DNA from: Neorhizobium galegae
Lineage (GTDB): Bacteria > Pseudomonadota > Alphaproteobacteria > Rhizobiales > Rhizobiaceae
NCBI RefSeq assembly: GCF_021391675.1
Contig: NZ_CP090095.1
Coordinates: 2,299,501 to 2,363,500 of the forward strand
Direction of reading: 5' to 3'
Length of the DNA stretch: 64,000 bases
Of the stretch, positions 1 to 64,000 are shown piece after piece; the stretch's first letter is position 1; each line of letters begins with the position of its first letter. The notes beneath the pieces are model-generated. The model made no database searches and had not been told where the DNA came from. It worked only from the letters and a program-made list of their open reading frames with translations. The position numbers and the translations under genes were made by a program.

Positions 1-269
1 ACCCGCCGGATCGGCGCACCGTGGCGATCGGGATGGCTGTAGGCGATCTCGATCCCGCCGCGCTCCCTTTCCGTCCCTGAGGAGAGGATCGAAGGGTTCC
101 AGCTCGCTTCCTCGCCACCGGGGTGAAAGGCGTGCCAGAGACGTTCAGGAGCGATTTCGAGCGTCCGATGCAGCGTGATGGTGCGGCGGCCGACGGGTGC
201 AGCCATCAGCAGCCAGAGCAGACCGAGATTGATCGTCAGCAATAGGACGGCGGAGACAATGGGAGTCAT
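1..269 (-). CDS. SRPBCC (polyketide cyclase/dehydrase-like) membrane-anchored protein, 3' end outside window
   Basis: Only the first ~89 residues are present; the gene runs off the left edge. The N-terminus has one hydrophobic segment (residues ~4-24, VSAVLLLTINLGLLWLLMAA), followed by RTITLHRTLEIAPERLWHAF, which resembles the first strand and helix of the START/SRPBCC hydrophobic-ligand-binding fold. An ATG at 269 is preceded by GAGGT at good spacing; an in-frame ATG at 299 has no such site. Ligand and role are unknown. It follows the hypothetical gene at 407-1126 on the same strand after 137 bp. That gap contains a GCGGTT-N5-AACCGC hairpin (343-359) without a T tract. Confidence 0.6.
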   Translation of the reverse strand, partial: MTPIVSAVLLLTINLGLLWLLMAAPVGRRTITLHRTLEIAPERLWHAFHPGGEEASWNPSILSSGTERERGGIEIAYSHPDRHGAPIRR

Positions 270-406
270 ATCGACCTCGGGAGCCTGTCGGCTCGCCATT
301 GGCCGATCATCACGGACACCATTAGGCCGATTGATTTTCCAGGCGGTTTAGCCAACCGCTAAAATGTGAACGAGCAGCCGTGCAACGCGGCGCGACCGGC
401 GGTTCG

Positions 407-1126
407 TCAGGCCGCCACCTCTCGCGTCATCAGGCGATGCCCGGCATCGGTCACCAGCCAGGGACCGGAGCGCAGCACGTCCTTCGGCCTTTCATAGGTC
501 GCCACCGTGGCGATCATTTCCCGCCAGGCGGGATGATGGGCTTCAGCATCGGCCAGTTCGTCGATCCCGCGCAGGACGCGCGCTTCGACCGGCGAGAGCA
601 TAAGCCGGCCACGTTCCATCGCGCCGCGCAGCACCCGCCAGATATAGGTGAGATCAAAGGCGGCGATGCCAGGAGAGTTGGGGCGGGCGGCGTGGTAGGC
701 GCCGCGTGCGCCGGGCTCGAGGGCAAGGCGCACCTGGTCGAGAGCAAAGGCCGAGAGGCTCTCCGGCACCTCGGACGCCACTTCCATGGCATGCAGCAGC
801 AATTCGAGCTCCAGCGCGGAATGAACGGCACCGTCGGCGGCGATCGTGCGCATCAGCCAGCTGGCTTTCGCGTCGTCGATGCGTCCCAGCGGCTCCGTGC
901 CGCGCACGAGATATGCCGTCAGGCTTTCGACGAAATAGGTCGACCATTCGGGGCTTTGTTCGGGACAGGAATCATTCAGCGCAAAAAGGGCGAGCGCGTC
1001 TTCGGAGGAGCAAATGCCATCCGGGAACGCGTATTTGCGCAGCATCAAAATATCGTCGGCCACAATCCGACCCTTCCCGGCGATGACACATGCCGGAAAA
1101 GAAAAGCGGAACCCGCTCATCTTCAT
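407..1126 (-). CDS. Conserved hypothetical protein, 239 aa
   Basis: This is a soluble protein without a signal peptide or membrane segment. The start is an ATG with GGAGAA directly upstream on the minus strand. I do not recognise a domain. The sequence is mostly helical and Leu/Ala-rich (for example ALELELLLHAMEVASEVPES) and ends in GPWLVTDAGHRLMTREVAA. Codon use is that of the neighbouring chromosomal genes, which favours this frame over the long open frame on the opposite strand. Function cannot be assigned from the sequence. Confidence 0.75.
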   Translation of the reverse strand: MKMSGFRFSFPACVIAGKGRIVADDILMLRKYAFPDGICSSEDALALFALNDSCPEQSPEWSTYFVESLTAYLVRGTEPLGRIDDAKASWLMRTIAADGAVHSALELELLLHAMEVASEVPESLSAFALDQVRLALEPGARGAYHAARPNSPGIAAFDLTYIWRVLRGAMERGRLMLSPVEARVLRGIDELADAEAHHPAWREMIATVATYERPKDVLRSGPWLVTDAGHRLMTREVAA

Positions 1127-1220
1127 TTCTCCGTTTCATCATGAAACTCAATGTGGGTGATAATTGAGAGAAGTTGAGAGGCAGAAAAGAAGCGCGGTTA
1201 ACCGGTGGGAAACGGCGCCT

Positions 1221-2141
1221 TCAGACGGTCTCCAACTGCTTCGATTTGGAACGCTCCCGCCAGATGATGAACAGGCCGGAGGCGACGATGATGGCGATGC
1301 CGAACCATTTGGAGGCGGTCGGGAAGTCGCCGAACAGGGCGTAACCGAGCACGGTCGCCGAGATGATCTCGAAATACTGGAAGGGTGCAAGCAGCGACAG
1401 CGGCGCCAGCCGGAAGGCACGCACCACGAGCAGATGCATATAGCCCGAGATCGAGCCGAGCAGCATCAGCAGGACGAGACCGAGCCAGGAGGCGGGGAGC
1501 GACGGCGTAAAATCCCCAGCCCCCGTGCTATCCCCGATGACCAGGGCCGCGGCCATGAACAGCGTTCCCCCGACGCCCGCCATGGTCTGCATGACGAGCG
1601 GCAGATCGGCTTCGCCGATCGCCCGGTTGAGGAAAAGGTAGAGCGTGAAGAGGAAGGCGCAGGCGACCGGCAGAAGCGCCGTCCAGCCGAAGATCGCATA
1701 GCTCGGCTGGATGACGATCATGGCACCGCCGAAACCTGCGACGATCGCCAGCCAGCGCCGCCAGCCGACCTTTTCCCGCAAAAAGATCGCCGACATCATC
1801 GTGAGCATGAAAGGTTCGACGAAATAGATGGCGAAGACATCGGCGAGCGGCATGTATTTGACCGCCGCGAAGAACATCAGGCTGGCCGCCGCATGCAGCA
1901 CGCCGCGCAGCAGGTTCATCCAGGGGCGCTTCGGCCGGAAGATGGCAGCGCCCGTGAAGACGGCGAGCGGCAGAATGCAGACGAGCTGGAAAAAGAAGCG
2001 GTAGAAGGTCACCTGGCCGGGCGACATCGCCTCGAAGGTCGCCATGTATTTGGCGATGGCATCCATCACCGGCAGGATGACCATGCAGGTGGCCATGATG
2101 GCCATGCCCTTCAGCGGATTTTCAGGTGTGGAAGGGGGCAT
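1221..2141 (-). CDS. DMT-superfamily (EamA) permease
   Basis: This inner-membrane permease of about 306 aa has ten hydrophobic segments arranged as two tandem EamA repeats, the layout of drug/metabolite transporters that export small metabolites or amino-acid derivatives. The end of the first repeat reads FVEPFMLTMMSAIFLREKVG, a typical EamA helix, and the second ends ISATVLGYALFGDFPTASKW. The chosen ATG at 2141 starts before the first helix. The frame stays open to a TTG at 2189, so up to 16 more residues are possible. It lies 62 bp downstream of lipB on the same strand and may be co-transcribed. The substrate cannot be predicted. Confidence 0.85.
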   Translation of the reverse strand: MPPSTPENPLKGMAIMATCMVILPVMDAIAKYMATFEAMSPGQVTFYRFFFQLVCILPLAVFTGAAIFRPKRPWMNLLRGVLHAAASLMFFAAVKYMPLADVFAIYFVEPFMLTMMSAIFLREKVGWRRWLAIVAGFGGAMIVIQPSYAIFGWTALLPVACAFLFTLYLFLNRAIGEADLPLVMQTMAGVGGTLFMAAALVIGDSTGAGDFTPSLPASWLGLVLLMLLGSISGYMHLLVVRAFRLAPLSLLAPFQYFEIISATVLGYALFGDFPTASKWFGIAIIVASGLFIIWRERSKSKQLETV

Positions 2142-2203
2142 GCCCGGGACTTTCGAGGAACCGGGTTCTTCAACCACAGCGACCGGCAATGTTCAAGCCA
2201 CAA

Positions 2204-2932
2204 TCAGGCGGCGGCAGGGTCAGAGGCCGTGGCGCCGAAGATTTCCTCGAAGGCTTCGCGCAGGCGCATGTCCACATCGGCCATCATCACCGGAAGGCCG
2301 AGATCGACGAGGCTCGTGACGCCATAGGCACTGATTCCGCAGGGCACGATGCCGGTGAAATGCGAGAGGTCCGGGTCGACATTGAGGGACAGGCCGTGGA
2401 AGCTCACCCAGCGGCGCAGGCGGATGCCGAGGGCGGCCACCTTGTCCTCTGCCATAGAGCCGTCCGGCAGAAGCGGCTTTTCCGGACGGCGCACCCAGAC
2501 GCCGACGCGGTCTTCGCGCCGTTCGCCGCGCACGTTCATCATGTCGAGGGTGCGGATCACCAGTTCCTCGAGCGCCGCCACATAGGCGCGCACGTCCTGG
2601 CGCCGGCGCTTGAGGTCGAGCATCACGTAAGCGACGCGCTGGCCGGGACCATGATAGGTGTATTCGCCGCCTCGGCCTGTGGAAAACACCGGAAACCGGT
2701 CCGGCTCGATCAGGTCGGCGGCGTCGGCGCTGGTGCCGGCGGTATAGAGCGGCGGGTGTTCGAGCAGCCAGACGAGCTCGTCGGCACGGCCATCGGCGAT
2801 CGCCGCCACCTCGCGCTCCATCTCCGCCACCGCGGCCTCGTAAGGGACAAGCCCATCGGAGATTCGCCAGCGCACCGGCGGAGAGCCGGCTTGCGGCAGC
2901 ATGGACAGATTGAGGTCGGTGCGTGTGAGCAT
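2204..2932 (-). CDS. lipB: Octanoyl-[acyl-carrier-protein]:protein N-octanoyltransferase LipB
   Basis: LipB transfers octanoyl groups from octanoyl-ACP to lipoyl domains of 2-oxoacid dehydrogenases and the glycine cleavage H protein, the first step of endogenous lipoate synthesis in the cytosol. The 242-aa product has the substrate-binding [13 protein letters not shown] motif (residues ~87-98), the catalytic Lys in [10 protein letters not shown] (K164) and the catalytic Cys in GIVPCGIS (C198). Length is normal for the family. The start is taken as the ATG at 2932; an in-frame TTG 36 nt upstream is less likely. The EamA permease follows on the same strand. Confidence 0.95.
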
Positions 2933-3109
2933 GGAAAATCTTCTGGCAAAAACAAAAGGGTGCGGCAAGAGGCCGGTTTTCGGCCCGGTTTATATAGGCA
3001 TTCGGGAGAAGAATTTTTATCCTTCAAAAATCTGTCACGGCGCACTTGTGCACCCCAAATGCTTTTGCTACATGCAGCCCCGCCGGCGCAAGTCGGCATC
3101 TACCACGAT

Positions 3110-3194
3110 GCGGTCGTGGCGGAATTGGTAGACGCGCAGCGTTGAGGTCGCTGTGTCGCAAGACGTGGAAGTTCGAGTCTTCTCGACCGCACCA
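3110..3194 (+). tRNA. tRNA-Leu (anticodon GAG)
   Basis: The 7-bp acceptor stem GCGGTCG/CGACCGC closes on an encoded ACCA end. The anticodon stem CAGCG/CGCTG holds the 7-nt loop TTGAGGT, giving anticodon GAG, which reads CUC/CUU leucine codons. A long variable arm and the T loop TTCGAGT mark a class II tRNA. A strong intrinsic terminator follows within 10 bp. Confidence 0.96.
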
Positions 3195-3199
3195 AAATA

Positions 3200-3223
3200 A
3201 AAACCCGCTTCGGCGGGTTTTTT
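3200..3223 (+). terminator. Intrinsic terminator of tRNA-Leu
   Basis: The stem AAACCCGC/GCGGGTTT with loop TTCG is followed by a T run. It begins six bases after the tRNA CCA end. Confidence 0.9.
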
Positions 3224-3377
3224 GTTGCCTGGATGAAATGGCATCTGGGAAATTGGGCCATCTGCCGCTCCGATGGCAAAACATCGAGCTATATCGCGTA
3301 TCGCGGATGCGATCCTGAAATTCCTCGCCTATCTTGGGTTCGCTCCAAGCTCGTATGTGCAAGGGAAGGACAAGCCC

Positions 3378-3800
3378 ATGGTCGAACTGAAAATCAAGAC
3401 ACGGCCGATCGGTGCGACCGCCATCCTCGGACGCCTCGGTCACCCGCGGGTGACAAGTGAGACGGGTGGTCAGGTGGAAGTGGTCACCGGGGCTTCCGAG
3501 CCGGGGTTCAACCCGCTCGACCTGATGTTTTCATCGCTTGCCGCCTGCCTTGTACTCAGCGGCCGGATCGCCGCGAGCAAGCTCGGCATTCTCGACAGGC
3601 TGAGCGAGGTGAGGGTGCATGTGACGGGCGAAAAGGCCCATGAAGGACCGTCGCGCATCACCAAATTCATCGTGGATTTCCGCGTCGAAGGGGAGTTCGA
3701 CGACGAGCAGAAAAGGCAGATCGCCCATATGGCTGAGGAGATGTGCACCGTCAGCAATACGCTGAAAAGTTCGCCGGATATTTCGCTGACGATCGGTTAG
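3378..3800 (+). CDS. OsmC family protein
   Basis: This is a 140-aa OsmC/Ohr-superfamily protein, a family of small cytosolic dimers that reduce organic hydroperoxides through a pair of cysteines or serve related stress roles. FNPLDLMFSSLAACLVLSGR is the signature helix with the first family Cys (in SLAACL). The second position is in EEMCTVSNTLKSS. The start is the ATG at 3378, preceded by GGAAGGA. The frame is open upstream to 3273, but that stretch has no ribosome-binding site. A convergent BON-domain gene begins 13 bp after the stop. Whether it is a true peroxidase cannot be told from sequence alone. Confidence 0.88.
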   Translation: MVELKIKTRPIGATAILGRLGHPRVTSETGGQVEVVTGASEPGFNPLDLMFSSLAACLVLSGRIAASKLGILDRLSEVRVHVTGEKAHEGPSRITKFIVDFRVEGEFDDEQKRQIAHMAEEMCTVSNTLKSSPDISLTIG

Positions 3801-3813
3801 CGTCGCCAAGCCC

Positions 3814-4305
3814 TTAGTCGTCGTCGGGAATGTGGCTGTCGACGCCTTCGAGCCGGAGATTGTTGACCAGTTCGCGGACGCCGGCGACGCGTTGAATCCG
3901 TCGGGCGATCTTGCGTGAGGTCGCCGCATCGTCGACGGCGCCTTCGAGCGTCACCGTGCCATCCTCGACATGCACATCGATCGACGCCATGTCGATCATA
4001 TCGAGCTCGTCGATCGCGTCGGTGACCCGTTCTTCGAGATCGTCGGCATCCTCGATCCCCTTCGTGCCGGGGCGAATGGTATCGACCAGCCGTTCTTCAG
4101 AGCCGTCGCTTTCGACGTTATCCACCTGATAGCCACGATTGCGGTCCGTGTCGAAATTGGCCTTGGGATCGCCATAGGCGGCGTTATCGACGGGGCGGGC
4201 GCCGGTTGCATCGTCATAGGGCCAGCCGTCATCGATATTTCGGTCATCGTAATCGCGGAAATCTTCTTCGCGCGAAATATCGTCAGCTTTTTTCTTGCCC
4301 GGCAC
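3814..4305 (-). CDS. BON-domain protein, 163 aa
   Basis: The C-terminal ~70 residues (from DLEERVTDAIDELDMIDMAS to NNLRLEGVD) form a BON domain, a lipid- or ligand-binding module found in OsmY and related stress or envelope proteins. The N-terminal 85 residues are strongly acidic and low in complexity (DDRNIDDGWPYDDATG) and probably disordered. There is no signal peptide. Translation starts at GTG 4305, fixed by a perfect AGGAGG just upstream. A second BON gene (4383-4640) lies immediately upstream on the same strand, so the two may work together or be co-expressed. Confidence 0.85.
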   Translation of the reverse strand: MPGKKKADDISREEDFRDYDDRNIDDGWPYDDATGARPVDNAAYGDPKANFDTDRNRGYQVDNVESDGSEERLVDTIRPGTKGIEDADDLEERVTDAIDELDMIDMASIDVHVEDGTVTLEGAVDDAATSRKIARRIQRVAGVRELVNNLRLEGVDSHIPDDD

Positions 4306-4382
4306 GAGCGCCTCCTGTCAGTTCAAAATGGACCCGGCGCACCCCCAATTCACAAAAAGGCTGATGCGCCGGGTACTTCGCT

Positions 4383-4640
4383 TCAATGGCTCGTGGATGC
4401 GCCATTCTTGTTACCCGTCAGGGTCAGATGGCTTTCGACATCATGTACGCCATCCACGGTTTCCGCGCTCAATACGGCCTTCCTGGCCGAGAACACGGTA
4501 TCGACGGAACCCTCGAGGATAACCTTGGTTCCCTCGGCATGGGGTTCGATCGTCGATGAGTCGACGTCCGGCAGTGCGGCCAGACGCTCGGATACTTTTC
4601 GCTCGAGCTCGGCTGCGGTCTTGTCTGCTGTCGCATTCAT
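4383..4640 (-). CDS. Small single BON-domain protein, 85 aa
   Basis: The whole protein is one BON domain: helix LERKVSERLAALPDVDSSTI, strand TKVILEGSVDTVFSARKAV and a second half HDVESHLTLTG. There is no signal peptide or membrane segment, so it would act in the cytosol or on the inner face of the membrane. An ATG start is supported by GAGGAG at 8-9 nt. It lies 77 bp upstream of the larger BON gene on the same strand. Such tandem BON genes are common near osmotic-stress functions; the ligand here is unknown. Confidence 0.85.
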   Translation of the reverse strand: MNATADKTAAELERKVSERLAALPDVDSSTIEPHAEGTKVILEGSVDTVFSARKAVLSAETVDGVHDVESHLTLTGNKNGASTSH

Positions 4641-4709
4641 GGTCGTAGCTCCTCGCTGGACTTGCGACCTGACAACGGGCGAACGCGGATTTGGTTCGGT
4701 TCGGGATTT

Positions 4710-5201
4710 TTATTTTCCCTTGCCCCATTTGCGCAGCAGCCGATCCCGCTTCAGGCGGGACAGCCGTTTCAGCCAGAAGATGCCATCGAGCTGGTCGATC
4801 TCGTGCTGCATGCAGATGGAATAGAAGCCCTCGGCGTCCTCTTCATGAACGGCACCGCCGAGATCCTGATAGCGGAACCGGATCCTTTTCGGGCGCTCGA
4901 CCTCGTCGTTTGCACCGGGCATGGAGACGCTGCCTTCCATGTGCCGCATCAGTTCGTCCGAGGACGCAAGGACCTGCGGATTGGCGTAGAAGCGCGGACC
5001 GCTTTCCCTCGACAGTTCCAACACCACGAGCCGGGTGAAGACGCCGATATGCGCGGCGGTGATCCCGACGCCGGGTGCCGCCCGCATCGTATCGAGAAGG
5101 TCATGGGCCAGCGCCGTCAGGGTCGCGTCGAAAACCATGACCGGTTCGCAGGGGCTGGATAGGCCCGGATCGGGATATTTCAGGATGGTTCGGATGGCCA
5201 C
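4710..5201 (-). CDS. Peptide-deformylase-like protein with degenerate metal site
   Basis: The 163-aa product is colinear with peptide deformylase, which removes N-formyl groups from nascent proteins using a Cys-His-His-bound metal. The three family motifs are recognisable but altered. GxGLAAxQ reads GVGITAAH (H51 for Gln). EGCLS reads EGSVS (Ser91 for the metal-binding Cys). HExDH reads HEIDQ (H133 and E134 kept, Gln137 for the second His). It is therefore probably not an active deformylase, and a bona fide def must exist elsewhere. The start is GTG 5201, set by AGAGGAG; the frame is open further upstream but lacks a site. Its function may be regulatory or structural on the ribosome, which is inference. 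Confidence 0.8.
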   Translation of the reverse strand: MAIRTILKYPDPGLSSPCEPVMVFDATLTALAHDLLDTMRAAPGVGITAAHIGVFTRLVVLELSRESGPRFYANPQVLASSDELMRHMEGSVSMPGANDEVERPKRIRFRYQDLGGAVHEEDAEGFYSICMQHEIDQLDGIFWLKRLSRLKRDRLLRKWGKGK

Positions 5202-5396
5202 TTTTCGAACTCCTCTCGCTGCCCTTCGGGGTTTTTCCGCATCGTTTCGCCATGCGCTCTGGACCCGGAACGGCAATTGTTCTAGCAGGAAAACAGGTGG
5301 CATGAGCAATAGCGCCGGGTGTAGCTATCCGGTTGTTGACAATATGTTTTTTGCCGCCATTCTCCTTTTGTCAAAGACCAGCAGCGAGGGCGGCAG

Positions 5397-6815
5397 ATGA
5401 GCGATATCGGCGAGGACGACCGCCTGCGCACAAAAACCGACGATGCCGGTGACGACATCTATTCCGAGGACGGCGCGATCCGCGCCGACTTCCTGGCGAT
5501 GGTTGGCGCCGCAATCGCCGATCGTGACACGCTTTTCCTGCGCAGCCACGTAGCGCGCCTGCACGAATCGGAACTTGGCGACCTGCTCGAAGCGATCCTG
5601 CCCGACCAGCGCCATGCGCTTGTGCGGCTGCTCGGCGACGACTTCGACCTGACCGCGCTGACCGAGGTCGACGAAAACATCCGCATGGAGATCGTCGACC
5701 AGATGTCGAACGCGCAGATCGCGGCGGCGATCGGCGATCTCGATTCGGACGACGCGGTCTACATTCTGGAAGACCTCGACCACGAGGACCGGGAAGAAAT
5801 CCTCGCGCAACTGCCGTTCACCGAGCGGGTGCGGCTGCGCCGCGCGCTCGACTATCCCGAACAGTCGGCCGGCCGCCGCATGCAGACGGAATTCGTCGCG
5901 GTGCCGCCGTTCTGGACCGTCGGCCAGACGATCGACTACATGCGCGACGAGGAGGATCTGCCGGAGAGCTTTACCCAGATCTTCGTGATCGATCCGACCT
6001 TCAAGCTGCTCGGCGTGCTCGACCTCGACCGTATCCTGCGCGCCAAGCGGCAGGTGAAGATCGAGACGATCATGCGGGAGACGAACTATCCGATCCCGGC
6101 CGACATGGACCAGGAAGAAGCAGCCCAGCTCTTCGAACAGTACGACCTGCTCTCGGCCGCCGTCGTCGACGAGAACGGCCGGCTGGTCGGCGTGCTGACC
6201 ATCGACGACGTGGTCGACGTCATCCAGGAGGAGGCGGAAGAGGACATCATGCGCCTCTCCGGCGTCGGCGACGAAGAACTGTCCGACTCGGTGCGCGAGA
6301 CCTCGCGGTCACGGGTGCCGTGGCTGCTGGTCAATCTGTTCACCGCCTTCATTTCAGCGTCGGTGATCTCGCTTTTCGAGGCGACGATCGAACAGGTGGT
6401 GGCGCTCGCCATCCTGATGCCGATCGTCGCCGGCATGGGCGGCAATGCCGGCTCGCAGACGATGACGGTGACGGTGCGCGCGCTTGCGACCCGCAATCTC
6501 GACATTCACAATGCCTGGCGCGTCGCGCGACGCGAGGCGGGCGTCGGCCTGATCAACGGCGTGGTGATCGGCTGTCTCGTCGGCATGGTGGCCGGCCTGT
6601 GGTTCCACGACGTCCATATCGGCGGGCTGATCGCCACCGCCATGCTGATCAACATGTTTGCGGCCGCCATGGCCGGCATCATGATCCCGCTGCTGCTCGA
6701 CCGGGCCGGTGCCGATCCGGCGGTATCGTCGGCGGTGTTCGTTACGGCGATTACCGATACGACCGGTTTCTTCTCGTTCCTGGGATTGGCGACCTGGTGG
6801 TTCATGACGGGCTGA
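5397..6815 (+). CDS. mgtE: Magnesium transporter MgtE
   Basis: MgtE is a homodimeric inner-membrane channel for Mg2+ gated by its cytosolic domains. In order, the 472 aa show an N-terminal superhelical domain (residues ~30-150, repeated EDLDHEDREEILAQL-type helices), two CBS domains (~150-275, ending VLTIDDVVDVIQEE) and five membrane helices (~300-470). Among these is MPIVAGMGGNAGSQTMTVTV, the conserved pore segment with the Mg2+-binding Asp in the family near AGADPA (DRAGADPAVSSAVFVTAITD). Length is normal. The ATG at 5397 follows GAGGGCGG. No Mg2+ riboswitch is apparent in the 195-bp upstream gap. A MerR gene follows after 57 bp. Confidence 0.95.
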   Translation: MSDIGEDDRLRTKTDDAGDDIYSEDGAIRADFLAMVGAAIADRDTLFLRSHVARLHESELGDLLEAILPDQRHALVRLLGDDFDLTALTEVDENIRMEIVDQMSNAQIAAAIGDLDSDDAVYILEDLDHEDREEILAQLPFTERVRLRRALDYPEQSAGRRMQTEFVAVPPFWTVGQTIDYMRDEEDLPESFTQIFVIDPTFKLLGVLDLDRILRAKRQVKIETIMRETNYPIPADMDQEEAAQLFEQYDLLSAAVVDENGRLVGVLTIDDVVDVIQEEAEEDIMRLSGVGDEELSDSVRETSRSRVPWLLVNLFTAFISASVISLFEATIEQVVALAILMPIVAGMGGNAGSQTMTVTVRALATRNLDIHNAWRVARREAGVGLINGVVIGCLVGMVAGLWFHDVHIGGLIATAMLINMFAAAMAGIMIPLLLDRAGADPAVSSAVFVTAITDTTGFFSFLGLATWWFMTG

Positions 6816-6823
6816 GCTCAAAA

Positions 6824-6847
6824 ATTGACTGTTACGTAAAAGTCAAT
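6824..6847. promoter_or_regulatory. Palindromic operator upstream of MerR gene
   Basis: ATTGAC-N12-GTCAAT is a 24-bp near-perfect inverted repeat with TTACGTAA at its centre, 25 bp before the MerR start codon. MerR-family regulators bind such sites between the promoter elements of their targets, and autoregulation is the simplest reading. LiuR-type regulators of branched-chain acyl-CoA degradation favour TTACGT-containing palindromes. Confidence 0.6.
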
Positions 6848-6872
6848 TAGTTTGGCTGACGAGTAGCAGGAC

Positions 6873-7265
6873 ATGATCGTGAACAAGTATTATAGCATTA
6901 CGGAGCTGACGCGTGAATTCGGGGTCTCGACCCGCACGCTGCGCTTCTATGAGGACGAGGGGCTGATCCACCCCGAGCGCCGGGGTCGCACGCGGCTTTT
7001 CCGGGCAACGGATCGCCGACTGATCCAGGAAATCCTGCGCGGCCGCCGGATCGGCTTCACGATCGCCGAGATCCGCGAAATCATCCAGGTCTACAAGGAG
7101 CCACCGGGAGAGCTGGGGCAGCTCAAGCTGTTGATGACGCGCCTCGACGAGAAGCGCAACGACCTGCGCCAGAAGCGCAAGGATATCGACGACACGCTGA
7201 GCGAACTCGACAATGTCGAGGAAGCCTGCCTGACCCGGCTTGCCGAAATCGGCGTAGGGACCTGA
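6873..7265 (+). CDS. MerR-family transcriptional regulator
   Basis: This is a 130-aa DNA-binding protein. Residues ~7-75 are the MerR winged helix-turn-helix (YYSITELTREFGVSTRTLRF, then YEDEGLIHPERRG). The rest is one long dimerisation coiled coil (LMTRLDEKRNDLRQKRKDID), with a single C-terminal Cys (EEACLTRL) and no multi-Cys metal loop. It therefore belongs with the small-molecule or acyl-CoA-sensing MerR members such as LiuR rather than the metal sensors. The palindrome at 6824-6847 is its likely operator. No degradation genes flank it, so its targets are probably elsewhere. Confidence 0.9.
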   Translation: MIVNKYYSITELTREFGVSTRTLRFYEDEGLIHPERRGRTRLFRATDRRLIQEILRGRRIGFTIAEIREIIQVYKEPPGELGQLKLLMTRLDEKRNDLRQKRKDIDDTLSELDNVEEACLTRLAEIGVGT

Positions 7266-7280
7266 TCTTTCAAAATCCGG

Positions 7281-8267
7281 CTATTGCGCCTCGATCGAGC
7301 ATTGTTCGGCGAGCGACTGCACCCGCTCGTCCTGCGGAGCGATGGCGCCGGACTGCAGCGGCGTCATCAGCGACTGGGCGATCAGCTTGTCGGCTGTACA
7401 GCCGCAGAACTTCTGGCAGAGGCCGGCGTCGTTGCCCTGGCCCGTGCAGCCCGCCTCGCAGCTTCTGACATAGCCGATCCGCGGATCGGGCGGCGGGGCT
7501 GGATGCACCAGCGAGAAGAGGTAGACCAGCGCGATCAGGACCGGCTGGTGGACGAGATAGACGATCAGACTGTGTCGTCCGGCCTTCGAGAGAAGGTTCG
7601 GCCGCGTCTGGACCGCTGCGAGCTTCGGAAGCCAGTTTTTCGATAGCGCCAGCCGCGTGACGGCCACCCCGGCCAGAAGTGCCGCGATCCAGGGAAACAG
7701 CGGCACATAGTCGTTCGAGCGCGGCGGGATTTCGGCAAAGCCGAGCCAGCTCAGGTAACGGGCGTCGAACAGGGCCGAATCCAGGGCGCCGGGCACAAGA
7801 CTGTAGTCGACGATCATTGCTACAATGACCAGAACGACAATCGCACCCGTCAGCAACGGTGGCAGGCGCAGGAAGGCGAGGCCGATCAGGCTCGACAGCG
7901 CGATATTGTGCAGGATGCCGAAATAGATCCATTCGCTCGGAAAGGCGACCAGCGTCGCGATGCTGATCGCGACTGCAGCGCCTGCGACCATCGCAAAACG
8001 CTTCCAGAAGGGCTTCCAGCGGATATTCGGGAAATGCGCGAGGACGAGGCTGACGCCCGCCAGGAACAGGAAGGAGCTGGCGATCGAGCGGGCATAGACC
8101 TTGAAAAAGCCCTGGGTCGCCGTGCCGGGATCGACATAGCCGAAAAACTCGAGATCCCAGGTGAAGTGATAGGTCGCCATGGCGATGAGGGCGACGCCGC
8201 GCAGCGTATCGATCAGCGTGATGCGGGGTCTGCGCGGGGCGGGGTTCTGGGCTTCGGCAACAGTCAC
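7281..8267 (-). CDS. DUF1624 membrane protein (heparan-alpha-glucosaminide N-acetyltransferase-like)
   Basis: The ~328-aa inner-membrane protein has eight or more hydrophobic helices and begins with PRITLIDTLRGVALIAMATY, then HFTWDLEFFGY, the signature of the DUF1624/HGSNAT-like acyltransferase family. The conserved His of the YHF segment is present. The C-terminal ~70 residues are an unusual Cys-rich tail (CEAGCTGQGNDAGLCQKFCG). The start is GTG 8267 with GGAAAG at 8-9 nt; a longer frame would overlap the upstream gene. It lies 23 bp downstream of the DUF599 gene and is probably in its operon. The substrate is unknown. Confidence 0.82.
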   Translation of the reverse strand: MTVAEAQNPAPRRPRITLIDTLRGVALIAMATYHFTWDLEFFGYVDPGTATQGFFKVYARSIASSFLFLAGVSLVLAHFPNIRWKPFWKRFAMVAGAAVAISIATLVAFPSEWIYFGILHNIALSSLIGLAFLRLPPLLTGAIVVLVIVAMIVDYSLVPGALDSALFDARYLSWLGFAEIPPRSNDYVPLFPWIAALLAGVAVTRLALSKNWLPKLAAVQTRPNLLSKAGRHSLIVYLVHQPVLIALVYLFSLVHPAPPPDPRIGYVRSCEAGCTGQGNDAGLCQKFCGCTADKLIAQSLMTPLQSGAIAPQDERVQSLAEQCSIEAQ

Positions 8268-8290
8268 TGCTTGTCTTTCCGGATCCAATT

Positions 8291-8989
8291 TCAGGGCGTC
8301 CCGCGGTCCATGATCGCCAGCCGCGCCTCGGAAAAATACTGGCGGCGGGTGAGCACGACAATCACGACGACGGTCATCGCGATGAACATATAGGGTCCGA
8401 TGAACCAACCGAGATAGCCGATCGACAAAAACAGCGCGCGCAGGCCGGAATTGAAGTGACCGGCCGCGATCGTGTTCATCCGCACCACCTGATCGGCCGC
8501 CCGCTCGGCCGCCGCCCGGTCGGCATGGGTGTCGTGCATCATCGGCAGGGCGCCGAAGAGAATGGTGCAGTAGTTGAACAGCCGGTAGGACCAGCCGAAC
8601 TTGAAGAAGGAATACCCGAACAGGAAGGTGAGGCCGGCCACCTTGAGTTCAAAGGCCGTGCGGCCGCCGTAAGCGACGAAGGGCAGGTCGCGGAAGACCG
8701 CTTCCACCTGTTCGGTAGCGCCCAGCAGCGCGAAACAGCCGCCGATCGCAAAGATGGACGTCGAGGCGAAGAAGGCGGTGCCGTTCTGCAGACCCGCCAG
8801 GATCTGGGTATCGATCATCTTCAGGTCACGGCGCAGCGAGTTGTAGATCCAGTCCTTGCGCCGTTCTGCCATCGCCCGGTTGAGGCTGGCGCGCGGAAAC
8901 AGCCGTGAGCCGGCGCCGGCGGTCACCCAGGAATAAAGGGCCCAAAGCACGGCAAAGAGGGCAAGCGCAACATAATCAGCGTTCGTCAT
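8291..8989 (-). CDS. DUF599 family membrane protein
   Basis: The 232-aa integral membrane protein has four or five hydrophobic segments (YVALALFAVLWALYSWVTAG at the start, FIGPYMFIAMTVVVIVVLTR near the end). It matches the DUF599 pattern, including the conserved SLRRDLKMIDTQILAGLQNG segment and the GHFNSGLRALFLSIGYLGWF stretch. The ATG at 8989 follows GAGG; a GTG three codons earlier is possible. The role of the family is not known. It is first in a probable two-gene operon with the DUF1624 acyltransferase-like gene. Confidence 0.85.
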   Translation of the reverse strand: MTNADYVALALFAVLWALYSWVTAGAGSRLFPRASLNRAMAERRKDWIYNSLRRDLKMIDTQILAGLQNGTAFFASTSIFAIGGCFALLGATEQVEAVFRDLPFVAYGGRTAFELKVAGLTFLFGYSFFKFGWSYRLFNYCTILFGALPMMHDTHADRAAAERAADQVVRMNTIAAGHFNSGLRALFLSIGYLGWFIGPYMFIAMTVVVIVVLTRRQYFSEARLAIMDRGTP

Positions 8990-9232
8990 AGGCCTCACCG
9001 TCGGAATCGGTCTTGATCCGTCCCGTCATGCTTTGTTTCGGTTTCGGCGGCAAGCCTCCTGCATCCGGAAGGGAACTATTAGGGCCGGGCAGGCGTTGCG
9101 AACACGACCAACCTGGACTTCCGCCATGTTTCCGCCATTTTTGGATTGCGCAGGCAGCGGGATTTTAATAGACCATTAGCCATGACGACCCGGAGCGGAC
9201 GTTGATCAATGCGCCAAGAACCTGGAGACGAC

Positions 9233-9334
9233 ATGGAAGATACCGTTCAGAAGTCCTGCTGGGGCGTGACCTTCAAGGCGCTGGTAGGATTTGCAGGTGC
9301 CTTGGCCCTCGCGTATCTTTTCGGCGCTATCTGA
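9233..9334 (+). CDS. Small single-span membrane protein, 33 aa
   Basis: This short open frame begins with an ATG preceded by GGAG at 6 nt. It encodes an amphipathic head (MEDTVQKSCWGV) and one hydrophobic helix (ALVGFAGALALAYLFGAI) that ends at the stop codon. A strong hairpin with a TTCG loop and a T-rich tail follows 34 bp downstream, so it can form its own transcription unit between the divergent DUF599 gene and sdaA. I know of no named family. The pattern fits the small membrane proteins that modulate larger partners. Confidence 0.5.
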   Translation: MEDTVQKSCWGVTFKALVGFAGALALAYLFGAI

Positions 9335-9367
9335 CTGTCTCAGTGAAATTCCGGAATTTCGGTCCTC

Positions 9368-9400
9368 GGCGTGGTATTCGTACCGCGCCGTTTCTATTTT
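9368..9400 (+). terminator. Intrinsic terminator after the 33-aa ORF
   Basis: The stem GGCGTGGTA/TACCGCGCC (9 bp, one G-U pair) has a TTCG tetraloop and is followed by GTTTCTATTTT. It separates the small ORF from sdaA. Confidence 0.75.
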
Positions 9401-9502
9401 AAGACCATGTCGCGGCCGGTTCACCGGATGTCGGGCAACCGCCGAGGCACGGCGGCGGTCTGACATAGGCTCGGCCACCCTCGTATCACCGCACGGATTC
9501 TC

Positions 9503-10903
9503 ATGTTCCTGTCCGTTTTCGACGTTTTCAAGATTGGTATCGGTCCGTCGAGCTCCCACACGATGGGACCGATGTCGGCCGCCAACCGCTTCCTGGATCT
9601 CATTCTGTCCAACGACTGGCCGCGGCCGACCGGCGCGCATGTCGCGGCGCTGAAGGTGAGCCTGCACGGTTCGCTCGCGTTCACCGGGATCGGTCACGGG
9701 ACGGGCAGGGCGGTGATACTGGGCCTGGTCGGCGAGGAGCCGCACTCCGTCGACCCCGACAGGATGGACGAGATTATCGGCGAAGTGGAGCGCAGCGGCC
9801 GCGTCGCGCCGCCCGGCCATCCGGCTTACGAATTCCAGCCGAGGACCGACCTGATCTTCGACAAGAAGCAGCCCTTGCCGGGCCATGCCAACGGCATGAG
9901 TTTTTCCGCCTTCGACCGCGACGGCCGGCTTCTCCTGAAACGTATCTACTACTCGATCGGCGGCGGTTTCGTGGTGACCGATACCGAGCTGGAGGCGATG
10001 CGTACGCCTAAGAAATCGGCAGGCGATGCGCGCATTCCCTATCCCTTCGCCTCCGCCAGGCAGATGCTCGACATGGCACGCGGTTCGGGACTGACGATCG
10101 CGCAGATGAAGCGCGCCAACGAAGAAACCAGGATGAGTTCCGCCGAACTCGATGCCGGTCTCGACCGCATCTGGGAGGCGATGTCGAGCTGTATCGACCG
10201 CGGCCTCAAGGTCGACGGGATCATGCCCGGCGGGCTGAAGGTGAAGCGCCGCGCGAAGTCGATCCACGACAAGCTGAACGAGGAATGGCGCAGCAACCGG
10301 TTGAACCCGTTGCTCGCCAACGACTGGCTGAGCGTCTATGCAATGGCGGTAAACGAGGAGAATGCCGGCGGCGGGCGGGTGGTCACGGCACCGACCAACG
10401 GCGCGGCGGGCGTTATTCCCGCAACGGTACGTTATTACCTGCATTTCCACGACGACGCGACTCAGGCCGACGTCCACAACTTCCTGCTGACGGCGGCTGC
10501 CGTCGGCGGCATCATCAAGCACAATGCCTCGATCTCGGGCGCCGAAGTCGGCTGTCAGGGCGAAGTGGGCTCGGCCGCCGCCATGGCTGCGGCAGGCCTT
10601 GCGGCTGTCATGGGCGGCTCGCCTGAGCAGATCGAGAACGCCGCCGAGATCGCGCTGGAACACCATCTCGGCATGACCTGCGACCCGATCGCCGGTCTCG
10701 TGCAAGTGCCCTGCATCGAGCGCAACGCGCTCGGGGCCGTCAAGGCGGTCACGGCCGCCTCGCTCGCCATCAAGGGCGACGGCACGCATTTCGTGCCGCT
10801 CGACGCCTGTATCGAGACGATGCGCCAGACCGGCAACGACATGAGCGAGAAATACAAGGAGACGTCCACGGGCGGCCTTGCGGTCAACGTCGTCGAGTGC
10901 TGA
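9503..10903 (+). CDS. sdaA: L-serine ammonia-lyase (iron-sulfur type)
   Basis: The enzyme deaminates L-serine to pyruvate and ammonia with a [4Fe-4S] cluster in the cytosol. The 466-aa single-chain form has an N-terminal beta domain ([12 protein letters not shown] at residues ~12-23) and a C-terminal alpha domain. The latter contains the cluster ligands in [25 protein letters not shown] and [10 protein letters not shown], with the conserved C-terminal [15 protein letters not shown] tail; the family's terminal Cys is the last residue. Length is normal. The ATG at 9503 has only a weak ribosome-binding site. It is followed at 69 bp by a DUF1489 gene. Confidence 0.95.
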
Positions 10904-10972
10904 ACCGTCCGCGCTGTGGAGTGAACCGAGCAAACGCTTGACCTCACGTGCGGATGGGTCTTCAACCAAACC

Positions 10973-11410
10973 ATGGCTCTACATCTCATCAAACTCTGCG
11001 TCGGCGCCGATTCGATCCAGGATCTCCAGGACTGGGTCGCCGAGCGGTCGCTCAATGCGATGGCTGCCGGCCTCGAACCGCACAGCATCCATACGACCCG
11101 CATGGCGCCGAAGCGCATGGAGGAACTGCTTGAGGATGGATCGCTCTACTGGGTGATCAAAGGGCAGGTGATGGCGCGGCAAAAACTGCTCGATATCCGC
11201 ACGGTTACCGGCGGCGACGGCATCCAGCGCTGCCAGCTGGTGCTCGGGCCCGAGGTCATCGAGACCGCACCGCAGCCGAAACGGCCTTTCCAGGGATGGC
11301 GGTATCTGAAAAGCGAAGAAGCGCCGCGCGACCTCGGCAAACTGGGCGAGGACGTGGCGGCGCTTCCGGAAGATCTGCGGCGGGAACTCGCCGAACTTGG
11401 ACTTCTGTAG
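10973..11410 (+). CDS. DUF1489 family protein
   Basis: This 145-aa soluble protein matches the alphaproteobacterial DUF1489 family (LHLIKLCVGADSIQDLQDW at the start, PKRPFQGWRYLKSEEAPRDL near the end). The family is conserved next to housekeeping genes but has no assigned function. There is no signal peptide or membrane span. It is transcribed in the same direction as sdaA after 69 bp and may be read through from it. Confidence 0.88.
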   Translation: MALHLIKLCVGADSIQDLQDWVAERSLNAMAAGLEPHSIHTTRMAPKRMEELLEDGSLYWVIKGQVMARQKLLDIRTVTGGDGIQRCQLVLGPEVIETAPQPKRPFQGWRYLKSEEAPRDLGKLGEDVAALPEDLRRELAELGLL

Positions 11411-11425
11411 CTGCTGATCTTCCGA

Positions 11426-11695
11426 TCAGCGAAGCTTGATACGGACCGGCGCACGGCCGGCGCGGATGCCGATATGCAGGTGGACATTGGCTTCCGGCTG
11501 GGAATGCCGCCAGGCGCGGGCACCGTGGCTGAGCAGCATCGTGACCAGGTCGCGGGTCTTTTCCTTGGAACGGTTCAAGCCGAGACCGGCCAGCCGCATG
11601 GCCGCCTCGTGAAGCGGGTTGAGGGCGACGCCCTTTGCTCTGGACTTCTGCGCCGGCCTGAAGGCCAGTTCTGCGCTGTTTTCATTCATTGCCAT
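11426..11695 (-). CDS. Hypothetical protein, 89 aa
   Basis: This is a short basic protein without hydrophobic segments. Its centre (ALNPLHEAAMRLAGLGLNRS, LLSHGARAWR) is helical. It lies convergent to the DUF1489 gene and 88 bp downstream of the D-Ala-D-Ala carboxypeptidase on the same strand. An ATG two codons later (11689) is an equally possible start. I do not recognise the family. Confidence 0.55.
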   Translation of the reverse strand: MAMNENSAELAFRPAQKSRAKGVALNPLHEAAMRLAGLGLNRSKEKTRDLVTMLLSHGARAWRHSQPEANVHLHIGIRAGRAPVRIKLR

Positions 11696-11783
11696 CGGAA
11701 ACCCCGTCTACTCGTTACTTTCGAGATCCCTCCGCGCCGAACACCCGGCGCGCGGGTATTTCCTTGATCGCCGGCGGCGACGC

Positions 11784-13346
11784 TCACTGAAGCGACGCCC
11801 AGCAGCTGATGCCCTTCTTCTTCAACACATTGCAGGCATCGATGGCCGTCTTCTGGTCGTCGAAGCCGCCGAAGCGGGCGCGGTAGATCTGTTCGCCATT
11901 ATTGCTGAAGGCGACAGTGAAGGGTTTGGCGGAACGCAATACCTTGCCGCCTTTATCCTGCGCATTTTGCAGGAGATCCTGAGCTTGCTTCTGGTTCGGC
12001 GAGGCGCCGATCTGGATGACCCAGCCGTTGGAAGCCATTGAAGCCGCAGACTGCGTGGCCTTCGCGGACACGGTGGACACCTTGGTGGATGATGTCGTCA
12101 CGTCGTCGACGGTCGACCGGCCGCTGCGGTGTGCCACGACTTCCTCGGTGCGGGCCGGCATATATTCCGGAGCCGGCGTCGGCACGGCGGAAACACCTGC
12201 CATGGCCGAGTTCATCGCCTGGGTGATGACCTTCTTCTGCTCCGGCTCAGCGGCATAGGCCGATGCGGCAGGAGGAGCGAATGCCGCAGCCTGCTGTTCG
12301 GCGTAACGGGCGCCCGGCAGCGGGCCGCTCGGCGGCAGGTCGAGGGCAGCCATCTGGCGCACGTCGGACTGCGTCGCGGCGACGGCCGGAGCGGCCCGGA
12401 CCGGCGCTGAAGGAGCGGGCGCAACCGGGGCAGCGGGAGCAGCCTGGGCAATCAGGTTGCCGTTGCCGCCGCGGGAAGCTTCCGGAAGATAATCGGCGAC
12501 CAGCTTGCGCATCGTCGCGTCACGGGCGGCGCTGGAACGGCCGCCGAGCACGACGGCGACGATCGAGCGGCCATCGAGCTGAGCCGAGGTCGCCAGGTTG
12601 CTGCCGGCAGCGCGGGTGTACCCGGTCTTGATGCCATCGACGCCCCTGACGTTGCCGACGAGGCGATTGTGATTACCGATCGTCTGCTTGCCGAAATTGA
12701 AGCTGCGGATCGAGAAGTAACCGTAATACTGCGGAAAATGCTGGCGCAACGCCATGCCGAGACGCGCCTGATCACGTGCCGTCGTCATCTGCGCGGTGTT
12801 CGGCAGGCCGTTGGCATTGCGATAGGTGGTGCGGGTCATGCCGAGCGCACGCGCCTTGCTGGTCATCAAGGAAGCGAAGCGATCTTCGGAGCCACCGACG
12901 AATTCCCCAAGAGCGGTCGCGATGTCGTTGGCGGAGCGGGTAACGAGTGCGCGGATGGCCTGATCGACCGAGACCGAACCGCCGGCGCGAACGCCGAGCT
13001 TGGAGGGTGGCTCGGAAGCGGCGTGCGCTGAAACCGGAACCTGCGTCTCGAGGCTGATACGGCCCGATTCAAGCGCTTCGAAGGTGAGGTAGAGCGTCAT
13101 CATCTTGGTGAGCGACGCGGGATAGCGCAGACCGTCCGGATCCTCGGAATAGAGAACCTTGCCGGTCTTGGCGTCGACGACGATGCCGGCGTATTTCGGA
13201 CCGGCAGATGCCGGCGTCGAAAACATCGAAATCGCCACAGTCAATGTGAAGAGAAAACCGAGGAACCGCCCCGGGACCGTCGCACCACCCTTGGAAAGGG
13301 ATGCAGAAATCATTTTTTTCGACACTGCCGCACTCATCGCTTGCAT
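11784..13346 (-). CDS. D-alanyl-D-alanine carboxypeptidase with C-terminal SPOR domain
   Basis: This penicillin-binding protein trims the terminal D-Ala from peptidoglycan pentapeptides in the periplasm. The 520-aa chain has a signal peptide (cleavage after TPASA, residue ~48) and an S11 peptidase domain with SLTK (nucleophile S78), SAN and KTG motifs all intact. A ~150-residue Ala/Pro-rich linker follows, then a SPOR domain (GWVIQIGASPNQKQAQDLLQ onward) that binds denuded glycan strands at the septum. It is thus a division-site carboxypeptidase. The start is uncertain: ATGs at 13346, 13337 and 13313 all precede the signal peptide and none has a strong ribosome-binding site. Confidence 0.93.
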   Translation of the reverse strand: MQAMSAAVSKKMISASLSKGGATVPGRFLGFLFTLTVAISMFSTPASAGPKYAGIVVDAKTGKVLYSEDPDGLRYPASLTKMMTLYLTFEALESGRISLETQVPVSAHAASEPPSKLGVRAGGSVSVDQAIRALVTRSANDIATALGEFVGGSEDRFASLMTSKARALGMTRTTYRNANGLPNTAQMTTARDQARLGMALRQHFPQYYGYFSIRSFNFGKQTIGNHNRLVGNVRGVDGIKTGYTRAAGSNLATSAQLDGRSIVAVVLGGRSSAARDATMRKLVADYLPEASRGGNGNLIAQAAPAAPVAPAPSAPVRAAPAVAATQSDVRQMAALDLPPSGPLPGARYAEQQAAAFAPPAASAYAAEPEQKKVITQAMNSAMAGVSAVPTPAPEYMPARTEEVVAHRSGRSTVDDVTTSSTKVSTVSAKATQSAASMASNGWVIQIGASPNQKQAQDLLQNAQDKGGKVLRSAKPFTVAFSNNGEQIYRARFGGFDDQKTAIDACNVLKKKGISCWASLQ

Positions 13347-13505
13347 CACATTAGTCACACATCCGGACGCGCCCCCGCCACGACCGTTACCGCTCAATCT
13401 AGAAGATTAGCGTTACCAAGAGGTTTATGATGAACAGCAGCTTGCCTCGATATACTGCATTTTAGACATCAACTTGGGGCTTGGACCCGACCCGTCCGTG
13501 GTGGC

Positions 13506-14240
13506 TTATTTCGCCAGCCGGTTTTCGACAAAGAGGCGAACTGCGGCATCAATATGTTGCCAATCCTTCAAAAGCGCGCTGGAGAAGCGATAAAGTATCG
13601 TCAGGTCCTGCCCGATGTGGATATCCCTCTGGCAGTCGCCGCCGGTCGCCTTTTCGCCGGCGGCCGGCAGCACGCAGCGCACGACGTAATCCGGCGCGCC
13701 GGCGACCCGCCCCGTCAGGACGATTTCGCTGCCATAGCCCGAGTCGGCGCGCAGCCGGTGAAACGTCAATCCGAAGGCCGCCTGCTGCGGCTCGCCGTTG
13801 AACAGTTTTGAGTATATCGGCTCCAGCCGCCCGGACATGTCGCGCGACATGGTGCTCTGGGATAACTGTAGGAAAATCAACGAGGAAGACTGCGCGACAT
13901 CATCGAAGCGCGACCGCGCGCCTGCGCTATAGCCTTCGAGTTCCGGCCAGGTGAGATAGAGATCGACGCGTTCGGCGATACCGGCCCGGCGCTGGTCGCG
14001 GAAGCGAATCGTGTTGGCCGGAAGCTTGAGATTGTCCTGGCCGATCCGGATCAGGAATTCTTCGATACTGTCGGTATGGCCGGCAAGCGCGATACGCTGG
14101 CCGAACCAATGCCCACTGATGCTGATCGCTGCCGTCAACAGAGCAAGGACGGCGATGACGACAGTCAGCCGATAGACGAAGCGATTGGACAGGAGCGGTG
14201 CTTCTTCTCCAGCCGAGAGGTTCTGTGCTGAACCTGCCAT
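13506..14240 (-). CDS. Conserved hypothetical membrane-anchored protein
   Basis: The ~244-aa product has an N-terminal cytosolic stub, one membrane segment (RLTVVIAVLALLTAAISISG, residues ~24-43) and a ~195-residue periplasmic domain that I do not recognise. The domain includes IRIGQDNLKLPANTIRFRDQ and two Cys (VVRCVLPAAG and GGDCQRDIH) that could form a disulfide. The ATG at 14240 is preceded by GGAG; an ATG four codons earlier is also possible. It lies upstream of the carboxypeptidase on the same strand, with a 159-bp gap. Confidence 0.7.
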   Translation of the reverse strand: MAGSAQNLSAGEEAPLLSNRFVYRLTVVIAVLALLTAAISISGHWFGQRIALAGHTDSIEEFLIRIGQDNLKLPANTIRFRDQRRAGIAERVDLYLTWPELEGYSAGARSRFDDVAQSSSLIFLQLSQSTMSRDMSGRLEPIYSKLFNGEPQQAAFGLTFHRLRADSGYGSEIVLTGRVAGAPDYVVRCVLPAAGEKATGGDCQRDIHIGQDLTILYRFSSALLKDWQHIDAAVRLFVENRLAK

Positions 14241-14487
14241 AACGCGCTCCATGTTCTCGACCGAGAGGGAATTCGCCAGCGCCGGAATGGGACAGAACGG
14301 GGATACGGAAACGCGGCCAGGCGATTTGGCCGCAGTCTGGATCGCTATGGTTAACGCTTCGTAAATGGATCCGGGTCCGGAATGGTGGCGGATCCGGCGA
14401 TCCCCTCAGCGCTCGCCTCCAGATGCACAGTCGCGCGCGTTGGCCGCGGCTCGAATCGCCGCGGCTTTTACCGGCAGGGCAGGTGGA

Positions 14488-15099
14488 TTACTGGCCGACC
14501 GAGCCGACGGCGGTGGCGCGACCGTCCTGCAGCTTGACCCAGCGGGCCGGATCGTCGTTCGCCTGACGCTTCAGGAAGGTGTATTCGGTATCCGACCAGA
14601 CCATGACCTTGTTGCGCATGTTGTCGAGCACGAAGTCGCCGCGATCGGTGCGGACCGTCAGGACCGCGTGACCTTCGCCATTCGGCTGCAGAACGACGGT
14701 AATCAGCAGGTCGGACGGCGAAAAGCCCTTCGCGATCAGCATCTTCCGCTTCAGAAGCACGAAGTCTTCGCAATCGCCGACGGTGCGGGGATAGGCCCAG
14801 CGCTCTTCGACGCCGTAGATGTCCTGATCGGTCATCGGCGTGATCGAGGAATTGACCGTGTAGTTGACGTCCAGAAGCGAACGCCACTTGTCTTCGGTCA
14901 GCGCCAGCGGGCCGGCGTCCTTGTAGGTCGCGGCGCATTCGCTGACATAGGTCTTGCAAAACTCATAATGGCCGAGCGGCGGATTGGCCTGCCCGAGAAC
15001 CCGCACGGAGCCGGTCGGCATGCCGAACGAACTTCCGGCGGTAAAGATTGCGACGACGGCGGTGATGGCGGCGAGGCCCAGTCCCTTGCTGTACTTCAT
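14488..15099 (-). CDS. Bacterial transglutaminase-like cysteine peptidase (BTLCP family)
   Basis: The 203-aa protein has a signal peptide (GLAAITAVVAIFTAGSSFG) and a BTLCP domain (COG3672, related to LapG) with its catalytic triad visible: Cys110 in TVGDCEDFVLLKR, His144 in GEGHAVLTV and Asp159 in FVLDNM. LapG-type members cleave cell-surface adhesins under c-di-GMP control. This shorter family is periplasmic in rhizobia and its substrates are not known. A c-di-GMP-binding PilZ gene lies 543 bp upstream. The start ATG 15099 has a GGGGAG site. Two copies of TTTCATAAAATTCG lie upstream. Confidence 0.88.
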   Translation of the reverse strand: MKYSKGLGLAAITAVVAIFTAGSSFGMPTGSVRVLGQANPPLGHYEFCKTYVSECAATYKDAGPLALTEDKWRSLLDVNYTVNSSITPMTDQDIYGVEERWAYPRTVGDCEDFVLLKRKMLIAKGFSPSDLLITVVLQPNGEGHAVLTVRTDRGDFVLDNMRNKVMVWSDTEYTFLKRQANDDPARWVKLQDGRATAVGSVGQ

Positions 15100-15227
15100 T
15101 TTTATGTCTCCCCGTTGTGGGAAGAACACTGCCAGACAGGGCTTGATAGACTGGAAAATCTCGCAGTAAAATCAATATCTTATTTGAATTCAATTCGCCT
15201 AAAACATGGCTCAAATGCATCTCGAAC

Positions 15228-15274
15228 TTTCATAAAATTCGAGGCAAATTTGTCATTGGTTTTCATAAAATTCG
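15228..15274. promoter_or_regulatory. Pair of 14-bp direct repeats upstream of the BTLCP gene
   Basis: TTTCATAAAATTCG occurs at 15228-15241 and 15261-15274, exactly 33 bp apart (about three helical turns), in an AT-rich patch 130-175 bp upstream of the peptidase start. The identical sequence and helical phasing suggest two sites for one regulator. Confidence 0.4.
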
Positions 15275-15475
15275 CCCCATCGGCGACGGCCGCCATTGCC
15301 GTTTTCCCGCTATCCAACTGTAACTCAAGCACTTCTTGCGAACGTCAGGAGCAGCCGCCGAAGCGTCGGGAACCCGGAAATGGCGGCGGCTGGTTGTGTC
15401 CGAGCAGGAGAGGAAAGGGCAGAGTCAGGGTGCACCACAGTCAAACCGGGCCCACCAAGGTCGATTCTCGGCCCC

Positions 15476-15527
15476 AAAAAAAGTGCCGAAAGGGGACATT
15501 TTTTTGAAAGAAAGCCCGTTTCGGCAC
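15476..15527 (-). terminator. Strong hairpin with T7 tail on minus strand
   Basis: Read on the minus strand, GTGCCGAAA pairs with TTTCGGCAC (9 bp, extended by three G-C pairs across a bulge) around a 20-nt A/T-rich loop, and is followed directly by seven T. It has the form of a rho-independent terminator. It lies about 65 bp beyond the terminator that already ends the PilZ gene, so it may end a separate small RNA. Confidence 0.7.
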
Positions 15528-15590
15528 AGGCCGCCGAATTTTTCCGCCCCGTCCGGCAACGAAATGGGACGGTTGGCAGAGGTGCACGAC

Positions 15591-15616
15591 AAAAAAGCGC
15601 CCCGAACGGGACGCTT
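15591..15616 (-). terminator. Intrinsic terminator of the PilZ gene
   Basis: On the minus strand the stem AAGCGTCCCG/CGGGGCGCTT with a two-base loop is followed by a T run. It starts 27 bp after the PilZ stop codon. Confidence 0.85.
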
Positions 15617-15642
15617 CCGGATGGCTAAAATAAAGAACGCTC

Positions 15643-16254
15643 TTAGAGGAATTCGGTCAGCGTTTCGCGCGACTGGACCGAATTGAACTCGATCGCCACG
15701 CCTTCCATGAAGTGGCGCACGACGCGGCCGCGCATGTTGCCGAGCCGGACGGGTGTGCCAAGCGCCGGGCGGATATCGATATCGACGGCCGCGCCGGACA
15801 GCGAGAGGTCCACGATGCGGCAAGCATAACGCCGACCGTCGTCGAGTGTGATCTCCGTGCGGGTAATACGCGGCGCCAGGCGATCATGGCGGCGATCTTC
15901 CGGCAGGCCGAGTTCATGCTTGTTGGCGATCCAGGTCAACTGGGCGGCCAGTTTCTCGCGCTTGCGGTCCGTCGCGTTGATCGACATCACGAAGCCGGTG
16001 TCCGACAGGCTGACGACCATGCCTTCCAGCCGGCCGATATGATCGAGATAGGCAATCACGCGTTCGCCGACGAGAGGGCGACCGACGCAAGCAAAGCTGA
16101 CGTCGCCCGGCGACATGTCTACGACGTTGCAGGGAAATTCCTCATGCGTCGCCAGCATCAACCGTCCTGGAATATTGACGGACACCCGCTGGAAGGAGCG
16201 CTGCGCGGGAACACTGGATGTCGATGGAGTATGAGCCGGCTGAAATGAATACAT
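15643..16254 (-). CDS. Protein with two PilZ domains (c-di-GMP effector)
   Basis: The 203-aa soluble protein carries two tandem PilZ-like domains. The first spans residues ~18-100 (FQRVSVNIPGRLM with a weak RxxxR, then VDMSPGDVSF). The second spans ~118-200, with the Arg-rich lead HDRLAPRITR and a canonical DxSxxG motif in VDLSLSGAAVDI. The second therefore probably binds c-di-GMP, and the first is degenerate in its binding loop. Such proteins link c-di-GMP to motility or polysaccharide output. It has its own terminator downstream and is separated by 110 bp from the PAS gene upstream. Confidence 0.88.
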   Translation of the reverse strand: MYSFQPAHTPSTSSVPAQRSFQRVSVNIPGRLMLATHEEFPCNVVDMSPGDVSFACVGRPLVGERVIAYLDHIGRLEGMVVSLSDTGFVMSINATDRKREKLAAQLTWIANKHELGLPEDRRHDRLAPRITRTEITLDDGRRYACRIVDLSLSGAAVDIDIRPALGTPVRLGNMRGRVVRHFMEGVAIEFNSVQSRETLTEFL

Positions 16255-16364
16255 TTGAGAAAGCTTTTCTCTTCTAAGTCTATCGTTAAGAGTATTAGCG
16301 CGCCGCGGTTAACAGAAGGTTTTGGAAGACAGCGCGCTGCTGCCTGCCGCGACCGGCATTCGTC

Positions 16365-16946
16365 TCATGAGGGAGGACGGTCGGACGGAAGCCGGCCTCG
16401 CGTGTTGTGGAAAATCCCGCGATCACCTGTGACCGGTACGCCGAAATGCGAACCGCTGCCGGTCAGGAACGTCCAGTTCTCGAGCGTCAGGAACGCGGCC
16501 GGCGTTGCCGTTACGGGATAGGGAGAGAGCCGGGGGAGCAGGGCGCCGAAAATGCGGTCACTCGCCGTCGTCTCCGCCGATCGGATTGGCAGAAGCAACA
16601 TTTCATAGGCATGGCGGATGTGGCCATTCGAGGCAAGAACGTCCAGAAGCGCCGGCTGTTGCGAGTGGATGACGTTGTGGGCGATTTCCACCGGCTGCCG
16701 GTGATCGGTTTCCGGCCAGACATCCGCAAAAGCCTGGCCCCGGAATTCACGGTCGAACAGCTCGCAGATGCGGGTACCGGCCAGGCGGAATGTCAGGGTG
16801 CCGGCAGGGTCCGGGGCAGCCATGAAAAGATGCGGGAGAAGATGACGCAAGGCGGCTGGATCGATCTCGGTCTTGAGGGGAACTGCCCCGTCGTGCTTGA
16901 GATTGATCCAGTAGTCGAAGATCGCCCGGCTGGCCTGGTTGCGCAT
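16365..16946 (-). CDS. PAS-domain protein (PAS_5/COG5388 type)
   Basis: This 193-aa protein resembles the stand-alone PAS_5 family of alphaproteobacteria. It has the opening FDYWINLKHDGAVPLKTEID, then LRHLLPHLFMAAPDPAGTLT, and the core FRLAGTRICELFDREFRGQA, with no output domain. These are thought to be sensory or adaptor modules, with the ligand unknown. The ATG at 16946 has AGGT upstream. It sits beside the PilZ gene on the same strand and next to a divergent rhomboid gene (220 bp between), but no functional link is evident. Confidence 0.8.
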   Translation of the reverse strand: MRNQASRAIFDYWINLKHDGAVPLKTEIDPAALRHLLPHLFMAAPDPAGTLTFRLAGTRICELFDREFRGQAFADVWPETDHRQPVEIAHNVIHSQQPALLDVLASNGHIRHAYEMLLLPIRSAETTASDRIFGALLPRLSPYPVTATPAAFLTLENWTFLTGSGSHFGVPVTGDRGIFHNTRGRLPSDRPPS

Positions 16947-17166
16947 TCATCTTACCTGTTACATTTCGAGACAGATCGCGCTTCATGCGCGGCTGGTCCT
17001 TCTCCAGCAGCGAAATCCATGCCACGGCAAAGGGGTCAGGGTTAACGATCCATGACCTGCCGATGCGCTGGCGCGACTGTGATCCCGGTACGCTTTCCTT
17101 TGAACGGCCGCTCCTATATGGCTGTCGGCCATTCGGCAGGGGAATGAGAAGACGGAAGGGGCTGGC

Positions 17167-17925
17167 ATGAACGACGGGCCGGATATGGCAAACGAGCAGC
17201 CCGAGGCGGATGAGGGCGCAGAGCGCTCGCAGCCGATTTTCAATCTTCCGCGGAGCCTTGTCGTGACGCTGGCTCTGCTTGCGGTCATCTACATCGTGCA
17301 GGACTATCTGCTGGACGAGGATACGCGCGCCTATATGGTCGTCAATCTGGCGTTCTCGCCGTTGCGTTACGTCTATCCGCTCGGCGAGCAGGGCTTTGCA
17401 TGGGCGTGGACGCCGGTCACCTACTCGCTTCTGCACGGCGGCATCGAACACATCCTCTTCAACGCGCTTTGGCTGATGGCCTTCGGGGCGCCGGTCGTGC
17501 GACGGATCGGCACCCTGCGCTACGTGATCTTCTGGATCCTCTCGGCGGTGGCCGCCGCTTTCTTCCATGCCGCGCTCAACTGGGGCAACGAGACGCTGCT
17601 GATCGGCGCATCGGGGGTCGTCTCGGCGCTGATGGGGGCCGCCTGCCGTTTCGCCTTCCCGGAACGTCGGGGCTATGATCGAACCCACGGCCATCTCTAT
17701 CCGCGTCAGTCGATCCTCGGCTCCTTCCGCAACCGCACCGTGGTGATCTTCACTGCCATGTGGTTCGCCGGCAACCTGCTGATCGCCTTCGGGGTGACGC
17801 TGTTCGGCGCGGATATGGGACCGATCGCCTGGGATGCGCATATCGGCGGCTTCCTGTTCGGCTTCCTCCTGTTCGGTTTTTTCGATCCTTTGCCACGCCG
17901 CGTCATGCCGCTCGCGCGTCCTTGA
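17167..17925 (+). CDS. Rhomboid-family intramembrane serine protease
   Basis: The 252-aa integral membrane protein has six or seven helices after a 28-residue acidic cytosolic N-terminus. The rhomboid catalytic dyad is intact: Ser149 in LIGASGVVSALMGA and His225 in DAHIGGFLFGF, with HGGIEHILFNALWL as the conserved helix-2 motif. It would cleave transmembrane substrates within the inner membrane. GGAAGGGG precedes the ATG. A CBS-domain gene follows on the same strand after 130 bp. The substrate is unknown. Confidence 0.93.
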   Translation: MNDGPDMANEQPEADEGAERSQPIFNLPRSLVVTLALLAVIYIVQDYLLDEDTRAYMVVNLAFSPLRYVYPLGEQGFAWAWTPVTYSLLHGGIEHILFNALWLMAFGAPVVRRIGTLRYVIFWILSAVAAAFFHAALNWGNETLLIGASGVVSALMGAACRFAFPERRGYDRTHGHLYPRQSILGSFRNRTVVIFTAMWFAGNLLIAFGVTLFGADMGPIAWDAHIGGFLFGFLLFGFFDPLPRRVMPLARP

Positions 17926-18055
17926 TCTCTTTCTTGATCTCTTTCCCGCCTCGCTCTACACTTCCGCATACGTGCAGGGACGGTTCCTCCACCCGGGCGC
18001 TTTGCTTTTCGGGAACGGACGATGTCCAAGCCGAACTGGTAGCGAGGAGAGAGCC

Positions 18056-18490
18056 ATGGCAATAGTCGTCAAGAACATGCTGGATGCAAAGGGGCGTGAC
18101 GTGGTGACCGTCGGTCCCGACAAGACGCTGCTCGAAGTCGCCGGGATCCTCAACGACAAGAAGATCGGTGCCGTCGTGGTGACCGGCATGGAAGGCCGCA
18201 TCGCCGGCATCTTCACGGAACGCGATCTGGTGCGCGCCGTCGCCAGCAAGGGCGCTGCCGTGCTCGATCAACCGGTCAAGTCGGCGATGACCACTGCGGT
18301 GCAGCGCTGCAAGGACGAAACGACTGTCGATGAACTTATGGGGATGATGAGCTCCGGCCGTTTCCGCCACGTGCCCGTCGAGCAGGACGGCAAGCTCGCC
18401 GGCATCATCTCGATCGGCGACGTGGTGAAGTCGCGCATCCGCGAGATCGAACAGGAGGCCGAACACATCAAGGCCTATATCGCCGGCTGA
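18056..18490 (+). CDS. Tandem CBS-domain protein, 144 aa
   Basis: The protein is a single pair of CBS domains (residues ~5-62, KGRDVVTVGPDKTLLEVAGI; and ~72-130, KDETTVDELMGMMSSGRFRH), which fold into a Bateman module that binds adenine nucleotides. It has no attached enzyme or channel. Free-standing CBS pairs of this size are conserved in rhizobia and are thought to regulate partner enzymes by sensing energy charge. The ATG at 18056 has a GAGGAGAG site. An intrinsic terminator follows at once. Confidence 0.92.
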   Translation: MAIVVKNMLDAKGRDVVTVGPDKTLLEVAGILNDKKIGAVVVTGMEGRIAGIFTERDLVRAVASKGAAVLDQPVKSAMTTAVQRCKDETTVDELMGMMSSGRFRHVPVEQDGKLAGIISIGDVVKSRIREIEQEAEHIKAYIAG

Positions 18491-18500
18491 TATTTGGCCG

Positions 18501-18526
18501 AGCCTCGCCGAAAGGCGAGGCTTTTT
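18501..18526 (+). terminator. Intrinsic terminator of the CBS gene
   Basis: A perfect 9-bp stem AGCCTCGCC/GGCGAGGCT with a GAAA loop is followed by TTTT, 10 bp after the stop codon. Confidence 0.9.
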
Positions 18527-18553
18527 ACATGCGTGGCGAGGCCAGCCGCCCGC

Positions 18554-19513
18554 TCAGCGCGCGAAAACTTCCTGCATGCGCTTCAGCGCCGAGATCTGCG
18601 CCATCGTCTCCGTATAGCCGCGGTCGATCGCTTCGCCGGCGCGGTGGAATTCGGACAATCCGATATCGGCAAGCCGCGGATGCAGCGCCAGATCCGGCGG
18701 ATCGCCTGCGAGACGCGCCCGGGAAATGCGCTCCTGGATGATATTGAAGGCCTGCACCATGGTGCCGGTCATGCCGACGCGAACGTCATCGGCTTTCCTG
18801 CGGCCGTCATCGATCGGCTGGACGCTCGCATTGTGCTTGACGACGGCCGAGCGACCGAAAATCTCGTAGTTCAGGTTGACGGCGACCACGAGCGGCTGTT
18901 CGTAGGCGCGGCAGACGGAGGTCGGCACCGGGTTGACGAGAGCGCCGTCGACCAGCGTGCGGTTGTTGCATTTCACCGGTTCGAAAATGCCGGGCAGGGC
19001 GTAGGAGGCGCGAAGCCCGGTGATCAGCGAACCGCTGGAGATCCACACTTCATGGCCGGTGTGAAGTTCTGTTGCCACGGAAACGAACGGGCGGTCGAGA
19101 CCCTCTATCGACAGACCCTCGAGATGTTCCTGCATCCGCTTGGTCAGCCGCATGCCGCCGAAAAGGCCACCGCCGCCGATCGTCAGATCAAGAAGGCCGG
19201 CGATGCGGCGCATGGTGAGCGAGCGGGCGAAGTTCTCAAGCTCGTTGAGCTTGCCGGCAAGATAACATCCGCCGACCAGGGCGCCGATCGAGGTGCCGGC
19301 GATCATGCCGACTTCGATGCCGGCCTCGTCGAGAGCCCTGAGGACGCCGATATGAGCCCAACCGCGCGCAGCGCCGCCGCCAAGGGCGAGGGCAAGCTTT
19401 GCTTTTTTGGGGGCTTCGATAGTGGGAGGAGGGGTCGGTTCGAGAACTTTCGTTTCGCCGCCTTCGGCCGGTGCCGCAAGCGGATCGTGACGGTTCCAAC
19501 TCCAGTTCAGCAT
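18554..19513 (-). CDS. Patatin-like phospholipase family protein
   Basis: The 319-aa protein has the patatin core: the oxyanion loop GGGAARGWAHIG, the nucleophile elbow GTSIGALVGG (Ser75) and the catalytic Asp in LVDGALVNPVP. It is therefore a predicted Ser-Asp dyad lipid acyl hydrolase. It has no signal peptide, and the N-terminal ~35 residues are Pro-rich. The length is typical of the short RssA-like bacterial group. The start ATG 19513 has GGAGGG upstream; the open frame extends to a TTG at 19540. It lies 108 bp downstream of hisI on the same strand. Confidence 0.92.
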   Translation of the reverse strand: MLNWSWNRHDPLAAPAEGGETKVLEPTPPPTIEAPKKAKLALALGGGAARGWAHIGVLRALDEAGIEVGMIAGTSIGALVGGCYLAGKLNELENFARSLTMRRIAGLLDLTIGGGGLFGGMRLTKRMQEHLEGLSIEGLDRPFVSVATELHTGHEVWISSGSLITGLRASYALPGIFEPVKCNNRTLVDGALVNPVPTSVCRAYEQPLVVAVNLNYEIFGRSAVVKHNASVQPIDDGRRKADDVRVGMTGTMVQAFNIIQERISRARLAGDPPDLALHPRLADIGLSEFHRAGEAIDRGYTETMAQISALKRMQEVFAR

Positions 19514-19621
19514 CGACAAAAACCCTCCACAGCTGAACAAACCCCGGTCTGTCGATTAACGCACCGACAGGTTTCAAAATCGTTTATTCAGTCGAGACCT
19601 GCCAAAAAACGGGGCAGATCC

Positions 19622-20083
19622 CTAAATGGTTCCTTGATCCGAATAGACGACACCCGGGTCAAAATGACGCTGATCGTCGGTGATTTCAAGAACCGCCCGC
19701 CCATCACTTTGGGTGACAACCCGATAGAAACAGGAGCGGCGTCCCGTGTGGCATGTGGCGTCATGTCCTGCGACCGAGACCTTGAGCCAGACGGCGTCCT
19801 GATCGCAGTCGGTGCGCAGTTCATGAACGGTCTGGAGATTGCCGGAGGATTCGCCCTTCTTCCAGATCTTGGCACGCGAGCGGCTGTAATAATGGGCGAT
19901 GCCGGTCTCGACGGTCAGCGCCAGCGCCTGCGCATCCATATGCGCGACCATCAGCAGCTCGCCGTCACGGACATCGGTGACGACGGCGGTGACGAGACCG
20001 TTCTGATCGAAGCGGGGGGTGAAGGCGCCAGCGCCTTCGAGTTCCGTCTTGTCGGCGGAAGGCTGGTCGAAAGAAAGCGACAT
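19622..20083 (-). CDS. hisI: Phosphoribosyl-AMP cyclohydrolase HisI
   Basis: HisI opens the purine ring of phosphoribosyl-AMP in the third step of histidine synthesis (cytosol, Zn/Mg dependent). The 153 aa show [12 protein letters not shown], the [16 protein letters not shown] motif, the metal-binding TDCDQDAVW and the C-terminal CHTGRRSCF. It is the monofunctional form, without a fused HisE. An ATG with GGCGGAG upstream is the start. It is 27 bp downstream of folE, so the two are probably co-transcribed, pairing two enzymes that hydrolyse purine-derived rings. Confidence 0.95.
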
Positions 20084-20110
20084 CGGCAAACTCCGCCCGG
20101 AAACCACGCC

Positions 20111-20725
20111 TTAGCGGTTCCGGGCCAGCGTAAAGAAACGGGCCTGTTCGGCGGCGTTCGCCTTGAACTCGCCGGTAAATGTCGTCGTCATCGTGTGCGA
20201 GCCCTGCTTCTGCACGCCGCGCATTTCCATGCACAGGTGCTCGGCCTCGATCATTATGGCGACGCCGCGCGGCTTTAAAGTTTCCTCGATCGCATTGGCG
20301 ATCTGCGCCGTCAGGTTTTCCTGGGTCTGCAGGCGACGGCCGAAGATTTCGACGACGCGGGCGATCTTCGAGAGCCCGAGGACGCGGCCGTTCGGCAGGT
20401 AGGCGACATGTGCCTTGCCGATGATTGGCAGCATGTGGTGTTCGCAATGGGAGAAGAACGGGATGTCGCGCACCAGCACGATATCGTCATAGCCAGAGAC
20501 TTCCTCGAAAGTGCGGCCGAGCACGTCTTCCGGCGACTGTTCGTAACCGGCAAACAGTTCGCGATAGGCGGCGGCGACGCGCTTCGGGGTATCGAGCAGG
20601 CCTTCGCGGGCCGGATCGTCACCTGCCCAGCGCAGCAGAACACGCACCGCTTCTTCGGCTTCCTGCTGCGAGGGGCGGACCTGCTTCTCTTTCGAAGCCG
20701 GGAAATTCTTCACAATGGCATCCAT
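20111..20725 (-). CDS. folE: GTP cyclohydrolase I
   Basis: FolE converts GTP to 7,8-dihydroneopterin triphosphate, the entry step to folate. The 204-aa chain has the Zn-site motif [11 protein letters not shown], the GTP-binding [16 protein letters not shown] and QTQENLT, and the C-terminal zinc Cys region [20 protein letters not shown]. In type I enzymes the second Cys usually precedes this last motif (here EHLCMEMRG). GGAGACG precedes the ATG. It is divergent from the Fe-S scaffold gene and first in an operon with hisI. Confidence 0.95.
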
Positions 20726-20901
20726 CTATCGTCTCCTGATGCGGTTCAAGGCCGCATCCGACTGGCGTTACTCACGGACTGACCAGCCGCTGGGCACCTG
20801 CGGCTGATTTTTGGGCAATCCGGCGATATCTGACCTTCGGCGAACATTTTTACAAGATATCCTGTTCCGTTTTCGGTAGGATTTCGTGAAAACATCCTTT
20901 C

Positions 20902-20932
20902 TTGATGATCTCGCCCGGACATCACATATAAT
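20902..20932 (+). promoter_or_regulatory. Possible sigma70-type promoter for the scaffold/yidD operon
   Basis: TTGATG and a perfect TATAAT box (20927-20932) are spaced by 19 bp, about 80 bp before the scaffold start codon. The 286-bp folE/scaffold divergent gap holds nothing else I can name. Confidence 0.3.
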
Positions 20933-21011
20933 GGCAGGAACCCTTTTATGGTAGCCCGCCGGACGTGACGCAGTGTTCAACGAGCGACGGCGGTTTCAAA
21001 AGCGAGCCTTG

Positions 21012-21461
21012 ATGGACGACATCTATAACAGCAAGATCCTCGAATTCGCCGCCAACATCACCCATGCGGGGGTGTTGCCCGATGCGGATGCCAGTTCCGA
21101 GAAACACTCGAAGCTGTGCGGCTCGAAGGTGCGCGTGCATTTGAAGATGGACGGCGACCGGGTCACGGACTTCGCCCATGAGGTCCGCGCCTGCGCGCTC
21201 GGCCAGGCCTCGTCCTCGATCATGGCGCGGCATGTGATCGGCGCAACGACTGCCGAAATCCGCAAGGCGCGCCAGGACATGCTCGCCATGCTGAAGGAAG
21301 ACGGCGAGGGGCCGGACGGCCGGTTCGAGGAGATGCGCTACCTGAAGCCGGTCAAAGATTACAGAGCCCGTCATCCCTCCACCATGCTGACCTTCGAAGC
21401 GGTCGTCGATGCGATCGACCAGATCGAGGCGAACGAGCGGTCCGAAGCGGCTACCGTCTGA
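21012..21461 (+). CDS. NifU/IscU-like iron-sulfur scaffold relative lacking the third cysteine
   Basis: The 149-aa protein has the NifU_N fold signature: YNSKILEFAANITHAG, KLCGSKVRVHL (Cys36) and RACALGQASSSIMA (Cys61). These two Cys match the first two cluster ligands of IscU. The third ligand, normally an HC pair near residue 105, reads RARHPSTML here: the His is kept but Cys is absent, and there is no other Cys in the protein. It could still bind a cluster with His or hand over iron, or be a non-assembly paralog. yidD begins 4 bp after its stop, so the two are translated together. Confidence 0.85.
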   Translation: MDDIYNSKILEFAANITHAGVLPDADASSEKHSKLCGSKVRVHLKMDGDRVTDFAHEVRACALGQASSSIMARHVIGATTAEIRKARQDMLAMLKEDGEGPDGRFEEMRYLKPVKDYRARHPSTMLTFEAVVDAIDQIEANERSEAATV

Positions 21462-21465
21462 TCCG

Positions 21466-21843
21466 ATGTGCGACGCTCCCGACTGCGGGCATGACCATTC
21501 CAAGCCCAAGCCCGGCTTGTCCCGCAACTGGTCCGGACCTTTCGCCAAGACGCCCGGCCGGCTGTTCGGCATGGGGCTGATCCGCCTCTACCAGCTGACG
21601 CTGTCCGGCTTCATCGGCAATTCCTGCCGGCATATTCCGACCTGCTCGGAATATGGTTACGAGTCGGTGGCGAGGCATGGGCTGTGGCCCGGCGGATGGA
21701 TGACGCTGTTTCGGGTGGCGCGCTGCGGGCCGGGCGGCACAGGCGGGCTCGATCCGGTGCCGGAAACGCTCGAAGCCCGGCAGCATTGGTGGACGCCGTG
21801 GAGATACTGGCGCCGTCATGTCAAACCGGCATCGCAACCATGA
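21466..21843 (+). CDS. yidD: Membrane protein insertion efficiency factor YidD, with N-terminal Cys/His extension
   Basis: YidD assists YidC/Sec in inserting inner-membrane proteins. The core (residues ~33-110) has the family signature LIRLYQLTLSGFIGNSCRHI, PTCSEYGYESVARHG and ARCGPGGTGGLDPVP. At 125 aa it is longer than the usual 70-90. The extra N-terminus begins MCDAPDCGHDHSKPK, a C-x4-C-x-H-x-H pattern that could bind a metal. The ATG lies 4 bp after the scaffold gene stop. Elsewhere yidD is usually near rnpA/yidC, so this pairing is distinct. Confidence 0.9.
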   Translation: MCDAPDCGHDHSKPKPGLSRNWSGPFAKTPGRLFGMGLIRLYQLTLSGFIGNSCRHIPTCSEYGYESVARHGLWPGGWMTLFRVARCGPGGTGGLDPVPETLEARQHWWTPWRYWRRHVKPASQP

Positions 21844-21850
21844 GTATCCG

Positions 21851-22375
21851 ATGATTACCTATGTCGCGCTGCTTCACAGCATCGTTCTCGGCGGCGGCAA
21901 GCGGGTCGTGATGGCCGACCTGCGCGCCATGGCGGAGGATCTCGGCTACCGGAATTGCCGGACCCTGGTTTCGACCGGCAATCTCGTCTTCGAAACCCGC
22001 AGGTCATCGATCAGTGATCTCGAGCAGAGACTGGAGACCGCCTTCGAAAAGCGGTTCGGCAAACATATCGATATCATCGCAAGAACCGGTGCCGATTGGC
22101 TGAAGCTCGCGGCCGGCAATCCTTTTCCGTCGGGAGAAGGTTCCGAGGTCGGCGTGCGGGTGATGCGACAACCGCTCGACGAAAGCGTCCTGGACCTGCT
22201 CGAGCGCCATCGCGGCGAGGAGAAGATTTCCATCGTCGACGGTAATCTCTGGGTGGATTTCGGCGGCAAGGCGAGCGAGACGCGGCTGCTGTCGGCGATG
22301 ACCACCAGGAAGCTCGGGATCGGCACAATCCGCAATGCCAACACGGTCGGCGGGCTTGCCGAAATGATCGGCTGA
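21851..22375 (+). CDS. DUF1697 family protein
   Basis: The 174-aa soluble protein fits DUF1697: [20 protein letters not shown] at the start, [18 protein letters not shown], then a second half ending [18 protein letters not shown] (usual family ending RNxxTVxKL). The family has no defined activity. It starts 7 bp after yidD and is probably the third gene of that operon. The start codon has little Shine-Dalgarno complementarity, suggesting translational coupling. Confidence 0.85.
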
Positions 22376-22500
22376 GCGGCCGCTCGCCTTTACTAAAACG
22401 CCAAAAGCATTTATCAGCCACGCCGGCTGCGCCTAAAGGCGAACCGCCATTTATTCCAACACCACCCGCATTCGTTGGCGGGACTGGACAGGAGAAAGAC

Positions 22501-24522
22501 ATGTCCCAATCCGTTTCCCTTACATTTCCCGATGGCTCCGTCCGCGTTTTCGACGCCGGCACGACCGGCCGTGACGTTGCCGAGAGCATTTCCAAGTCGC
22601 TCGCCAAGAAGGCTGTCGCCGTCACCATCAATGGCACCGTGCAGGACCTTGCCGAGCCCGTGACCGACGGAAAGATAGAGATCGTCACCCGCACCGACGC
22701 CCGAGCGCTGGAACTTATCCGCCACGACGCCGCCCACGTGATGGCGGAGGCCGTGCAGGAGCTTTGGCCCGGCACGCAGGTCACCATCGGCCCGGTGATC
22801 GAGAACGGATTCTATTACGATTTTGCCCGCAACGCGCCTTTCACGCCGGACGATCTGCCGAAGATCGAGGCGAAGATGAAGGAAATCATCGGCCGCAACA
22901 AACCGTTCACCAAGCAGGTCTGGTCTCGCGAGAAGGCCCGCGAAGTCTTCGCAGCCAAGGGCGAAGGCTACAAGGTCGAGCTGATCGATGCGATCCCGGA
23001 GGACCAGGATCTCAAGATCTATTATCAAGGCGACTGGTTCGACCTCTGCCGCGGTCCGCATATGGCCTCGACCGGCCAGATCGGTACGGCCTTCAAGCTG
23101 ATGAAGGTTGCCGGCGCCTATTGGCGCGGCGATTCGAACAACGCCATGCTGACCCGCATCTACGGCACCGCCTGGGCGACGCAGGAAGAGCTCGACCAGT
23201 ACCTTCACGTACTGGCGGAAGCCGAAAAGCGCGACCACCGCAAACTCGGCCGGGAAATGGACCTCTTCCATTTCCAGGAAGAAGGCCCGGGCGTGGTGTT
23301 CTGGCACGGCAAGGGCTGGCGCATGTTCCAGACGCTGACCGCCTACATGCGTCGCCGGCTTGCCGGCACCTATGAGGAAGTCAACGCGCCGCAGGTTCTC
23401 GATGCCTCGCTCTGGGAGACGTCGGGCCACTGGGGCTGGTACCAGGAGAACATGTTCGCGGTGAAGTCTGCCTATGCCTTCACGCATCCGGAAGACAAGG
23501 AAGCGGACAACCGCGTCTTTGCGCTGAAGCCGATGAACTGCCCGGGACACGTGCAGATCTTCAAGCATGGCTTGAAGTCCTACCGCGAACTCCCTATTCG
23601 GCTTGCGGAATTTGGTCTCGTGCATCGCTACGAGGCATCCGGCGCGCTGCACGGGCTGATGCGCGTGCGCGGTTTCACCCAGGACGACGCGCACGTCTTC
23701 TGCACCGACGAGCAGATGGCCGCCGAATGCCTGCGGATCAACGACCTGATCCTGTCGGTCTACGAGGATTTCGGCTTCAAGGAAGTCGTGGTCAAGCTGT
23801 CGACCCGGCCGGACAAGCGTGTCGGCACCGACGCGCTTTGGGATCGTGCCGAATCCGTCATGCTCGATGTGCTGAAGACGATCGAGGCGCAGTCGGAAGG
23901 CCGCATCAAGACCGGCATCCTGCCGGGCGAGGGCGCGTTCTACGGTCCGAAGTTCGAGTATACGCTGAAGGACGCGATCGGCCGCGAATGGCAGTGCGGC
24001 ACGACCCAGGTCGACTTCAACCTGCCGGAACGGTTCGGCGCCTTCTATATCGACCAGAACTCGGAAAAGACCCAGCCGGTGATGATCCATCGCGCCATCT
24101 GCGGTTCGATGGAGCGTTTCCTCGGCATCCTGATCGAGAATTTTGCCGGCCACATGCCGCTCTGGTTCGCGCCGATGCAGGTGGTGGTGGCGACGATCAC
24201 CTCGGACGCCGACGATTACGGCCGCGAGGTCGCGGAAGCTCTTCGTGATGCGGGCATGGTCGTCGAGACCGATTTCCGCAACGAGAAGATCAACTACAAG
24301 ATCCGCGAGCACTCGGTCACCAAGGTGCCGGTCATCATCGTCTGCGGCAAGAAGGAGGCCGAGGAGCGTTCGGTCAACATCCGCCGCCTCGGCTCGCAGG
24401 CCCAGACCTCGATGACGCTGGACGAGGCGATTGCTTCGCTCAGCCTCGAGGCGACGCCGCCGGATGTGCTGCGCCGTCTCGAAGCCAAGAAGGCCGCGAA
24501 AGCAGCGAAAGCAGCAGCCTGA
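22501..24522 (+). CDS. thrS: Threonyl-tRNA synthetase
   Basis: ThrRS charges tRNA-Thr. The 673 aa comprise the TGS domain (residues ~1-63, [20 protein letters not shown]), the editing domain with [11 protein letters not shown] and CRGPHM, and the class II core. The core has zinc ligands in MNCPGH, motif 2 [20 protein letters not shown] and motif 3 [16 protein letters not shown]-terminal anticodon-binding domain follows. The Lys/Ala-rich tail is ordinary. AGGAG precedes the ATG. No regulatory leader (operator mimic or T-box) is visible in the 125-bp upstream gap. Confidence 0.97.
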
Positions 24523-24530
24523 TCCAATCC

Positions 24531-24562
24531 CTGACAGCGCCCGTGAACGCGGGTGCTGTCAG
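24531..24562. terminator. Long hairpin after thrS without T tract
   Basis: CTGACAGCGCCCG pairs with CGGGTGCTGTCAG (13 bp, one G-U) around a 6-nt loop, 8 bp after the thrS stop and between convergent genes. Neither strand shows a T run, so it is more likely an RNA 3'-end stabiliser or rho-related structure than a classical terminator. Confidence 0.45.
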
Positions 24563-24624
24563 AAGACGGCAATGTCAGTGGAAAAAAGGCCGTTGGCCGG
24601 TCTGAAGCGACCCGCCGAAATTGG

Positions 24625-25611
24625 CTAGTTCCGGTCGTTAGAAACCGCGCCGGCGACCTGGGGCGTTTCGCGCATCAGCACTTCGACCTCGGTATTGCGG
24701 CCGGCTTTGACGGTGAACGAGCGCTGATAGATCTTGGTCTTGTTGCGGGCGACAGCAAGATATTCGCCCTCTGACAGCACCATGGTCGAGAAAGCGCTGA
24801 CGCTTTCGTTGACGATGTCACCGGCGGCGGTCAGGACGGACCATGCCGTATCCGCAATCGCTTCGCCGCCCGGCTGGGAGACCAGCTTGAGGGTGATCTG
24901 CGCCGCGCGATGCTGCAGCACTGCCTGGGTGAGCTTGCCGGCCTCCACCTGGATATCGGCCCGCACCACCGCGTTGACGCCGCCATATTCCGAAACGACA
25001 TGATAGGTGCCGGCATTCAGCCGCACGACCGTATTCGGCTTCACGTCCGACATAACCAGCGCCCGGTCGCCGTTGTCGCGCACATCGGCCGAATAGACGG
25101 AAAAGCTCAGTTCCTTGGGCGGAATGCGCTGGTCGGTGCCGGCGACCGCATTCAGCACGAAACCGCCGGCATCGAGCACCAGCGTCTGTTTCGGCACGTT
25201 TCCGCTTTCGGGGACCTTCAGTTTCTTGGTAACGCCGGCGCGGCCGAAGGCGCAGTTGACGAAATAGTCGCCGGGGGCGAGCTGGAACGACGCGGAGCCG
25301 CCTTCGGAACTGGCCACCAGCGGCAATTTTCCATCTTCGCCAGCGATCGGGCTGAAGACGCGCCAAGTGAGGCCTTCCTGCATGGGCTGGCCGTCGGACG
25401 TCAGCTTGGCGTCGAACTGCACGTCCCTCGAGAGGGCGCCGGGCGGGCCGCCCGGCAGAGCCGAGAAGGCGTTGAGCTTGGGCATCTTCGCCGTGCTGTC
25501 CAGCGCGCGAAAATTCTTGAAGGCCTCTTCCTGGGCGAATGCGCTGAAAGCTGGGCCGAGAGCCATCGCTCCGGCGAGGAACCAGCGTGCCGCAAGGGAA
25601 GTGCCTGCCAT
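24625..25611 (-). CDS. Periplasmic hypothetical protein with repeated beta-rich modules
   Basis: The 328-aa product has a signal peptide (WFLAGAMALGPAFSAFAQEE, cleavage after AFA). The mature part is built from three or four similar ~80-residue beta modules, each with a motif like SFQLAPGDYFVNCAFG, VVRLNAGTYHVVSEYGG or TMVLSEGEYLAVARNKT. This pattern resembles carboxypeptidase-regulatory or PEGA-like folds. It suggests an envelope structural or carbohydrate-contact protein; the specific role is unknown. The start is the ATG at 25611. The nitroreductase gene is divergent, 105 bp away. Confidence 0.75.
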   Translation of the reverse strand: MAGTSLAARWFLAGAMALGPAFSAFAQEEAFKNFRALDSTAKMPKLNAFSALPGGPPGALSRDVQFDAKLTSDGQPMQEGLTWRVFSPIAGEDGKLPLVASSEGGSASFQLAPGDYFVNCAFGRAGVTKKLKVPESGNVPKQTLVLDAGGFVLNAVAGTDQRIPPKELSFSVYSADVRDNGDRALVMSDVKPNTVVRLNAGTYHVVSEYGGVNAVVRADIQVEAGKLTQAVLQHRAAQITLKLVSQPGGEAIADTAWSVLTAAGDIVNESVSAFSTMVLSEGEYLAVARNKTKIYQRSFTVKAGRNTEVEVLMRETPQVAGAVSNDRN

Positions 25612-25716
25612 CTGTTGTACCGGTTGACTCTTGTTTTCCGAGACGTCACTTGAAGACCAATGACAAGGCAATTTCAAGACCTTCCCGACCGCCAGCTCCA
25701 AATGAAAGCTTTGACC

Positions 25717-26295
25717 ATGCAAATTGACGTTAAACTCATCGATTTTCTGCGCGACAGGCATTCCACGCCGGTCGCCCAGATCAAGGAGCCGGCTCCGTCG
25801 CAGGAAGAACTGCAGGCGATTCTCACCTTCGCAACCCGCATTCCGGATCATGGCAAGCTCGCGCCCTGGCGCGTCATCGTCTATCGCGGCGACGTGCGCA
25901 GAACGCTCGGCGAACAGTTTCTGGCCCTGTCGCTGAAGAAGACGCCCGACATGGCCGAGGCCGCCAGCCAGGCGGAGCTGACGCGCTTCACCCGTGCGCC
26001 GCTGGTCGTCGCCGTCGTCAGCACCGCGGCGCCGCATCCAAAGATCCCCGAATGGGAGCAGGTGCTTTCGGCCGGCGCCGTCTGCTTCAACATGCTGATG
26101 GCTGCCAGCGCGCATGGCTATGTCGCCAACTGGCGTACCGAATGGGTCGCCTATGACGACGAGGCGCTGGCGCTTCTCGGTGTGAAGCCGGGCGAAAAGG
26201 TCGCCGGTTTCATCCATATCGGCTCGAGCGATTTTGCGACGCCGGACCGCCCGCGGCCGGAATTGTCGCAGATCGTCACCTACGCAGGCGAATAG
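25717..26295 (+). CDS. Nitroreductase family protein
   Basis: The ~192-aa flavoprotein has the nitroreductase fold (FMN-dependent NAD(P)H oxidoreductase). Visible are the RHSTPVAQIKEPAPSQEELQ opening and the TRIPDHGKLAPWRVIVYR phosphate/FMN loop, which resembles the YdjA group. The C-terminal region FIHIGSSDFATPDRPRPELS is also conserved. Electron acceptor in vivo is unknown. In-frame ATGs at 25660, 25702 and 25717 are all possible; 25717 best fits the domain edge. A flavin reductase gene follows after 8 bp, so the pair may share reduced flavin chemistry. Confidence 0.88.
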   Translation: MQIDVKLIDFLRDRHSTPVAQIKEPAPSQEELQAILTFATRIPDHGKLAPWRVIVYRGDVRRTLGEQFLALSLKKTPDMAEAASQAELTRFTRAPLVVAVVSTAAPHPKIPEWEQVLSAGAVCFNMLMAASAHGYVANWRTEWVAYDDEALALLGVKPGEKVAGFIHIGSSDFATPDRPRPELSQIVTYAGE

Positions 26296-26303
26296 GGTTT
26301 TCG

Positions 26304-26924
26304 ATGTTCTACACGACCGACACCAACCAGCATGGACTGAAGCACGATCCTTTCAAGGCGATCGTCGCGCCCCGCCCGATCGGCTGGATCGGCACGAAGG
26401 GCAGGGACGGGTCGATGAACCTGTCGCCCTATTCCTTCTTCAACGCCATTTCCGACAGCCCCAAACTGGTGATGTTTTCCTCCAGCGGCCGCAAGCACAG
26501 CCTGAAGAACGCCGAGGAAACCGGCGTCTTCACCGCAAGCCTCGCAAGCCGTCACCTGGCCGAGCAGATGAACGCCTCGTCGGAGGCGGTACCCTACGGC
26601 GTCAGCGAGTTCGAGGTGGCGGGGCTGACGGCCAAGATGGCGGAACTCATCGATGCGCCTTACGTCGCGGAAGCCTATACGGTACTGGAATGCCGCGTCA
26701 CGCAGGTGATCCAGCCGGTCGGATTGGACGGCGAGCCGGCGGAAGCCTACATGGTTTTCGGCCAGGTGGTCGGCATCCATATCAGCGAGGAGATCCTGCG
26801 GGGCGGGCGGATCGACATGGGGCTTGCCCGGCCGATCGCGCGCATGGGTTATCGTGATTTCGCCGACGGCGGCGCGGACGTGTTCGAAATGACCCGGCCG
26901 GCCGGCGCCGAGCCTAAACGCTGA
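26304..26924 (+). CDS. Flavin reductase-like domain protein
   Basis: The 206-aa protein matches the DIM6/NTAB (flavin_reduct) family, which binds FMN and reduces it with NAD(P)H or acts as an oxidoreductase. IVAPRPIGWIGTKGRDGSMN and LSPYSFFNAISDSPKLVMFS form the signature flavin-binding segment, with GRIDMGLARPIARMGYRDFA near the end. It starts 8 bp after the nitroreductase stop, which indicates an operon. Its last 11 bp overlap the end of the convergent CitE-like gene. Confidence 0.9.
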   Translation: MFYTTDTNQHGLKHDPFKAIVAPRPIGWIGTKGRDGSMNLSPYSFFNAISDSPKLVMFSSSGRKHSLKNAEETGVFTASLASRHLAEQMNASSEAVPYGVSEFEVAGLTAKMAELIDAPYVAEAYTVLECRVTQVIQPVGLDGEPAEAYMVFGQVVGIHISEEILRGGRIDMGLARPIARMGYRDFADGGADVFEMTRPAGAEPKR

Positions 26925-27582
26925 AAATCCGATTGACGATCGGAACTTGATCGGAGCTGCGGCAGAGCTTGCCGGAGAAGCCGTTCGCTCTTGCTCTTTC
27001 GCAGTCGGACAGAAGGATAGCCGCGTCCCCCGCGGGCGAGGCGGCGTCGACGGCCGCTATGCCTGCGGCGGCGGCGGTGAGCGCGATGGTCCCGGCCGCA
27101 AGACGTGCGGTATCGGAGGAGGGATCGTAGCCGCCTTCCCAGCCGAGGGCCGCCAGGCGATTGCTGCAGCGCGCGAAACTCGAAGCGGCAAGGATGCCGG
27201 CGGCATCGGCAAGCGCGACGATCTGCGTCTTGCCCGGCGCCAGCCCTGCGCGGATTTCCGCCACGCGCAAAGCCATGTCGAGCCTCTGGACTTCGGCCCC
27301 GCTGCGGGCGCCCGGAAGCACGACCGAGGCGGCCCCATATCGGATGGCGAGATCGATGGCGGCCTCCGTCCGTGCCGAAGACAAAGCCGGGAGGAGGAAC
27401 GCCAACTCCGCGGCCGGCGCCAAGTCGGCCCATGCCCGGCAGAAATCCCCAACCGCATTCCGCGACTCAGGGACGTCCGTAAGATCGAGCACGACCACAT
27501 CCGCGCCCGCCGAATGGACGGTTGCAGCCTTTGCGGAGGGGTCGACGATAAACCAGGACCGTATTTTCAAGGACTTCGCCAT
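26914..27582 (-). CDS. HpcH/HpaI aldolase (CitE-like) family protein, reduced active site
   Basis: The 222-aa protein looks like a short member of the HpcH/HpaI/CitE TIM-barrel family (RSWFIVDPSAKAATVHSAGA, ADVVVLDLTDVPESRN, AIRYGAASVVLPGARSGAEV). CitE-like enzymes are usually 270-300 aa and have Arg and Glu residues in the barrel that bind Mg2+ and CoA ester. Here the position usually reading xxLIETxxG reads IVALADAAG, with Asp or nothing in place of the Glu. It may be catalytically altered. Divergent from the DUF2336 gene (98 bp between). Confidence 0.65.
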   Translation of the reverse strand: MAKSLKIRSWFIVDPSAKAATVHSAGADVVVLDLTDVPESRNAVGDFCRAWADLAPAAELAFLLPALSSARTEAAIDLAIRYGAASVVLPGARSGAEVQRLDMALRVAEIRAGLAPGKTQIVALADAAGILAASSFARCSNRLAALGWEGGYDPSSDTARLAAGTIALTAAAAGIAAVDAASPAGDAAILLSDCERARANGFSGKLCRSSDQVPIVNRIFSV

Positions 27583-27680
27583 AGTTAAGGAACGTGGTGA
27601 ACCAATCTTAAACTTTTTGGCACTAGCTTGACGGATCAAGCCAGCCAGATCCGAACTGGCATGTGTAGTCGAGGCCGAGT

Positions 27681-28808
27681 GTGATCGTACAGGCATTTCT
27701 TCGTTGGGCAGAAACGGCAAGGACGGCTGAGAGGGCGAAGGCGGCCAATGCTCTCGGCCGGGCTTATCTCCATTCGCCCATGGGCGGTGAGCAGCATCGC
27801 GCCGCGGGCCTTGCCATGACCTATCTCCTCGACGATCCATCGCCGCACGTGCGCCTGGCGCTCGCGGAGGCTCTGGCGGACTCTCCCAATGCGCCGCGGG
27901 CCGTCATCATGTGCCTTGCCGAAGACCAACCGGAGATCGCCTGCACGGTCATCGCCTGTTCGCCCGTACTTACCGAAAACGACCTCGTCGATCTTGCCGG
28001 GCGCAGCGACAGCCTCACCCGCGGAATGATCGCCGCAAGGCCGAACCTTTCGCGCGGGGTTGCAGCCGCGATCGCCGAGATCGGCGACGAATGCGAGGTC
28101 ACCATCCTGCTGGAAAACCAGACCGCCTCGATCACCCGGGTTTCGCTCAGGCGGATCGCCGAGCGGTTCGGGCATTGCTGCGAAATCCGCAACCTGCTGC
28201 TGGAACGCGACGCACTGCCTGCGGATGCCCGCCACATGCTCGTCAACCACATTACCGCAGCACTTGCCGGCTCCGGACTGGTGCGGACCAGCATGGCGCC
28301 GGCGCGGATCGAGCACATGACCCGCGAGGCAGGCGAGGCTGCGGCCGTCGCCATTGCCGGCACCGTGCTGCAGGCAGAAATCCCGGGCCTGGTCGAACAT
28401 TTGCGCACGGCCGGACGGCTGACGCCCGCCTTTCTCATCCATGCGCTCTGCAGCGGCAAGGTCGATTTCTTCGCGGGCGCGATGGTGTCGCTTTCCGGGC
28501 TCGACGACCGCCGCGTGCGGGCAATCCTTGCGACCGGCCGTATGCATGCGGTCCGGGCGCTCTTCGAAGCCTCGGGCCTCGGACGCGATATCGCCGCCGT
28601 CTTCGTCGAAGCGGTCTTCCTCTGGCGCAAGGCGGCGGCAACCGGCACACTCGACAATATCGCCGGCCTGCTGCTCGAACAGTTCCAGCGGCCGGACATG
28701 CAGCTTTCGCCGGTCTCCGACCTCCTCGACATGATCGAGAAACTGCATCGGCTGGAAGTCCGGCTCAGCGCACGGTCCTACGCAAACGGAGTGTCGCTGG
28801 CGGCGTAA
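27681..28808 (+). CDS. DUF2336 protein (HEAT-like repeats)
   Basis: The 375-aa soluble protein is helical throughout, with HEAT-like pairs such as DDPSPHVRLALAEALADS and PNAPRAVIMCLAEDQPEIAC, typical of alphaproteobacterial DUF2336. Translation begins at GTG 27681 after GAGGCC. The family has been tied to cell-cycle or stress signalling in some alphaproteobacteria, but no activity is established. It lies convergent to the 147-aa hypothetical gene, 8 bp apart. Confidence 0.85.
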   Translation: MIVQAFLRWAETARTAERAKAANALGRAYLHSPMGGEQHRAAGLAMTYLLDDPSPHVRLALAEALADSPNAPRAVIMCLAEDQPEIACTVIACSPVLTENDLVDLAGRSDSLTRGMIAARPNLSRGVAAAIAEIGDECEVTILLENQTASITRVSLRRIAERFGHCCEIRNLLLERDALPADARHMLVNHITAALAGSGLVRTSMAPARIEHMTREAGEAAAVAIAGTVLQAEIPGLVEHLRTAGRLTPAFLIHALCSGKVDFFAGAMVSLSGLDDRRVRAILATGRMHAVRALFEASGLGRDIAAVFVEAVFLWRKAAATGTLDNIAGLLLEQFQRPDMQLSPVSDLLDMIEKLHRLEVRLSARSYANGVSLAA

Positions 28809-28816
28809 CCGCCGGC

Positions 28817-29260
28817 TTAGCGCTGGAATTTCTTGGCGACCCAGGAATAGCCGTTCTCGACCAGCCGCACCGGACTGGTCATCAGCGTTTTCACCCCTTC
28901 GGTGGTCGGCAGCACGGTCTTGACCCGCTGGATGGCACGCCCCGCAAGCGTTTCCTTCTCCTGCTGCGTCACCGGTTCCTGAGCAAGCGTCGCGGCCGGC
29001 TGTCCGGCTGGTGCGGGCGGCGGCGTCTCGGGTCGAGCCCGCGGCACCGGCGCATTGGCGATTTCGGCGGCTTCCGGCTTCTGGCAAACGGCGATAAGCA
29101 TCGGATAGGGCTGGTTGGCATAACCGGACAGCTGCTGTTCCGATACGGAATTGCACAATTCGATGCTCGGCCAGCGGTTTTCAGCGGTGGCAATATAGTG
29201 GCAGTCCGTTCCGGCGTCGTTGCAGCCGAGAATGGTCATGACAATCAGTGCGGAATTCAT
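28817..29260 (-). CDS. Hypothetical protein, 147 aa, Pro/Ala-rich
   Basis: This small protein opens with a short hydrophobic stretch (MNSALIVMTILGCNDAGTDC) that reads like part of an extracytoplasmic Cys-containing domain (C13, C20, C36, C59 in VSEQQLSG/LIAVCQKPEAA context). A Pro-rich linker (PRARPETPPPAPAGQPAA) and a helical tail follow. GGGGAC precedes the ATG. The family is known to me only as a rhizobial hypothetical protein. Location is probably periplasmic or membrane-attached. Confidence 0.65.
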   Translation of the reverse strand: MNSALIVMTILGCNDAGTDCHYIATAENRWPSIELCNSVSEQQLSGYANQPYPMLIAVCQKPEAAEIANAPVPRARPETPPPAPAGQPAATLAQEPVTQQEKETLAGRAIQRVKTVLPTTEGVKTLMTSPVRLVENGYSWVAKKFQR

Positions 29261-29379
29261 GTCGTCCCCTGGAATGTGGTGGATGACTTAGATCGGACAA
29301 TCTTGACCCGACCAAGGCAGGTTTCGCAGGCATGCCGCATCCGCTAAGTCATGCTCTTGCAAAGCTCCGGGAGGCAGAA

Positions 29380-29838
29380 ATGACCGTCACGATTGCGATC
29401 GAACCGCCGCGCCAGGCGGGCGTGCTGAAGCTTCTTGAACTCTCCGACGCCTATGCGGCCTCGCTCTATCCCTCTGAGAGCAATCACATGGTGGACGTCG
29501 CGACACTCGAAGGTCCCGGCGTTTCCTTCTTCGTGGCGCGCACTGGAGACACGGTTTTGGGCTGCGGCGCGCTGGTCGAGGCGGGTGACGGCACCGGGGA
29601 GATCAAACGGATGTTCATCGACGAGGCGGCGCGAGGGCTGAAACTCGGCAGGCGACTGATGGATGCGATCCTGGAACGGGGCGGCGAGCTTCAGCTGTCG
29701 GCGATCCGGCTGGAGACGGGCATCCATCAACCGCAGGCGATCGGGCTTTATCGCGCCTACGGCTTTTCAGAGATCGGACCATTCTCGAACTACCGGCCAG
29801 ATCCGCTCAGCATCTTCATGGAGAAGAGACTTTCCTGA
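29380..29838 (+). CDS. GNAT-family N-acetyltransferase
   Basis: The 152-aa protein is a GCN5-related acetyltransferase. Motif A reads IKRMFIDEAARGLKLGRRLM with the acetyl-CoA phosphate loop (R/Q-x-x-G-x-G/A here as RGLKLGRR), followed by LETGIHQPQAIGLYRAYGFS, the typical motif B. The substrate amine is unknown. Start ATG 29380 is set by a GGGAGG site. The coding end abuts the convergent AI-2E-like gene. Confidence 0.9.
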   Translation: MTVTIAIEPPRQAGVLKLLELSDAYAASLYPSESNHMVDVATLEGPGVSFFVARTGDTVLGCGALVEAGDGTGEIKRMFIDEAARGLKLGRRLMDAILERGGELQLSAIRLETGIHQPQAIGLYRAYGFSEIGPFSNYRPDPLSIFMEKRLS

Positions 29839-31037
29839 CCACGGGAAGATCGGGCGGAAGGTCCGGGGACACCGCCGGCCCTTTGGCCAGGTCGGCCGAT
29901 TCGACCTCGGTCACATCGGCCATTTTCACTTCCCGGATCCATTCGCGCCAGATCGAGACCAGCAGCGCCATCAAGACAGGGCCGATGAACAGGCCGAGGA
30001 AGCCCATGGTGCTGACGCCACCGACGAGGCCGAAAAATGTCGGCAGGAAAGGAAGCTTGATCGGGCCGCCGACCAGGCGGGGCCGAAGCGTCTTGTCGAC
30101 GATGAAGAGTTCGACCGTGCCCCAGATGAAAAGACCGCCGCCGGCGACATAGGCGCCGTTGGCAACCAGATAAAACGAGATCAGCGAGAAAGACAGCGGC
30201 GCGCCACCGGGGATGAGTGCCATCAGGCCGGTCAATACGCCGAGGGTGACGGGCGAGGGAACGCCGGCGATCCAGTAGGCGATGCCGAGCACGATACCTT
30301 CGCCGATCGCAATCAGCGTCTGGCCGGTTACGGTGGAGCTGATCGTTCTTGGAACGATGCGCGAGATGCGCTCCCAGCGGGTCGGCAGGATGCGCTCGCC
30401 GAGAAGGTCGATCTGCTCGCTGAAGGAGCCTCCGTCGCGATAGACGAAGAACAGCGCAATCAGCATGAAGAGCAGCGTCAGCGCCAGATGGAAGGCGCCA
30501 TCGCCCGCCGCCACGATGGCGCGGTAGATATTGCCGATATTGGCGCCCGAGACGATCTGGATCAGTTCGCCGACCGCACCGGGCGAGCCGACATGCTGGA
30601 CCCACTGGATGCCGAGCCATTCGCCGACCCAGGGAAGGCCGGTGATCCAGGCGGGCGGCGGGCGCGCCAAAACGGTTCACTTCGGCAGCCCACATGATCC
30701 ACTGGCGCACTTCGCCGATCGTGTAGGAGATTGCAATGCCGATCGGCACGATGAGGAAGGTCAGGATGAAGACGATGGAAAGCGAGGCGCCGATGGTGGT
30801 GTTGCCGCCGATGCGGCGCAGCAGCTCCCGATAGAGCGGCCAGCTTGCAAAGCCGATTACCAGGGCGGCCAGAACCGGAACCAGGAAGCCGTGGAAGAAA
30901 TAGATGCCGGCGGCCGCGACAAGCACCAGAAGCCAGCGAGCAGCGGAGATCGGTGGGATGAGCGCGACCCTGCTCGGTGCGACTGGCCCAAGCCAGCGCG
31001 GCTCCTTCGGGCCCCTGCGATCGTTATTTCCGCTCAC
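29816..31037 (-). pseudogene. AI-2E family (PerM-type) transporter, frameshifted
   Basis: The combined product would be ~405 aa with eight membrane helices, a typical AI-2E/PerM permease. The N-terminal part (to EVNRFGAP, near 30668) lies in one frame. The rest (PPPAWITGLPWVGEWLGI, then GGVSTMGFLGLFIGPVLMAL, the conserved family ending) lies in the next. Joining them requires one nucleotide fewer in the CG-rich tract at 30651-30668. Either the gene is broken or the sequence has an error there. The start is probably GTG 31037, preceded by AAGGA; ATGs at 31055-31085 are alternatives. Confidence 0.8.
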
Positions 31038-31168
31038 CGAATTTCCTTTTTTCATTTTCACCATCATATGGCTTATGAGGTTCACTGGTACAAGACTAAT
31101 GCGTCATCCATTAAAAGGAAGCTTACTCCTTGCCCTAGACGGCAGATGCGATAGAAATATGAAATCAC

Positions 31169-31187
31169 CTTCCGGCAGAGCCGGAAG
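31169..31187. promoter_or_regulatory. Palindrome upstream of bacteriophytochrome gene
   Basis: CTTCCGGC-AGA-GCCGGAAG is an 8-bp perfect inverted repeat with a 3-nt centre, 101 bp before the phytochrome start. It lies in the only intergenic space that could hold the promoter. It may be an operator or RNA hairpin. Confidence 0.3.
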
Positions 31188-31288
31188 TAGGATGCAAACC
31201 TTCTTGATGAAGTTTTCCTAACCTTAAGGATGCCGAAGCGTCTGCTGTCCCCATTGTATTGGCCGGACTGTCTTCAGGGACTTGTAAC

Positions 31289-33838
31289 ATGCCTCACAGG
31301 GATGCGGTCGACCTTAGCAATTGCGACCGAGAGCCGATCCATATCCCCGGCAGCATTCAACCGCATGGATGTCTTATCGCTTGCGACGCAGCTGGCGCGG
31401 AGATCGTGCAACACTCCGCCAATGTGGCGGACATGCTTTCGATCACCGGAGACATCAACGGCCGGCGGCTGGAGGAGATCGTTGGCGGGGAGGCGGCGCA
31501 CACATTGCGCAATGCGCTCGCCACGTCCGACAACCCGGCGAGGCCGGCGCTTCGGCATGGTCTCAGGTTTGCCTCGGGGGCCGCTTTCGACGTCGCGATC
31601 CATCGTTTCGAATCGAAGGTGATCCTGGAATTCGAGCCGGCATCGATCGATTCCGACCAGCCGCTCGAAGTGGCGCGCATGCTGATCAGCCGCATCCGCA
31701 ACGTCGCCAGCCTCGACCGGCTGATCGAAAGCTCGGCGCGGCTGATCTATGCCATGCTCGGCTACGACCGGGTGATGATCTATCGTTTCGAGGAGGACGG
31801 TGCCGGAAAAGTCGTCAGCGAATACAAGAGGCGCGATCTCGAAAGCTTCAAGGGCCAGTATTTCCCGGCGGGTGACATCCCGAAACAGGCACGCGCGCTT
31901 TACGTCAGGAACACCGTCCGGGTGATTTCCGACGCCAGCAACCCGCGCATCCCGATCGTGCCGGAAACCGACGAGACAGGCGAGGCGCTCGATCTGTCCT
32001 TCGCGCACCTGCGCAGCGTTTCGCCCGTCCATTGCGAATATCTGCGCAACATGGGCGTCGCCGCATCGATGTCGATCTCGGTCGTGGTGGACAACGAGCT
32101 CTGGGGCCTGATCGCCTGCCACCATTATTCTCCGAAAGTGCTCTCGATGCCGCAGCGGGTGGCGGCGGAAACCTTCGGTGAATTCTTCTCGCTGCATCTG
32201 AGCGCATTGAAACAGCGGCAGCTCATGGAGACCGCGGGACAGGCGAGACGGTCGCTCGACCGTTTCCTGCAGGCGGCCTCCCACCATGCGGACATCACCG
32301 GCCTGCTGCGCAGTTCGCTTGCAGAATTCAGCCAGATGCTGACCTGCGATGGCGTCGGCCTGTTGCTCGACGGCGTATGGACCGGTGAAGGGGCCGTGCC
32401 GCCGCAGAGCCTGATAGCAGAGCTCGCCGAACTTGTCGGCGGTGCCGCGGGCGGCAGGATCTGGTCGAGTTTTCAGCTCTCGGTGGATCTGCCGGGGCTG
32501 CCCGTTTCTCCGGACACGATATGCGGCCTGCTGGCCATTCCGCTCTCGCAGAGGCCGCGTGACTACCTGTTTTTCTTCCGCCGCGAAATGGTGCAGACGC
32601 TCGACTGGGCGGGTAATCCTGAAAAGTCCTACAAAACGGGGCCGCTCGGAGATCGACTGACGCCCCGCAAGAGTTTCGCCATCTGGAAGGAGATGGTGCA
32701 TCAGCAGGCCCAGCCCTGGAGCGACGCCGACCGCGAGATCGCCGACGCGATCCGCGCAGTGCTTGTCGAGGTGGTCCTGCATCACAACGAGTTGCTGGCC
32801 GACGAACGCGGCAAGGCGGACGTGCGTCAGCGGATGCTGAACGAGGAGCTCAACCACCGGGTCAAGAACATCCTTGCGGTGATCAAGGCGCTGGTCGGAC
32901 ACTCGGTCGACGCCGAGGTCAGCCTCAAGGATTATGTCGCCTCGCTCAAGGGACGCATCCAGGCGCTTGCCTTCGCCCATGATCAGGTCGTGCGCGGCGG
33001 CGACGGCGGCGTACTGTCCGATCTTCTGGAAGCGGAGCTGAAGCCCTACAGGGAGGGAACGCGCAACGTCACACTCAAGGGTCCGCGCATATGGCTCGAC
33101 AGCCGCGCCTTTTCGGTGATGGCGCTGGTCTTGCACGAGATGTCGACCAATGCGGCAAAATACGGTTCGCTCTCCGTCAATGGCGGACGGCTGGATGTCG
33201 AGTGGCGACGGCTTGCCAACCACGAGTGCGAGCTCGTCTGGACCGAAAACGGCGGGCCGCCGGTAAGCCTCCCGTCACGAGCCGGATTTGGCAGCGTCCT
33301 GATCACCCGCAGCGTGCCTTACGAGCTGGAGGGCGAGGCGAAGATCGAATATCCGCCCGAGGGGGTGAGGGCGCGCTTCGTGGTGCCGTCGAAACACATC
33401 CACGGCGATGAGGAGCTGGCGGAAGTCGAATCCGAGGAGAGCAGCAGCACTGTCAGCGATGACACGGCTATGCCGCGGCTTCAGGATCTCGAATTCCTGC
33501 TGGTGGAGGACCAGATGCTGATCGCCGCGGACGTGGAAGCGATGCTTGCCGAGCATGGCATCGACAAGGTGACGACGACGCCCTCTGTCGCCGACGCGTT
33601 CCGCAAGCTCAAGGAGTTCAGGTTCGACGTCGCGATCCTCGACGTCAATCTCGGCTCCGGCACATCGCTGCCGATCGCCGAGGAACTGATCCGCCTGGAC
33701 ATTCCGTTCATTTTCGCGACCGGCTACAGCGACAAGTCGATCATCCCGGCAAGCTTTTCGGCGCCTGTCGTCCTCAAGCCCTATGAGGCGGCCGCGTTGA
33801 TCGGCGCCGTTACCAAGGTGCTCGTCGAACGGAGCTGA
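31289..33838 (+). CDS. Hybrid bacteriophytochrome histidine kinase (PAS-GAF-PHY-HWE kinase-REC)
   Basis: This red/far-red photoreceptor kinase of 849 aa binds biliverdin through Cys12 in the N-terminal PAS lead (SNCDREPIHIPGSIQPHG). The GAF domain has the PAGDIPKQAR motif (usual PxSDIP) near residue 195. The PHY domain has the tongue motif PRKSFAIWKE. A kinase of the HWE/HisKA_2 type follows, with phospho-acceptor His523 in ELNHRVKNILAV and an N-box HEMSTNAAKYG. A receiver domain ends the protein, with phospho-acceptor Asp785 in AILDVNLG. The domain order matches Agrobacterium Agp2. No heme oxygenase gene is adjacent. The frame is open to a TTG at 31259, but ATG 31289 fits the family. Confidence 0.95.
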   Translation: MPHRDAVDLSNCDREPIHIPGSIQPHGCLIACDAAGAEIVQHSANVADMLSITGDINGRRLEEIVGGEAAHTLRNALATSDNPARPALRHGLRFASGAAFDVAIHRFESKVILEFEPASIDSDQPLEVARMLISRIRNVASLDRLIESSARLIYAMLGYDRVMIYRFEEDGAGKVVSEYKRRDLESFKGQYFPAGDIPKQARALYVRNTVRVISDASNPRIPIVPETDETGEALDLSFAHLRSVSPVHCEYLRNMGVAASMSISVVVDNELWGLIACHHYSPKVLSMPQRVAAETFGEFFSLHLSALKQRQLMETAGQARRSLDRFLQAASHHADITGLLRSSLAEFSQMLTCDGVGLLLDGVWTGEGAVPPQSLIAELAELVGGAAGGRIWSSFQLSVDLPGLPVSPDTICGLLAIPLSQRPRDYLFFFRREMVQTLDWAGNPEKSYKTGPLGDRLTPRKSFAIWKEMVHQQAQPWSDADREIADAIRAVLVEVVLHHNELLADERGKADVRQRMLNEELNHRVKNILAVIKALVGHSVDAEVSLKDYVASLKGRIQALAFAHDQVVRGGDGGVLSDLLEAELKPYREGTRNVTLKGPRIWLDSRAFSVMALVLHEMSTNAAKYGSLSVNGGRLDVEWRRLANHECELVWTENGGPPVSLPSRAGFGSVLITRSVPYELEGEAKIEYPPEGVRARFVVPSKHIHGDEELAEVESEESSSTVSDDTAMPRLQDLEFLLVEDQMLIAADVEAMLAEHGIDKVTTTPSVADAFRKLKEFRFDVAILDVNLGSGTSLPIAEELIRLDIPFIFATGYSDKSIIPASFSAPVVLKPYEAAALIGAVTKVLVERS

Positions 33839-33864
33839 CTTTCATGACCAAGCCGGAGGTATCC

Positions 33865-33882
33865 GAGCCGGAAAACCGGCTC
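33865..33882. terminator. Hairpin between convergent phytochrome and parE genes
   Basis: GAGCCGG-AAAA-CCGGCTC is a perfect 7-bp stem that overlaps the parE stop codon. It lacks a T tract in both directions but may end both transcripts. Confidence 0.4.
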
Positions 33883-35977
33883 AGATATCGAGGTTTTCGG
33901 CAAACGCCGCGCGCTCCTGGATGAAGCGGAAGCGGGCATCCGCCTTGGTGCCCATCAGATTGTCGACGGCTTCGCGGGTGCCTTCGAAATCCACGTCGTC
34001 GATCGAGATGCGCAGCAGCGTGCGATGGGCAGGATCCATCGTGGTTTCCTTCAGCTGCGCCGCCATCATTTCGCCAAGGCCTTTGAAGCGGCCGATCTCG
34101 ACCTTCTTGCCCTTGAACATCGTTTCCATCAACTCCGCCCGATGGGCATCGTCGCGGGCGTAAACGGTCTTGCCGCCCTGGCGCAGGACGTAGAGCGGCG
34201 GCACCGCCAGATAGAGATGGTTGCCGCGGATCAGCTCGGGCATTTCCTGGTAGAAGAAGGTGATCAGCAGCGAAGCAATATGGGCGCCGTCGACGTCGGC
34301 ATCGGTCATGATGATGATGCGCTCGTAACGAAGGTCTTCCTCGCGGTATTTGGTGCGCGTGCCGCAGCCGAGCGCCTGGATGAGATCGGCGATCTGCTGG
34401 TTGGCTGACAGTTTTTCGCGGCTGGCGCTGCCGACGTTGAGGATCTTGCCACGCAGGGGCAGGATCGCCTGGTTGGCGCGGTTGCGGCCCTGCTTGGCGG
34501 AGCCACCTGCCGAGTCCCCTTCGACGATGAAGAGTTCGGCACCCTCGGCGGTGTTCTGCGAGCAGTCGGCGAGCTTGCCGGGCAGGCGCAGCTTGCGTAC
34601 CGCCGTCTTGCGGTTGACTTCCTTTTCCTTGCGGCGGCGCAGCCGCTCCTCGGCGCGTTCGATTACCCATTCGAGGAGCTTTGCAGCCTCGGCCGGATTG
34701 CCGGCAAGATAGTGGTCGAAGGGATCGCGCAGGATGTTTTCGACGAGGCGCTGGGCTTCGACGGTCGCGAGCTTGTCCTTGGTCTGGCCGACAAATTCCG
34801 GCTCACGGATGAAGACCGAAAGCATGCCGACCGCCGAGATCATCACGTCGTCGGTGGTGATTTCCTTCGCGCGCTTGTTCTGGGTCAGGTCCGCATAGTT
34901 CTTGAGGCCCTTGGTGAGCGCGATGCGCAGACCGGCTTCATGGGTGCCGCCTTCGGGCGTCGGGATGGTGTTGCAGTAGGAATGCAGTTCGGGATCGCCG
35001 CCATACCAGGTGATCGCCCATTCCATCGCGCCATGGCCGCCGGTCTTCTCGGTGCGGCCGGCGAAGATTTCGCGGGTGACGGTGAAATCCTTGCCGAGCG
35101 TGGCGGAGAGATAATCCTTGAGGCCGCCGGGGAAGTGGAAGACGGCCTTTTCCGGAATGTCGCCGCCGGCGGGCACCATTCCGGGATCGCAGCTCCAGCG
35201 GATTTCGACGCCGCCGAACAGATAGGCCTTGGAGCGCGCCATGCGGAAGATACGGCCGGCATCGAATTTCGCGTGGTCGCCGAAGATCTGCGGATCGGGA
35301 TGGAAGCGCACCCTGGTGCCGCGGCGGTTATGGACGTCGCCGAGTTCCTCCAGGCCGCCCTGCGGCACGCCGCGCGAAAAGCGCTGTCGGTAGAGTTTTC
35401 GATTGCGGGCGACTTCCACCTCGAGAAGATCGGACAGGGCATTGACGACGGAAACGCCGACGCCGTGCAGACCACCGGATGTCTCATAGGCCTTGCCGTC
35501 GAACTTACCGCCCGCATGCAGCTTGGTCATGATGACTTCGAGCGTCGATTTGCCCGGAACCTGGGGGTGGTTCTCGACGGGGATGCCGCGGCCGTTGTCG
35601 GTGACCGTCAGGAAACCCTCGGCATCGAGATGGACGTCGATGAAGTCCGCATGGCCGGCAACCGCTTCGTCCATCGAATTGTCGATGACTTCGGCGAAGA
35701 GGTGGTGCATCGCCTTTTCGTCGGTGCCGCCGATATACATGCCGGGGCGCATGCGCACCGGCTCCAGGCCCTCGAGCACACGGATCGAGGAGGCGCCGTA
35801 ATCGTCGCCGGACAATGTCGTCGGCGCCGGACGTGGTGTCGAGGGCTCCGCCTTGAGGGCAGGCGCGGGTTCGACGGCGACCGCCTTGGCTGTCACCGGC
35901 AAATCGGCAAAAAGGTCGTTATTGTCATCCATTGGCTGCGTCGGTACTACCTGTCGGGGTGCGGAAGAGGAAGCCAT
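33881..35977 (-). CDS. parE: DNA topoisomerase IV subunit B
   Basis: ParE is the ATPase subunit of topoisomerase IV, which decatenates daughter chromosomes. The chain has the GHKL ATPase motifs (EVIDNSMDEAVAGHAD, TVTDNGRGIPVENHP, SGGLHGVGVSVVNALSD) and the Toprim domain (LFIVEGDSAGGSAKQGRN, then IIMTDADVDGAHI). The C-terminal IGRFKGLGEMMAAQLKETTM is also typical. The N-terminal ~55 residues are Pro/Ala-rich and not conserved. The start is uncertain: ATGs at 35983, 35977 and 35932 (MDDNNDLF) are in frame and none has a strong ribosome-binding site. Confidence 0.96.
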   Translation of the reverse strand: MASSSAPRQVVPTQPMDDNNDLFADLPVTAKAVAVEPAPALKAEPSTPRPAPTTLSGDDYGASSIRVLEGLEPVRMRPGMYIGGTDEKAMHHLFAEVIDNSMDEAVAGHADFIDVHLDAEGFLTVTDNGRGIPVENHPQVPGKSTLEVIMTKLHAGGKFDGKAYETSGGLHGVGVSVVNALSDLLEVEVARNRKLYRQRFSRGVPQGGLEELGDVHNRRGTRVRFHPDPQIFGDHAKFDAGRIFRMARSKAYLFGGVEIRWSCDPGMVPAGGDIPEKAVFHFPGGLKDYLSATLGKDFTVTREIFAGRTEKTGGHGAMEWAITWYGGDPELHSYCNTIPTPEGGTHEAGLRIALTKGLKNYADLTQNKRAKEITTDDVMISAVGMLSVFIREPEFVGQTKDKLATVEAQRLVENILRDPFDHYLAGNPAEAAKLLEWVIERAEERLRRRKEKEVNRKTAVRKLRLPGKLADCSQNTAEGAELFIVEGDSAGGSAKQGRNRANQAILPLRGKILNVGSASREKLSANQQIADLIQALGCGTRTKYREEDLRYERIIIMTDADVDGAHIASLLITFFYQEMPELIRGNHLYLAVPPLYVLRQGGKTVYARDDAHRAELMETMFKGKKVEIGRFKGLGEMMAAQLKETTMDPAHRTLLRISIDDVDFEGTREAVDNLMGTKADARFRFIQERAAFAENLDI

Positions 35978-36115
35978 ACCCATCTCGTGCTGTTTCGAAT
36001 CACTCGCGATTCTGCCAGAAACCCGGCTTTTTCGCGATGCCGCATGGAAACGGTCGTTTTTCACCAATGCTGCGCCGATCGGGCCATGGCAAGCTTGCGA
36101 GGCTGAAGGAACCGG

Positions 36116-37012
36116 ATGAAACAAAGCATGTCCACAGTTCATTTCGTTTTCGGCACGGTTCTTGCTCTTCTGTCAACTCTTGCCACTGTGCGGGCAGAAG
36201 CGCAGGAAGGGCCGATAAAGCCTTTCAAGGACGAGCTGTTTTCGCAGATGACGGTGCAGCAATCCTCGGACGGCGGCGCCTACGAGGTAATAGACTACCA
36301 GGAAATGCGCGACATCAACGGCCGCGACCGCGAGCCGGCGCGGCGCGTCAAGGACGAGTATGTTTCCCTGGGCGTCAGGCGCTATCAGCAGAACGAGACG
36401 CTGAACCTTTCCGGGCGCCGGCTCGATGTCACCAGGGTGGGACAGCCGGACGGCGCCGCCTTCACGGTGATCTTCATCCACGGACGCGGCGGCGACCGTC
36501 GGCTCGGCGTCAACGACTATACGTTCGGCGGCAATTTCAACCGCCTGAAGAACCTCGTCACCGGCAATGGCGGCACCTATTATTCGCCGAGCGTCACCTC
36601 GTTCGACGACCAAGGGGTTGCCGATATCGCGGCGCTGATCCGCTACGCCTCCGATCAGTCGTCGGGACGGCCGGTGATCCTCGCCTGCGCGTCGATGGGC
36701 GGCTTCATCTGCCAGGGCATCAGCCGCGACGCACAGGCCGTGCGGTATCTGAAGGGCGTGGCACTGCTCGGCGGCCCGCCGGACCCGGAATTGCCGAAAT
36801 CGCCTCTGGCAAAGCGCAGGCTGCCCATTTATTTCGCGCATGGCGGCAGCGACAGCGTCTACAAGTTCGAGGATCAGGAAGCGGTCTATCGCAAGCTGAA
36901 GGCCGCGCGCTACCCGACCCGGTTCACGCTGTTTGCAAGCGGCAGCCACGGCACGCCGATCCGGATGGTCGATTGGAGGAAGGTCCTGAATTTTCTGCTG
37001 ACCGGCCACTGA
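36116..37012 (+). CDS. Secreted alpha/beta hydrolase
   Basis: The 298-aa protein has a signal peptide (VFGTVLALLSTLATVRAEA) and an alpha/beta-hydrolase core. The oxyanion HG motif reads VIFIHGRGGDR. The nucleophile elbow reads ACASMGGFICQG, a CxSxG variant with the Ser in the usual place, and the C-terminal His sits in SGSHGTPIRM. It is probably a periplasmic esterase or peptidase-like hydrolase; the substrate is unknown. The ATG follows GAAGGA. It starts 139 bp from parE on the opposite strand and precedes tpiA. Confidence 0.82.
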   Translation: MKQSMSTVHFVFGTVLALLSTLATVRAEAQEGPIKPFKDELFSQMTVQQSSDGGAYEVIDYQEMRDINGRDREPARRVKDEYVSLGVRRYQQNETLNLSGRRLDVTRVGQPDGAAFTVIFIHGRGGDRRLGVNDYTFGGNFNRLKNLVTGNGGTYYSPSVTSFDDQGVADIAALIRYASDQSSGRPVILACASMGGFICQGISRDAQAVRYLKGVALLGGPPDPELPKSPLAKRRLPIYFAHGGSDSVYKFEDQEAVYRKLKAARYPTRFTLFASGSHGTPIRMVDWRKVLNFLLTGH

Positions 37013-37156
37013 AAGACCGCTCGTTAACCAAGGTCCTGAACCAAAACCTGTCTTTTGCATACCAATTCACGCAGGATATGTCTAAAACCAGTTTCCCGAA
37101 TAGACGGAGGCCTCGGTTTTGCTGGTCGGAACCGAACGGAGAGGAATTATTTGCCT

Positions 37157-37927
37157 ATGACGCCTGATGTGCGCCCGCTCGTTGCCGGAAACTGGAAGAT
37201 GAACGGCACCCGCGAGTTCCTGACCGAAATCAAGACGATTGCCGATGGTGTGATAGGACCGTTGTCGGAAAAGGTCGATACGCTGATCTGCCCGCCGGCG
37301 ACGCTGCTCTATGTCGCAACCGCCCTGGCGACCGACAGTCCGCTTGAAATCGGCGGCCAGGATTGCCACCAGAACATGTGCGGCGCCCATACCGGCGATA
37401 TTTCCGCGGAGATGATCGCCGACTGCTTCGGCACCTATGTGATCGTCGGGCATTCCGAACGCCGCGCCGACCATGCCGAAACCGATCATCTGGTCCGCGC
37501 CAAGGCGGAGGCGGCCTATGCCGCCGACCTGACGGCGATCATCTGCATCGGCGAAACCGGCGACGAACGCGACGCATACCAGACCCTCGATATCCTGAAA
37601 CGCCAGATTTTCGGCTCGCTGCCCCTGTCGGCAAACGCCGCCAACACTGTCGTCGCCTATGAACCGATCTGGGCGATCGGCACCGGACTGACGCCGACCG
37701 TCAAGGATATCGAAATCGCCCATGCCTTCATGCGGGCAGAACTTATTCAGCGGTTCGGCGACGAAGGCAGACAGATGCGCATTCTCTATGGCGGTTCGGT
37801 CAAGCCGGGCAATGCCAGGGAGTTGATGGGCGTCGAGAATGTCGACGGCGCACTGATCGGCGGCGCGAGCTTGAAAGCCGAGGACTTTCTCGCCATCTAT
37901 CGGGTCTATGAGGGACTGACGGCCTAA
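37157..37927 (+). CDS. tpiA: Triose-phosphate isomerase
   Basis: TpiA interconverts dihydroxyacetone phosphate and glyceraldehyde-3-phosphate. The 256-aa barrel has the catalytic Lys in VAGNWKMNG, His in [11 protein letters not shown] and Glu in [12 protein letters not shown], plus the phosphate loop [11 protein letters not shown] and [10 protein letters not shown]. Length is normal. The ATG at 37157 has AGGAAT upstream. secG follows after 96 bp, then pyrG, an order common in rhizobia. Confidence 0.97.
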
Positions 37928-38023
37928 AGCTTTTTGATAAGGGCTTGGAATGCACGCGAGCCTCATGTAAAGAGCCGCCAATCTTCTTCTATTGCCTCGT
38001 CGAGGGGCAGGGATCTTTAATTC

Positions 38024-38485
38024 ATGCAGACCGTTCTGATCGTTATTCATCTCATGATCGTGCTGGCGCTCGTCGGCGTAGTGCTGATCCAGCGCTCCGA
38101 AGGCGGCGGGCTCGGCATCGGCGGCGGCTCCGGCTTCATGTCGGCACGCGGCACCGCCAATGCGCTGACCCGCACGACCGCCATCCTCGCGACGCTGTTC
38201 TTCATCACCTCGCTGGCACTCGGCATCCTGGCGCGGTACGAATCCCGCCCGAGCGACATCCTGAACCGCATCCCGCAGAGCCAGCAGGGCACCGGCGGCG
38301 GCATTCTCGACCAGCTCGGCCCGGCGCCTGCGCCCGCTCCGGCAGGCAACGGCGTTCCGTCCGGCTCCGGCGCATCCGCTCCGTCAGCCCCGGCAACCGG
38401 CGCTGCGCCTGCAACGCAGGCTCCTGCGGCGCCCGCGACCGGTTCGGCTCCGGCCGCACCGACGGGTGTTCCGACCGGCCAATAA
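38024..38485 (+). CDS. secG: Protein translocase subunit SecG
   Basis: SecG is the small partner of SecYE in the inner-membrane translocon. Residues 1-75 hold the two membrane segments and the family motif (VLIVIHLMIVLALVGVVLIQ, then RSEGGGLGIGGGSGF). The last ~65 residues are a low-complexity Ala/Pro/Gly tail, as in other alphaproteobacterial SecG. An intrinsic terminator follows 22 bp after the stop. Confidence 0.95.
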   Translation: MQTVLIVIHLMIVLALVGVVLIQRSEGGGLGIGGGSGFMSARGTANALTRTTAILATLFFITSLALGILARYESRPSDILNRIPQSQQGTGGGILDQLGPAPAPAPAGNGVPSGSGASAPSAPATGAAPATQAPAAPATGSAPAAPTGVPTGQ

Positions 38486-38507
38486 GGCTCGGTCAACGTT
38501 TCAAGCT

Positions 38508-38538
38508 CCGGCAGGCCAAAAGCCTGCCGGTTTTATTT
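38508..38538 (+). terminator. Intrinsic terminator of secG (tpiA-secG unit)
   Basis: The perfect 9-bp stem CCGGCAGGC/GCCTGCCGG has a CAAAA loop and is followed by TTTTATTTT. Confidence 0.9.
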
Positions 38539-38566
38539 TGTGAAGATTCCACAGCCGTTTTTATAA

Positions 38567-40249
<1,683 letters not shown>

Positions 40250-40264
40250 GGATATGAGACAAAA

Positions 40265-40290
40265 GGCAGGATCCCGCATCCTGCCTTTTT
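40265..40290 (+). terminator. Intrinsic terminator of pyrG
   Basis: The 8-bp stem GGCAGGAT/ATCCTGCC has a CCCGC loop and is followed by TTTTT. Confidence 0.92.
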
Positions 40291-40379
40291 GCCATCAGGC
40301 GGAGATTTTCGCTCTGGCGGCACTGCCGCGACATCCCCTATGCTCGCCGGAATTGCTCTTTTCATTTCAGCGGTGCGAT

Positions 40380-41150
40380 ATGGGTATTTTCGACAGATTT
40401 TCTCTTAACGGACGCGTGGCGCTGGTGACAGGCAGCGGCCGAGGGCTTGGCCTGCAGATGGCGACGGCTCTGGCGGAGGCCGGCGCGCATGTCGTGGTCA
40501 GCGGCCGCTCGAGCGAGATGCTCGAACAGGCAGTGGCTTCCATCACCGGTGCGGGCGGCAAGGCGAGTGCTGCTGCCTTCGACGTCGCAGATCTCGATGC
40601 CGGACGCGAGACGATCGCCAGGCTTCATGCAGATCATGGCCGGCTGGATATCCTGATCAACAATGTCGGCGCCCGTGACCGGCGCCCGTTTGCAGCATTC
40701 AGCGATGCCGAAATCCTGAACCTGATCCAGACCGACCTGCTCTCGGCAATCGCGCTGTCGCGCAATGCCGCTGATATCATGAAGGCTCAGGGCCATGGCC
40801 GTCTCATCTCGATCACGTCGATCATCGGCAGCATGGCCCGTCCCGGCGACGCCATCTATCCTATCGCCAAACAGGGCCTGACCGGCTTGGTCCGAAGCCT
40901 TGCGGCCGAATACGGCCCGTTCGGCGTCACCAGCAATGCGATTGCGCCGGGAATGTTCGCCACAGAGACCAATGCGGGGATTTCCGCGGATCCCGACATG
41001 ATCGCATTCATGCGCCAGCGCGTGCCGCTGCAGCGCTGGGGCCAGCCCGAAGAGATCGCCGGCGCCGCATTGTTCCTGGCAAGCGACGCCGGCTCCTTCG
41101 TCAACGGCCATGTGCTGACCGTCGACGGCGGCATGTCCATCCAAATGTGA
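40380..41150 (+). CDS. Short-chain dehydrogenase/reductase
   Basis: This 256-aa classical SDR uses NAD(P)H: the nucleotide motif TGSGRGLGLQMA, the NNVG motif in ILINNVGARD, and the catalytic Ser/Tyr/Lys (ITSIIGSMA, then YPIAKQGLTG). The C-terminus ends DGGMSIQM, usual for the family. It resembles the gluconate 5-dehydrogenase and 3-oxoacyl-ACP reductase-like groups, but the substrate cannot be fixed. It is followed by the convergent citrate synthase-like gene after 7 bp. Confidence 0.9.
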   Translation: MGIFDRFSLNGRVALVTGSGRGLGLQMATALAEAGAHVVVSGRSSEMLEQAVASITGAGGKASAAAFDVADLDAGRETIARLHADHGRLDILINNVGARDRRPFAAFSDAEILNLIQTDLLSAIALSRNAADIMKAQGHGRLISITSIIGSMARPGDAIYPIAKQGLTGLVRSLAAEYGPFGVTSNAIAPGMFATETNAGISADPDMIAFMRQRVPLQRWGQPEEIAGAALFLASDAGSFVNGHVLTVDGGMSIQM

Positions 41151-41157
41151 TCGCCAG

Positions 41158-42249
41158 TCACGCCGCCTGGGGCAGGGGGCCGACATAGACCGAGCGGGGC
41201 CGGATCAGCCGGCCTTCCAGCGCCTGTTCGCGGGCATGGGCGATCCAGCCGACCGTGCGGCCGATGGCAAAGACGCCGGTGAAGGCAGCCCGCGGAAATT
41301 TCAGCGCATCGAGCAGCAGGGCCGTGTAGAACTCGACATTGACGTCGAGCGGCCGGTCCGGCTTACGCTCCCTAAGAACGGCGAGTGCCGCCTGCTCGAC
41401 GGCTTCGGCGAGCCGGATGCGGTCCGGGTCCACCTGTCCGGTCATGACCAAGGGACGCAATGCACCTTGCAGCGCATCGGCGCGGGGATCGCGGACGCGG
41501 TAGATACGGTGGCCGAACCCCATCAGACGCTCGCGGCGATCGACCGCCTGACCGAGCCAGGTCCTGGCATTGTCCTCGCTGCCGATCGCATCCAGCATGT
41601 CGAGCACCGGTCCCGGCGCACCACCATGCAACGGTCCCTTGAGCGCGCTGATGGCAGCCAGCACCGATGAAGTGAGGCCTGCCCCGGTCGAGGCGACGAC
41701 GCGCGAGGCGAAGGTCGAGGCATTCAGTCCGTGATCCGCAATCGTCACCAGATAGGCGTCCAGCGCTGCGATCTGTTCACGCGTCGGCAGGCTGGCGTTC
41801 AGCATGGCGAGGATATCGGCGGACTGGGAAAGCGACGGGCTGGGCGCCACCGGCGTTTCTCCCTTCTGGAGCCTCAGCACGCCCGGCAGGAAGACGGCGG
41901 GAGCGGCCAGCAGTCGGAGCGTCGTTTCGAAATCTTCGCCGTCCGGCAACCGCGCGATCAGGGCGCGCATGGCATCGACTGGCGGCAGGTTCAGAAGCGC
42001 GGCATCTGCCCCGCGCACATGCGCAAAAACTTCGGCGCGGGCCTGACCGAGGCGCGCCTTGAGATCGGCCGCCGTGACGGAACGCTCCAGGAAACCATCC
42101 AGGAGCAGCGCTGCAGCGTCTTCATAGGTCGCGCGCTCGACGAGCAGGTCGAGAGATACGCCGCGAATGACGAGGCGGCCCGCTTCTCCGTCCACGTCCG
42201 AAAGCCGGGTTTCGGCGGCGATGACATCTTCAAGTCCGTTGTTTTTCAT
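41158..42249 (-). CDS. Citrate synthase-family protein with Glu in place of the catalytic Asp
   Basis: The 363-aa protein is a short citrate/2-methylcitrate synthase relative. His208 (GPLHGGAPG) and His247 (MGFGHRIYRVRDPRAD) match the two catalytic His. The third catalytic position reads VNVEFYTALL with Glu306 instead of Asp, so the enzyme may be slow or use another acyl-CoA. The CoA-contacting Arg is in GRTVGWIAHARE. The start ATG 42249 has an excellent AAAGGAG site. It is divergent from a second, HTH-fused synthase gene; two palindromes lie in the 73-bp gap or at its edge. Confidence 0.88.
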   Translation of the reverse strand: MKNNGLEDVIAAETRLSDVDGEAGRLVIRGVSLDLLVERATYEDAAALLLDGFLERSVTAADLKARLGQARAEVFAHVRGADAALLNLPPVDAMRALIARLPDGEDFETTLRLLAAPAVFLPGVLRLQKGETPVAPSPSLSQSADILAMLNASLPTREQIAALDAYLVTIADHGLNASTFASRVVASTGAGLTSSVLAAISALKGPLHGGAPGPVLDMLDAIGSEDNARTWLGQAVDRRERLMGFGHRIYRVRDPRADALQGALRPLVMTGQVDPDRIRLAEAVEQAALAVLRERKPDRPLDVNVEFYTALLLDALKFPRAAFTGVFAIGRTVGWIAHAREQALEGRLIRPRSVYVGPLPQAA

Positions 42250-42291
42250 GGGTGTTTCTCCTTTACGTGAAGGATGATCGGACCTAGTCTT

Positions 42292-42320
42292 ATTGACGTC
42301 AATCTTGATGCAATCGATCA
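42292..42320. promoter_or_regulatory. Palindromes between the divergent citrate synthase genes
   Basis: ATTGACGTCAAT (42292-42303) is a perfect 12-bp palindrome. TTGAT-N7-ATCAA (about 42304-42320) follows directly. Both lie in the shared promoter region, just before the HTH-fused gene. They are candidate operators for that protein's own DNA-binding domain. Confidence 0.5.
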
Positions 42321-42322
42321 AT

Positions 42323-43471
42323 ATGAACATGCTCTGGATCACCGCCGAAGAAGCGCTCTCCCGCCTCGGGACCAAACCGCAGACGCTTTATGCCAATGTC
42401 AGCCGCGGCCGCATCCGCGCGAAGCCGGATCCAGCCGATCCGCGCCGCAGCCTCTATCAGGCCGACGACGTCAAGCGCCTTTCGGAACGGCATGCGGGGC
42501 GGCGACAATCGGCGGCGGTGGCAGCGGACGCGATCCGCTGGGGCGATCCGGTCCTGCCGACGACAATCTCGACGATTTCCAACGAGCGGCTTTTCTATCG
42601 CGGCCGCGATGCTGTCGAGCTGTGCGAACATGCGAGGCTGGAAGAGGTCGCCGCACTTCTCTGGGATACGGAAAACGTTCTGGTTACGGCGGGCAGGGCA
42701 GGGCATAGCGGCTCCCCCCGCATGGCTGCGGCCTTTGCCGGGCTTGCCTGCCGCGTTATGATCGACCTGCCGGCTCTGCGGCGGAAACCCTTCATCCTGC
42801 GCGCCGAAGCAGCCGACGTGCTATCGACAATTGCCACGGCGCTTGCGCCTTGGCCGGAACCGCTGCCCCTGCATGAGCGGCTGGCGCTCGGCTGGCAGCG
42901 TCCCGATGCGGCCGAACCGATCCGCAGGGCACTGGTGCTGGCGGCCGAACATGAACTCAACGTTTCCGCCTTCGCGGCGCGCGTAACGGCGTCGTCGGGT
43001 GCCGCACTCTCCGCTGCGACGCTTTCGGGCCTTGCGACGCTGACGGGTCCGCGGCATGGCGGCGCCTGGACCAGCGTACCGGTGCTCGCGGAAAAGGCGG
43101 CGTCCGTCGGCGTGCGGGAGGCGATCCGCAGCATGTTATCCTCGGAAGGCGTCGTCAGGCCCTTCGGCCACCGGCTCTATCCGCATGGCGATCCGCGGGC
43201 ACGGGCGCTGATGGCGAGTTTCGAGGCGCCGCCGCTCTACGCCTCACTTGCCGAGGCCGGGGAGGAACTGCTCGGCGAGCCGATCAACATCGATTTCGCA
43301 CTGGCATCGCTTGCCGCGACCTTCCAGCTTCCGGAAGACGCACCGCTCGTGATCTTTGCGCTTTCGCGCACCGCCGGCTGGCTGGCGCATGCCATGGAGC
43401 AGGTCGAGAGCGGACACCTGATCCGGCCACGGGCGCGTTATGCGGGCCCCGGTAGCGAATCCGGTGCATAG
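42323..43471 (+). CDS. Citrate synthase with N-terminal helix-turn-helix domain
   Basis: This 382-aa fusion has an excisionase/MerR-like HTH at residues ~4-57 (ITAEEALSRLGTKPQTLYAN, then VSRGRIRAKPDP and LYQADDVKRLSE). A complete citrate synthase fold follows (~70-375). All three catalytic residues are kept: His245 (GPRHGGA), His283 (RPFGHRLYPHGDPRA) and Asp324 (INIDFALA), as is the Arg of LSRTAGWLAHAMEQ. It may be both enzyme and DNA-binding sensor of acyl-CoA or oxaloacetate. The start is uncertain (ATGs at 42308, 42323 and 42329, no clear ribosome-binding site). It is divergent from the second synthase gene. Confidence 0.88.
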   Translation: MNMLWITAEEALSRLGTKPQTLYANVSRGRIRAKPDPADPRRSLYQADDVKRLSERHAGRRQSAAVAADAIRWGDPVLPTTISTISNERLFYRGRDAVELCEHARLEEVAALLWDTENVLVTAGRAGHSGSPRMAAAFAGLACRVMIDLPALRRKPFILRAEAADVLSTIATALAPWPEPLPLHERLALGWQRPDAAEPIRRALVLAAEHELNVSAFAARVTASSGAALSAATLSGLATLTGPRHGGAWTSVPVLAEKAASVGVREAIRSMLSSEGVVRPFGHRLYPHGDPRARALMASFEAPPLYASLAEAGEELLGEPINIDFALASLAATFQLPEDAPLVIFALSRTAGWLAHAMEQVESGHLIRPRARYAGPGSESGA

Positions 43472-43563
43472 CGTCCGTTAAAGGCCGGAGGCCTCCACGG
43501 CTGACATGACACCATCACAATAACTCCTTTATCCTGACGGGGAATCACGGGTGAACATGGACG

Positions 43564-43989
43564 ATGTTGGGTAGTAATTTCAGCTTGAGTTTGAGCCTGT
43601 TCGTGGCACAGGGGCGCGAGCGCGACACGGCCGAGTTCTACAAGAACGTCTTCGGCGCCACGGAAACGAATTCCTATGAAATGCTGCGCCTCACGATGAT
43701 CGAGCTGCAGCTCGGACCGATCGGCATCGTCGTCTGCGGATCGGATCCGGAACGGGAGGCCGCGCCTTCCTATCAGGGGCCTTACCATCCGAAAAACGAC
43801 GGTGCCGTCAGCACGATCTTCCAGCTGACGGTGCCGGATGTCGAAAGCGTCGTCGAGGCGGCGTTCCAATTCGGCGGCATGATGCGTGACAGGATCCAGA
43901 CGGACATGGACGGCCGGCAGGTGGCCTCGATCTTCGATCCTGCAGGCCATGTATGGGTGTTGACCGAACAGGAACCGGAAGAGGAATAG
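43564..43989 (+). CDS. VOC-superfamily (PhnB/glyoxalase-like) protein
   Basis: The 141-aa protein has the PhnB-type VOC pattern: LFVAQGRERDTAEFYKNVFG at the start and VASIFDPAGHVWVLTEQEPE at the end. The two beta-alpha-beta-beta-beta units would form a metal-centred cavity. PhnB-like members have no settled activity. The start ATG 43564 has no good ribosome-binding site, and the preceding 92 bp contain no other gene. It converges on the photolyase gene. Confidence 0.82.
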   Translation: MLGSNFSLSLSLFVAQGRERDTAEFYKNVFGATETNSYEMLRLTMIELQLGPIGIVVCGSDPEREAAPSYQGPYHPKNDGAVSTIFQLTVPDVESVVEAAFQFGGMMRDRIQTDMDGRQVASIFDPAGHVWVLTEQEPEEE

Positions 43990-44013
43990 TCTCGCCTTGG
44001 CCGTTCGGCTCGA

Positions 44014-45447
44014 TCAACGGATGTCGCGATAGGCAGCCAGTGCCCGGTCGCGGGCAAAAGCGTGATCGACGATCGGCTTCGGATAGGTCTTTCCGAGCTC
44101 GATGCCCGCCTTTTCCAGGACATGCTCTGGCGCTTCGAAAGGCTTGTGGACGTATTTGCGATCCAGTCTTGCCAATTCCGGTAGATATTCCCGGACGTAA
44201 TCGCCATCCGGGTCGAATTTCTCGCCCTGCAGGACGGGGTTGAAGATCCGGAAAAACGGCGAGGCATCGGCGCCGGAACCCGCCACCCATTGCCAGCTGG
44301 CCGAATTGTTCGCCGGGTCGGCATCGACCAGCGTGTCGCGAAACCATCTTTCGCCCTTGCGCCAGTCGATCATCAGGTCCTTAATCAGGAAGGACGCGGT
44401 GATCATGCGGACGCGATTGTGCATGAAACCGGTGCGCCAGAGCTGGCGCATGCCGGCATCGACGATCGGATAGCCGGTCATGCCCATCGTCCAGGCGTGA
44501 AACTCCCCCGGGTCGTATCCCCATTTGAAGCGGTCGAACCTGTCGTCCCAGTTCCTGTCGTGAAGTTCGGGGAATTCGGTCAGCAGATTGTAGCAGAAGT
44601 CCCGCCAGGCGAGCTCGCGGCGGAAATGGGCAACATCCTCCGACGCCTTGGAGGGCAGGCCCCGGACGGCGTGCCAGATGCGAGCTGGCGAGACTTCGCC
44701 ATGCGCCAGGTGTGGCGAGAGGAGGGACGTGGCATCGATCGACGGCAGATCGCGGCCGCGCTTGTAGTCGTGCAGCTCGCGATCGACGAAATCGCGCAGT
44801 TTCTCCTGTGCTCCTGCTTCACCCGGTACCCACATCTTTCCAAACTCCGCGGCCCAATCGGGTTTCGTCGGCAGCAAGGCCCAGTGATCGAGGTTTTCGG
44901 ACGGCGGCAGGTGCTGGGGCGAGAGGATTTTCGTTGGCGTGTCGATGGGCTCGTGCGGCTCGCCCGCCTTCTGGAGCGCATTCCAGAATGGCGTAAACAC
45001 CTTGAAGGCGTTTCCCGTACCGGTGCGGATGGATTTCGGCTCGTGCAGGAGCTGGCCGTGGAAGGCGCGGATAGCGATGTCGTGCTTTTTCAGCTCAATG
45101 GCGATGCCCCGGTCGAACAGCGTCCGCTCATAGGCGCGGTTGACGAAGACGGTTTTTGCATCGGCCTTGCGGGCGAGATCGGCGAGCACGTCCTCCGCCT
45201 TGCCGGAGATGAGGATGAGGTCACTGCCCAGAGACCTCAGCGATTCCTTGAGTGCTGCCAGCGAGTGGTGCAGCCACCAGGCCTGTGCGGCACCGAGCGG
45301 CCCGACGTTCAGGTGTGCCGGCTCGCGGATATAGACCGGGATGACCGGGCCTCCGGCCTCGATCGCAGCGTGCAGTGCCGGGTTGTCGTCGAGACGCAGA
45401 TCCTTGCGGAACCAGAGGATGGCGGGGGCCGGCTTTTCAAGAGACAC
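44014..45447 (-). CDS. phr: Deoxyribodipyrimidine photolyase (class I CPD photolyase)
   Basis: This 477-aa light-driven enzyme splits cyclobutane pyrimidine dimers using FAD and an antenna pigment. The N-terminal alpha/beta antenna domain begins ILWFRKDLRLDDNPALHAAI. The FAD domain has LAWRDFCYNLLTEFPEL, GYPIVDAGMRQLWRTGFMHN and the WQWVAGSGADASPFFRIFNP signature with the conserved Asn. Start is GTG 45447 with CGGAGAAG upstream. It is 63 bp downstream of moeA on the same strand; in many rhizobia lexA sits there instead (from memory). No LexA box is evident. Confidence 0.95.
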   Translation of the reverse strand: MSLEKPAPAILWFRKDLRLDDNPALHAAIEAGGPVIPVYIREPAHLNVGPLGAAQAWWLHHSLAALKESLRSLGSDLILISGKAEDVLADLARKADAKTVFVNRAYERTLFDRGIAIELKKHDIAIRAFHGQLLHEPKSIRTGTGNAFKVFTPFWNALQKAGEPHEPIDTPTKILSPQHLPPSENLDHWALLPTKPDWAAEFGKMWVPGEAGAQEKLRDFVDRELHDYKRGRDLPSIDATSLLSPHLAHGEVSPARIWHAVRGLPSKASEDVAHFRRELAWRDFCYNLLTEFPELHDRNWDDRFDRFKWGYDPGEFHAWTMGMTGYPIVDAGMRQLWRTGFMHNRVRMITASFLIKDLMIDWRKGERWFRDTLVDADPANNSASWQWVAGSGADASPFFRIFNPVLQGEKFDPDGDYVREYLPELARLDRKYVHKPFEAPEHVLEKAGIELGKTYPKPIVDHAFARDRALAAYRDIR

Positions 45448-45510
45448 GGTCTTCTCCGTTCAGGGCATGGCTGCCCCAAGGTACGGATTTCGAAAAGGAT
45501 CGGATCACCG

Positions 45511-46725
45511 TCAGGGGCGGATCAGCAGGATCGGGCAGGGGGCGCCGGCCGGCAGTTCCGGCGCGTGCGCCGGGCGGATGATGAGGCCGTCGGAATGGGC
45601 GAAGATCTTCATCATCGACGAGTCCTGCTTCTCGAACGCCTCGGCGACCAGATTGCCGTCGCGGTCCCTCGTCAACCTGGCGCGCAGATAATCCTGGCGC
45701 TGGTCGTTGGCTGCAAGCCTGTGTGCCATGATACCCTGCACCTCGCGGCGCCTTTCCGGCAGGCGAGCGAGCTTGCGGATCAGGGGTTCAAGGAAGAGCA
45801 TGCTGGTGACAAGGCTTGCGACCGGATTGCCCGGCAGGCCGAGAACCTGCATTTCGCCGAGCGCGCCGACCATCAGCGGCTTGCCCGGCCGCATGGCGAT
45901 GCGCCAGAAATCCAGTTCCATGCCGGATGCCTTCAGCGTCGATTGTACCAGATCATGATCGCCGACCGAGGCTCCACCAAGGGTCACCAGCACGTCGGCC
46001 TCGGCCGCACGGGCCTTGTCGATGGCTGCGGCGATATCTTCAGGCCGGTCGCGGACGATGCCGAGATCGAGGACCTCGCCGCCATTGTCGCGCACCAGGG
46101 CCGAAACGCCGAAGGTGTTGGAGGCGATGATCTGCGCTCTTCCGGGTGTGTCGCCGGGCGGAACAAGCTCGTCGCCGGTTGCCAGGATTGCCACGCGCGG
46201 ACGACGGTAGACGGGAAGCGCCGCATGGTTCATTGCGGCGGCGACCGTCAGGTGCGAGAAGTCGAGCACCGCGCCAGACGGCAGGACCGCTTCGCCCTCG
46301 GCAAAATCCTGGCCGCGGGGGCGGACATGCCGGCCCTTCACCACTTCGAACTTGGTGCGAATCCGGTCGCCCTCGAGCTTTTCGGCATCTTCCTGGATGA
46401 GGATGGAGTCGGCGCCGTCCGGTACCGGGGCGCCGGTGAAGATGCGCGCAGTCTCGCCCTTGCCAACCGTGCCTTCGAAGGCGTGGCCGGCGGCGGCGGT
46501 ACCGATCACGGTCAGTTCGGCCCCGATCGCCGGTGCGTCGGAAGCCTTGAGCGCATAGCCATCCATGGCAGACGCGTCGAAGGGAGGCTGGGTGAGGCGG
46601 GCAACGAGGTCCGTCGCAAGGACTCGGCCGTTCGCTTCGCCAAGAGCGACCGTCTCCACCGTGCCGATCGGATTGGCCTTGCCGAGCAGGCGGTTCTTCG
46701 CTTCGGAAACGGGCAGCAGCGCCAT
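45511..46725 (-). CDS. moeA: Molybdopterin molybdenumtransferase MoeA
   Basis: MoeA inserts molybdate into adenylylated molybdopterin to finish Mo-cofactor synthesis. The 404 aa include the substrate-contact regions (PPFDASAMDGYALKASD near residue 60), the MoCF_biosynth domain (RPRVAILATGDELVPPGDT, then VLVTLGGASVGDHDLVQ) and the C-terminal beta domain ending PCPILLIRP. The ATG is 3 bp after the moaC stop and has a GGAGGACTGAG site. Order trpD-trpC-moaC-moeA is one continuous minus-strand unit. Confidence 0.95.
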   Translation of the reverse strand: MALLPVSEAKNRLLGKANPIGTVETVALGEANGRVLATDLVARLTQPPFDASAMDGYALKASDAPAIGAELTVIGTAAAGHAFEGTVGKGETARIFTGAPVPDGADSILIQEDAEKLEGDRIRTKFEVVKGRHVRPRGQDFAEGEAVLPSGAVLDFSHLTVAAAMNHAALPVYRRPRVAILATGDELVPPGDTPGRAQIIASNTFGVSALVRDNGGEVLDLGIVRDRPEDIAAAIDKARAAEADVLVTLGGASVGDHDLVQSTLKASGMELDFWRIAMRPGKPLMVGALGEMQVLGLPGNPVASLVTSMLFLEPLIRKLARLPERRREVQGIMAHRLAANDQRQDYLRARLTRDRDGNLVAEAFEKQDSSMMKIFAHSDGLIIRPAHAPELPAGAPCPILLIRP

Positions 46726-46728
46726 TTC

Positions 46729-47208
46729 TCAGTCCTCCGCGCGGTAGGTTCCGGATTTGCCCCCGGTCTTTTCGAGAAGGCGAATGCCGCCGATCTCCAT
46801 GGCCCGGTCGACGGCCTTCGCCATGTCGTAGATCGTCAGGCAGGCGACCGAGGCGGCCGTCAGCGCTTCCATCTCGACGCCGGTCTTGCCGGTGAGTTTT
46901 GCGGTCGCGGTCACCCGCAGGCCCGGAAGGGTCTCGTCCTCGGTAATGTCCACGACCACCTTGGTGAGCATCAGCGGATGGCAGAGCGGAATGAGGTCGG
47001 AAGTCTTCTTGGCGGCCATGATGCCGGCCAGCCGCGCCGTGCCGATCACGTCGCCCTTCTTGGCATTGCCCTCGCGGATCGTCGCCAGCGTTTCCGGCAA
47101 CATGCGGACATAACCTTCGGCGGTCGCCGAGCGGGTGGTCTCGGCCTTGTCGCCGACATCGACCATATGCGCCTCGCCGGAAGCGCCGATATGGGTGAGG
47201 CCGGTCAT
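46729..47208 (-). CDS. moaC: Cyclic pyranopterin monophosphate synthase MoaC
   Basis: MoaC completes cyclic pyranopterin monophosphate synthesis from the MoaA product. The 159 aa carry [20 protein letters not shown], the catalytic region [15 protein letters not shown] and [20 protein letters not shown] with the Lys-rich ending [14 protein letters not shown]. Its ATG overlaps the trpC stop (shared TAATG), so the two are translationally coupled. moaA is not in the window. Confidence 0.96.
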
Positions 47209-48023
47209 TATTCTGCCGCCTGGGCCGCAGCCTCGCCGGTCAAAAGAAGGCGGGTGGCGGCGGCCACATCGTCCTTGCGCATCAGGCTCTCTCCGACGAG
47301 GAAGGTGTTGATGCCGACCTTTTTCAGGCGCTGGCAGTCCTCGTTTGTAAAGATGCCGCTTTCGCCGACGAGCAGCCGGTCGGTCGGCACCATCGGCGCC
47401 AGCCGCTCGCTCGTTTCGAGGTTGAGCTCGAAGGTACGCAGATTGCGGTTATTGATGCCGATCAGCGGCGAGGGGAGTTTCAGCGCCCGCTCGGTTTCTT
47501 GCTCGTCGTGCACCTCGATCAGCGCGTCCATGCCGAGTTCGGCCGTAACATCGTAGAGCTCGCGCGCTTCGTCGTCGGAAAGCGAAGCCATGATCAGCAG
47601 GATGCAATCGGCGCCCCAGGCGCGCGCCTCGTGGATCTGGTAGGTCTCGAACATGAAATCCTTGCGCAGCGCCGGCAGCGAACAGGCGTTGCGGGCGGCG
47701 GTCAGGAATTCCGGCGCGCCCTGGAAGCTTGGCGCATCGGTAAGGACGGAGAGGCAAGTGGCGCCACCGGCTTCGTAGGCTGCTGCAAGCGAAGGCGGGT
47801 CGAAATCCAGGCGGATGAGGCCCTTGGACGGACTTGCCTTCTTGATCTCGGCGATCAGGCCGAAGCCACCGGTATCCTGCCTCGCCTTCAGCGCGCGATG
47901 AAAGCCGCGCGGGGAGGGCTGGTCCGCAGCGCGGGCCTTCAGCTCCGCAAGCGGTACGCTCGCCTTGGCAGCGGCGATCTCTTCGCGCTTGTAGGCTTCG
48001 ATCTTCTTGAGGATATCCGTCAT
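47208..48023 (-). CDS. trpC: Indole-3-glycerol phosphate synthase
   Basis: TrpC closes the indole ring in tryptophan synthesis. The 271-aa barrel has [16 protein letters not shown], the catalytic Lys in [20 protein letters not shown], the family's catalytic Glu in [13 protein letters not shown], and [12 protein letters not shown] and [13 protein letters not shown]. It is monofunctional (no TrpF fusion). The ATG at 48023 is 4 bp after the trpD stop. moaC overlaps its stop by one base. Confidence 0.97.
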
Positions 48024-48027
48024 GGCC

Positions 48028-49044
48028 TCAATCCTTTTCGTTCGAGACGGCAACCAGGCGGTCGAGAGCTGCCGCCGCTTCGCCGCCATCCAGCGAACGG
48101 GTGGCAAGCCTCATGCCGTCGGCGATTGTCTCCGCCTTGCCGGCGACGACCAGCGCGGCAGCCGCATTGCAGAGCGAAATATCGCGATAGGCATTTTTGG
48201 CACCGCCGAGCACGCTCCGCAAGGCAGCGGCATTGTGAACACCATCGCCGCCCTTGAGCTCGTCGAGCGTTGCGGGCTGGACACCGAAATCCATCGGCGT
48301 CAGCTCGAAGGAGCGGATCTTGCCGTCTTCCAGAGCCGTCACCTGGGTAACGCCCGTGGTGGTGATCTCGTCCATGCCGTCGCCGTGGACGATCCAGACC
48401 GTCTCCGAACCGAGATCGCGCAGGACCTCGGCGATAGGCCCCAGCCATTTCGGCGCGAAGACGCCGAGAAGCTGGCGTTTGGCGCCGGCGGGGTTTGAAA
48501 GCGGGCCGAGCAGATTGAAGATCGTACGCGTGCCGAGCTCGACGCGGCTCGGACCCACATGGCGCATCGCCGCGTGATGCATCGAGGCGAACATGAAGCC
48601 GATACCGGCCTGGCTGATGCAGCGCGAGATCAGGTCCGGCCCAATGTCCAGGTTGACGCCCAGGACGCCAAGCGTATCGGCCGTGCCGGATTTCGAGCTC
48701 TGCGCCCGGTTGCCGTGCTTGGCGACCGGAACGCCACAGCCGGCGACGATCAGCGAGGCGAGGGTGGAGATGTTATAGGTGCCGAGGCCATCGCCGCCGG
48801 TACCGACGATGTCGATGGCATCGGCAGGGCCGGAGACGGGCAGCATCTTCGATCGCATGGTTTCGACCGCGCCGGTGATCTCGGCAACCGTCTCGCCGCG
48901 CACGCGCAGCGCCATCAGGAAGCCGCCGATCTGCGACGGCGTCGCTTCGCCGGACATCAGGATGTCGAAAGCGCCTCGCGCCTCTTCGTGACTGAGGCTC
49001 TCGCCATTGGCAACCTTGGCAAGCAGGGGTTTCAGCTCAGGCAT
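48028..49044 (-). CDS. trpD: Anthranilate phosphoribosyltransferase
   Basis: TrpD joins anthranilate to PRPP. The 338 aa show the PRPP-binding [37 protein letters not shown] and [20 protein letters not shown]. Length is normal and it is not fused to TrpG. It lies 19 bp downstream of ppiD and leads directly into trpC. No attenuator or leader peptide is apparent; a promoter could lie within or upstream of ppiD. Confidence 0.97.
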
Positions 49045-49063
49045 GGTCGGCCGTCCCTCTGGT

Positions 49064-50947
49064 TTACTGCAGCATGGCCTGGTCGACCACGGTCTGATTA
49101 ACGGACACGCCGTAGCTGGTCTTCAGACTGTTGACCATCTGATCGAGCATGTCGTCGCCGGCAGCGTTCGCCATCTGCTGCAGCTGCTGGTCGCCGGAAA
49201 CCGCATCCGTCGTTGCCTGGTCGACGGCGGCTACCTTCATCAGAAGGCGGCTTTCACCGTCGGAACCGATCGCGGTCGCTGTCATATTGACCGGGCCGGA
49301 AAAGGCCGCCGAAATCGCCTCGTTGCCGAAGATCGCATCCTCGGCGCCACGGCGCAGGCCCTGCTTGTTTTCGACCGCTACGCCAAGTTCGGTGGCGATG
49401 GCTGCAAGCGTCTCGCCCTTGTCGAGGCGGCCCTTGAGTTCGGTCGCGCGGGCGGTGAGCGACTGGCGCTGCTGTTCGGCGGTCCAGTCGGCAACGGCCT
49501 TTTCGCGTACGTCGGCGAGCGGCCGGTCGCGCTCGGGCACGATGTTGCGCACCTCGAACCAGACATAACCATCATTGCCGAGGTTGACCGGAATGGTGTC
49601 GGCGCCCGGCTCGGTACGGAAAACATCGCCGAGCAGCGCGGTGGAAGCCGGCAGTTCAGTGATGCGCTGCTCCTTCTCGTCGCGGCCGGAGGCATCGGAC
49701 GTCACGGTGACAGCCTTGAGATTGAGCGCCTTGGCAGTCTCCTCGAGCGAGGTGCCGCCGCTGCGCATGTCCTCGAAACGGTCGTGAACGCTCAGGACTT
49801 CCTGGGATGCGGAAGAGACGGCAAGCCGCTTGCGGATGTCTTCCTTGACCTCGTCGAACGAACGCGTCGTCTCCGGGCGGATATTGGTGACGCGCAGGAT
49901 GACCGGGCCGAAGGTGCCGTCGATGACCGGCGTCGTTCCGCCGCTGGCAGCAACCTTGAAGGCCGGATCGACAAAGGCCGGATCGGGCACATTCTCCCTG
50001 GTGAAATCGCCGAGCAGAACGTCCGTCGCCGTCTTGCCCTGATCCTTGATGATCTGGTCGAACGTGGCAGTACCGTCCTTCAGCTGCGTTGCGGCGGCCT
50101 GCGCCATTTCCTTGTTGGGGAAGGGGAGCTGCTCGATCGTGCGCGTTTCGTGCGTCTTGAAGCTGTCCTTGCGCTTGTCATATTCGGCGCGCGCGGCTTC
50201 GTCGGTGATCGAAGATGCGTCGGCGATATCGCCCGGCTGCAGCTTCACATAGGTGAAGGTGCGGTATTCCGGTGCGCGGTAACGGGTCTTCACGCCCTCG
50301 AACCAGGCGGCGAGTACATCGTTTGCCGGCGCCTTCACCGGATCGATATTGGCGTTGGACAGCAGGACGTAGTCGATCGTGCGGGTCTCGTCGCGATAGC
50401 TCTTCAAGGCATCGACCAGCACTTTCGGCGGCTGGAAGCCGTCCGAAACCGCCTCGACGATCTGGCTGCGGACCGCGACCTTGCTGCGCTCCTTGATGTA
50501 ATCGTCCTCCCGAATGCCGGCATTGCGCAGGCGGGAGGTGAAGAGGTTGCGGTCGAACTGGCCGTTGACGCCCTTGAAGGCAGGGTCCTCGGCGATCAGG
50601 TTGGCGAGGCGGTCTTCCGAAAGGCCGAGGTTCATGTCGTCGGAAAGCTGATCGAGCGCGGCGCCGGCTGCGAGCTGTGTGAACACCTCGTTCTGGATGC
50701 CGAAGGCGCGGGCCTGCTCGGCCGTCAGCTGTGTCCCGAACTGGCGGCTGAGATTGGCGATCTGCCGCTGATAGGCGAGGCGGAATTCCTCGCTCGAAAT
50801 CTGCTGGTCCCCGACGGTCATCACCGTGTTGCCACCGGTCGTCACCAACGATTGAGAAGCACCCCAGATGGCAAACGAGGCAACCAGAAGCAGGAGAAGC
50901 GACTTGGCAACCCAGGAGCGGGCGGCGTTTCTGAGGGAATCAAGCAT
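49064..50947 (-). CDS. ppiD: Periplasmic peptidyl-prolyl isomerase (PpiD/SurA-N type)
   Basis: The 627-aa inner-membrane-anchored chaperone has one N-terminal membrane segment ([20 protein letters not shown], residues ~13-32). A SurA_N-like chaperone region follows ([20 protein letters not shown], then [20 protein letters not shown]), and a parvulin (PPIC) domain in the middle ([39 protein letters not shown]). The C-terminal half continues as in PpiD. It would fold outer-membrane and periplasmic proteins as they leave Sec. It is first of the ppiD-trpD-trpC-moaC-moeA run. In related genomes I recall tpiA being divergent from it; here it is not. Confidence 0.92.
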
Positions 50948-51065
50948 CGATCAACATACCTTGCGAACAGTCCTACCGCCCGGAAAAGGCGGATTGAAGG
51001 ACTGTCTCTAAATCAAACCGAGATAGAAATGAAGGCGTGCCGACGGAAAAGCGAAAACCTCCCGT

Positions 51066-51206
51066 TCAGGCACGTCTGGCGGTCTTTACAATCGACGAAA
51101 TCGGCCCCGCATCCAGCCGGTCGGCGAAGGCCTGCGCATCCCGCGGCGCGTGCAGCGCCCAGCGGTCGAGCGCCTCGTCATCCAGCCCGAAATGCCGATC
51201 CGGGTA
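51066..51206 (-). pseudogene. Possible gene remnant upstream of ppiD
   Basis: In the 332-bp gap between ppiD and the DUF486 gene, one frame on the minus strand reads HFGLDDEALDRWALHAPRDA and AQAFADRLDAGPISSIVKTA up to a stop at 51066. Third positions are strongly G/C, as in coding sequence here, but the frame has no start codon and is closed by a stop just upstream. It looks like the C-terminal end of a lost gene. I do not recognise the family. Confidence 0.35.
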
Positions 51207-51279
51207 TCTTCTTCATTGCACCACCTGACGTCATGGTGGCCCGAACACATCTGCGGCGCGCCGGTTCCCGGTACCCGCT

Positions 51280-51627
51280 CTATTTGGTGAAGATGAAGAA
51301 CGCTCCGAGCGCGATGAAACCGAAGCCGACGATCTGCTTCCAGTGAATTGGCTCGCCAAGATAAAGGACGGAGAAAATGACGAAGACCGAGAGCGTGATG
51401 ATCTCCTGAATGGTCTTCAGCTGCGCTGCATTGAAGTAGCCGTAGCCGATGCGGTTTGCCGGCACCTGGGCGCAATATTCGAAGAAGGCGATGCCCCAGC
51501 TTACCATGATGACGAGATAAAGCGGCTTGCTCTCGAATTTCAGATGCCCGTACCAGGCAAAAGTCATGAAGACGTTCGACAGAATCAGAAGGCCGATGGT
51601 GAGGAAGGGCGTGGCGCTTGCGAACAT
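51280..51627 (-). CDS. DUF486 family small membrane protein (DMT superfamily)
   Basis: The 115-aa protein has four membrane helices and matches DUF486: LLILSNVFMTFAWYGHLKFE, then KPLYLVIMVSWGIAFFEYCA and QVPANRIGYGYFNAAQLKTI. It looks like a half-size EamA/SMR-like permease that would work as a dimer. The start is ATG 51627. No substrate is known. It sits between the ppiD operon and the IS30 element, on the same strand as both. Confidence 0.9.
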   Translation of the reverse strand: MFASATPFLTIGLLILSNVFMTFAWYGHLKFESKPLYLVIMVSWGIAFFEYCAQVPANRIGYGYFNAAQLKTIQEIITLSVFVIFSVLYLGEPIHWKQIVGFGFIALGAFFIFTK

Positions 51628-51721
51628 GATGGAGAATCCGTGTGGGCTGCTAATGCCGTACGGCAATCATGTTCGCACGCAAAAGACAAGCATGTTCCAG
51701 CCCTCGAGCAGCACGGAAGAT

Positions 51722-51880
51722 CTAGTGAAACGTTTCGGGACGGACCTCGTCTTCGAGAATGCGGAAGGCTTCGTAGAGCGCCTCGACCAGAATATCGGTC
51801 AGCTTGTCGGCGTCGTTGTCCTGAAGAAACAGCGCGAGCGACTGTTCGGACGGCTGGTGGCTATTGGCTTCGTTCGACAT
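51722..51880 (-). CDS. Small conserved hypothetical protein, 52 aa
   Basis: This short acidic protein (SNEANSHQPSEQSLALFLQD, then NDADKLTDILVEALYEAFRI) is predicted to be helical and has no membrane segment. GAGGACA precedes the ATG at 51880. Third-position G/C is coding-like. I know it only as a type of rhizobial hypothetical gene. It is the last gene before the IS30 left end. Confidence 0.6.
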   Translation of the reverse strand: MSNEANSHQPSEQSLALFLQDNDADKLTDILVEALYEAFRILEDEVRPETFH

Positions 51881-52019
51881 ATCATTGTCCTCAATCTGAG
51901 CCGGAGTCATTCCGGGTGAGGCCGACGTTAGGGACGCTTGCTTGCGCCGAGCTTGACGAAGAGGCCAGCGGTCTGGAAAGCCTCAGCGAGAGAGGGAACG
52001 GGCGTTCGTCGGTAACGTT

Positions 52020-53144
52020 CCCGTGTGAGTTCATGCTGAACCGCGACTTGCGGGGCTGCCCAAGCTAACCGGCGTGTCTCATCTGAGCGAGCAGTTTTTT
52101 GCGAAAGACTTCGGCTGGCGTTCGATAGCCAAGACATTTGCGCGGTGTCGCATTGAGCCGATTGCAGATCTCGATCAGATCGGCGTCTGTGACCGACAGT
52201 GGATCGACCTCTCTCGAAAGCCATTTCCTTACCCTGCCGTTGGTGTTCTCGACCGTGCCCTTCTGCCAGGGTGATTGTGGATCGCAGAACCACGTTTGGG
52301 TGCCGATGCTGGCCTGGAGATACGGCCAGTCGGTGAACTCCGTCCCGCGGTCGAAGGTGATCGAACGGCGGGCAAGATGGGGCAGGGACTGCAGGGCTTG
52401 TATGAGGCCGTCCATAACAGGCCGGGACTGCCGATCATTGTTGCGCAGAAAGATCGCAAAGCGGCTGACCCGCTCGACAAGCGACGTCACATTGGCCTTT
52501 CCGAACTTCTTGCGGAACTGGATCAGATCGCATTCCCAATGGCCGAACTGCTTGCGATCGGCAACGACGTCTGGGCGGCGCAGGATGTTCAAGTCCGGGC
52601 TAAACCGTTGGCCGTGCTTGCGTCTGGCGTGTCGTGGTCTGCGCCTGGCACGATGCTCCGGCAAATGCCGCCACAGCTTGATGGCATGGCCGTCGGCCGA
52701 ATAGGCGAACTTGTAGATCGTCTCATGGCTCACCGAGATCGGATGACGTTCCAGCCGCATTCGACCGGCGATCTGCTGCGGTGACCAGCCGTGCACGATG
52801 CGCTCGATCACCGATTGTCGAACGTGTGAGAAGCGCGCAAGCTTCCGCAGCTTCGCACGACGTTCGCAAGCCATCTCATGCGCCGTCACGCAATAATAGC
52901 CGCTGAGATCGGGTATCTGCTTGTCGACGAACATATTGCGTCTGACTTCACGAAAGATCGTCGAACGATGTCGTCCGAGCTTCTCGGCGATGACCGCGAC
53001 ACTGAGGCCAGCCGTCCTCCAGCGAGCAATCTTACGGCGTTCGTCCAATCCAATCTGGGAATAGGTGCGTCTCATTGCGTCTTCCTTGCGGAGTGATAAC
53101 CCATTGGCATCATTCGCAAGTCGCACTTCATCCTTGAACCCACC
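52020..53144 (-). mobile_element. IS30-family insertion sequence
   Basis: The element encloses one transposase gene and is bounded by imperfect ~30-bp terminal inverted repeats. Their shared core GCGACTTGCG lies at 52043-52052 (left) and as its complement at 53115-53124 (right). Outside each core, the left arm (GTGTGAGTTCATGC-TGAACC) and the right arm (GGTGGGTTCAAGGATGAAGT) match with one gap. The outer limits and target duplication cannot be set by eye to the base. The right end lies about 15 bp from the dif-like site. Confidence 0.8.
52065..53075 (-). CDS. IS30-family transposase
   Basis: The 336-aa DDE transposase begins with the IS30 HTH (YSQIGLDERRKIARWRTAGL, VIAEKLGRHRSTIFREVRRN). The catalytic triad is visible: Asp in GHWECDLIQF, Asp in ITFDRGTEFTDW, and Glu in WQKGTVENTNGRVRKWL. 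It ends EVFRKKLLAQMRHAG, the usual IS30 ending. The frame is intact, so the element may be active. The start is taken as ATG 53075 (MRRTYSQ); the frame continues open upstream to a GTG at 53126. Confidence 0.95.
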   Translation of the reverse strand: MRRTYSQIGLDERRKIARWRTAGLSVAVIAEKLGRHRSTIFREVRRNMFVDKQIPDLSGYYCVTAHEMACERRAKLRKLARFSHVRQSVIERIVHGWSPQQIAGRMRLERHPISVSHETIYKFAYSADGHAIKLWRHLPEHRARRRPRHARRKHGQRFSPDLNILRRPDVVADRKQFGHWECDLIQFRKKFGKANVTSLVERVSRFAIFLRNNDRQSRPVMDGLIQALQSLPHLARRSITFDRGTEFTDWPYLQASIGTQTWFCDPQSPWQKGTVENTNGRVRKWLSREVDPLSVTDADLIEICNRLNATPRKCLGYRTPAEVFRKKLLAQMRHAG

Positions 53145-53158
53145 CCGATACGATACAA

Positions 53159-53186
53159 ATATCGCATAAGGTAAATTATGGAACTA
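53159..53186 (+). other. dif: dif-like XerC/XerD recombination site (candidate chromosome terminus)
   Basis: The 28-bp site consists of an 11-bp left arm ending CGCATAA, a 6-bp spacer GGTAAA and an 11-bp right arm beginning TTATG. This is the arrangement of the E. coli dif site (arm ending GCGCATAA, 6-bp spacer, arm starting TTATGTTAAA). The inner parts of both arms match; the outer bases diverge. The KOPS octamer GGGNAGGG changes strand here: left copies are on + (11 against 1), right copies on - (4 against 0), so both sides point toward this site. Confidence 0.75.
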
Positions 53187-53249
53187 CACCAATACGCGGC
53201 AAGCCTGGTAAACCGGGGTTTTCGGCCACTCCACTAGTTCTGCCAGCGA

Positions 53250-54071
53250 TCAGAGATCAAGAGCAACCTCGAACGCGAGACCGTCATAGGCCGGTTCGAC
53301 ATGCTGCGGCGTCTGCGCCATCACCGTGTCGTAGTCGAGCGGAAGATGCATATGCGTCAGGATCGCGCGTTTCGGCGCAAATTTGGCGATCCATTCGAGC
53401 GACTGTTCGAGCGACAGATGGCTCGGGTGATATCTGTACTGCAACGTGTCGATGATCAGCACGTCGAGCCCGCCGAGCCTCGAGACGCTCTCAGGCGGAA
53501 AGTCGCTGACGTCGCTGCAATATGCCACGTCGCCGATCCTGAAACCCAGCGAATGGATGTCGCCATGCACCTGCAGATGCGGCAGGAAACGGATCGGTCC
53601 GCCCGGCCCGTCCACGACGATCGGCTCGTCCATGGTCTCGATCAGGAACGGCCGGACGATCGGCGGGTAATTGCCGCCCGGCGGCGTTTCCAGGCAATAA
53701 CCGAACCCCTGGCGGATTCGGTCCATGGTGACCGGATCGGCATAGATCGGGATGCGATGGTGCTGCAGGATGAAATAACCGCGCAGGTCGTCGATGCCGT
53801 GCAGATGATCCGCATGGGCGTGGGTATAGAGAACCGCATCGACCCGCTGCACATTGGCGGAGATCATCTGTTCGCGAAAGTCGGGACCGGTGTCGATGAC
53901 CACCACGGTGCTGCCGCCATCGGGCGCGATCTGCTCGACCATGAAGGCGGCACGCGTGCGGCGGTTCTTCGGGTTATTCGGATCGCAGGCGCCCCAGTCG
54001 CCATTCAGCCTTGGCACGCCGGGCGACGACGAGCAGCCAAGAATGGTGAAGCGTCGCCGATACCTCGCCAC
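53250..54071 (-). CDS. MBL-fold metal-dependent hydrolase (PhnP-like)
   Basis: The 273-aa protein is a metallo-beta-lactamase-fold hydrolase with the HxHxDH motif in LYTHAHADHLHGIDDLRG and further metal ligands in HSLGFRIGDVAYCSDVSDFP and ILTHMHLPLDYDT. It resembles PhnP/cyclic phosphodiesterase-like enzymes found beside tatD and metG in rhizobia. The start is GTG 54071, 3 bp after the restored tatD stop, so the two are coupled. It is the last gene of the rlpA-tmk-metG string. Confidence 0.9.
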   Translation of the reverse strand: MARYRRRFTILGCSSSPGVPRLNGDWGACDPNNPKNRRTRAAFMVEQIAPDGGSTVVVIDTGPDFREQMISANVQRVDAVLYTHAHADHLHGIDDLRGYFILQHHRIPIYADPVTMDRIRQGFGYCLETPPGGNYPPIVRPFLIETMDEPIVVDGPGGPIRFLPHLQVHGDIHSLGFRIGDVAYCSDVSDFPPESVSRLGGLDVLIIDTLQYRYHPSHLSLEQSLEWIAKFAPKRAILTHMHLPLDYDTVMAQTPQHVEPAYDGLAFEVALDL

Positions 54072-54074
54072 AGG

Positions 54075-54858
54075 TCAGAGCCTCGGCATCTTGGAGAAGA
54101 TGCGGAACGCGTTCTCCGTGGTAACCTTGGCTATTTCCTCGTAGCTGACGCCCATGCATTCGGCGAGCACCTCGGCCGTATTGACCACATAGGAAGGCTC
54201 GTTGCGTTTGCCGCGCCAGCGCTTCTGGCGCCAGATAAGGCGCGTCGGTCTCGACCAGCAGCCGGTCGAGCGGCACGGTTTTGGCGATCGCGCGCAGGTC
54301 TTCCGACTTCGGGAATGTCAGGATGCCTGAGAACGAGACGTAACCGCCGAGCTCGATGCCGATGCGGGCAAGCTCTGCGCCGGACGAGAAGCAATGCAGG
54401 ATGAAAGGGAAGGCCCCCTTCCCGCTTTCGCTCGTCAGGATCTCGCCCATGTCATCGTCGGCGCTGCGGCTGTGAATGACAAGCGGCAGACCGGTTTCCC
54501 GGGCGGCGGCGATATGGCGGGTCAGCCCGGTCTTCTGGTCGGCCGGCGTCTGCGTGTCGTAGAAATAGTCGAGCCCGGCCTCGCCGATCGCGACGATCTT
54601 CTGATGCGCATTGGCGAGCCGCACCAGGTCTTCCGTCTGGATGTCCAGCTCTTCGCCGGCATTGTTCGGATGTGTTCCGACCGAGCAGAACACCGACGGA
54701 TATTGCTCGGTGAGAGCCAGCAAGCCGTCGAGTTTTCGCACCCGCGTCGAGATCGTCACCATCTGGCCGACGCCGGCCTCGTGGGCACGCGACACGATCG
54801 CGTCGCGCTCCTCGGCGAAATCGGCAAAATCCAGGTGGCAATGGGTATCGATCAGCAT
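54075..54858 (-). pseudogene. tatD: TatD-family DNase/hydrolase, frameshifted
   Basis: The N-terminal ~210 residues are a good TatD: IDTHCHLDFADFAEERDAI with the first metal site, then AIGEAGLDYFYD, LPLVIHSRSADDD and LLVETDAPYLAP. After DAPYLAP the frame is lost. One base to the side, it continues as KRWRGKRNEPSYVVNTAEVL and ends KMPRL at 54075, the usual TatD C-terminus. A single extra base near 54224-54227 accounts for this. It is either a mutation or a sequence error. The downstream MBL gene starts 3 bp after the restored stop, which supports the repaired reading. Confidence 0.85.
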
Positions 54859-54868
54859 GGATAAGGCC

Positions 54869-56422
54869 TTATGCGCTCGCTTCCGACGCCACATAACGCG
54901 GGAAGACCGGCGTCGGGGCTTCGAGCGGCGTGCCGGGCTTCAGGCGACCGGCTTCGCCAAGCGCCGCAAAATCCCGCTTATCGGCCGGAGAAGCCACGAG
55001 ATCGAGCAGCTTGGCCGACGAGTCCGGCATGAAAGGTTGCAACAGGATGGCGATCTGGCGCACGACTTCCGCCGTGACGTAAAGCACCGTGCCCATGCGG
55101 GCCGGATCGGTCTTTTTCAGCACCCACGGCGCCTGCGCCGCAAAATAGCGGTCGGTGTCGGAAACGATACCGATGATCGCCGCAAGAGCGCGGTTGATGA
55201 GCTGCTTGTCCATTTCCTCGCGGCAGATGGCGATCAGGCCGTCGGCAGCCGCAAGCAGTTGCCTGTCGGCATCGGTGAGCTCGCCCGGTTCCGGAACATG
55301 GCCGTCGCAATTCTTGACGATCATCGACAGCGAACGGCTTGCAAGGTTGCCGATGCCGTTGGCCAGATCCGCATTGACGCGGGTGGCGATCAGTTGGTCG
55401 TTGCAATTGCCGTCCTGGCCGAAGGAAATCTCGCGGCAGAGATAATAGCGCACGTAGTCGAGCCCGAACTTCTCCAGAAGCTCGAACGGATCGACGACAT
55501 TGCCGACCGACTTCGACATTTTCTCGCCGGCATTCAGCACGAAGCCGTGGGCAAAGACGCGCTTCGGCAACGGCAGCCTGGCCGACATCAGGAAGGCCGG
55601 CCAGTAGATCGCATGGAAGCGGATGATGTCCTTGCCGATGATATGCACGTCCGCCGGCCAGTATTTGGCGCGCGGGCCGTTCGGGTCTTCCATGTAGCCG
55701 GTCGCGGTGAGGTAGTTGGTCAGTGCGTCGACCCAGACATACATGACATGCGCCGGATCGTTGGGTACCTTGATACCCCAATCGAAGGTTGTGCGCGATA
55801 CCGACAGGTCCCGCAGGCCGGATTTCACGAAGGAGATCACCTCGTTGCGGCGCTCGTTGGGGCCGATGAAATCCGGGTTTTCCTCGTAATGCTTCAGCAG
55901 CTTGTCGCCGTATTCGGAAAGCTTGAAGAAGTAGCTGGACTCCTCAACCCACTCCACCGGCGTTCCCTGCGGCCCGTAGCGGACGCCATCGCGGACCGAC
56001 GTTTCGTCCTCGGCATAAAACGCTTCGTCGCGCACCGAATACCAGCCGGCATAGGTGTCCTTGTAGATGTCGCCATTGTCGGCCATGCGGTTCCAGATGT
56101 TCCTGGAGGCCTCGTGGTGGCGCGGCTCGGTGGTGCGGATGAAATCGTCGTTGGACGCGTTGAGTAGCTTGCCCATGGCCCGGAATTCACCCGAATTGCG
56201 CTCGGCAAGCGCTTCCGGCGTAATGCCTTCGGCGCGCGCCGTCTGCTGCATCTTCTGGCCATGTTCGTCCGTGCCGGTCAGGAAGAAGACATCCTTGCCG
56301 TCCAGGCGCTGAAAGCGCGCCATGGCATCCGTCGCGATCAACTCATAGGCATGGCCGATATGCGGCTTGCCGTTCGGGTAGGAAATCGCAGTGGTGATGT
56401 AATAGGGCGTCTTGTCGGACAT
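54869..56422 (-). CDS. metG: Methionyl-tRNA synthetase
   Basis: MetRS charges initiator and elongator tRNA-Met. The 517-aa enzyme has the HIGH motif ([20 protein letters not shown]), the KMSKS loop ([18 protein letters not shown]) and the anticodon helix bundle. It is the short form without a C-terminal tRNA-binding domain, and the zinc knuckle Cys set is reduced. Length is normal for alphaproteobacteria. The ATG at 56422 follows GAGTGCCC; a GTG three codons upstream is possible. holB lies 104 bp upstream, with a hairpin between. Confidence 0.96.
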
Positions 56423-56469
56423 CAGGGGCACTCGGGCACTTGGATTTGGATCATGCCGCTCTTAGCGCA

Positions 56470-56489
56470 TGTTTCGCGGATGCGAAACA
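56470..56489. promoter_or_regulatory. Hairpin in the holB-metG gap
   Basis: TGTTTCGC-GGAT-GCGAAACA is a perfect 8-bp stem with a 4-nt loop and no T tract, 48 bp before the metG start. It may be an RNA-processing or attenuation structure or a small rhizobial palindromic unit. Confidence 0.4.
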
Positions 56490-56526
56490 CAAAGTTCCTT
56501 GTGAGCTTCCCGCCCCTGCCCTTCGA

Positions 56527-57555
56527 TCAGCGCCGCGCGGCATCGAGGATCGACAGGATCGTCTGCTTGCGGTCCAGATTATAGGCCTGCGCGATGGTGA
56601 TCTTCTCGGTCATGTCGCTGACGAGTTTCGCCTGCCTGTCGGCCGTCGGAAGATCGCCGGCAAGGGCCGCGTTGCGCGCCTTGGCGATCAGGTGGTCGCT
56701 CAGGTGCTCTAGGAAAAAGCCGAAGATCACTTCGCTGTCCTTGCCGGACAGCACATCCGCCAGCCGGTGCATCGCCTTGCGGGCTGTCGGACCGTCGGCC
56801 GCGACTACCTCATCGAAGGCGGAAATGATCTCTGTGCCGCCATAGTTCAGGAGTTTCAGCGCCTGGGAAACGCTGCCCTTGGACATGCCGAGCACCATCT
56901 CTTCCGTCTTGCCGCCGTCGAGCGGCATGCCCAGGCCCGCGAGCGCCTTCGCAAGATCCCGGTCGCCGAGCGGTGACAACCGCAGCGACTGGCATCGCGA
57001 ACGGATCGTCGGCAGCAGTTTTCCGGGCGCATGCGAGAGGACCAGGAAAAGCGCACGGCGCGGCGGTTCCTCGAGGATCTTCAGGATGGCGTTCGCGGCG
57101 TTGCGGTTGAGATCATCGGCCGGATCGATGATGACGATCCGCCAATTGCCAGTGCCCGAAGTCTGGGAGAAGAAATGCCCGGCCCGGCGCACCTCGTCGA
57201 CCGTAATCGCGGTTTTCGTCTTGCCGGTCTTCTCGTCCACCGGCCGCGCCAGATGCAACAGGTTATGCGAGGCGCCGGTGGCGATCTGGCGGCTGATGGG
57301 CGAATTGAGATCGGGATCGGCGATATGATCGGGGGCGATCGCGGGATCGGGATGGGAAAGCACGTGGTTGGCAAAGCGGAAAGCGAGCGTCGCCTTGCCG
57401 ATCCCCTCCGGCCCCTCGATCAGGATCGCGTGGTGCCCCTTCCCCGAGCGGTAGCTGCGCGCCAGAAAATCCTCGGCGGCCTGATGCCCATAGAGATGCG
57501 GATTGCGCGCCGGCGGCACGGCGCCTTCCAGAATGCCGGCGGTTTCCTCGCTCAT
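56527..57555 (-). CDS. holB: DNA polymerase III subunit delta'
   Basis: The delta' subunit is part of the clamp loader. The 342 aa have a P-loop-like [20 protein letters not shown] (an Ala stands where S/T follows the Lys, consistent with delta' not hydrolysing ATP). The sensor and AAA+ core [20 protein letters not shown], then [11 protein letters not shown] follow, and the helical C-terminal domain. Its start overlaps the tmk stop (ATGA), so translation is coupled. Confidence 0.93.
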
Positions 57556-58250
57556 CCGACCGATTCCGCGCTGCTCTTCTGAGTAAAGCTCAGTTCGCGC
57601 ACCAGCGGCTCGACGATCGCGAAAATCTCGTCGGCGATCTCGTCTTCGGAGCGCTCGGCGTCGACCACATGGCAGCGTTCCGGTTCCGCCTCGGCGATTT
57701 CGAGATAGGCCTCGCGGCGTTTTTCGTGGGTTTCGATCTCTTCGCGCTCGAAACGATCGGGCGCGCTGTCGGCACCGCGCTTGCGGGCACGTTTCAGCCC
57801 GACTTCGGCCGGCAGGTCGAGAATCAGCGTGCAATCCGGCACCACCCCGTTGATCGCCACCCGCTGCAGCGCCTCGATGTAATCGGGCTCCAGATTGCCG
57901 GTGACACCCTGGTAGACGCGTGAGGAATCGATGAACCGGTCGCAGAGCACGACTGCGCCACTTTCGAGCGCCGGCCGGATCACCTCCTCGACATGGTCGT
58001 TGCGGGCGGCGGCAAACAGGATCGCCTCCATCCGCACGCCGAACTCTTCCGCAGCCCCTGAGAGCAGAACGTGGCGCACGGCTTCCGCCCCCGGCGAGCC
58101 GCCAGGCTCGCGGGTCATCAGCACATCATGGCCGCGGCGGCGCAGCTGATCTGCGAGCCGGCGAATCTGGGTGGATTTGCCAGCCCCCTCGCCGCCTTCG
58201 AAAGTTACGAACAATCCGGAATGTTCTGCCACGCGTCTTTCCGCACTCAT
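57552..58250 (-). CDS. tmk: Thymidylate kinase
   Basis: Tmk phosphorylates dTMP to dTDP. The 232 aa have the P-loop [18 protein letters not shown], the [13 protein letters not shown] motif and the LID region [16 protein letters not shown]. It belongs to the Lys/Arg-rich LID class. The ATG at 58250 is chosen; an ATG eight codons earlier is possible. It overlaps holB by 4 bp and follows dacC on the same strand. Confidence 0.95.
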
Positions 58251-58301
58251 TTTATGCTTCAGCTTATAACGCATATGGGTGCGCTGCGAAACATCGTGTT
58301 G

Positions 58302-59486
58302 TCAAAGCCAGAAGAACATCAGTTCGAGCAGCGCGTCCGTCGCCTGGCTGACGAGGCTACCGGTTTCGATCGGCTTGGCCGTCACCAGCGGCACTTCCCG
58401 CACCACCCGGTCGCCCGAAGAAATCCTCAGCACGCCGACATCCTGACCTTCGGTCACCGGAGCCCTGAGCGGCCAGCGATAGACGATTCGTCCGGAAAGG
58501 CGGTCGGGATTGTTGGCCGGCAGATAGATATCGACCGGTTCCCGGGCCACGAGATCGACATGGCTCGACGTGCCGCCATAGACGCTCGCCTGGCCGATCA
58601 CCTCGCCTTGCTTGAACAGGACCTTGGTCTCGAACGAAGACAGCCCCCATTCGAGCACCCTTCTCGCCTCTTCCAGCCGTTCCTTGTCGCTCGCAAGCCC
58701 GCCCATGGCAAGGAAGAGCCGGGTGCCATTGCGTGCCACCGACGCCACCAGCGCATAACCCGAACCCTCGGCAAAACCGGCGCCAAGGCCGTCGACGCCG
58801 ATATTGAGCGAAAAAAGCGGGTTCTTGTTACGCTGGAAGATCTTGTTCCAGGTAAAATCCGGCTGCGCGTAGATCGGATAGAATTCCGGATATTCGCGAA
58901 AGATATGACGAGAGAGTTCGACAAGGTCGCGGGCGGTCGTGCGGCTCTCCGTGTCCGGCAGGCCGGTGGAATTACCGAAGACGGAACGGCCGAGCCCGAG
59001 ATCCTTGGCGCGCGCCGTCATCCGCGCTGCAAACTCGCCTTCCGAATGGGAAATGCCTTCCGCCAGCACGATGCAGGCATCATTGCCGTTCTGGACGACG
59101 ACGCCTTTGACGAGATCTTCGACGCGTATCTGCGATTTCAGCGCCGCGAACATGGTGGTGGTGCCCGAGGGCGCCCCGCCGGTGCGCCAGGCAAATTCGG
59201 TGACCGGGAAGGTCGTGTCGCGGCTGATCTCGCCGCGCTTCAATGCGCTGAAGACCACTTCCATGGTCATCAGCTTGGCGAGCGAGGCCGGTGGGAATCC
59301 CTGATTTTCGTTGGAGGCGAGCAGCACCGTGCCGGTCTTCGCCTCGACCATATAGATCTGCTTCGCCTTGGTCACGAAGGCGGGCGGTGGTTCCTGTGCG
59401 TTGACGGCTCCCGAAGGCGCACCCGCTTGCAGGAATACTTGCAGCAATACTAGGCAAAGCAGAATCAGCAGGCGCCGCATGATCAC
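58302..59486 (-). CDS. S11-family D-Ala-D-Ala carboxypeptidase homolog with altered SxN and KTG motifs
   Basis: The 394-aa protein has a signal peptide (LLILLCLVLLQVFLQAGAPS) and an S11 domain with the nucleophile motif SLAK (Ser68, Lys71). The second motif reads NGN (133-135) where SxN is usual. The third reads GAG (235-237, in VDGLGAGFAE) where KTG is usual. It may not trim pentapeptides, or may do so poorly. A C-terminal PBP5_C-like beta domain is present. It is upstream of tmk on the same strand. The other S11 gene in this window (11784-13346) has intact motifs. Confidence 0.88.
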   Translation of the reverse strand: MIMRRLLILLCLVLLQVFLQAGAPSGAVNAQEPPPAFVTKAKQIYMVEAKTGTVLLASNENQGFPPASLAKLMTMEVVFSALKRGEISRDTTFPVTEFAWRTGGAPSGTTTMFAALKSQIRVEDLVKGVVVQNGNDACIVLAEGISHSEGEFAARMTARAKDLGLGRSVFGNSTGLPDTESRTTARDLVELSRHIFREYPEFYPIYAQPDFTWNKIFQRNKNPLFSLNIGVDGLGAGFAEGSGYALVASVARNGTRLFLAMGGLASDKERLEEARRVLEWGLSSFETKVLFKQGEVIGQASVYGGTSSHVDLVAREPVDIYLPANNPDRLSGRIVYRWPLRAPVTEGQDVGVLRISSGDRVVREVPLVTAKPIETGSLVSQATDALLELMFFWL

Positions 59487-59547
59487 CCCACGAACCGTCC
59501 CTACCTATGCCTAGCAGTGGCGATTGCAACCTGCAATCGCCCAAGAA

Positions 59548-60609
59548 CTATCGCACGGGCTTTTGAGCGGCCTTGGGACCTTCCAGCACCATGTTGCCGA
59601 ACACGACCCGCGGAGTTTTTGCCTGCGGAGCGGATGAATAGGCGGTTTCCAGGCTCCGGCCCTGCGACGGCCGCGTCTGAGCCTCGACGGGGTAGGAAGA
59701 GGCTACCTGCCGGTTCTGCGCGGGAGCAACCCCGGCGACCGGCCGCTCGATCGGGTGCGGACCGACCTGCGGCGATGTCGAGAAATTCTCGAGAGCCTTG
59801 AAGGCCGGGGGCGCAGAGGCTACCGGCGCCGGGCCGCTCGGCGTGCGGCCTGCCAGCGCGGTCGGACGCGGCATGGCCGAGCCGTAATTCTGGAGCTGGT
59901 CGCCCAGCGTCTGGTTCGACGCGACCATGACGCCAGTTGCGATCTGGCCTTCCGGCCGGATCGACGGCAGGCGATCACCCTTGCGGACATAGGAGGCCAT
60001 CAGGAACGGCATGTCCTTGCCGTCCATGCGGGCGCGGCCGACATATTGCACGTTGACCTTGGCGGTGCCGATCCGCTTCATATCCAGCATCTCGGCGGTC
60101 TTGTCGGAAACGTCGATGATACGGCCCGGATGATAGGGGCCGCGGTCATTGACCCGGACGATGACCGAGGTGCCGTTGTCGATATTGGTCACGCGGGCAT
60201 AACTCGGCAGCGGAAAGGTCGGATGCGCGGCAGACAGGTGGTCGCTATCATAAACTTCGCCATTGGCGGTCAGACGGCCGTGGAAGGCGGACCCGTACCA
60301 GGAGGCAAGACCGCTCCTGTTGTAATTCGGATCTTCCTTCGGAACGTAAGTCTGGCCCTTCACCTCATAGGGCTGGCCGACCATGAAGCGGCCGCCACCC
60401 TTCGGCACCGGCCGGTCGTCGCCGACCACGCGCGGGCTCGCCTTGACGCCATATTCCTTTTCGGAAAAATACTCTTTGCTGCGGGGTTTCGACTTCGGTG
60501 CCTCGGTCGTGGCGCAGGATGCCATACCCGCGCAGACCATCGTTATCCCGAGCCATTTCGCACCCAGCGAAAGCTTGCAGCCACTCACACCCAAACTCAT
60601 CCGTCCCAT
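59548..60609 (-). CDS. rlpA: RlpA-family septal ring lipoprotein
   Basis: The 353-aa lipoprotein has a signal peptide with lipobox CAGMASCATT (lipidated Cys32) and a double-psi beta-barrel domain (GLASWYGSAFHGRLTANGEV, then VIVRVNDRGPYHPGRIIDVS). Members cleave denuded peptidoglycan at the septum or lack activity. The DPBB domain is followed by a ~150-residue Pro/Ala linker, with no SPOR domain seen. The ATG at 60609 has GAAGGC upstream. It heads the rlpA-dacC-tmk-holB-metG string. Confidence 0.92.
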   Translation of the reverse strand: MGRMSLGVSGCKLSLGAKWLGITMVCAGMASCATTEAPKSKPRSKEYFSEKEYGVKASPRVVGDDRPVPKGGGRFMVGQPYEVKGQTYVPKEDPNYNRSGLASWYGSAFHGRLTANGEVYDSDHLSAAHPTFPLPSYARVTNIDNGTSVIVRVNDRGPYHPGRIIDVSDKTAEMLDMKRIGTAKVNVQYVGRARMDGKDMPFLMASYVRKGDRLPSIRPEGQIATGVMVASNQTLGDQLQNYGSAMPRPTALAGRTPSGPAPVASAPPAFKALENFSTSPQVGPHPIERPVAGVAPAQNRQVASSYPVEAQTRPSQGRSLETAYSSAPQAKTPRVVFGNMVLEGPKAAQKPVR

Positions 60610-60856
60610 GCCGCCTTCACTGCACCAGGCTGCGAACGATCCTCGCGACCGTACCGCCTTTCACAGCCATTGAACCAGTCCGGGACATACCCCTATGCCG
60701 ACGGACACAATGAAGGCGAACCTTTGCTAGCATCGCGGCAAAAATGCGAACGAAAACGGGGGAAAAGATAAAATTCTATTTGATATGGTTAATCATGCGC
60801 TAACAACGAGCACTTGCAGCCAAGATTAACTTCTCAGGAATCCAGGAATTGCACAA

Positions 60857-61105
60857 TCAAAGTTCCGGATCGTCATGCCATTGTGTCTGGAACGACAGGT
60901 GGCCGGTAAATACCGACTGCCCAGACTCGTTACGCACCTCGATGGAGATCGAGCCCTTCCCCCGCTCGGGAAATTCCTCGCGGGCGATGTCCGCCAATAT
61001 CCGGCTCACCTCCCGGCTGATCTCCTCGCGGGTCGATATTTCCTGGCCCTCATTGTCGCGCACAGGCCCGTCGCCGTTGATCAAATCGAAGAAGTATCGC
61101 GCCAT
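60857..61105 (-). CDS. DUF6894 small protein
   Basis: The 82-aa protein begins MARYFFDLINGDGPVRDNEG, the typical DUF6894 opening, and continues with an Ile/Glu-rich helix (EEISREVSRILADIAREEFP) and a C-terminal beta part (GSISIEVRNESGQSVFTGHL). The family is common in multiple copies in rhizobia and has no known function. It is divergent from the CRP/FNR gene. Confidence 0.85.
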   Translation of the reverse strand: MARYFFDLINGDGPVRDNEGQEISTREEISREVSRILADIAREEFPERGKGSISIEVRNESGQSVFTGHLSFQTQWHDDPEL

Positions 61106-61247
61106 GCCATGCTCACTGCCTTGAGTATTACCGACCAAATTTCTTTCGACCGCATTTGTTCCCGCCCAGTGGTCAGTTCTTCCGAGGGATCTATATGGCC
61201 TCCTCATCCGTTCTTTCCCTGGATATTGATGCCCGCCGAGGACAATC

Positions 61248-61967
61248 GTGATCGACTCTCTACTTCTAAATCTCGAACAGCATGACGTTCTTACCGATGA
61301 AGAACGCAACATTCTCAGGCGAATCGTCGGCCGTGAAAGGCGCTTTCTGACGGGAGAAGATTTCGTCTCGGAGGGATCGAGGCCGGGCTACAGCAGCCTC
61401 CTCGTCGACGGGTTCGCGGCCCGATACAAACTGACGGCGGAAGGCACGCGGCAGATCACGGCAATCCACGTCGCCGGCGATTTCGTAGACCTGCATGCCT
61501 TCCTGCTGAAAACCATGGATCACGGCGTCGTCGCGCTGTCTCCATGCCATATCAGCCTTTGCGACCATGCCGATCTGAAGCAGGTGACGGAACAGCATCC
61601 GCACCTGACCCGGATGTTGTGGCTCGATACGCTGGTCCACGGCTCGATCCACCGGGCCTGGATCGTCGCCATGGGGCGCCGCTCCAAGACCTCCCATCTC
61701 GCCCATATTCTTTGCGAACTCTACGTCCGGCTGGGAGTGGTCCGCCGCACCAACGGCTGGAGCTTTCACCTTCCGCTCTCACAGGGCGAGATGGCAGATG
61801 TGCTGGGATTGTCGCTCGTCCACATGAACCGCGTCATCCAGACGCTCAGGCGAGAACGCCTGATCTCCTGGTCCAACCACACGATCACCATTCTCGACTG
61901 GGACCGGTTGCAGGAAGTGGCGGAATTCGATCCCACCTATCTGAGCCTGTCTGTGGAGCCACGGTGA
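61248..61967 (+). CDS. CRP/FNR-family transcriptional regulator
   Basis: The 239-aa protein has an N-terminal cyclic-nucleotide-binding-like domain (residues ~20-130, FVSEGSRPGYSSLLVDGFAA, ITAIHVAGDFVDLHAFLL) and a C-terminal HTH_Crp_2 (LPLSQGEMADVLGLSLVHMN). No FNR-type cluster of N-terminal Cys is present, so oxygen sensing by Fe-S is unlikely. Translation starts at GTG 61248 after GAGGA. Targets are unknown. Confidence 0.9.
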   Translation: MIDSLLLNLEQHDVLTDEERNILRRIVGRERRFLTGEDFVSEGSRPGYSSLLVDGFAARYKLTAEGTRQITAIHVAGDFVDLHAFLLKTMDHGVVALSPCHISLCDHADLKQVTEQHPHLTRMLWLDTLVHGSIHRAWIVAMGRRSKTSHLAHILCELYVRLGVVRRTNGWSFHLPLSQGEMADVLGLSLVHMNRVIQTLRRERLISWSNHTITILDWDRLQEVAEFDPTYLSLSVEPR

Positions 61968-61982
61968 CGAGGCGTGACAACT

Positions 61983-62615
61983 TCAATGGTCGGCAGAACT
62001 CGAACGCGCGCCGTCCAACGCCTTCGGACCGGCCAAGCGTAACGCTGCCTGCCCTACGAGGTGGGCGATGCGGTCCGACAACTCCGGGTCCGATACGGCA
62101 CGGGCAAGCGTAACGCCTCCGCTGAGCATGGCGAGCAGCACGATCGCCTGATCTTTTTGCGAACCGGCGGGCGTGCCTGGAGCATCATTCTCCGGCAAAC
62201 CTGCGGCGACCTCTTCGACGAGGCGCTTCAACTCTGCCGTATAAGCAGCGCGCGTATCGTCATCGGCGCGCATCACGTCGGTGGACAGGCTCGGCAAGGC
62301 ACAGCTTTCGCCAAGATCGCAGGTCCGTTTGTAACCAAGATAGAATCCCACGAAGGTCGTCAGCCAGTTCGTCTGCTCGCTGCCTTTGAGCGCTGCAATC
62401 CCTTGCCGCAACTCTTCCAAGCCTGACAGCACGGCGGTACGGAAGGCTTCGCTCTTGGACTTAAAGTGCCCATAGAAGGCGCCGTTGGTCACGCCAGCGG
62501 CCTTGGTCAATGCTTCGATGCCGCCGCCACCATAGCCCTCCTTCCGGAAAACCCGGCCCGCCGCCGCCACGATCTTCGATTTGGTCTCCTGCTTATGCTC
62601 CGGGCTGTAGCGCAT
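61983..62615 (-). CDS. TetR/AcrR-family repressor
   Basis: The 210-aa regulator has an N-terminal TetR HTH (KSKIVAAAGRVFRKEGYGGG, ALTKAAGVTNGAFYGHFKSK) and a helical ligand-binding domain. It is divergent from the tautomerase-family gene. The palindrome at 62638-62662 lies between their start codons and is the likely operator. The pair probably forms a small ligand-induced unit. Confidence 0.92.
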   Translation of the reverse strand: MRYSPEHKQETKSKIVAAAGRVFRKEGYGGGGIEALTKAAGVTNGAFYGHFKSKSEAFRTAVLSGLEELRQGIAALKGSEQTNWLTTFVGFYLGYKRTCDLGESCALPSLSTDVMRADDDTRAAYTAELKRLVEEVAAGLPENDAPGTPAGSQKDQAIVLLAMLSGGVTLARAVSDPELSDRIAHLVGQAALRLAGPKALDGARSSSADH

Positions 62616-62637
62616 GCCATCCTCATTAAGAGTGACT

Positions 62638-62662
62638 GCTCTTTATCCCTTGAATAAAGAGC
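62638..62662. promoter_or_regulatory. Palindromic operator between TetR and tautomerase genes
   Basis: GCTCTTTAT-N7-ATAAAGAGC is a perfect 9-bp inverted repeat in the 117-bp divergent gap, 23 bp upstream of the TetR start. A further half-site like ATAGAGAGC lies about 15 bp to its right. Confidence 0.65.
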
Positions 62663-62732
62663 GATCGGTGTTTATAGATAGAGAGCATTCGGTATATATC
62701 AAATGCCTTTCCTGTTCAAATGAGGAGACCCC

Positions 62733-63161
62733 ATGCCCATTACGCTCACCGTGCCCGAAGGCCTGCTATCGCCACAAGCGCAGGCCGAGGCCTTTTCCGG
62801 ATTAACAGACGCGATTCTCGAAGTCTCGGGTCTGACCGGCAATGCCTTCATGACAGCCAACATCGTGGGTTCGATCAACGTGTTGCCGAAGGACAATATG
62901 CTTGCCGGTGGCAAGGTGGTGGCAGCAGCTTTTATCGAACTTAAGCTCCCCGAGATCGCCCTGGCGACGCCTGAGGCTAAAAACGCTTTTATCGAGAAGG
63001 CAACGGATGTCGTCGAAAAGGCGGCTGGGGGACGGCTGAAGCGTGAACATATCTGGTCAAACATAGTCTACGCTCCCGAAGGAGCCTGGGGCATCGCCGG
63101 CCGCAGCTACGACAATGCCAGCTTGATCGAGGCCATAGCGGGCACCGGTGTCACCCTGTAG
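62733..63161 (+). CDS. Tautomerase-family protein
   Basis: The 142-aa protein begins MPITLTVPEGLLSPQAQAEA; the Pro after the initiator Met would be the catalytic amine of the tautomerase superfamily. It is about twice the length of 4-oxalocrotonate tautomerase and about equal to the fused or MIF-like members. It ends SLIEAIAGTGVTL. The substrate is unknown. A TetR gene is divergent, and this is its likely target. A VOC gene follows after 83 bp. Confidence 0.75.
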   Translation: MPITLTVPEGLLSPQAQAEAFSGLTDAILEVSGLTGNAFMTANIVGSINVLPKDNMLAGGKVVAAAFIELKLPEIALATPEAKNAFIEKATDVVEKAAGGRLKREHIWSNIVYAPEGAWGIAGRSYDNASLIEAIAGTGVTL

Positions 63162-63244
63162 CGTTCGCATCTCTAAATTCCTCAAAGCTGGACTGCGAAA
63201 CGCCAAGATTTCGCGGTCTGGTACCTCTCATTGGAGGCCATGCC

Positions 63245-63655
63245 ATGCAGCTTGCCAACTATCTCTTTTTTACGACCCAGTGCGAAGCAGCGCTCGACTT
63301 CTATACCAAATGTGGCCTTGGTCGGGTCACTGCGCTCATGCGTCACGGCGACCACGGAGTGCCGCTCGCCTCTGAAAGTATGCGCGGCAAAGTCATGCAC
63401 TCCCGCTTCGAGGGACCTGGCCTTTTGTTCTTCGCCTCGGACAATCACGATGCCGAGCCGATGCGAGGCTCCGCTCACATGCTCATCATCGACGATCGCG
63501 CCACGACAGACCGATTATTCATGGCGCTTGCCGATGGCGGCAAGATTACCACACATCTGGCGGTGCAGCCGTGGGGCAGTTATTACGGCAAACTCACCGA
63601 CCGGTTCGGTGTCCAGTGGATGCTGGACTGCCTATCCCAGACTGCCGCGCGGTAA
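63245..63655 (+). CDS. VOC-superfamily (PhnB-like) protein
   Basis: The 136-aa protein fits the PhnB-like VOC fold: NYLFFTTQCEAALDFYTKCG at the start, then SAHMLIIDDRATTDRLFMAL and WGSYYGKLTDRFGVQWMLDC. It may follow the tautomerase gene in one transcript. A GGAGG site precedes the ATG at 63245. Function is unknown; related PhnB-like proteins bind metals and small substrates. Confidence 0.85.
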   Translation: MQLANYLFFTTQCEAALDFYTKCGLGRVTALMRHGDHGVPLASESMRGKVMHSRFEGPGLLFFASDNHDAEPMRGSAHMLIIDDRATTDRLFMALADGGKITTHLAVQPWGSYYGKLTDRFGVQWMLDCLSQTAAR

Positions 63656-63728
63656 TAGCCGGCCGGTGATCGGAGTGCGATGTAGCTGCTGCGCAGAATA
63701 TCGCGCTTGGCGCGGACCGTCAGCAGTT

Positions 63729-63818
63729 TGGCGGAAGAGGTGGGATTCGAACCCACGGTACGGTTTCCCGCACGCCGGTTTTCAAGACCGGTTCCTTAAA
63801 CCACTCGGACACTCTTCC
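63729..63818 (-). tRNA. tRNA-Ser (anticodon TGA)
   Basis: On the minus strand the acceptor stem GGAAGAG/CTCTTCC is followed by G and an encoded CCA. The anticodon loop CTTGAAA, flanked by ACCGGT/ACCGG, gives TGA, which reads UCA-type serine codons. A long variable arm (GTGCGGGAAACCGTAC) marks the class II tRNA. Confidence 0.96.
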
Positions 63819-63871
63819 AGTGCGCTGGCTTTATAACGGTCACGCGTCCAGCGTCAACCTCACCTGCCCCA

Positions 63872-64000
63872 TCAGCCCTCGGCAAAGCTTTTCAGCGTCT
63901 CGCCCGAAAGCCTGTAACGGATCCACTCGCTCATCGGTTCGGCGCCGATCGCCCGGTAAACCCGGATCGCCGGTTCGTTCCAGTCGAGCACGCTCCATTC
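63872..64000 (-). CDS. GNAT-family N-acetyltransferase, 5' end outside window
   Basis: Only the last ~42 residues are present; the gene runs off the right edge. They read EWSVLDWNEPAIRVYRAIGA, then EPMSEWIRYRLSGETLKSFA, the C-terminal motif of diamine or spermidine-type GNAT acetyltransferases (LDWNxPAIxxYRxxGA). The stop is at 63872. tRNA-Ser lies 53 bp downstream on the same strand. Confidence 0.85.
   Translation of the reverse strand, partial: EWSVLDWNEPAIRVYRAIGAEPMSEWIRYRLSGETLKSFAEG

Follow-up and report, generated by a model that had tools for sequence, protein, structure and literature searches.

An IS30-family insertion sequence beside the dif site of Neorhizobium galegae and a clade of relatives that probably chooses dif as its landing site

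Introduction

Insertion sequences that land beside dif have been described in the IS1202 family, whose targeting of dif is already published (PMC10132070). The ISAjo2 group (ISNCY), termed "dif site hunters," lies on the XerC side of dif or pdif, in one orientation, on chromosomes and plasmids alike, and its members combine a TnsB-like transposase of 441-457 aa with a length of about 1.5 kb, a distance of 5 bp from the XerC arm and a 5-bp duplication (PMC10132070). The same source gives this spacing and duplication for relatives within the family, including Rhizobium ISRel10 and ISRel26, which are found at TTATGGAAC sites, and suggests contact with bound XerC for IS1202-family elements (PMC10132070). 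A second point of comparison is E. coli IS30, which picks hot spots or its own ends; its hot spots are described as near-palindromic sequences rather than dif, its duplications measure 2 bp, and its tandem head-to-tail copies abut with a 2-bp spacer between the ends (PMC9333248). A third is Tn7, which at attTn7 (named in PMC10132070) has one conserved, harmless site per replicon.

Here we analyzed a 64,000-nucleotide stretch of the chromosome of Neorhizobium galegae (C1:2299501-2363500; hereafter the window, to which coordinates without a contig name refer). The genome comprises three contigs, C1 (4,675,558 bases), C2 (1,254,988 bases) and C3 (118,640 bases), for a total of 6,049,186 bases. 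The original prediction had pointed to a candidate dif site in this window. It had made no mention of the IS30-family element that adjoins the site and that is the more informative feature of the two. We give a probability of about 0.85 to the reading that the predicted 28-mer is the chromosomal dif and that the adjoining element belongs to a clade choosing dif as its landing site. The element and its clade are likely a second family of dif-directed insertion sequences; in open-licence PubMed Central, we found no printed account of IS30-family targeting of dif.

Results

The dif site and the probable replication terminus

The 28-mer at 53159-53186 (C1:2352659-2352686) reads ATATCGCATAA GGTAAA TTATGGAACTA, and both this reading and a pattern match bear out the predicted 11-6-11 layout with inner CGCATAA and TTATG. 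The site and its neighbor are as follows.

53159..53169, plus strand: XerC-side arm of dif, ATATCGCATAA (pattern match; arms named after the tables of PMC10132070 and after PMC2731167)
53170..53175, plus strand: 6-bp centre of dif, GGTAAA (sequence reading)
53176..53186, plus strand: XerD-side arm of dif, TTATGGAACTA, with TTATGGAAC common to other dif sites of the family
53250..54071, minus strand: MBL-fold hydrolase gene, the XerD-side neighbor of dif (named from reading the sequence rather than from a family search)

Alphaproteobacterial dif sites share with the window site the 11-6-11 layout, the terminus position and the inner CGCATAA and TTATGGAAC, the published A. tumefaciens dif being TAATCGCATAAGATATATTATGGAACTT (PMC2731167); set against these, the 28 bp of the window site match the Rhizobiales dif sequence. 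A search of the 6.05 Mb genome for TNNCGCATAA-N6-TTATG gave a perfect match twice, at the window site and at C2:966195, the dif of the second replicon, and none of the one-mismatch matches across the whole genome looked like dif by eye. Within the Rhizobiaceae, CGCATAA-N6-TTATGGAAC with at most one mismatch is present in 138 of 151 genomes. The window dif also adjoins the same MBL-fold gene as the dif-type sites of related genomes: tblastn matched this gene in 45 of the 268 loci searched, own copy counted, and it lies on the XerD side at at least 33 of 148 surveyed dif sites among the matches listed, which is a lower bound because mostly only 400 bases were covered on that side. Given a sequence pattern widespread in the family and a conserved neighbor, the site is an ordinary Rhizobiaceae chromosomal dif in a conserved place, and in itself has no unusual feature. 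The nearby tatD (53974-54894, minus strand) has an apparent frameshift near 54225, its last third matching two loci of the same genus (L273 and L275) only in other frames; it looks frameshifted, as a pseudogene or through a sequence error.

The genome contains two Xer-type recombinases matching TIGR02224 at 320.9 and 272.5 bits, both below the cut-off of 335.15, a comparison that does not separate XerC from XerD, and two matches over the cut-off to the FtsK_gamma domain, in genes at C1:3640549 and C1:4323360. The octamer GGGNAGGG is the KOPS used for Agrobacterium (PMC12153318), and the two copies closest to the site point toward it.

52380..52387, plus strand: nearest KOPS on the left, within the insertion sequence, toward dif (motif search)
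54416..54423, minus strand: nearest KOPS on the right, toward dif (motif search)

All 16 predicted positions and strands of GGGNAGGG in the window proved exact on recount, with 11 plus and 1 minus on the left and 0 plus and 4 minus on the right, hence the announced 15 motifs toward the site and 1 away. The total of 16 is modestly high (dinucleotide shuffles: mean 8.97, sd 3.13; 4 of 100 reach 16), and the signal is the polarity, not the total count. The strands remain unbalanced at larger scale: over a contiguous 380 kb (C1:2160001-2540000) we counted 36 plus and 3 minus on the left against 3 plus and 25 minus on the right, the cumulative maximum falling between C1:2351880 and C1:2353916, that is, between the two motifs flanking the site, while of twenty 20-kb samples over C1, the ten reaching to 2.18 Mb gave 40 plus and 5 minus and the ten starting at 2.40 Mb gave 3 plus and 17 minus. 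GC skew changes here as well, with its maximum at C1:2356887, 4.2 kb from the site, and dif lies at 50.3% of contig C1, the 4.68 Mb chromosome. The KOPS flip, the skew maximum, the 50.3% position, the dif sequence and the MBL-fold neighbor all support the proposal that the window spans the replication terminus. Judging from these sequence features, the 28-mer is very likely the working dif of the chromosome, where joined daughter chromosomes would separate. The dif-type site of C2 lies at the KOPS flip of its own replicon (left 8 plus and 0 minus, right 3 plus and 8 minus, over about 56-60 kb each side), 598 kb from repC, half of the replicon being 627 kb.

An IS30-family element adjoins dif

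On the XerC side, the window holds the following features.

52024..53144, minus strand: insertion sequence of the IS30 family (1121 bp), with its left terminal repeat facing dif (copy comparison; dif-side boundary +/-1 bp)
52065..53126, minus strand: transposase ORF, 353 aa from the first GTG (NF033563 and Pfam matches)
52021..52023, no strand: target-site duplication CCG, far side (flank comparison)
53145..53147, no strand: target-site duplication CCG, dif side (flank comparison)
53145..53158, no strand: native 14-bp linker between the insertion sequence and the XerC arm, ending in TACAA, five bases that are also present beside the orthologous dif of L273, from the same genus

The ORF matches NF033563 (transpos_IS30) at 260.8 bits against a cut-off of 80 and has the Pfam domains HTH_38 and rve; by our own reading, the motifs HWECD at 196, FDRGTEF at 258 and KGTVENTN at 289 would carry the DDE catalytic residues D, D and E. 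To judge from relatives, translation probably starts at the ATG of MRRTYSQ, about 17 codons in. The NF033563 match rules out an IS1202-type identity, and no ISNCY model was among the NCBIfam matches of the 353-aa ORF. Likewise, we rejected a placement of the IS end at TGTAG, 5 bp from the XerC arm, because about 13 loci have no TGTAG and 3-bp duplications put the end at GGT. The KOPS at 52380, one of the 11 left plus motifs, falls inside the element, and the IS bodies of relatives (see below) carry a KOPS toward dif in 41 of 51 cases and away from dif in 0 of 51. These motifs are probably a single inherited codon stretch of the transposase gene, not independent evidence, and a KOPS so placed keeps the element compatible with FtsK direction.

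The genome carries four full copies of the element: the C1 dif has one, the C2 dif a tandem pair, and the fourth lies at a dif-like site on C3. The C2 pair (G000:C2:963941-966180) is arranged head-to-tail, ...CTCACA being followed directly by GGGTTC... with no spacer and without the outer GGT, and only the inner copy touches the linker. The C3 copy adjoins ACCTCAGATAA TAAGTA TTATGGAACCG, a site that we term dif-like only, since repC lies 17 kb away, the replicon measures 119 kb and the KOPS evidence concerns C1 and C2 only. A 9-bp repeat flanking this copy was considered as its duplication and is more likely native, GCT being the duplication. A 135-bp IS remnant at C2:155974 has no dif-like core within the 3.1 kb examined.

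Most scored loci of the transposase lie at a fixed distance from dif

We scanned the best 80 of 140 relatives, taken at one genome per species and sharing 66-98% identity, together with the three own replicons. After setting aside 7 of these 83 loci without a 5' end and 5 at a contig edge, 71 were scored for a dif core, defined as 12 or more of 15 conserved positions, with distances taken from the IS motif GGGTTC. The results show a dif core at fixed spacing in 51 of the 71 loci (48 of them outside the own genome), at 16 nt in 30, 17 nt in 20 and 18 nt in 1, and the XerC arm faces the element in all 51. Equally high scores at other positions occurred 7 times in 222,115, one per locus with dif further out. 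Target duplications of 3 bp, most frequent when the element is bounded as GGT...ACA, were found at 20 of 69 loci, compared with 5.0 on average and at most 11 in 2000 re-paired controls.

The remaining 20 loci comprise 8 with a displaced or irregular dif (further out in L032, L054, L065, L074, L077, L088 and L106; in place, with a 7-bp centre, in L048), 9 cut by contig ends, the edge lying directly behind an ISNCY-like end (L037, L041, L055, L062, L063, L070, L080, L084 and L089), and 3 of the 71 in which no dif was found (L046, L079 and L098). Without a XerD arm, L046 and L098 keep a XerC-arm-like sequence, TTATCCGAC and TTACGCGAT respectively, at exactly 16 nt. The plasmid locus L318 is the reverse, its XerD arm matching well and its XerC arm poorly. 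The first two hint that the XerC arm alone may be recognized; the third speaks against this.

The 51 sites amount to 50 different 28-mers, although near-duplicate loci such as L039 and L040 mean that 51 is not the number of independent events. This diversity bears on whether dif could instead travel with the element as a Xer-mobilized cassette, so that the element never came to dif. Xer cassettes (dif modules) are indeed known from the Acinetobacter literature; against such an origin stand the 50 different 28-mers found with a single IS type, the MBL-fold neighbor that the chromosomal dif retains in genomes with and without the element, and the lack of a second dif bordering the element within the window. 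We consider this origin extremely improbable. A site-directed transposon leaves just such a trace: the same side, orientation and spacing at many different dif sequences and on each of the own replicons.

The association falls within one clade among the transposases tested

To delimit the association, 30 further loci were inspected. A dif lies nearby in seven (L282-L284, L286, L288, L292 and L302); L285 and L287 (85%), cut by contig ends, and one copy that begins at a contig start are uninformative. No dif was found at the partial copies L289, L290 and L293 (72-76%), at the pieces L291, L295, L297, L300, L305, L308, L309 and L311 (45-58%; seven of them counted as fragments) or at ten IS30s of 35-41% identity. 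The partial copies and fragments indicate that decayed copies do lie elsewhere or have lost the site. Among ten plasmid loci, a dif-like match was present in L313, L314, L316, L317, L318 and L321, L312 has a dif-like site with a 7-bp centre beside the element, L315 has a divergent dif-like match by eye, and L319 and L320 (34-38%) have no dif-like match. Relatives of 46-57% identity on plasmids of Rhodobacterales and Rhizobiaceae are also found at dif-like sites. Sixteen distant IS30 loci lack the CATAA-N6-TTAY core, apart from a match in L330 that looks like chance. A tree built from 28 dif-associated and 13 other IS30 transposases, with rows and labels hand-chosen by the analyst, separates the two sets at a single branch (support 100/99; none of 500 label shuffles scored so low), and the dif-associated transposases tested form one clade.

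Unrelated ISNCY-type elements share the XerC side

In 36 of the 51 loci, TGTAG or a closely similar sequence opens the linker at 4-6 nt from the XerC arm; by pattern, 15 lack it, two of which (L044 and L101) may be variants. Several of the TGTAG-type loci have a matching ISNCY-type body beyond the IS30 copy. The neighbor elements encode an ISNCY transposase of 451-480 aa (NF033594 at 483-492 bits against a cut-off of 250, for 3 of 3 proteins tested), and with their position 5 bp from the XerC arm and their 5-bp duplication they fit the IS1202 family by these traits. An ISNCY-type element with an exact 5-bp duplication lies between dif and the IS30 element in 6 of the 10 loci examined (L074 TATAT, L077 TTTGA, L088 GTTAT, L106 TTGTC, L313 TGATA and L316 TTGCA), and no exact duplication was found at the other four, L065, L317, L054 and L032. 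An apparent second recurrent IS30 target, ...GCTTTGACA or ...GCTGTGACA plus 5 nt, was discarded, as it is the far end of these nested elements, with exact duplications in six loci. One dif can therefore collect several elements, with an unrelated ISNCY/IS1202-type element using the XerC side at 5 bp.

These linkers raise the question of whether the IS30 clade targets the ends of ISNCY/IS1202-type elements, which would then be the true dif hunters, rather than dif. With 36 of 51 linkers beginning in this way, and with the rest of an ISNCY element on the other side in several, a preference for the ISNCY end over dif is possible at those loci. Yet the linkers of all three own replicons and about ten other loci lack the TGTAG-type end while keeping the distance to the XerC arm unchanged, and 3-bp duplications occur without it (on the transposase strand, CGG at C1, GCA at L043, GGA at L052 and TAA at L061). 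At L088, moreover, the IS30 linker is free of TGTAG, which places the IS30 element first and the entry of the ISNCY element between it and dif later. As an account of the clade as a whole, we regard ISNCY-end targeting as very unlikely.

A survey starting from dif sites

In the converse direction, we surveyed 148 dif sites outside the own genome, among the matches listed for CGCATAA-N6-TTATGGAAC. On the XerC side, these 148 show 11 IS30-type ends 12-19 nt away and 17 ISNCY-type ends at a distance of 4-6 nt; on the XerD side this test found neither type of end (0 of 148 listed). In four more (L190, L191, L274 and L275) the contig edge falls, by eye, within the apparent left end of a distant IS30 group, bringing the IS30 total on the XerC side to 15 of 148 listed, and L279 has an IS30 remnant with no recognizable end. 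An IS30 transposase was detectable nearby for only 4 of the 11 IS30-type ends and for none of the other 7, suggesting that most of the surveyed IS30 ends are decayed copies. Of the 33 listed sites with the MBL-fold neighbor, one has an IS30 and one an ISNCY element, and the other occupied sites are likely on other replicons. In three species of the window's genus, the orthologous dif has different neighbors: the IS30 element in the window, an ISNCY end in L273 and, judging from 32 bases of sequence, a member of the distant IS30 group in L275.

Two observations concern the number of sites per genome. One genome (G015) has one dif-type site apiece on its contigs C1-C4 (L252-L255; 0.16-3.78 Mb). 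Another, of 1.16 Mb, has three dif-like sites within 10.2 kb, one of them inverted (G093:C1:27371, 31779 and 37569; L177, L133 and L178), which could be Xer-flanked modules.

Random insertion followed by selection would also leave copies beside dif, if they survived only there because the terminus is tolerant or the element helpful, and insertion-sequence or transposase genes near dif are in fact common (14.2% of 161 dif sites; PMC2731167). Survival, though, would leave unexplained why 50 of 51 loci agree in side, orientation and a spacing of 16-17 nt, and why the XerD side gives 0 of 148 among the sites listed. We hold selection alone to be very unlikely, and infer that the transposase itself directs the element to dif.

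Discussion

We propose that elements of this IS30 clade would insert in a single orientation on the XerC side, leaving about 13-14 bp between themselves and the XerC arm of dif. The transposase is predicted to read the XerC half of dif, perhaps via bound XerC. This would match the choice of IS30 between hot spots and its own ends (PMC9333248): dif would play the part of the hot spot, and the C2 tandem pair that of an end-targeted product.

Comparison with the known systems places the window element apart from each of them. Like the IS1202-family dif hunters, it uses the XerC side of dif in one orientation, on the chromosome and on further replicons; compared with the ISAjo2 type, it is of the IS30 family, with a 353-aa ORF, a length of 1121 bp, a distance of 14 bp and a 3-bp duplication, and is not an ISAjo2-type element. 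With E. coli IS30 it shares the transposase family, while differing in target; the C2 pair resembles the active IS30 dimer apart from the missing spacer, and the duplication length that fits best is 3 bp, as against 2 bp in IS30. Like Tn7, it would use one conserved harmless site per replicon. The target duplications of the IS30 family span a range that includes 3 bp. Tn7 requires TnsABC and TnsD, in contrast to the single transposase gene of the window element.

The presence of two unrelated transposase families on the same side of dif suggests a shared cue, most simply the XerC-bound half-site, which is testable. For the IS30 clade, docking on XerC would extend by analogy the contact proposed for IS1202-family elements (PMC10132070), as both families use the XerC side.

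In practical terms, such IS ends mark dif sites and can serve annotation, nested insertions explain contig breaks at replication termini, and the clade offers a natural system for site-specific insertion near the terminus. Because dif is kept by most XerCD-reliant replicons, reading it would give an element a safe place to land on chromosomes, chromids and plasmids; each replicon with a Xer site is predicted to be a harmless address, and plasmids are predicted to spread the element. Tentatively, and at somewhat short of even odds, we suggest that this alphaproteobacterial IS30 clade has settled on dif, its transposase docking on the half of the site that XerC occupies and inserting the element at a set distance beyond it. 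The unrelated IS1202 family would have converged on the same habit, and dif may then be a shared docking port that lets several mobile elements colonize each Xer-resolved replicon of a cell while leaving it intact.
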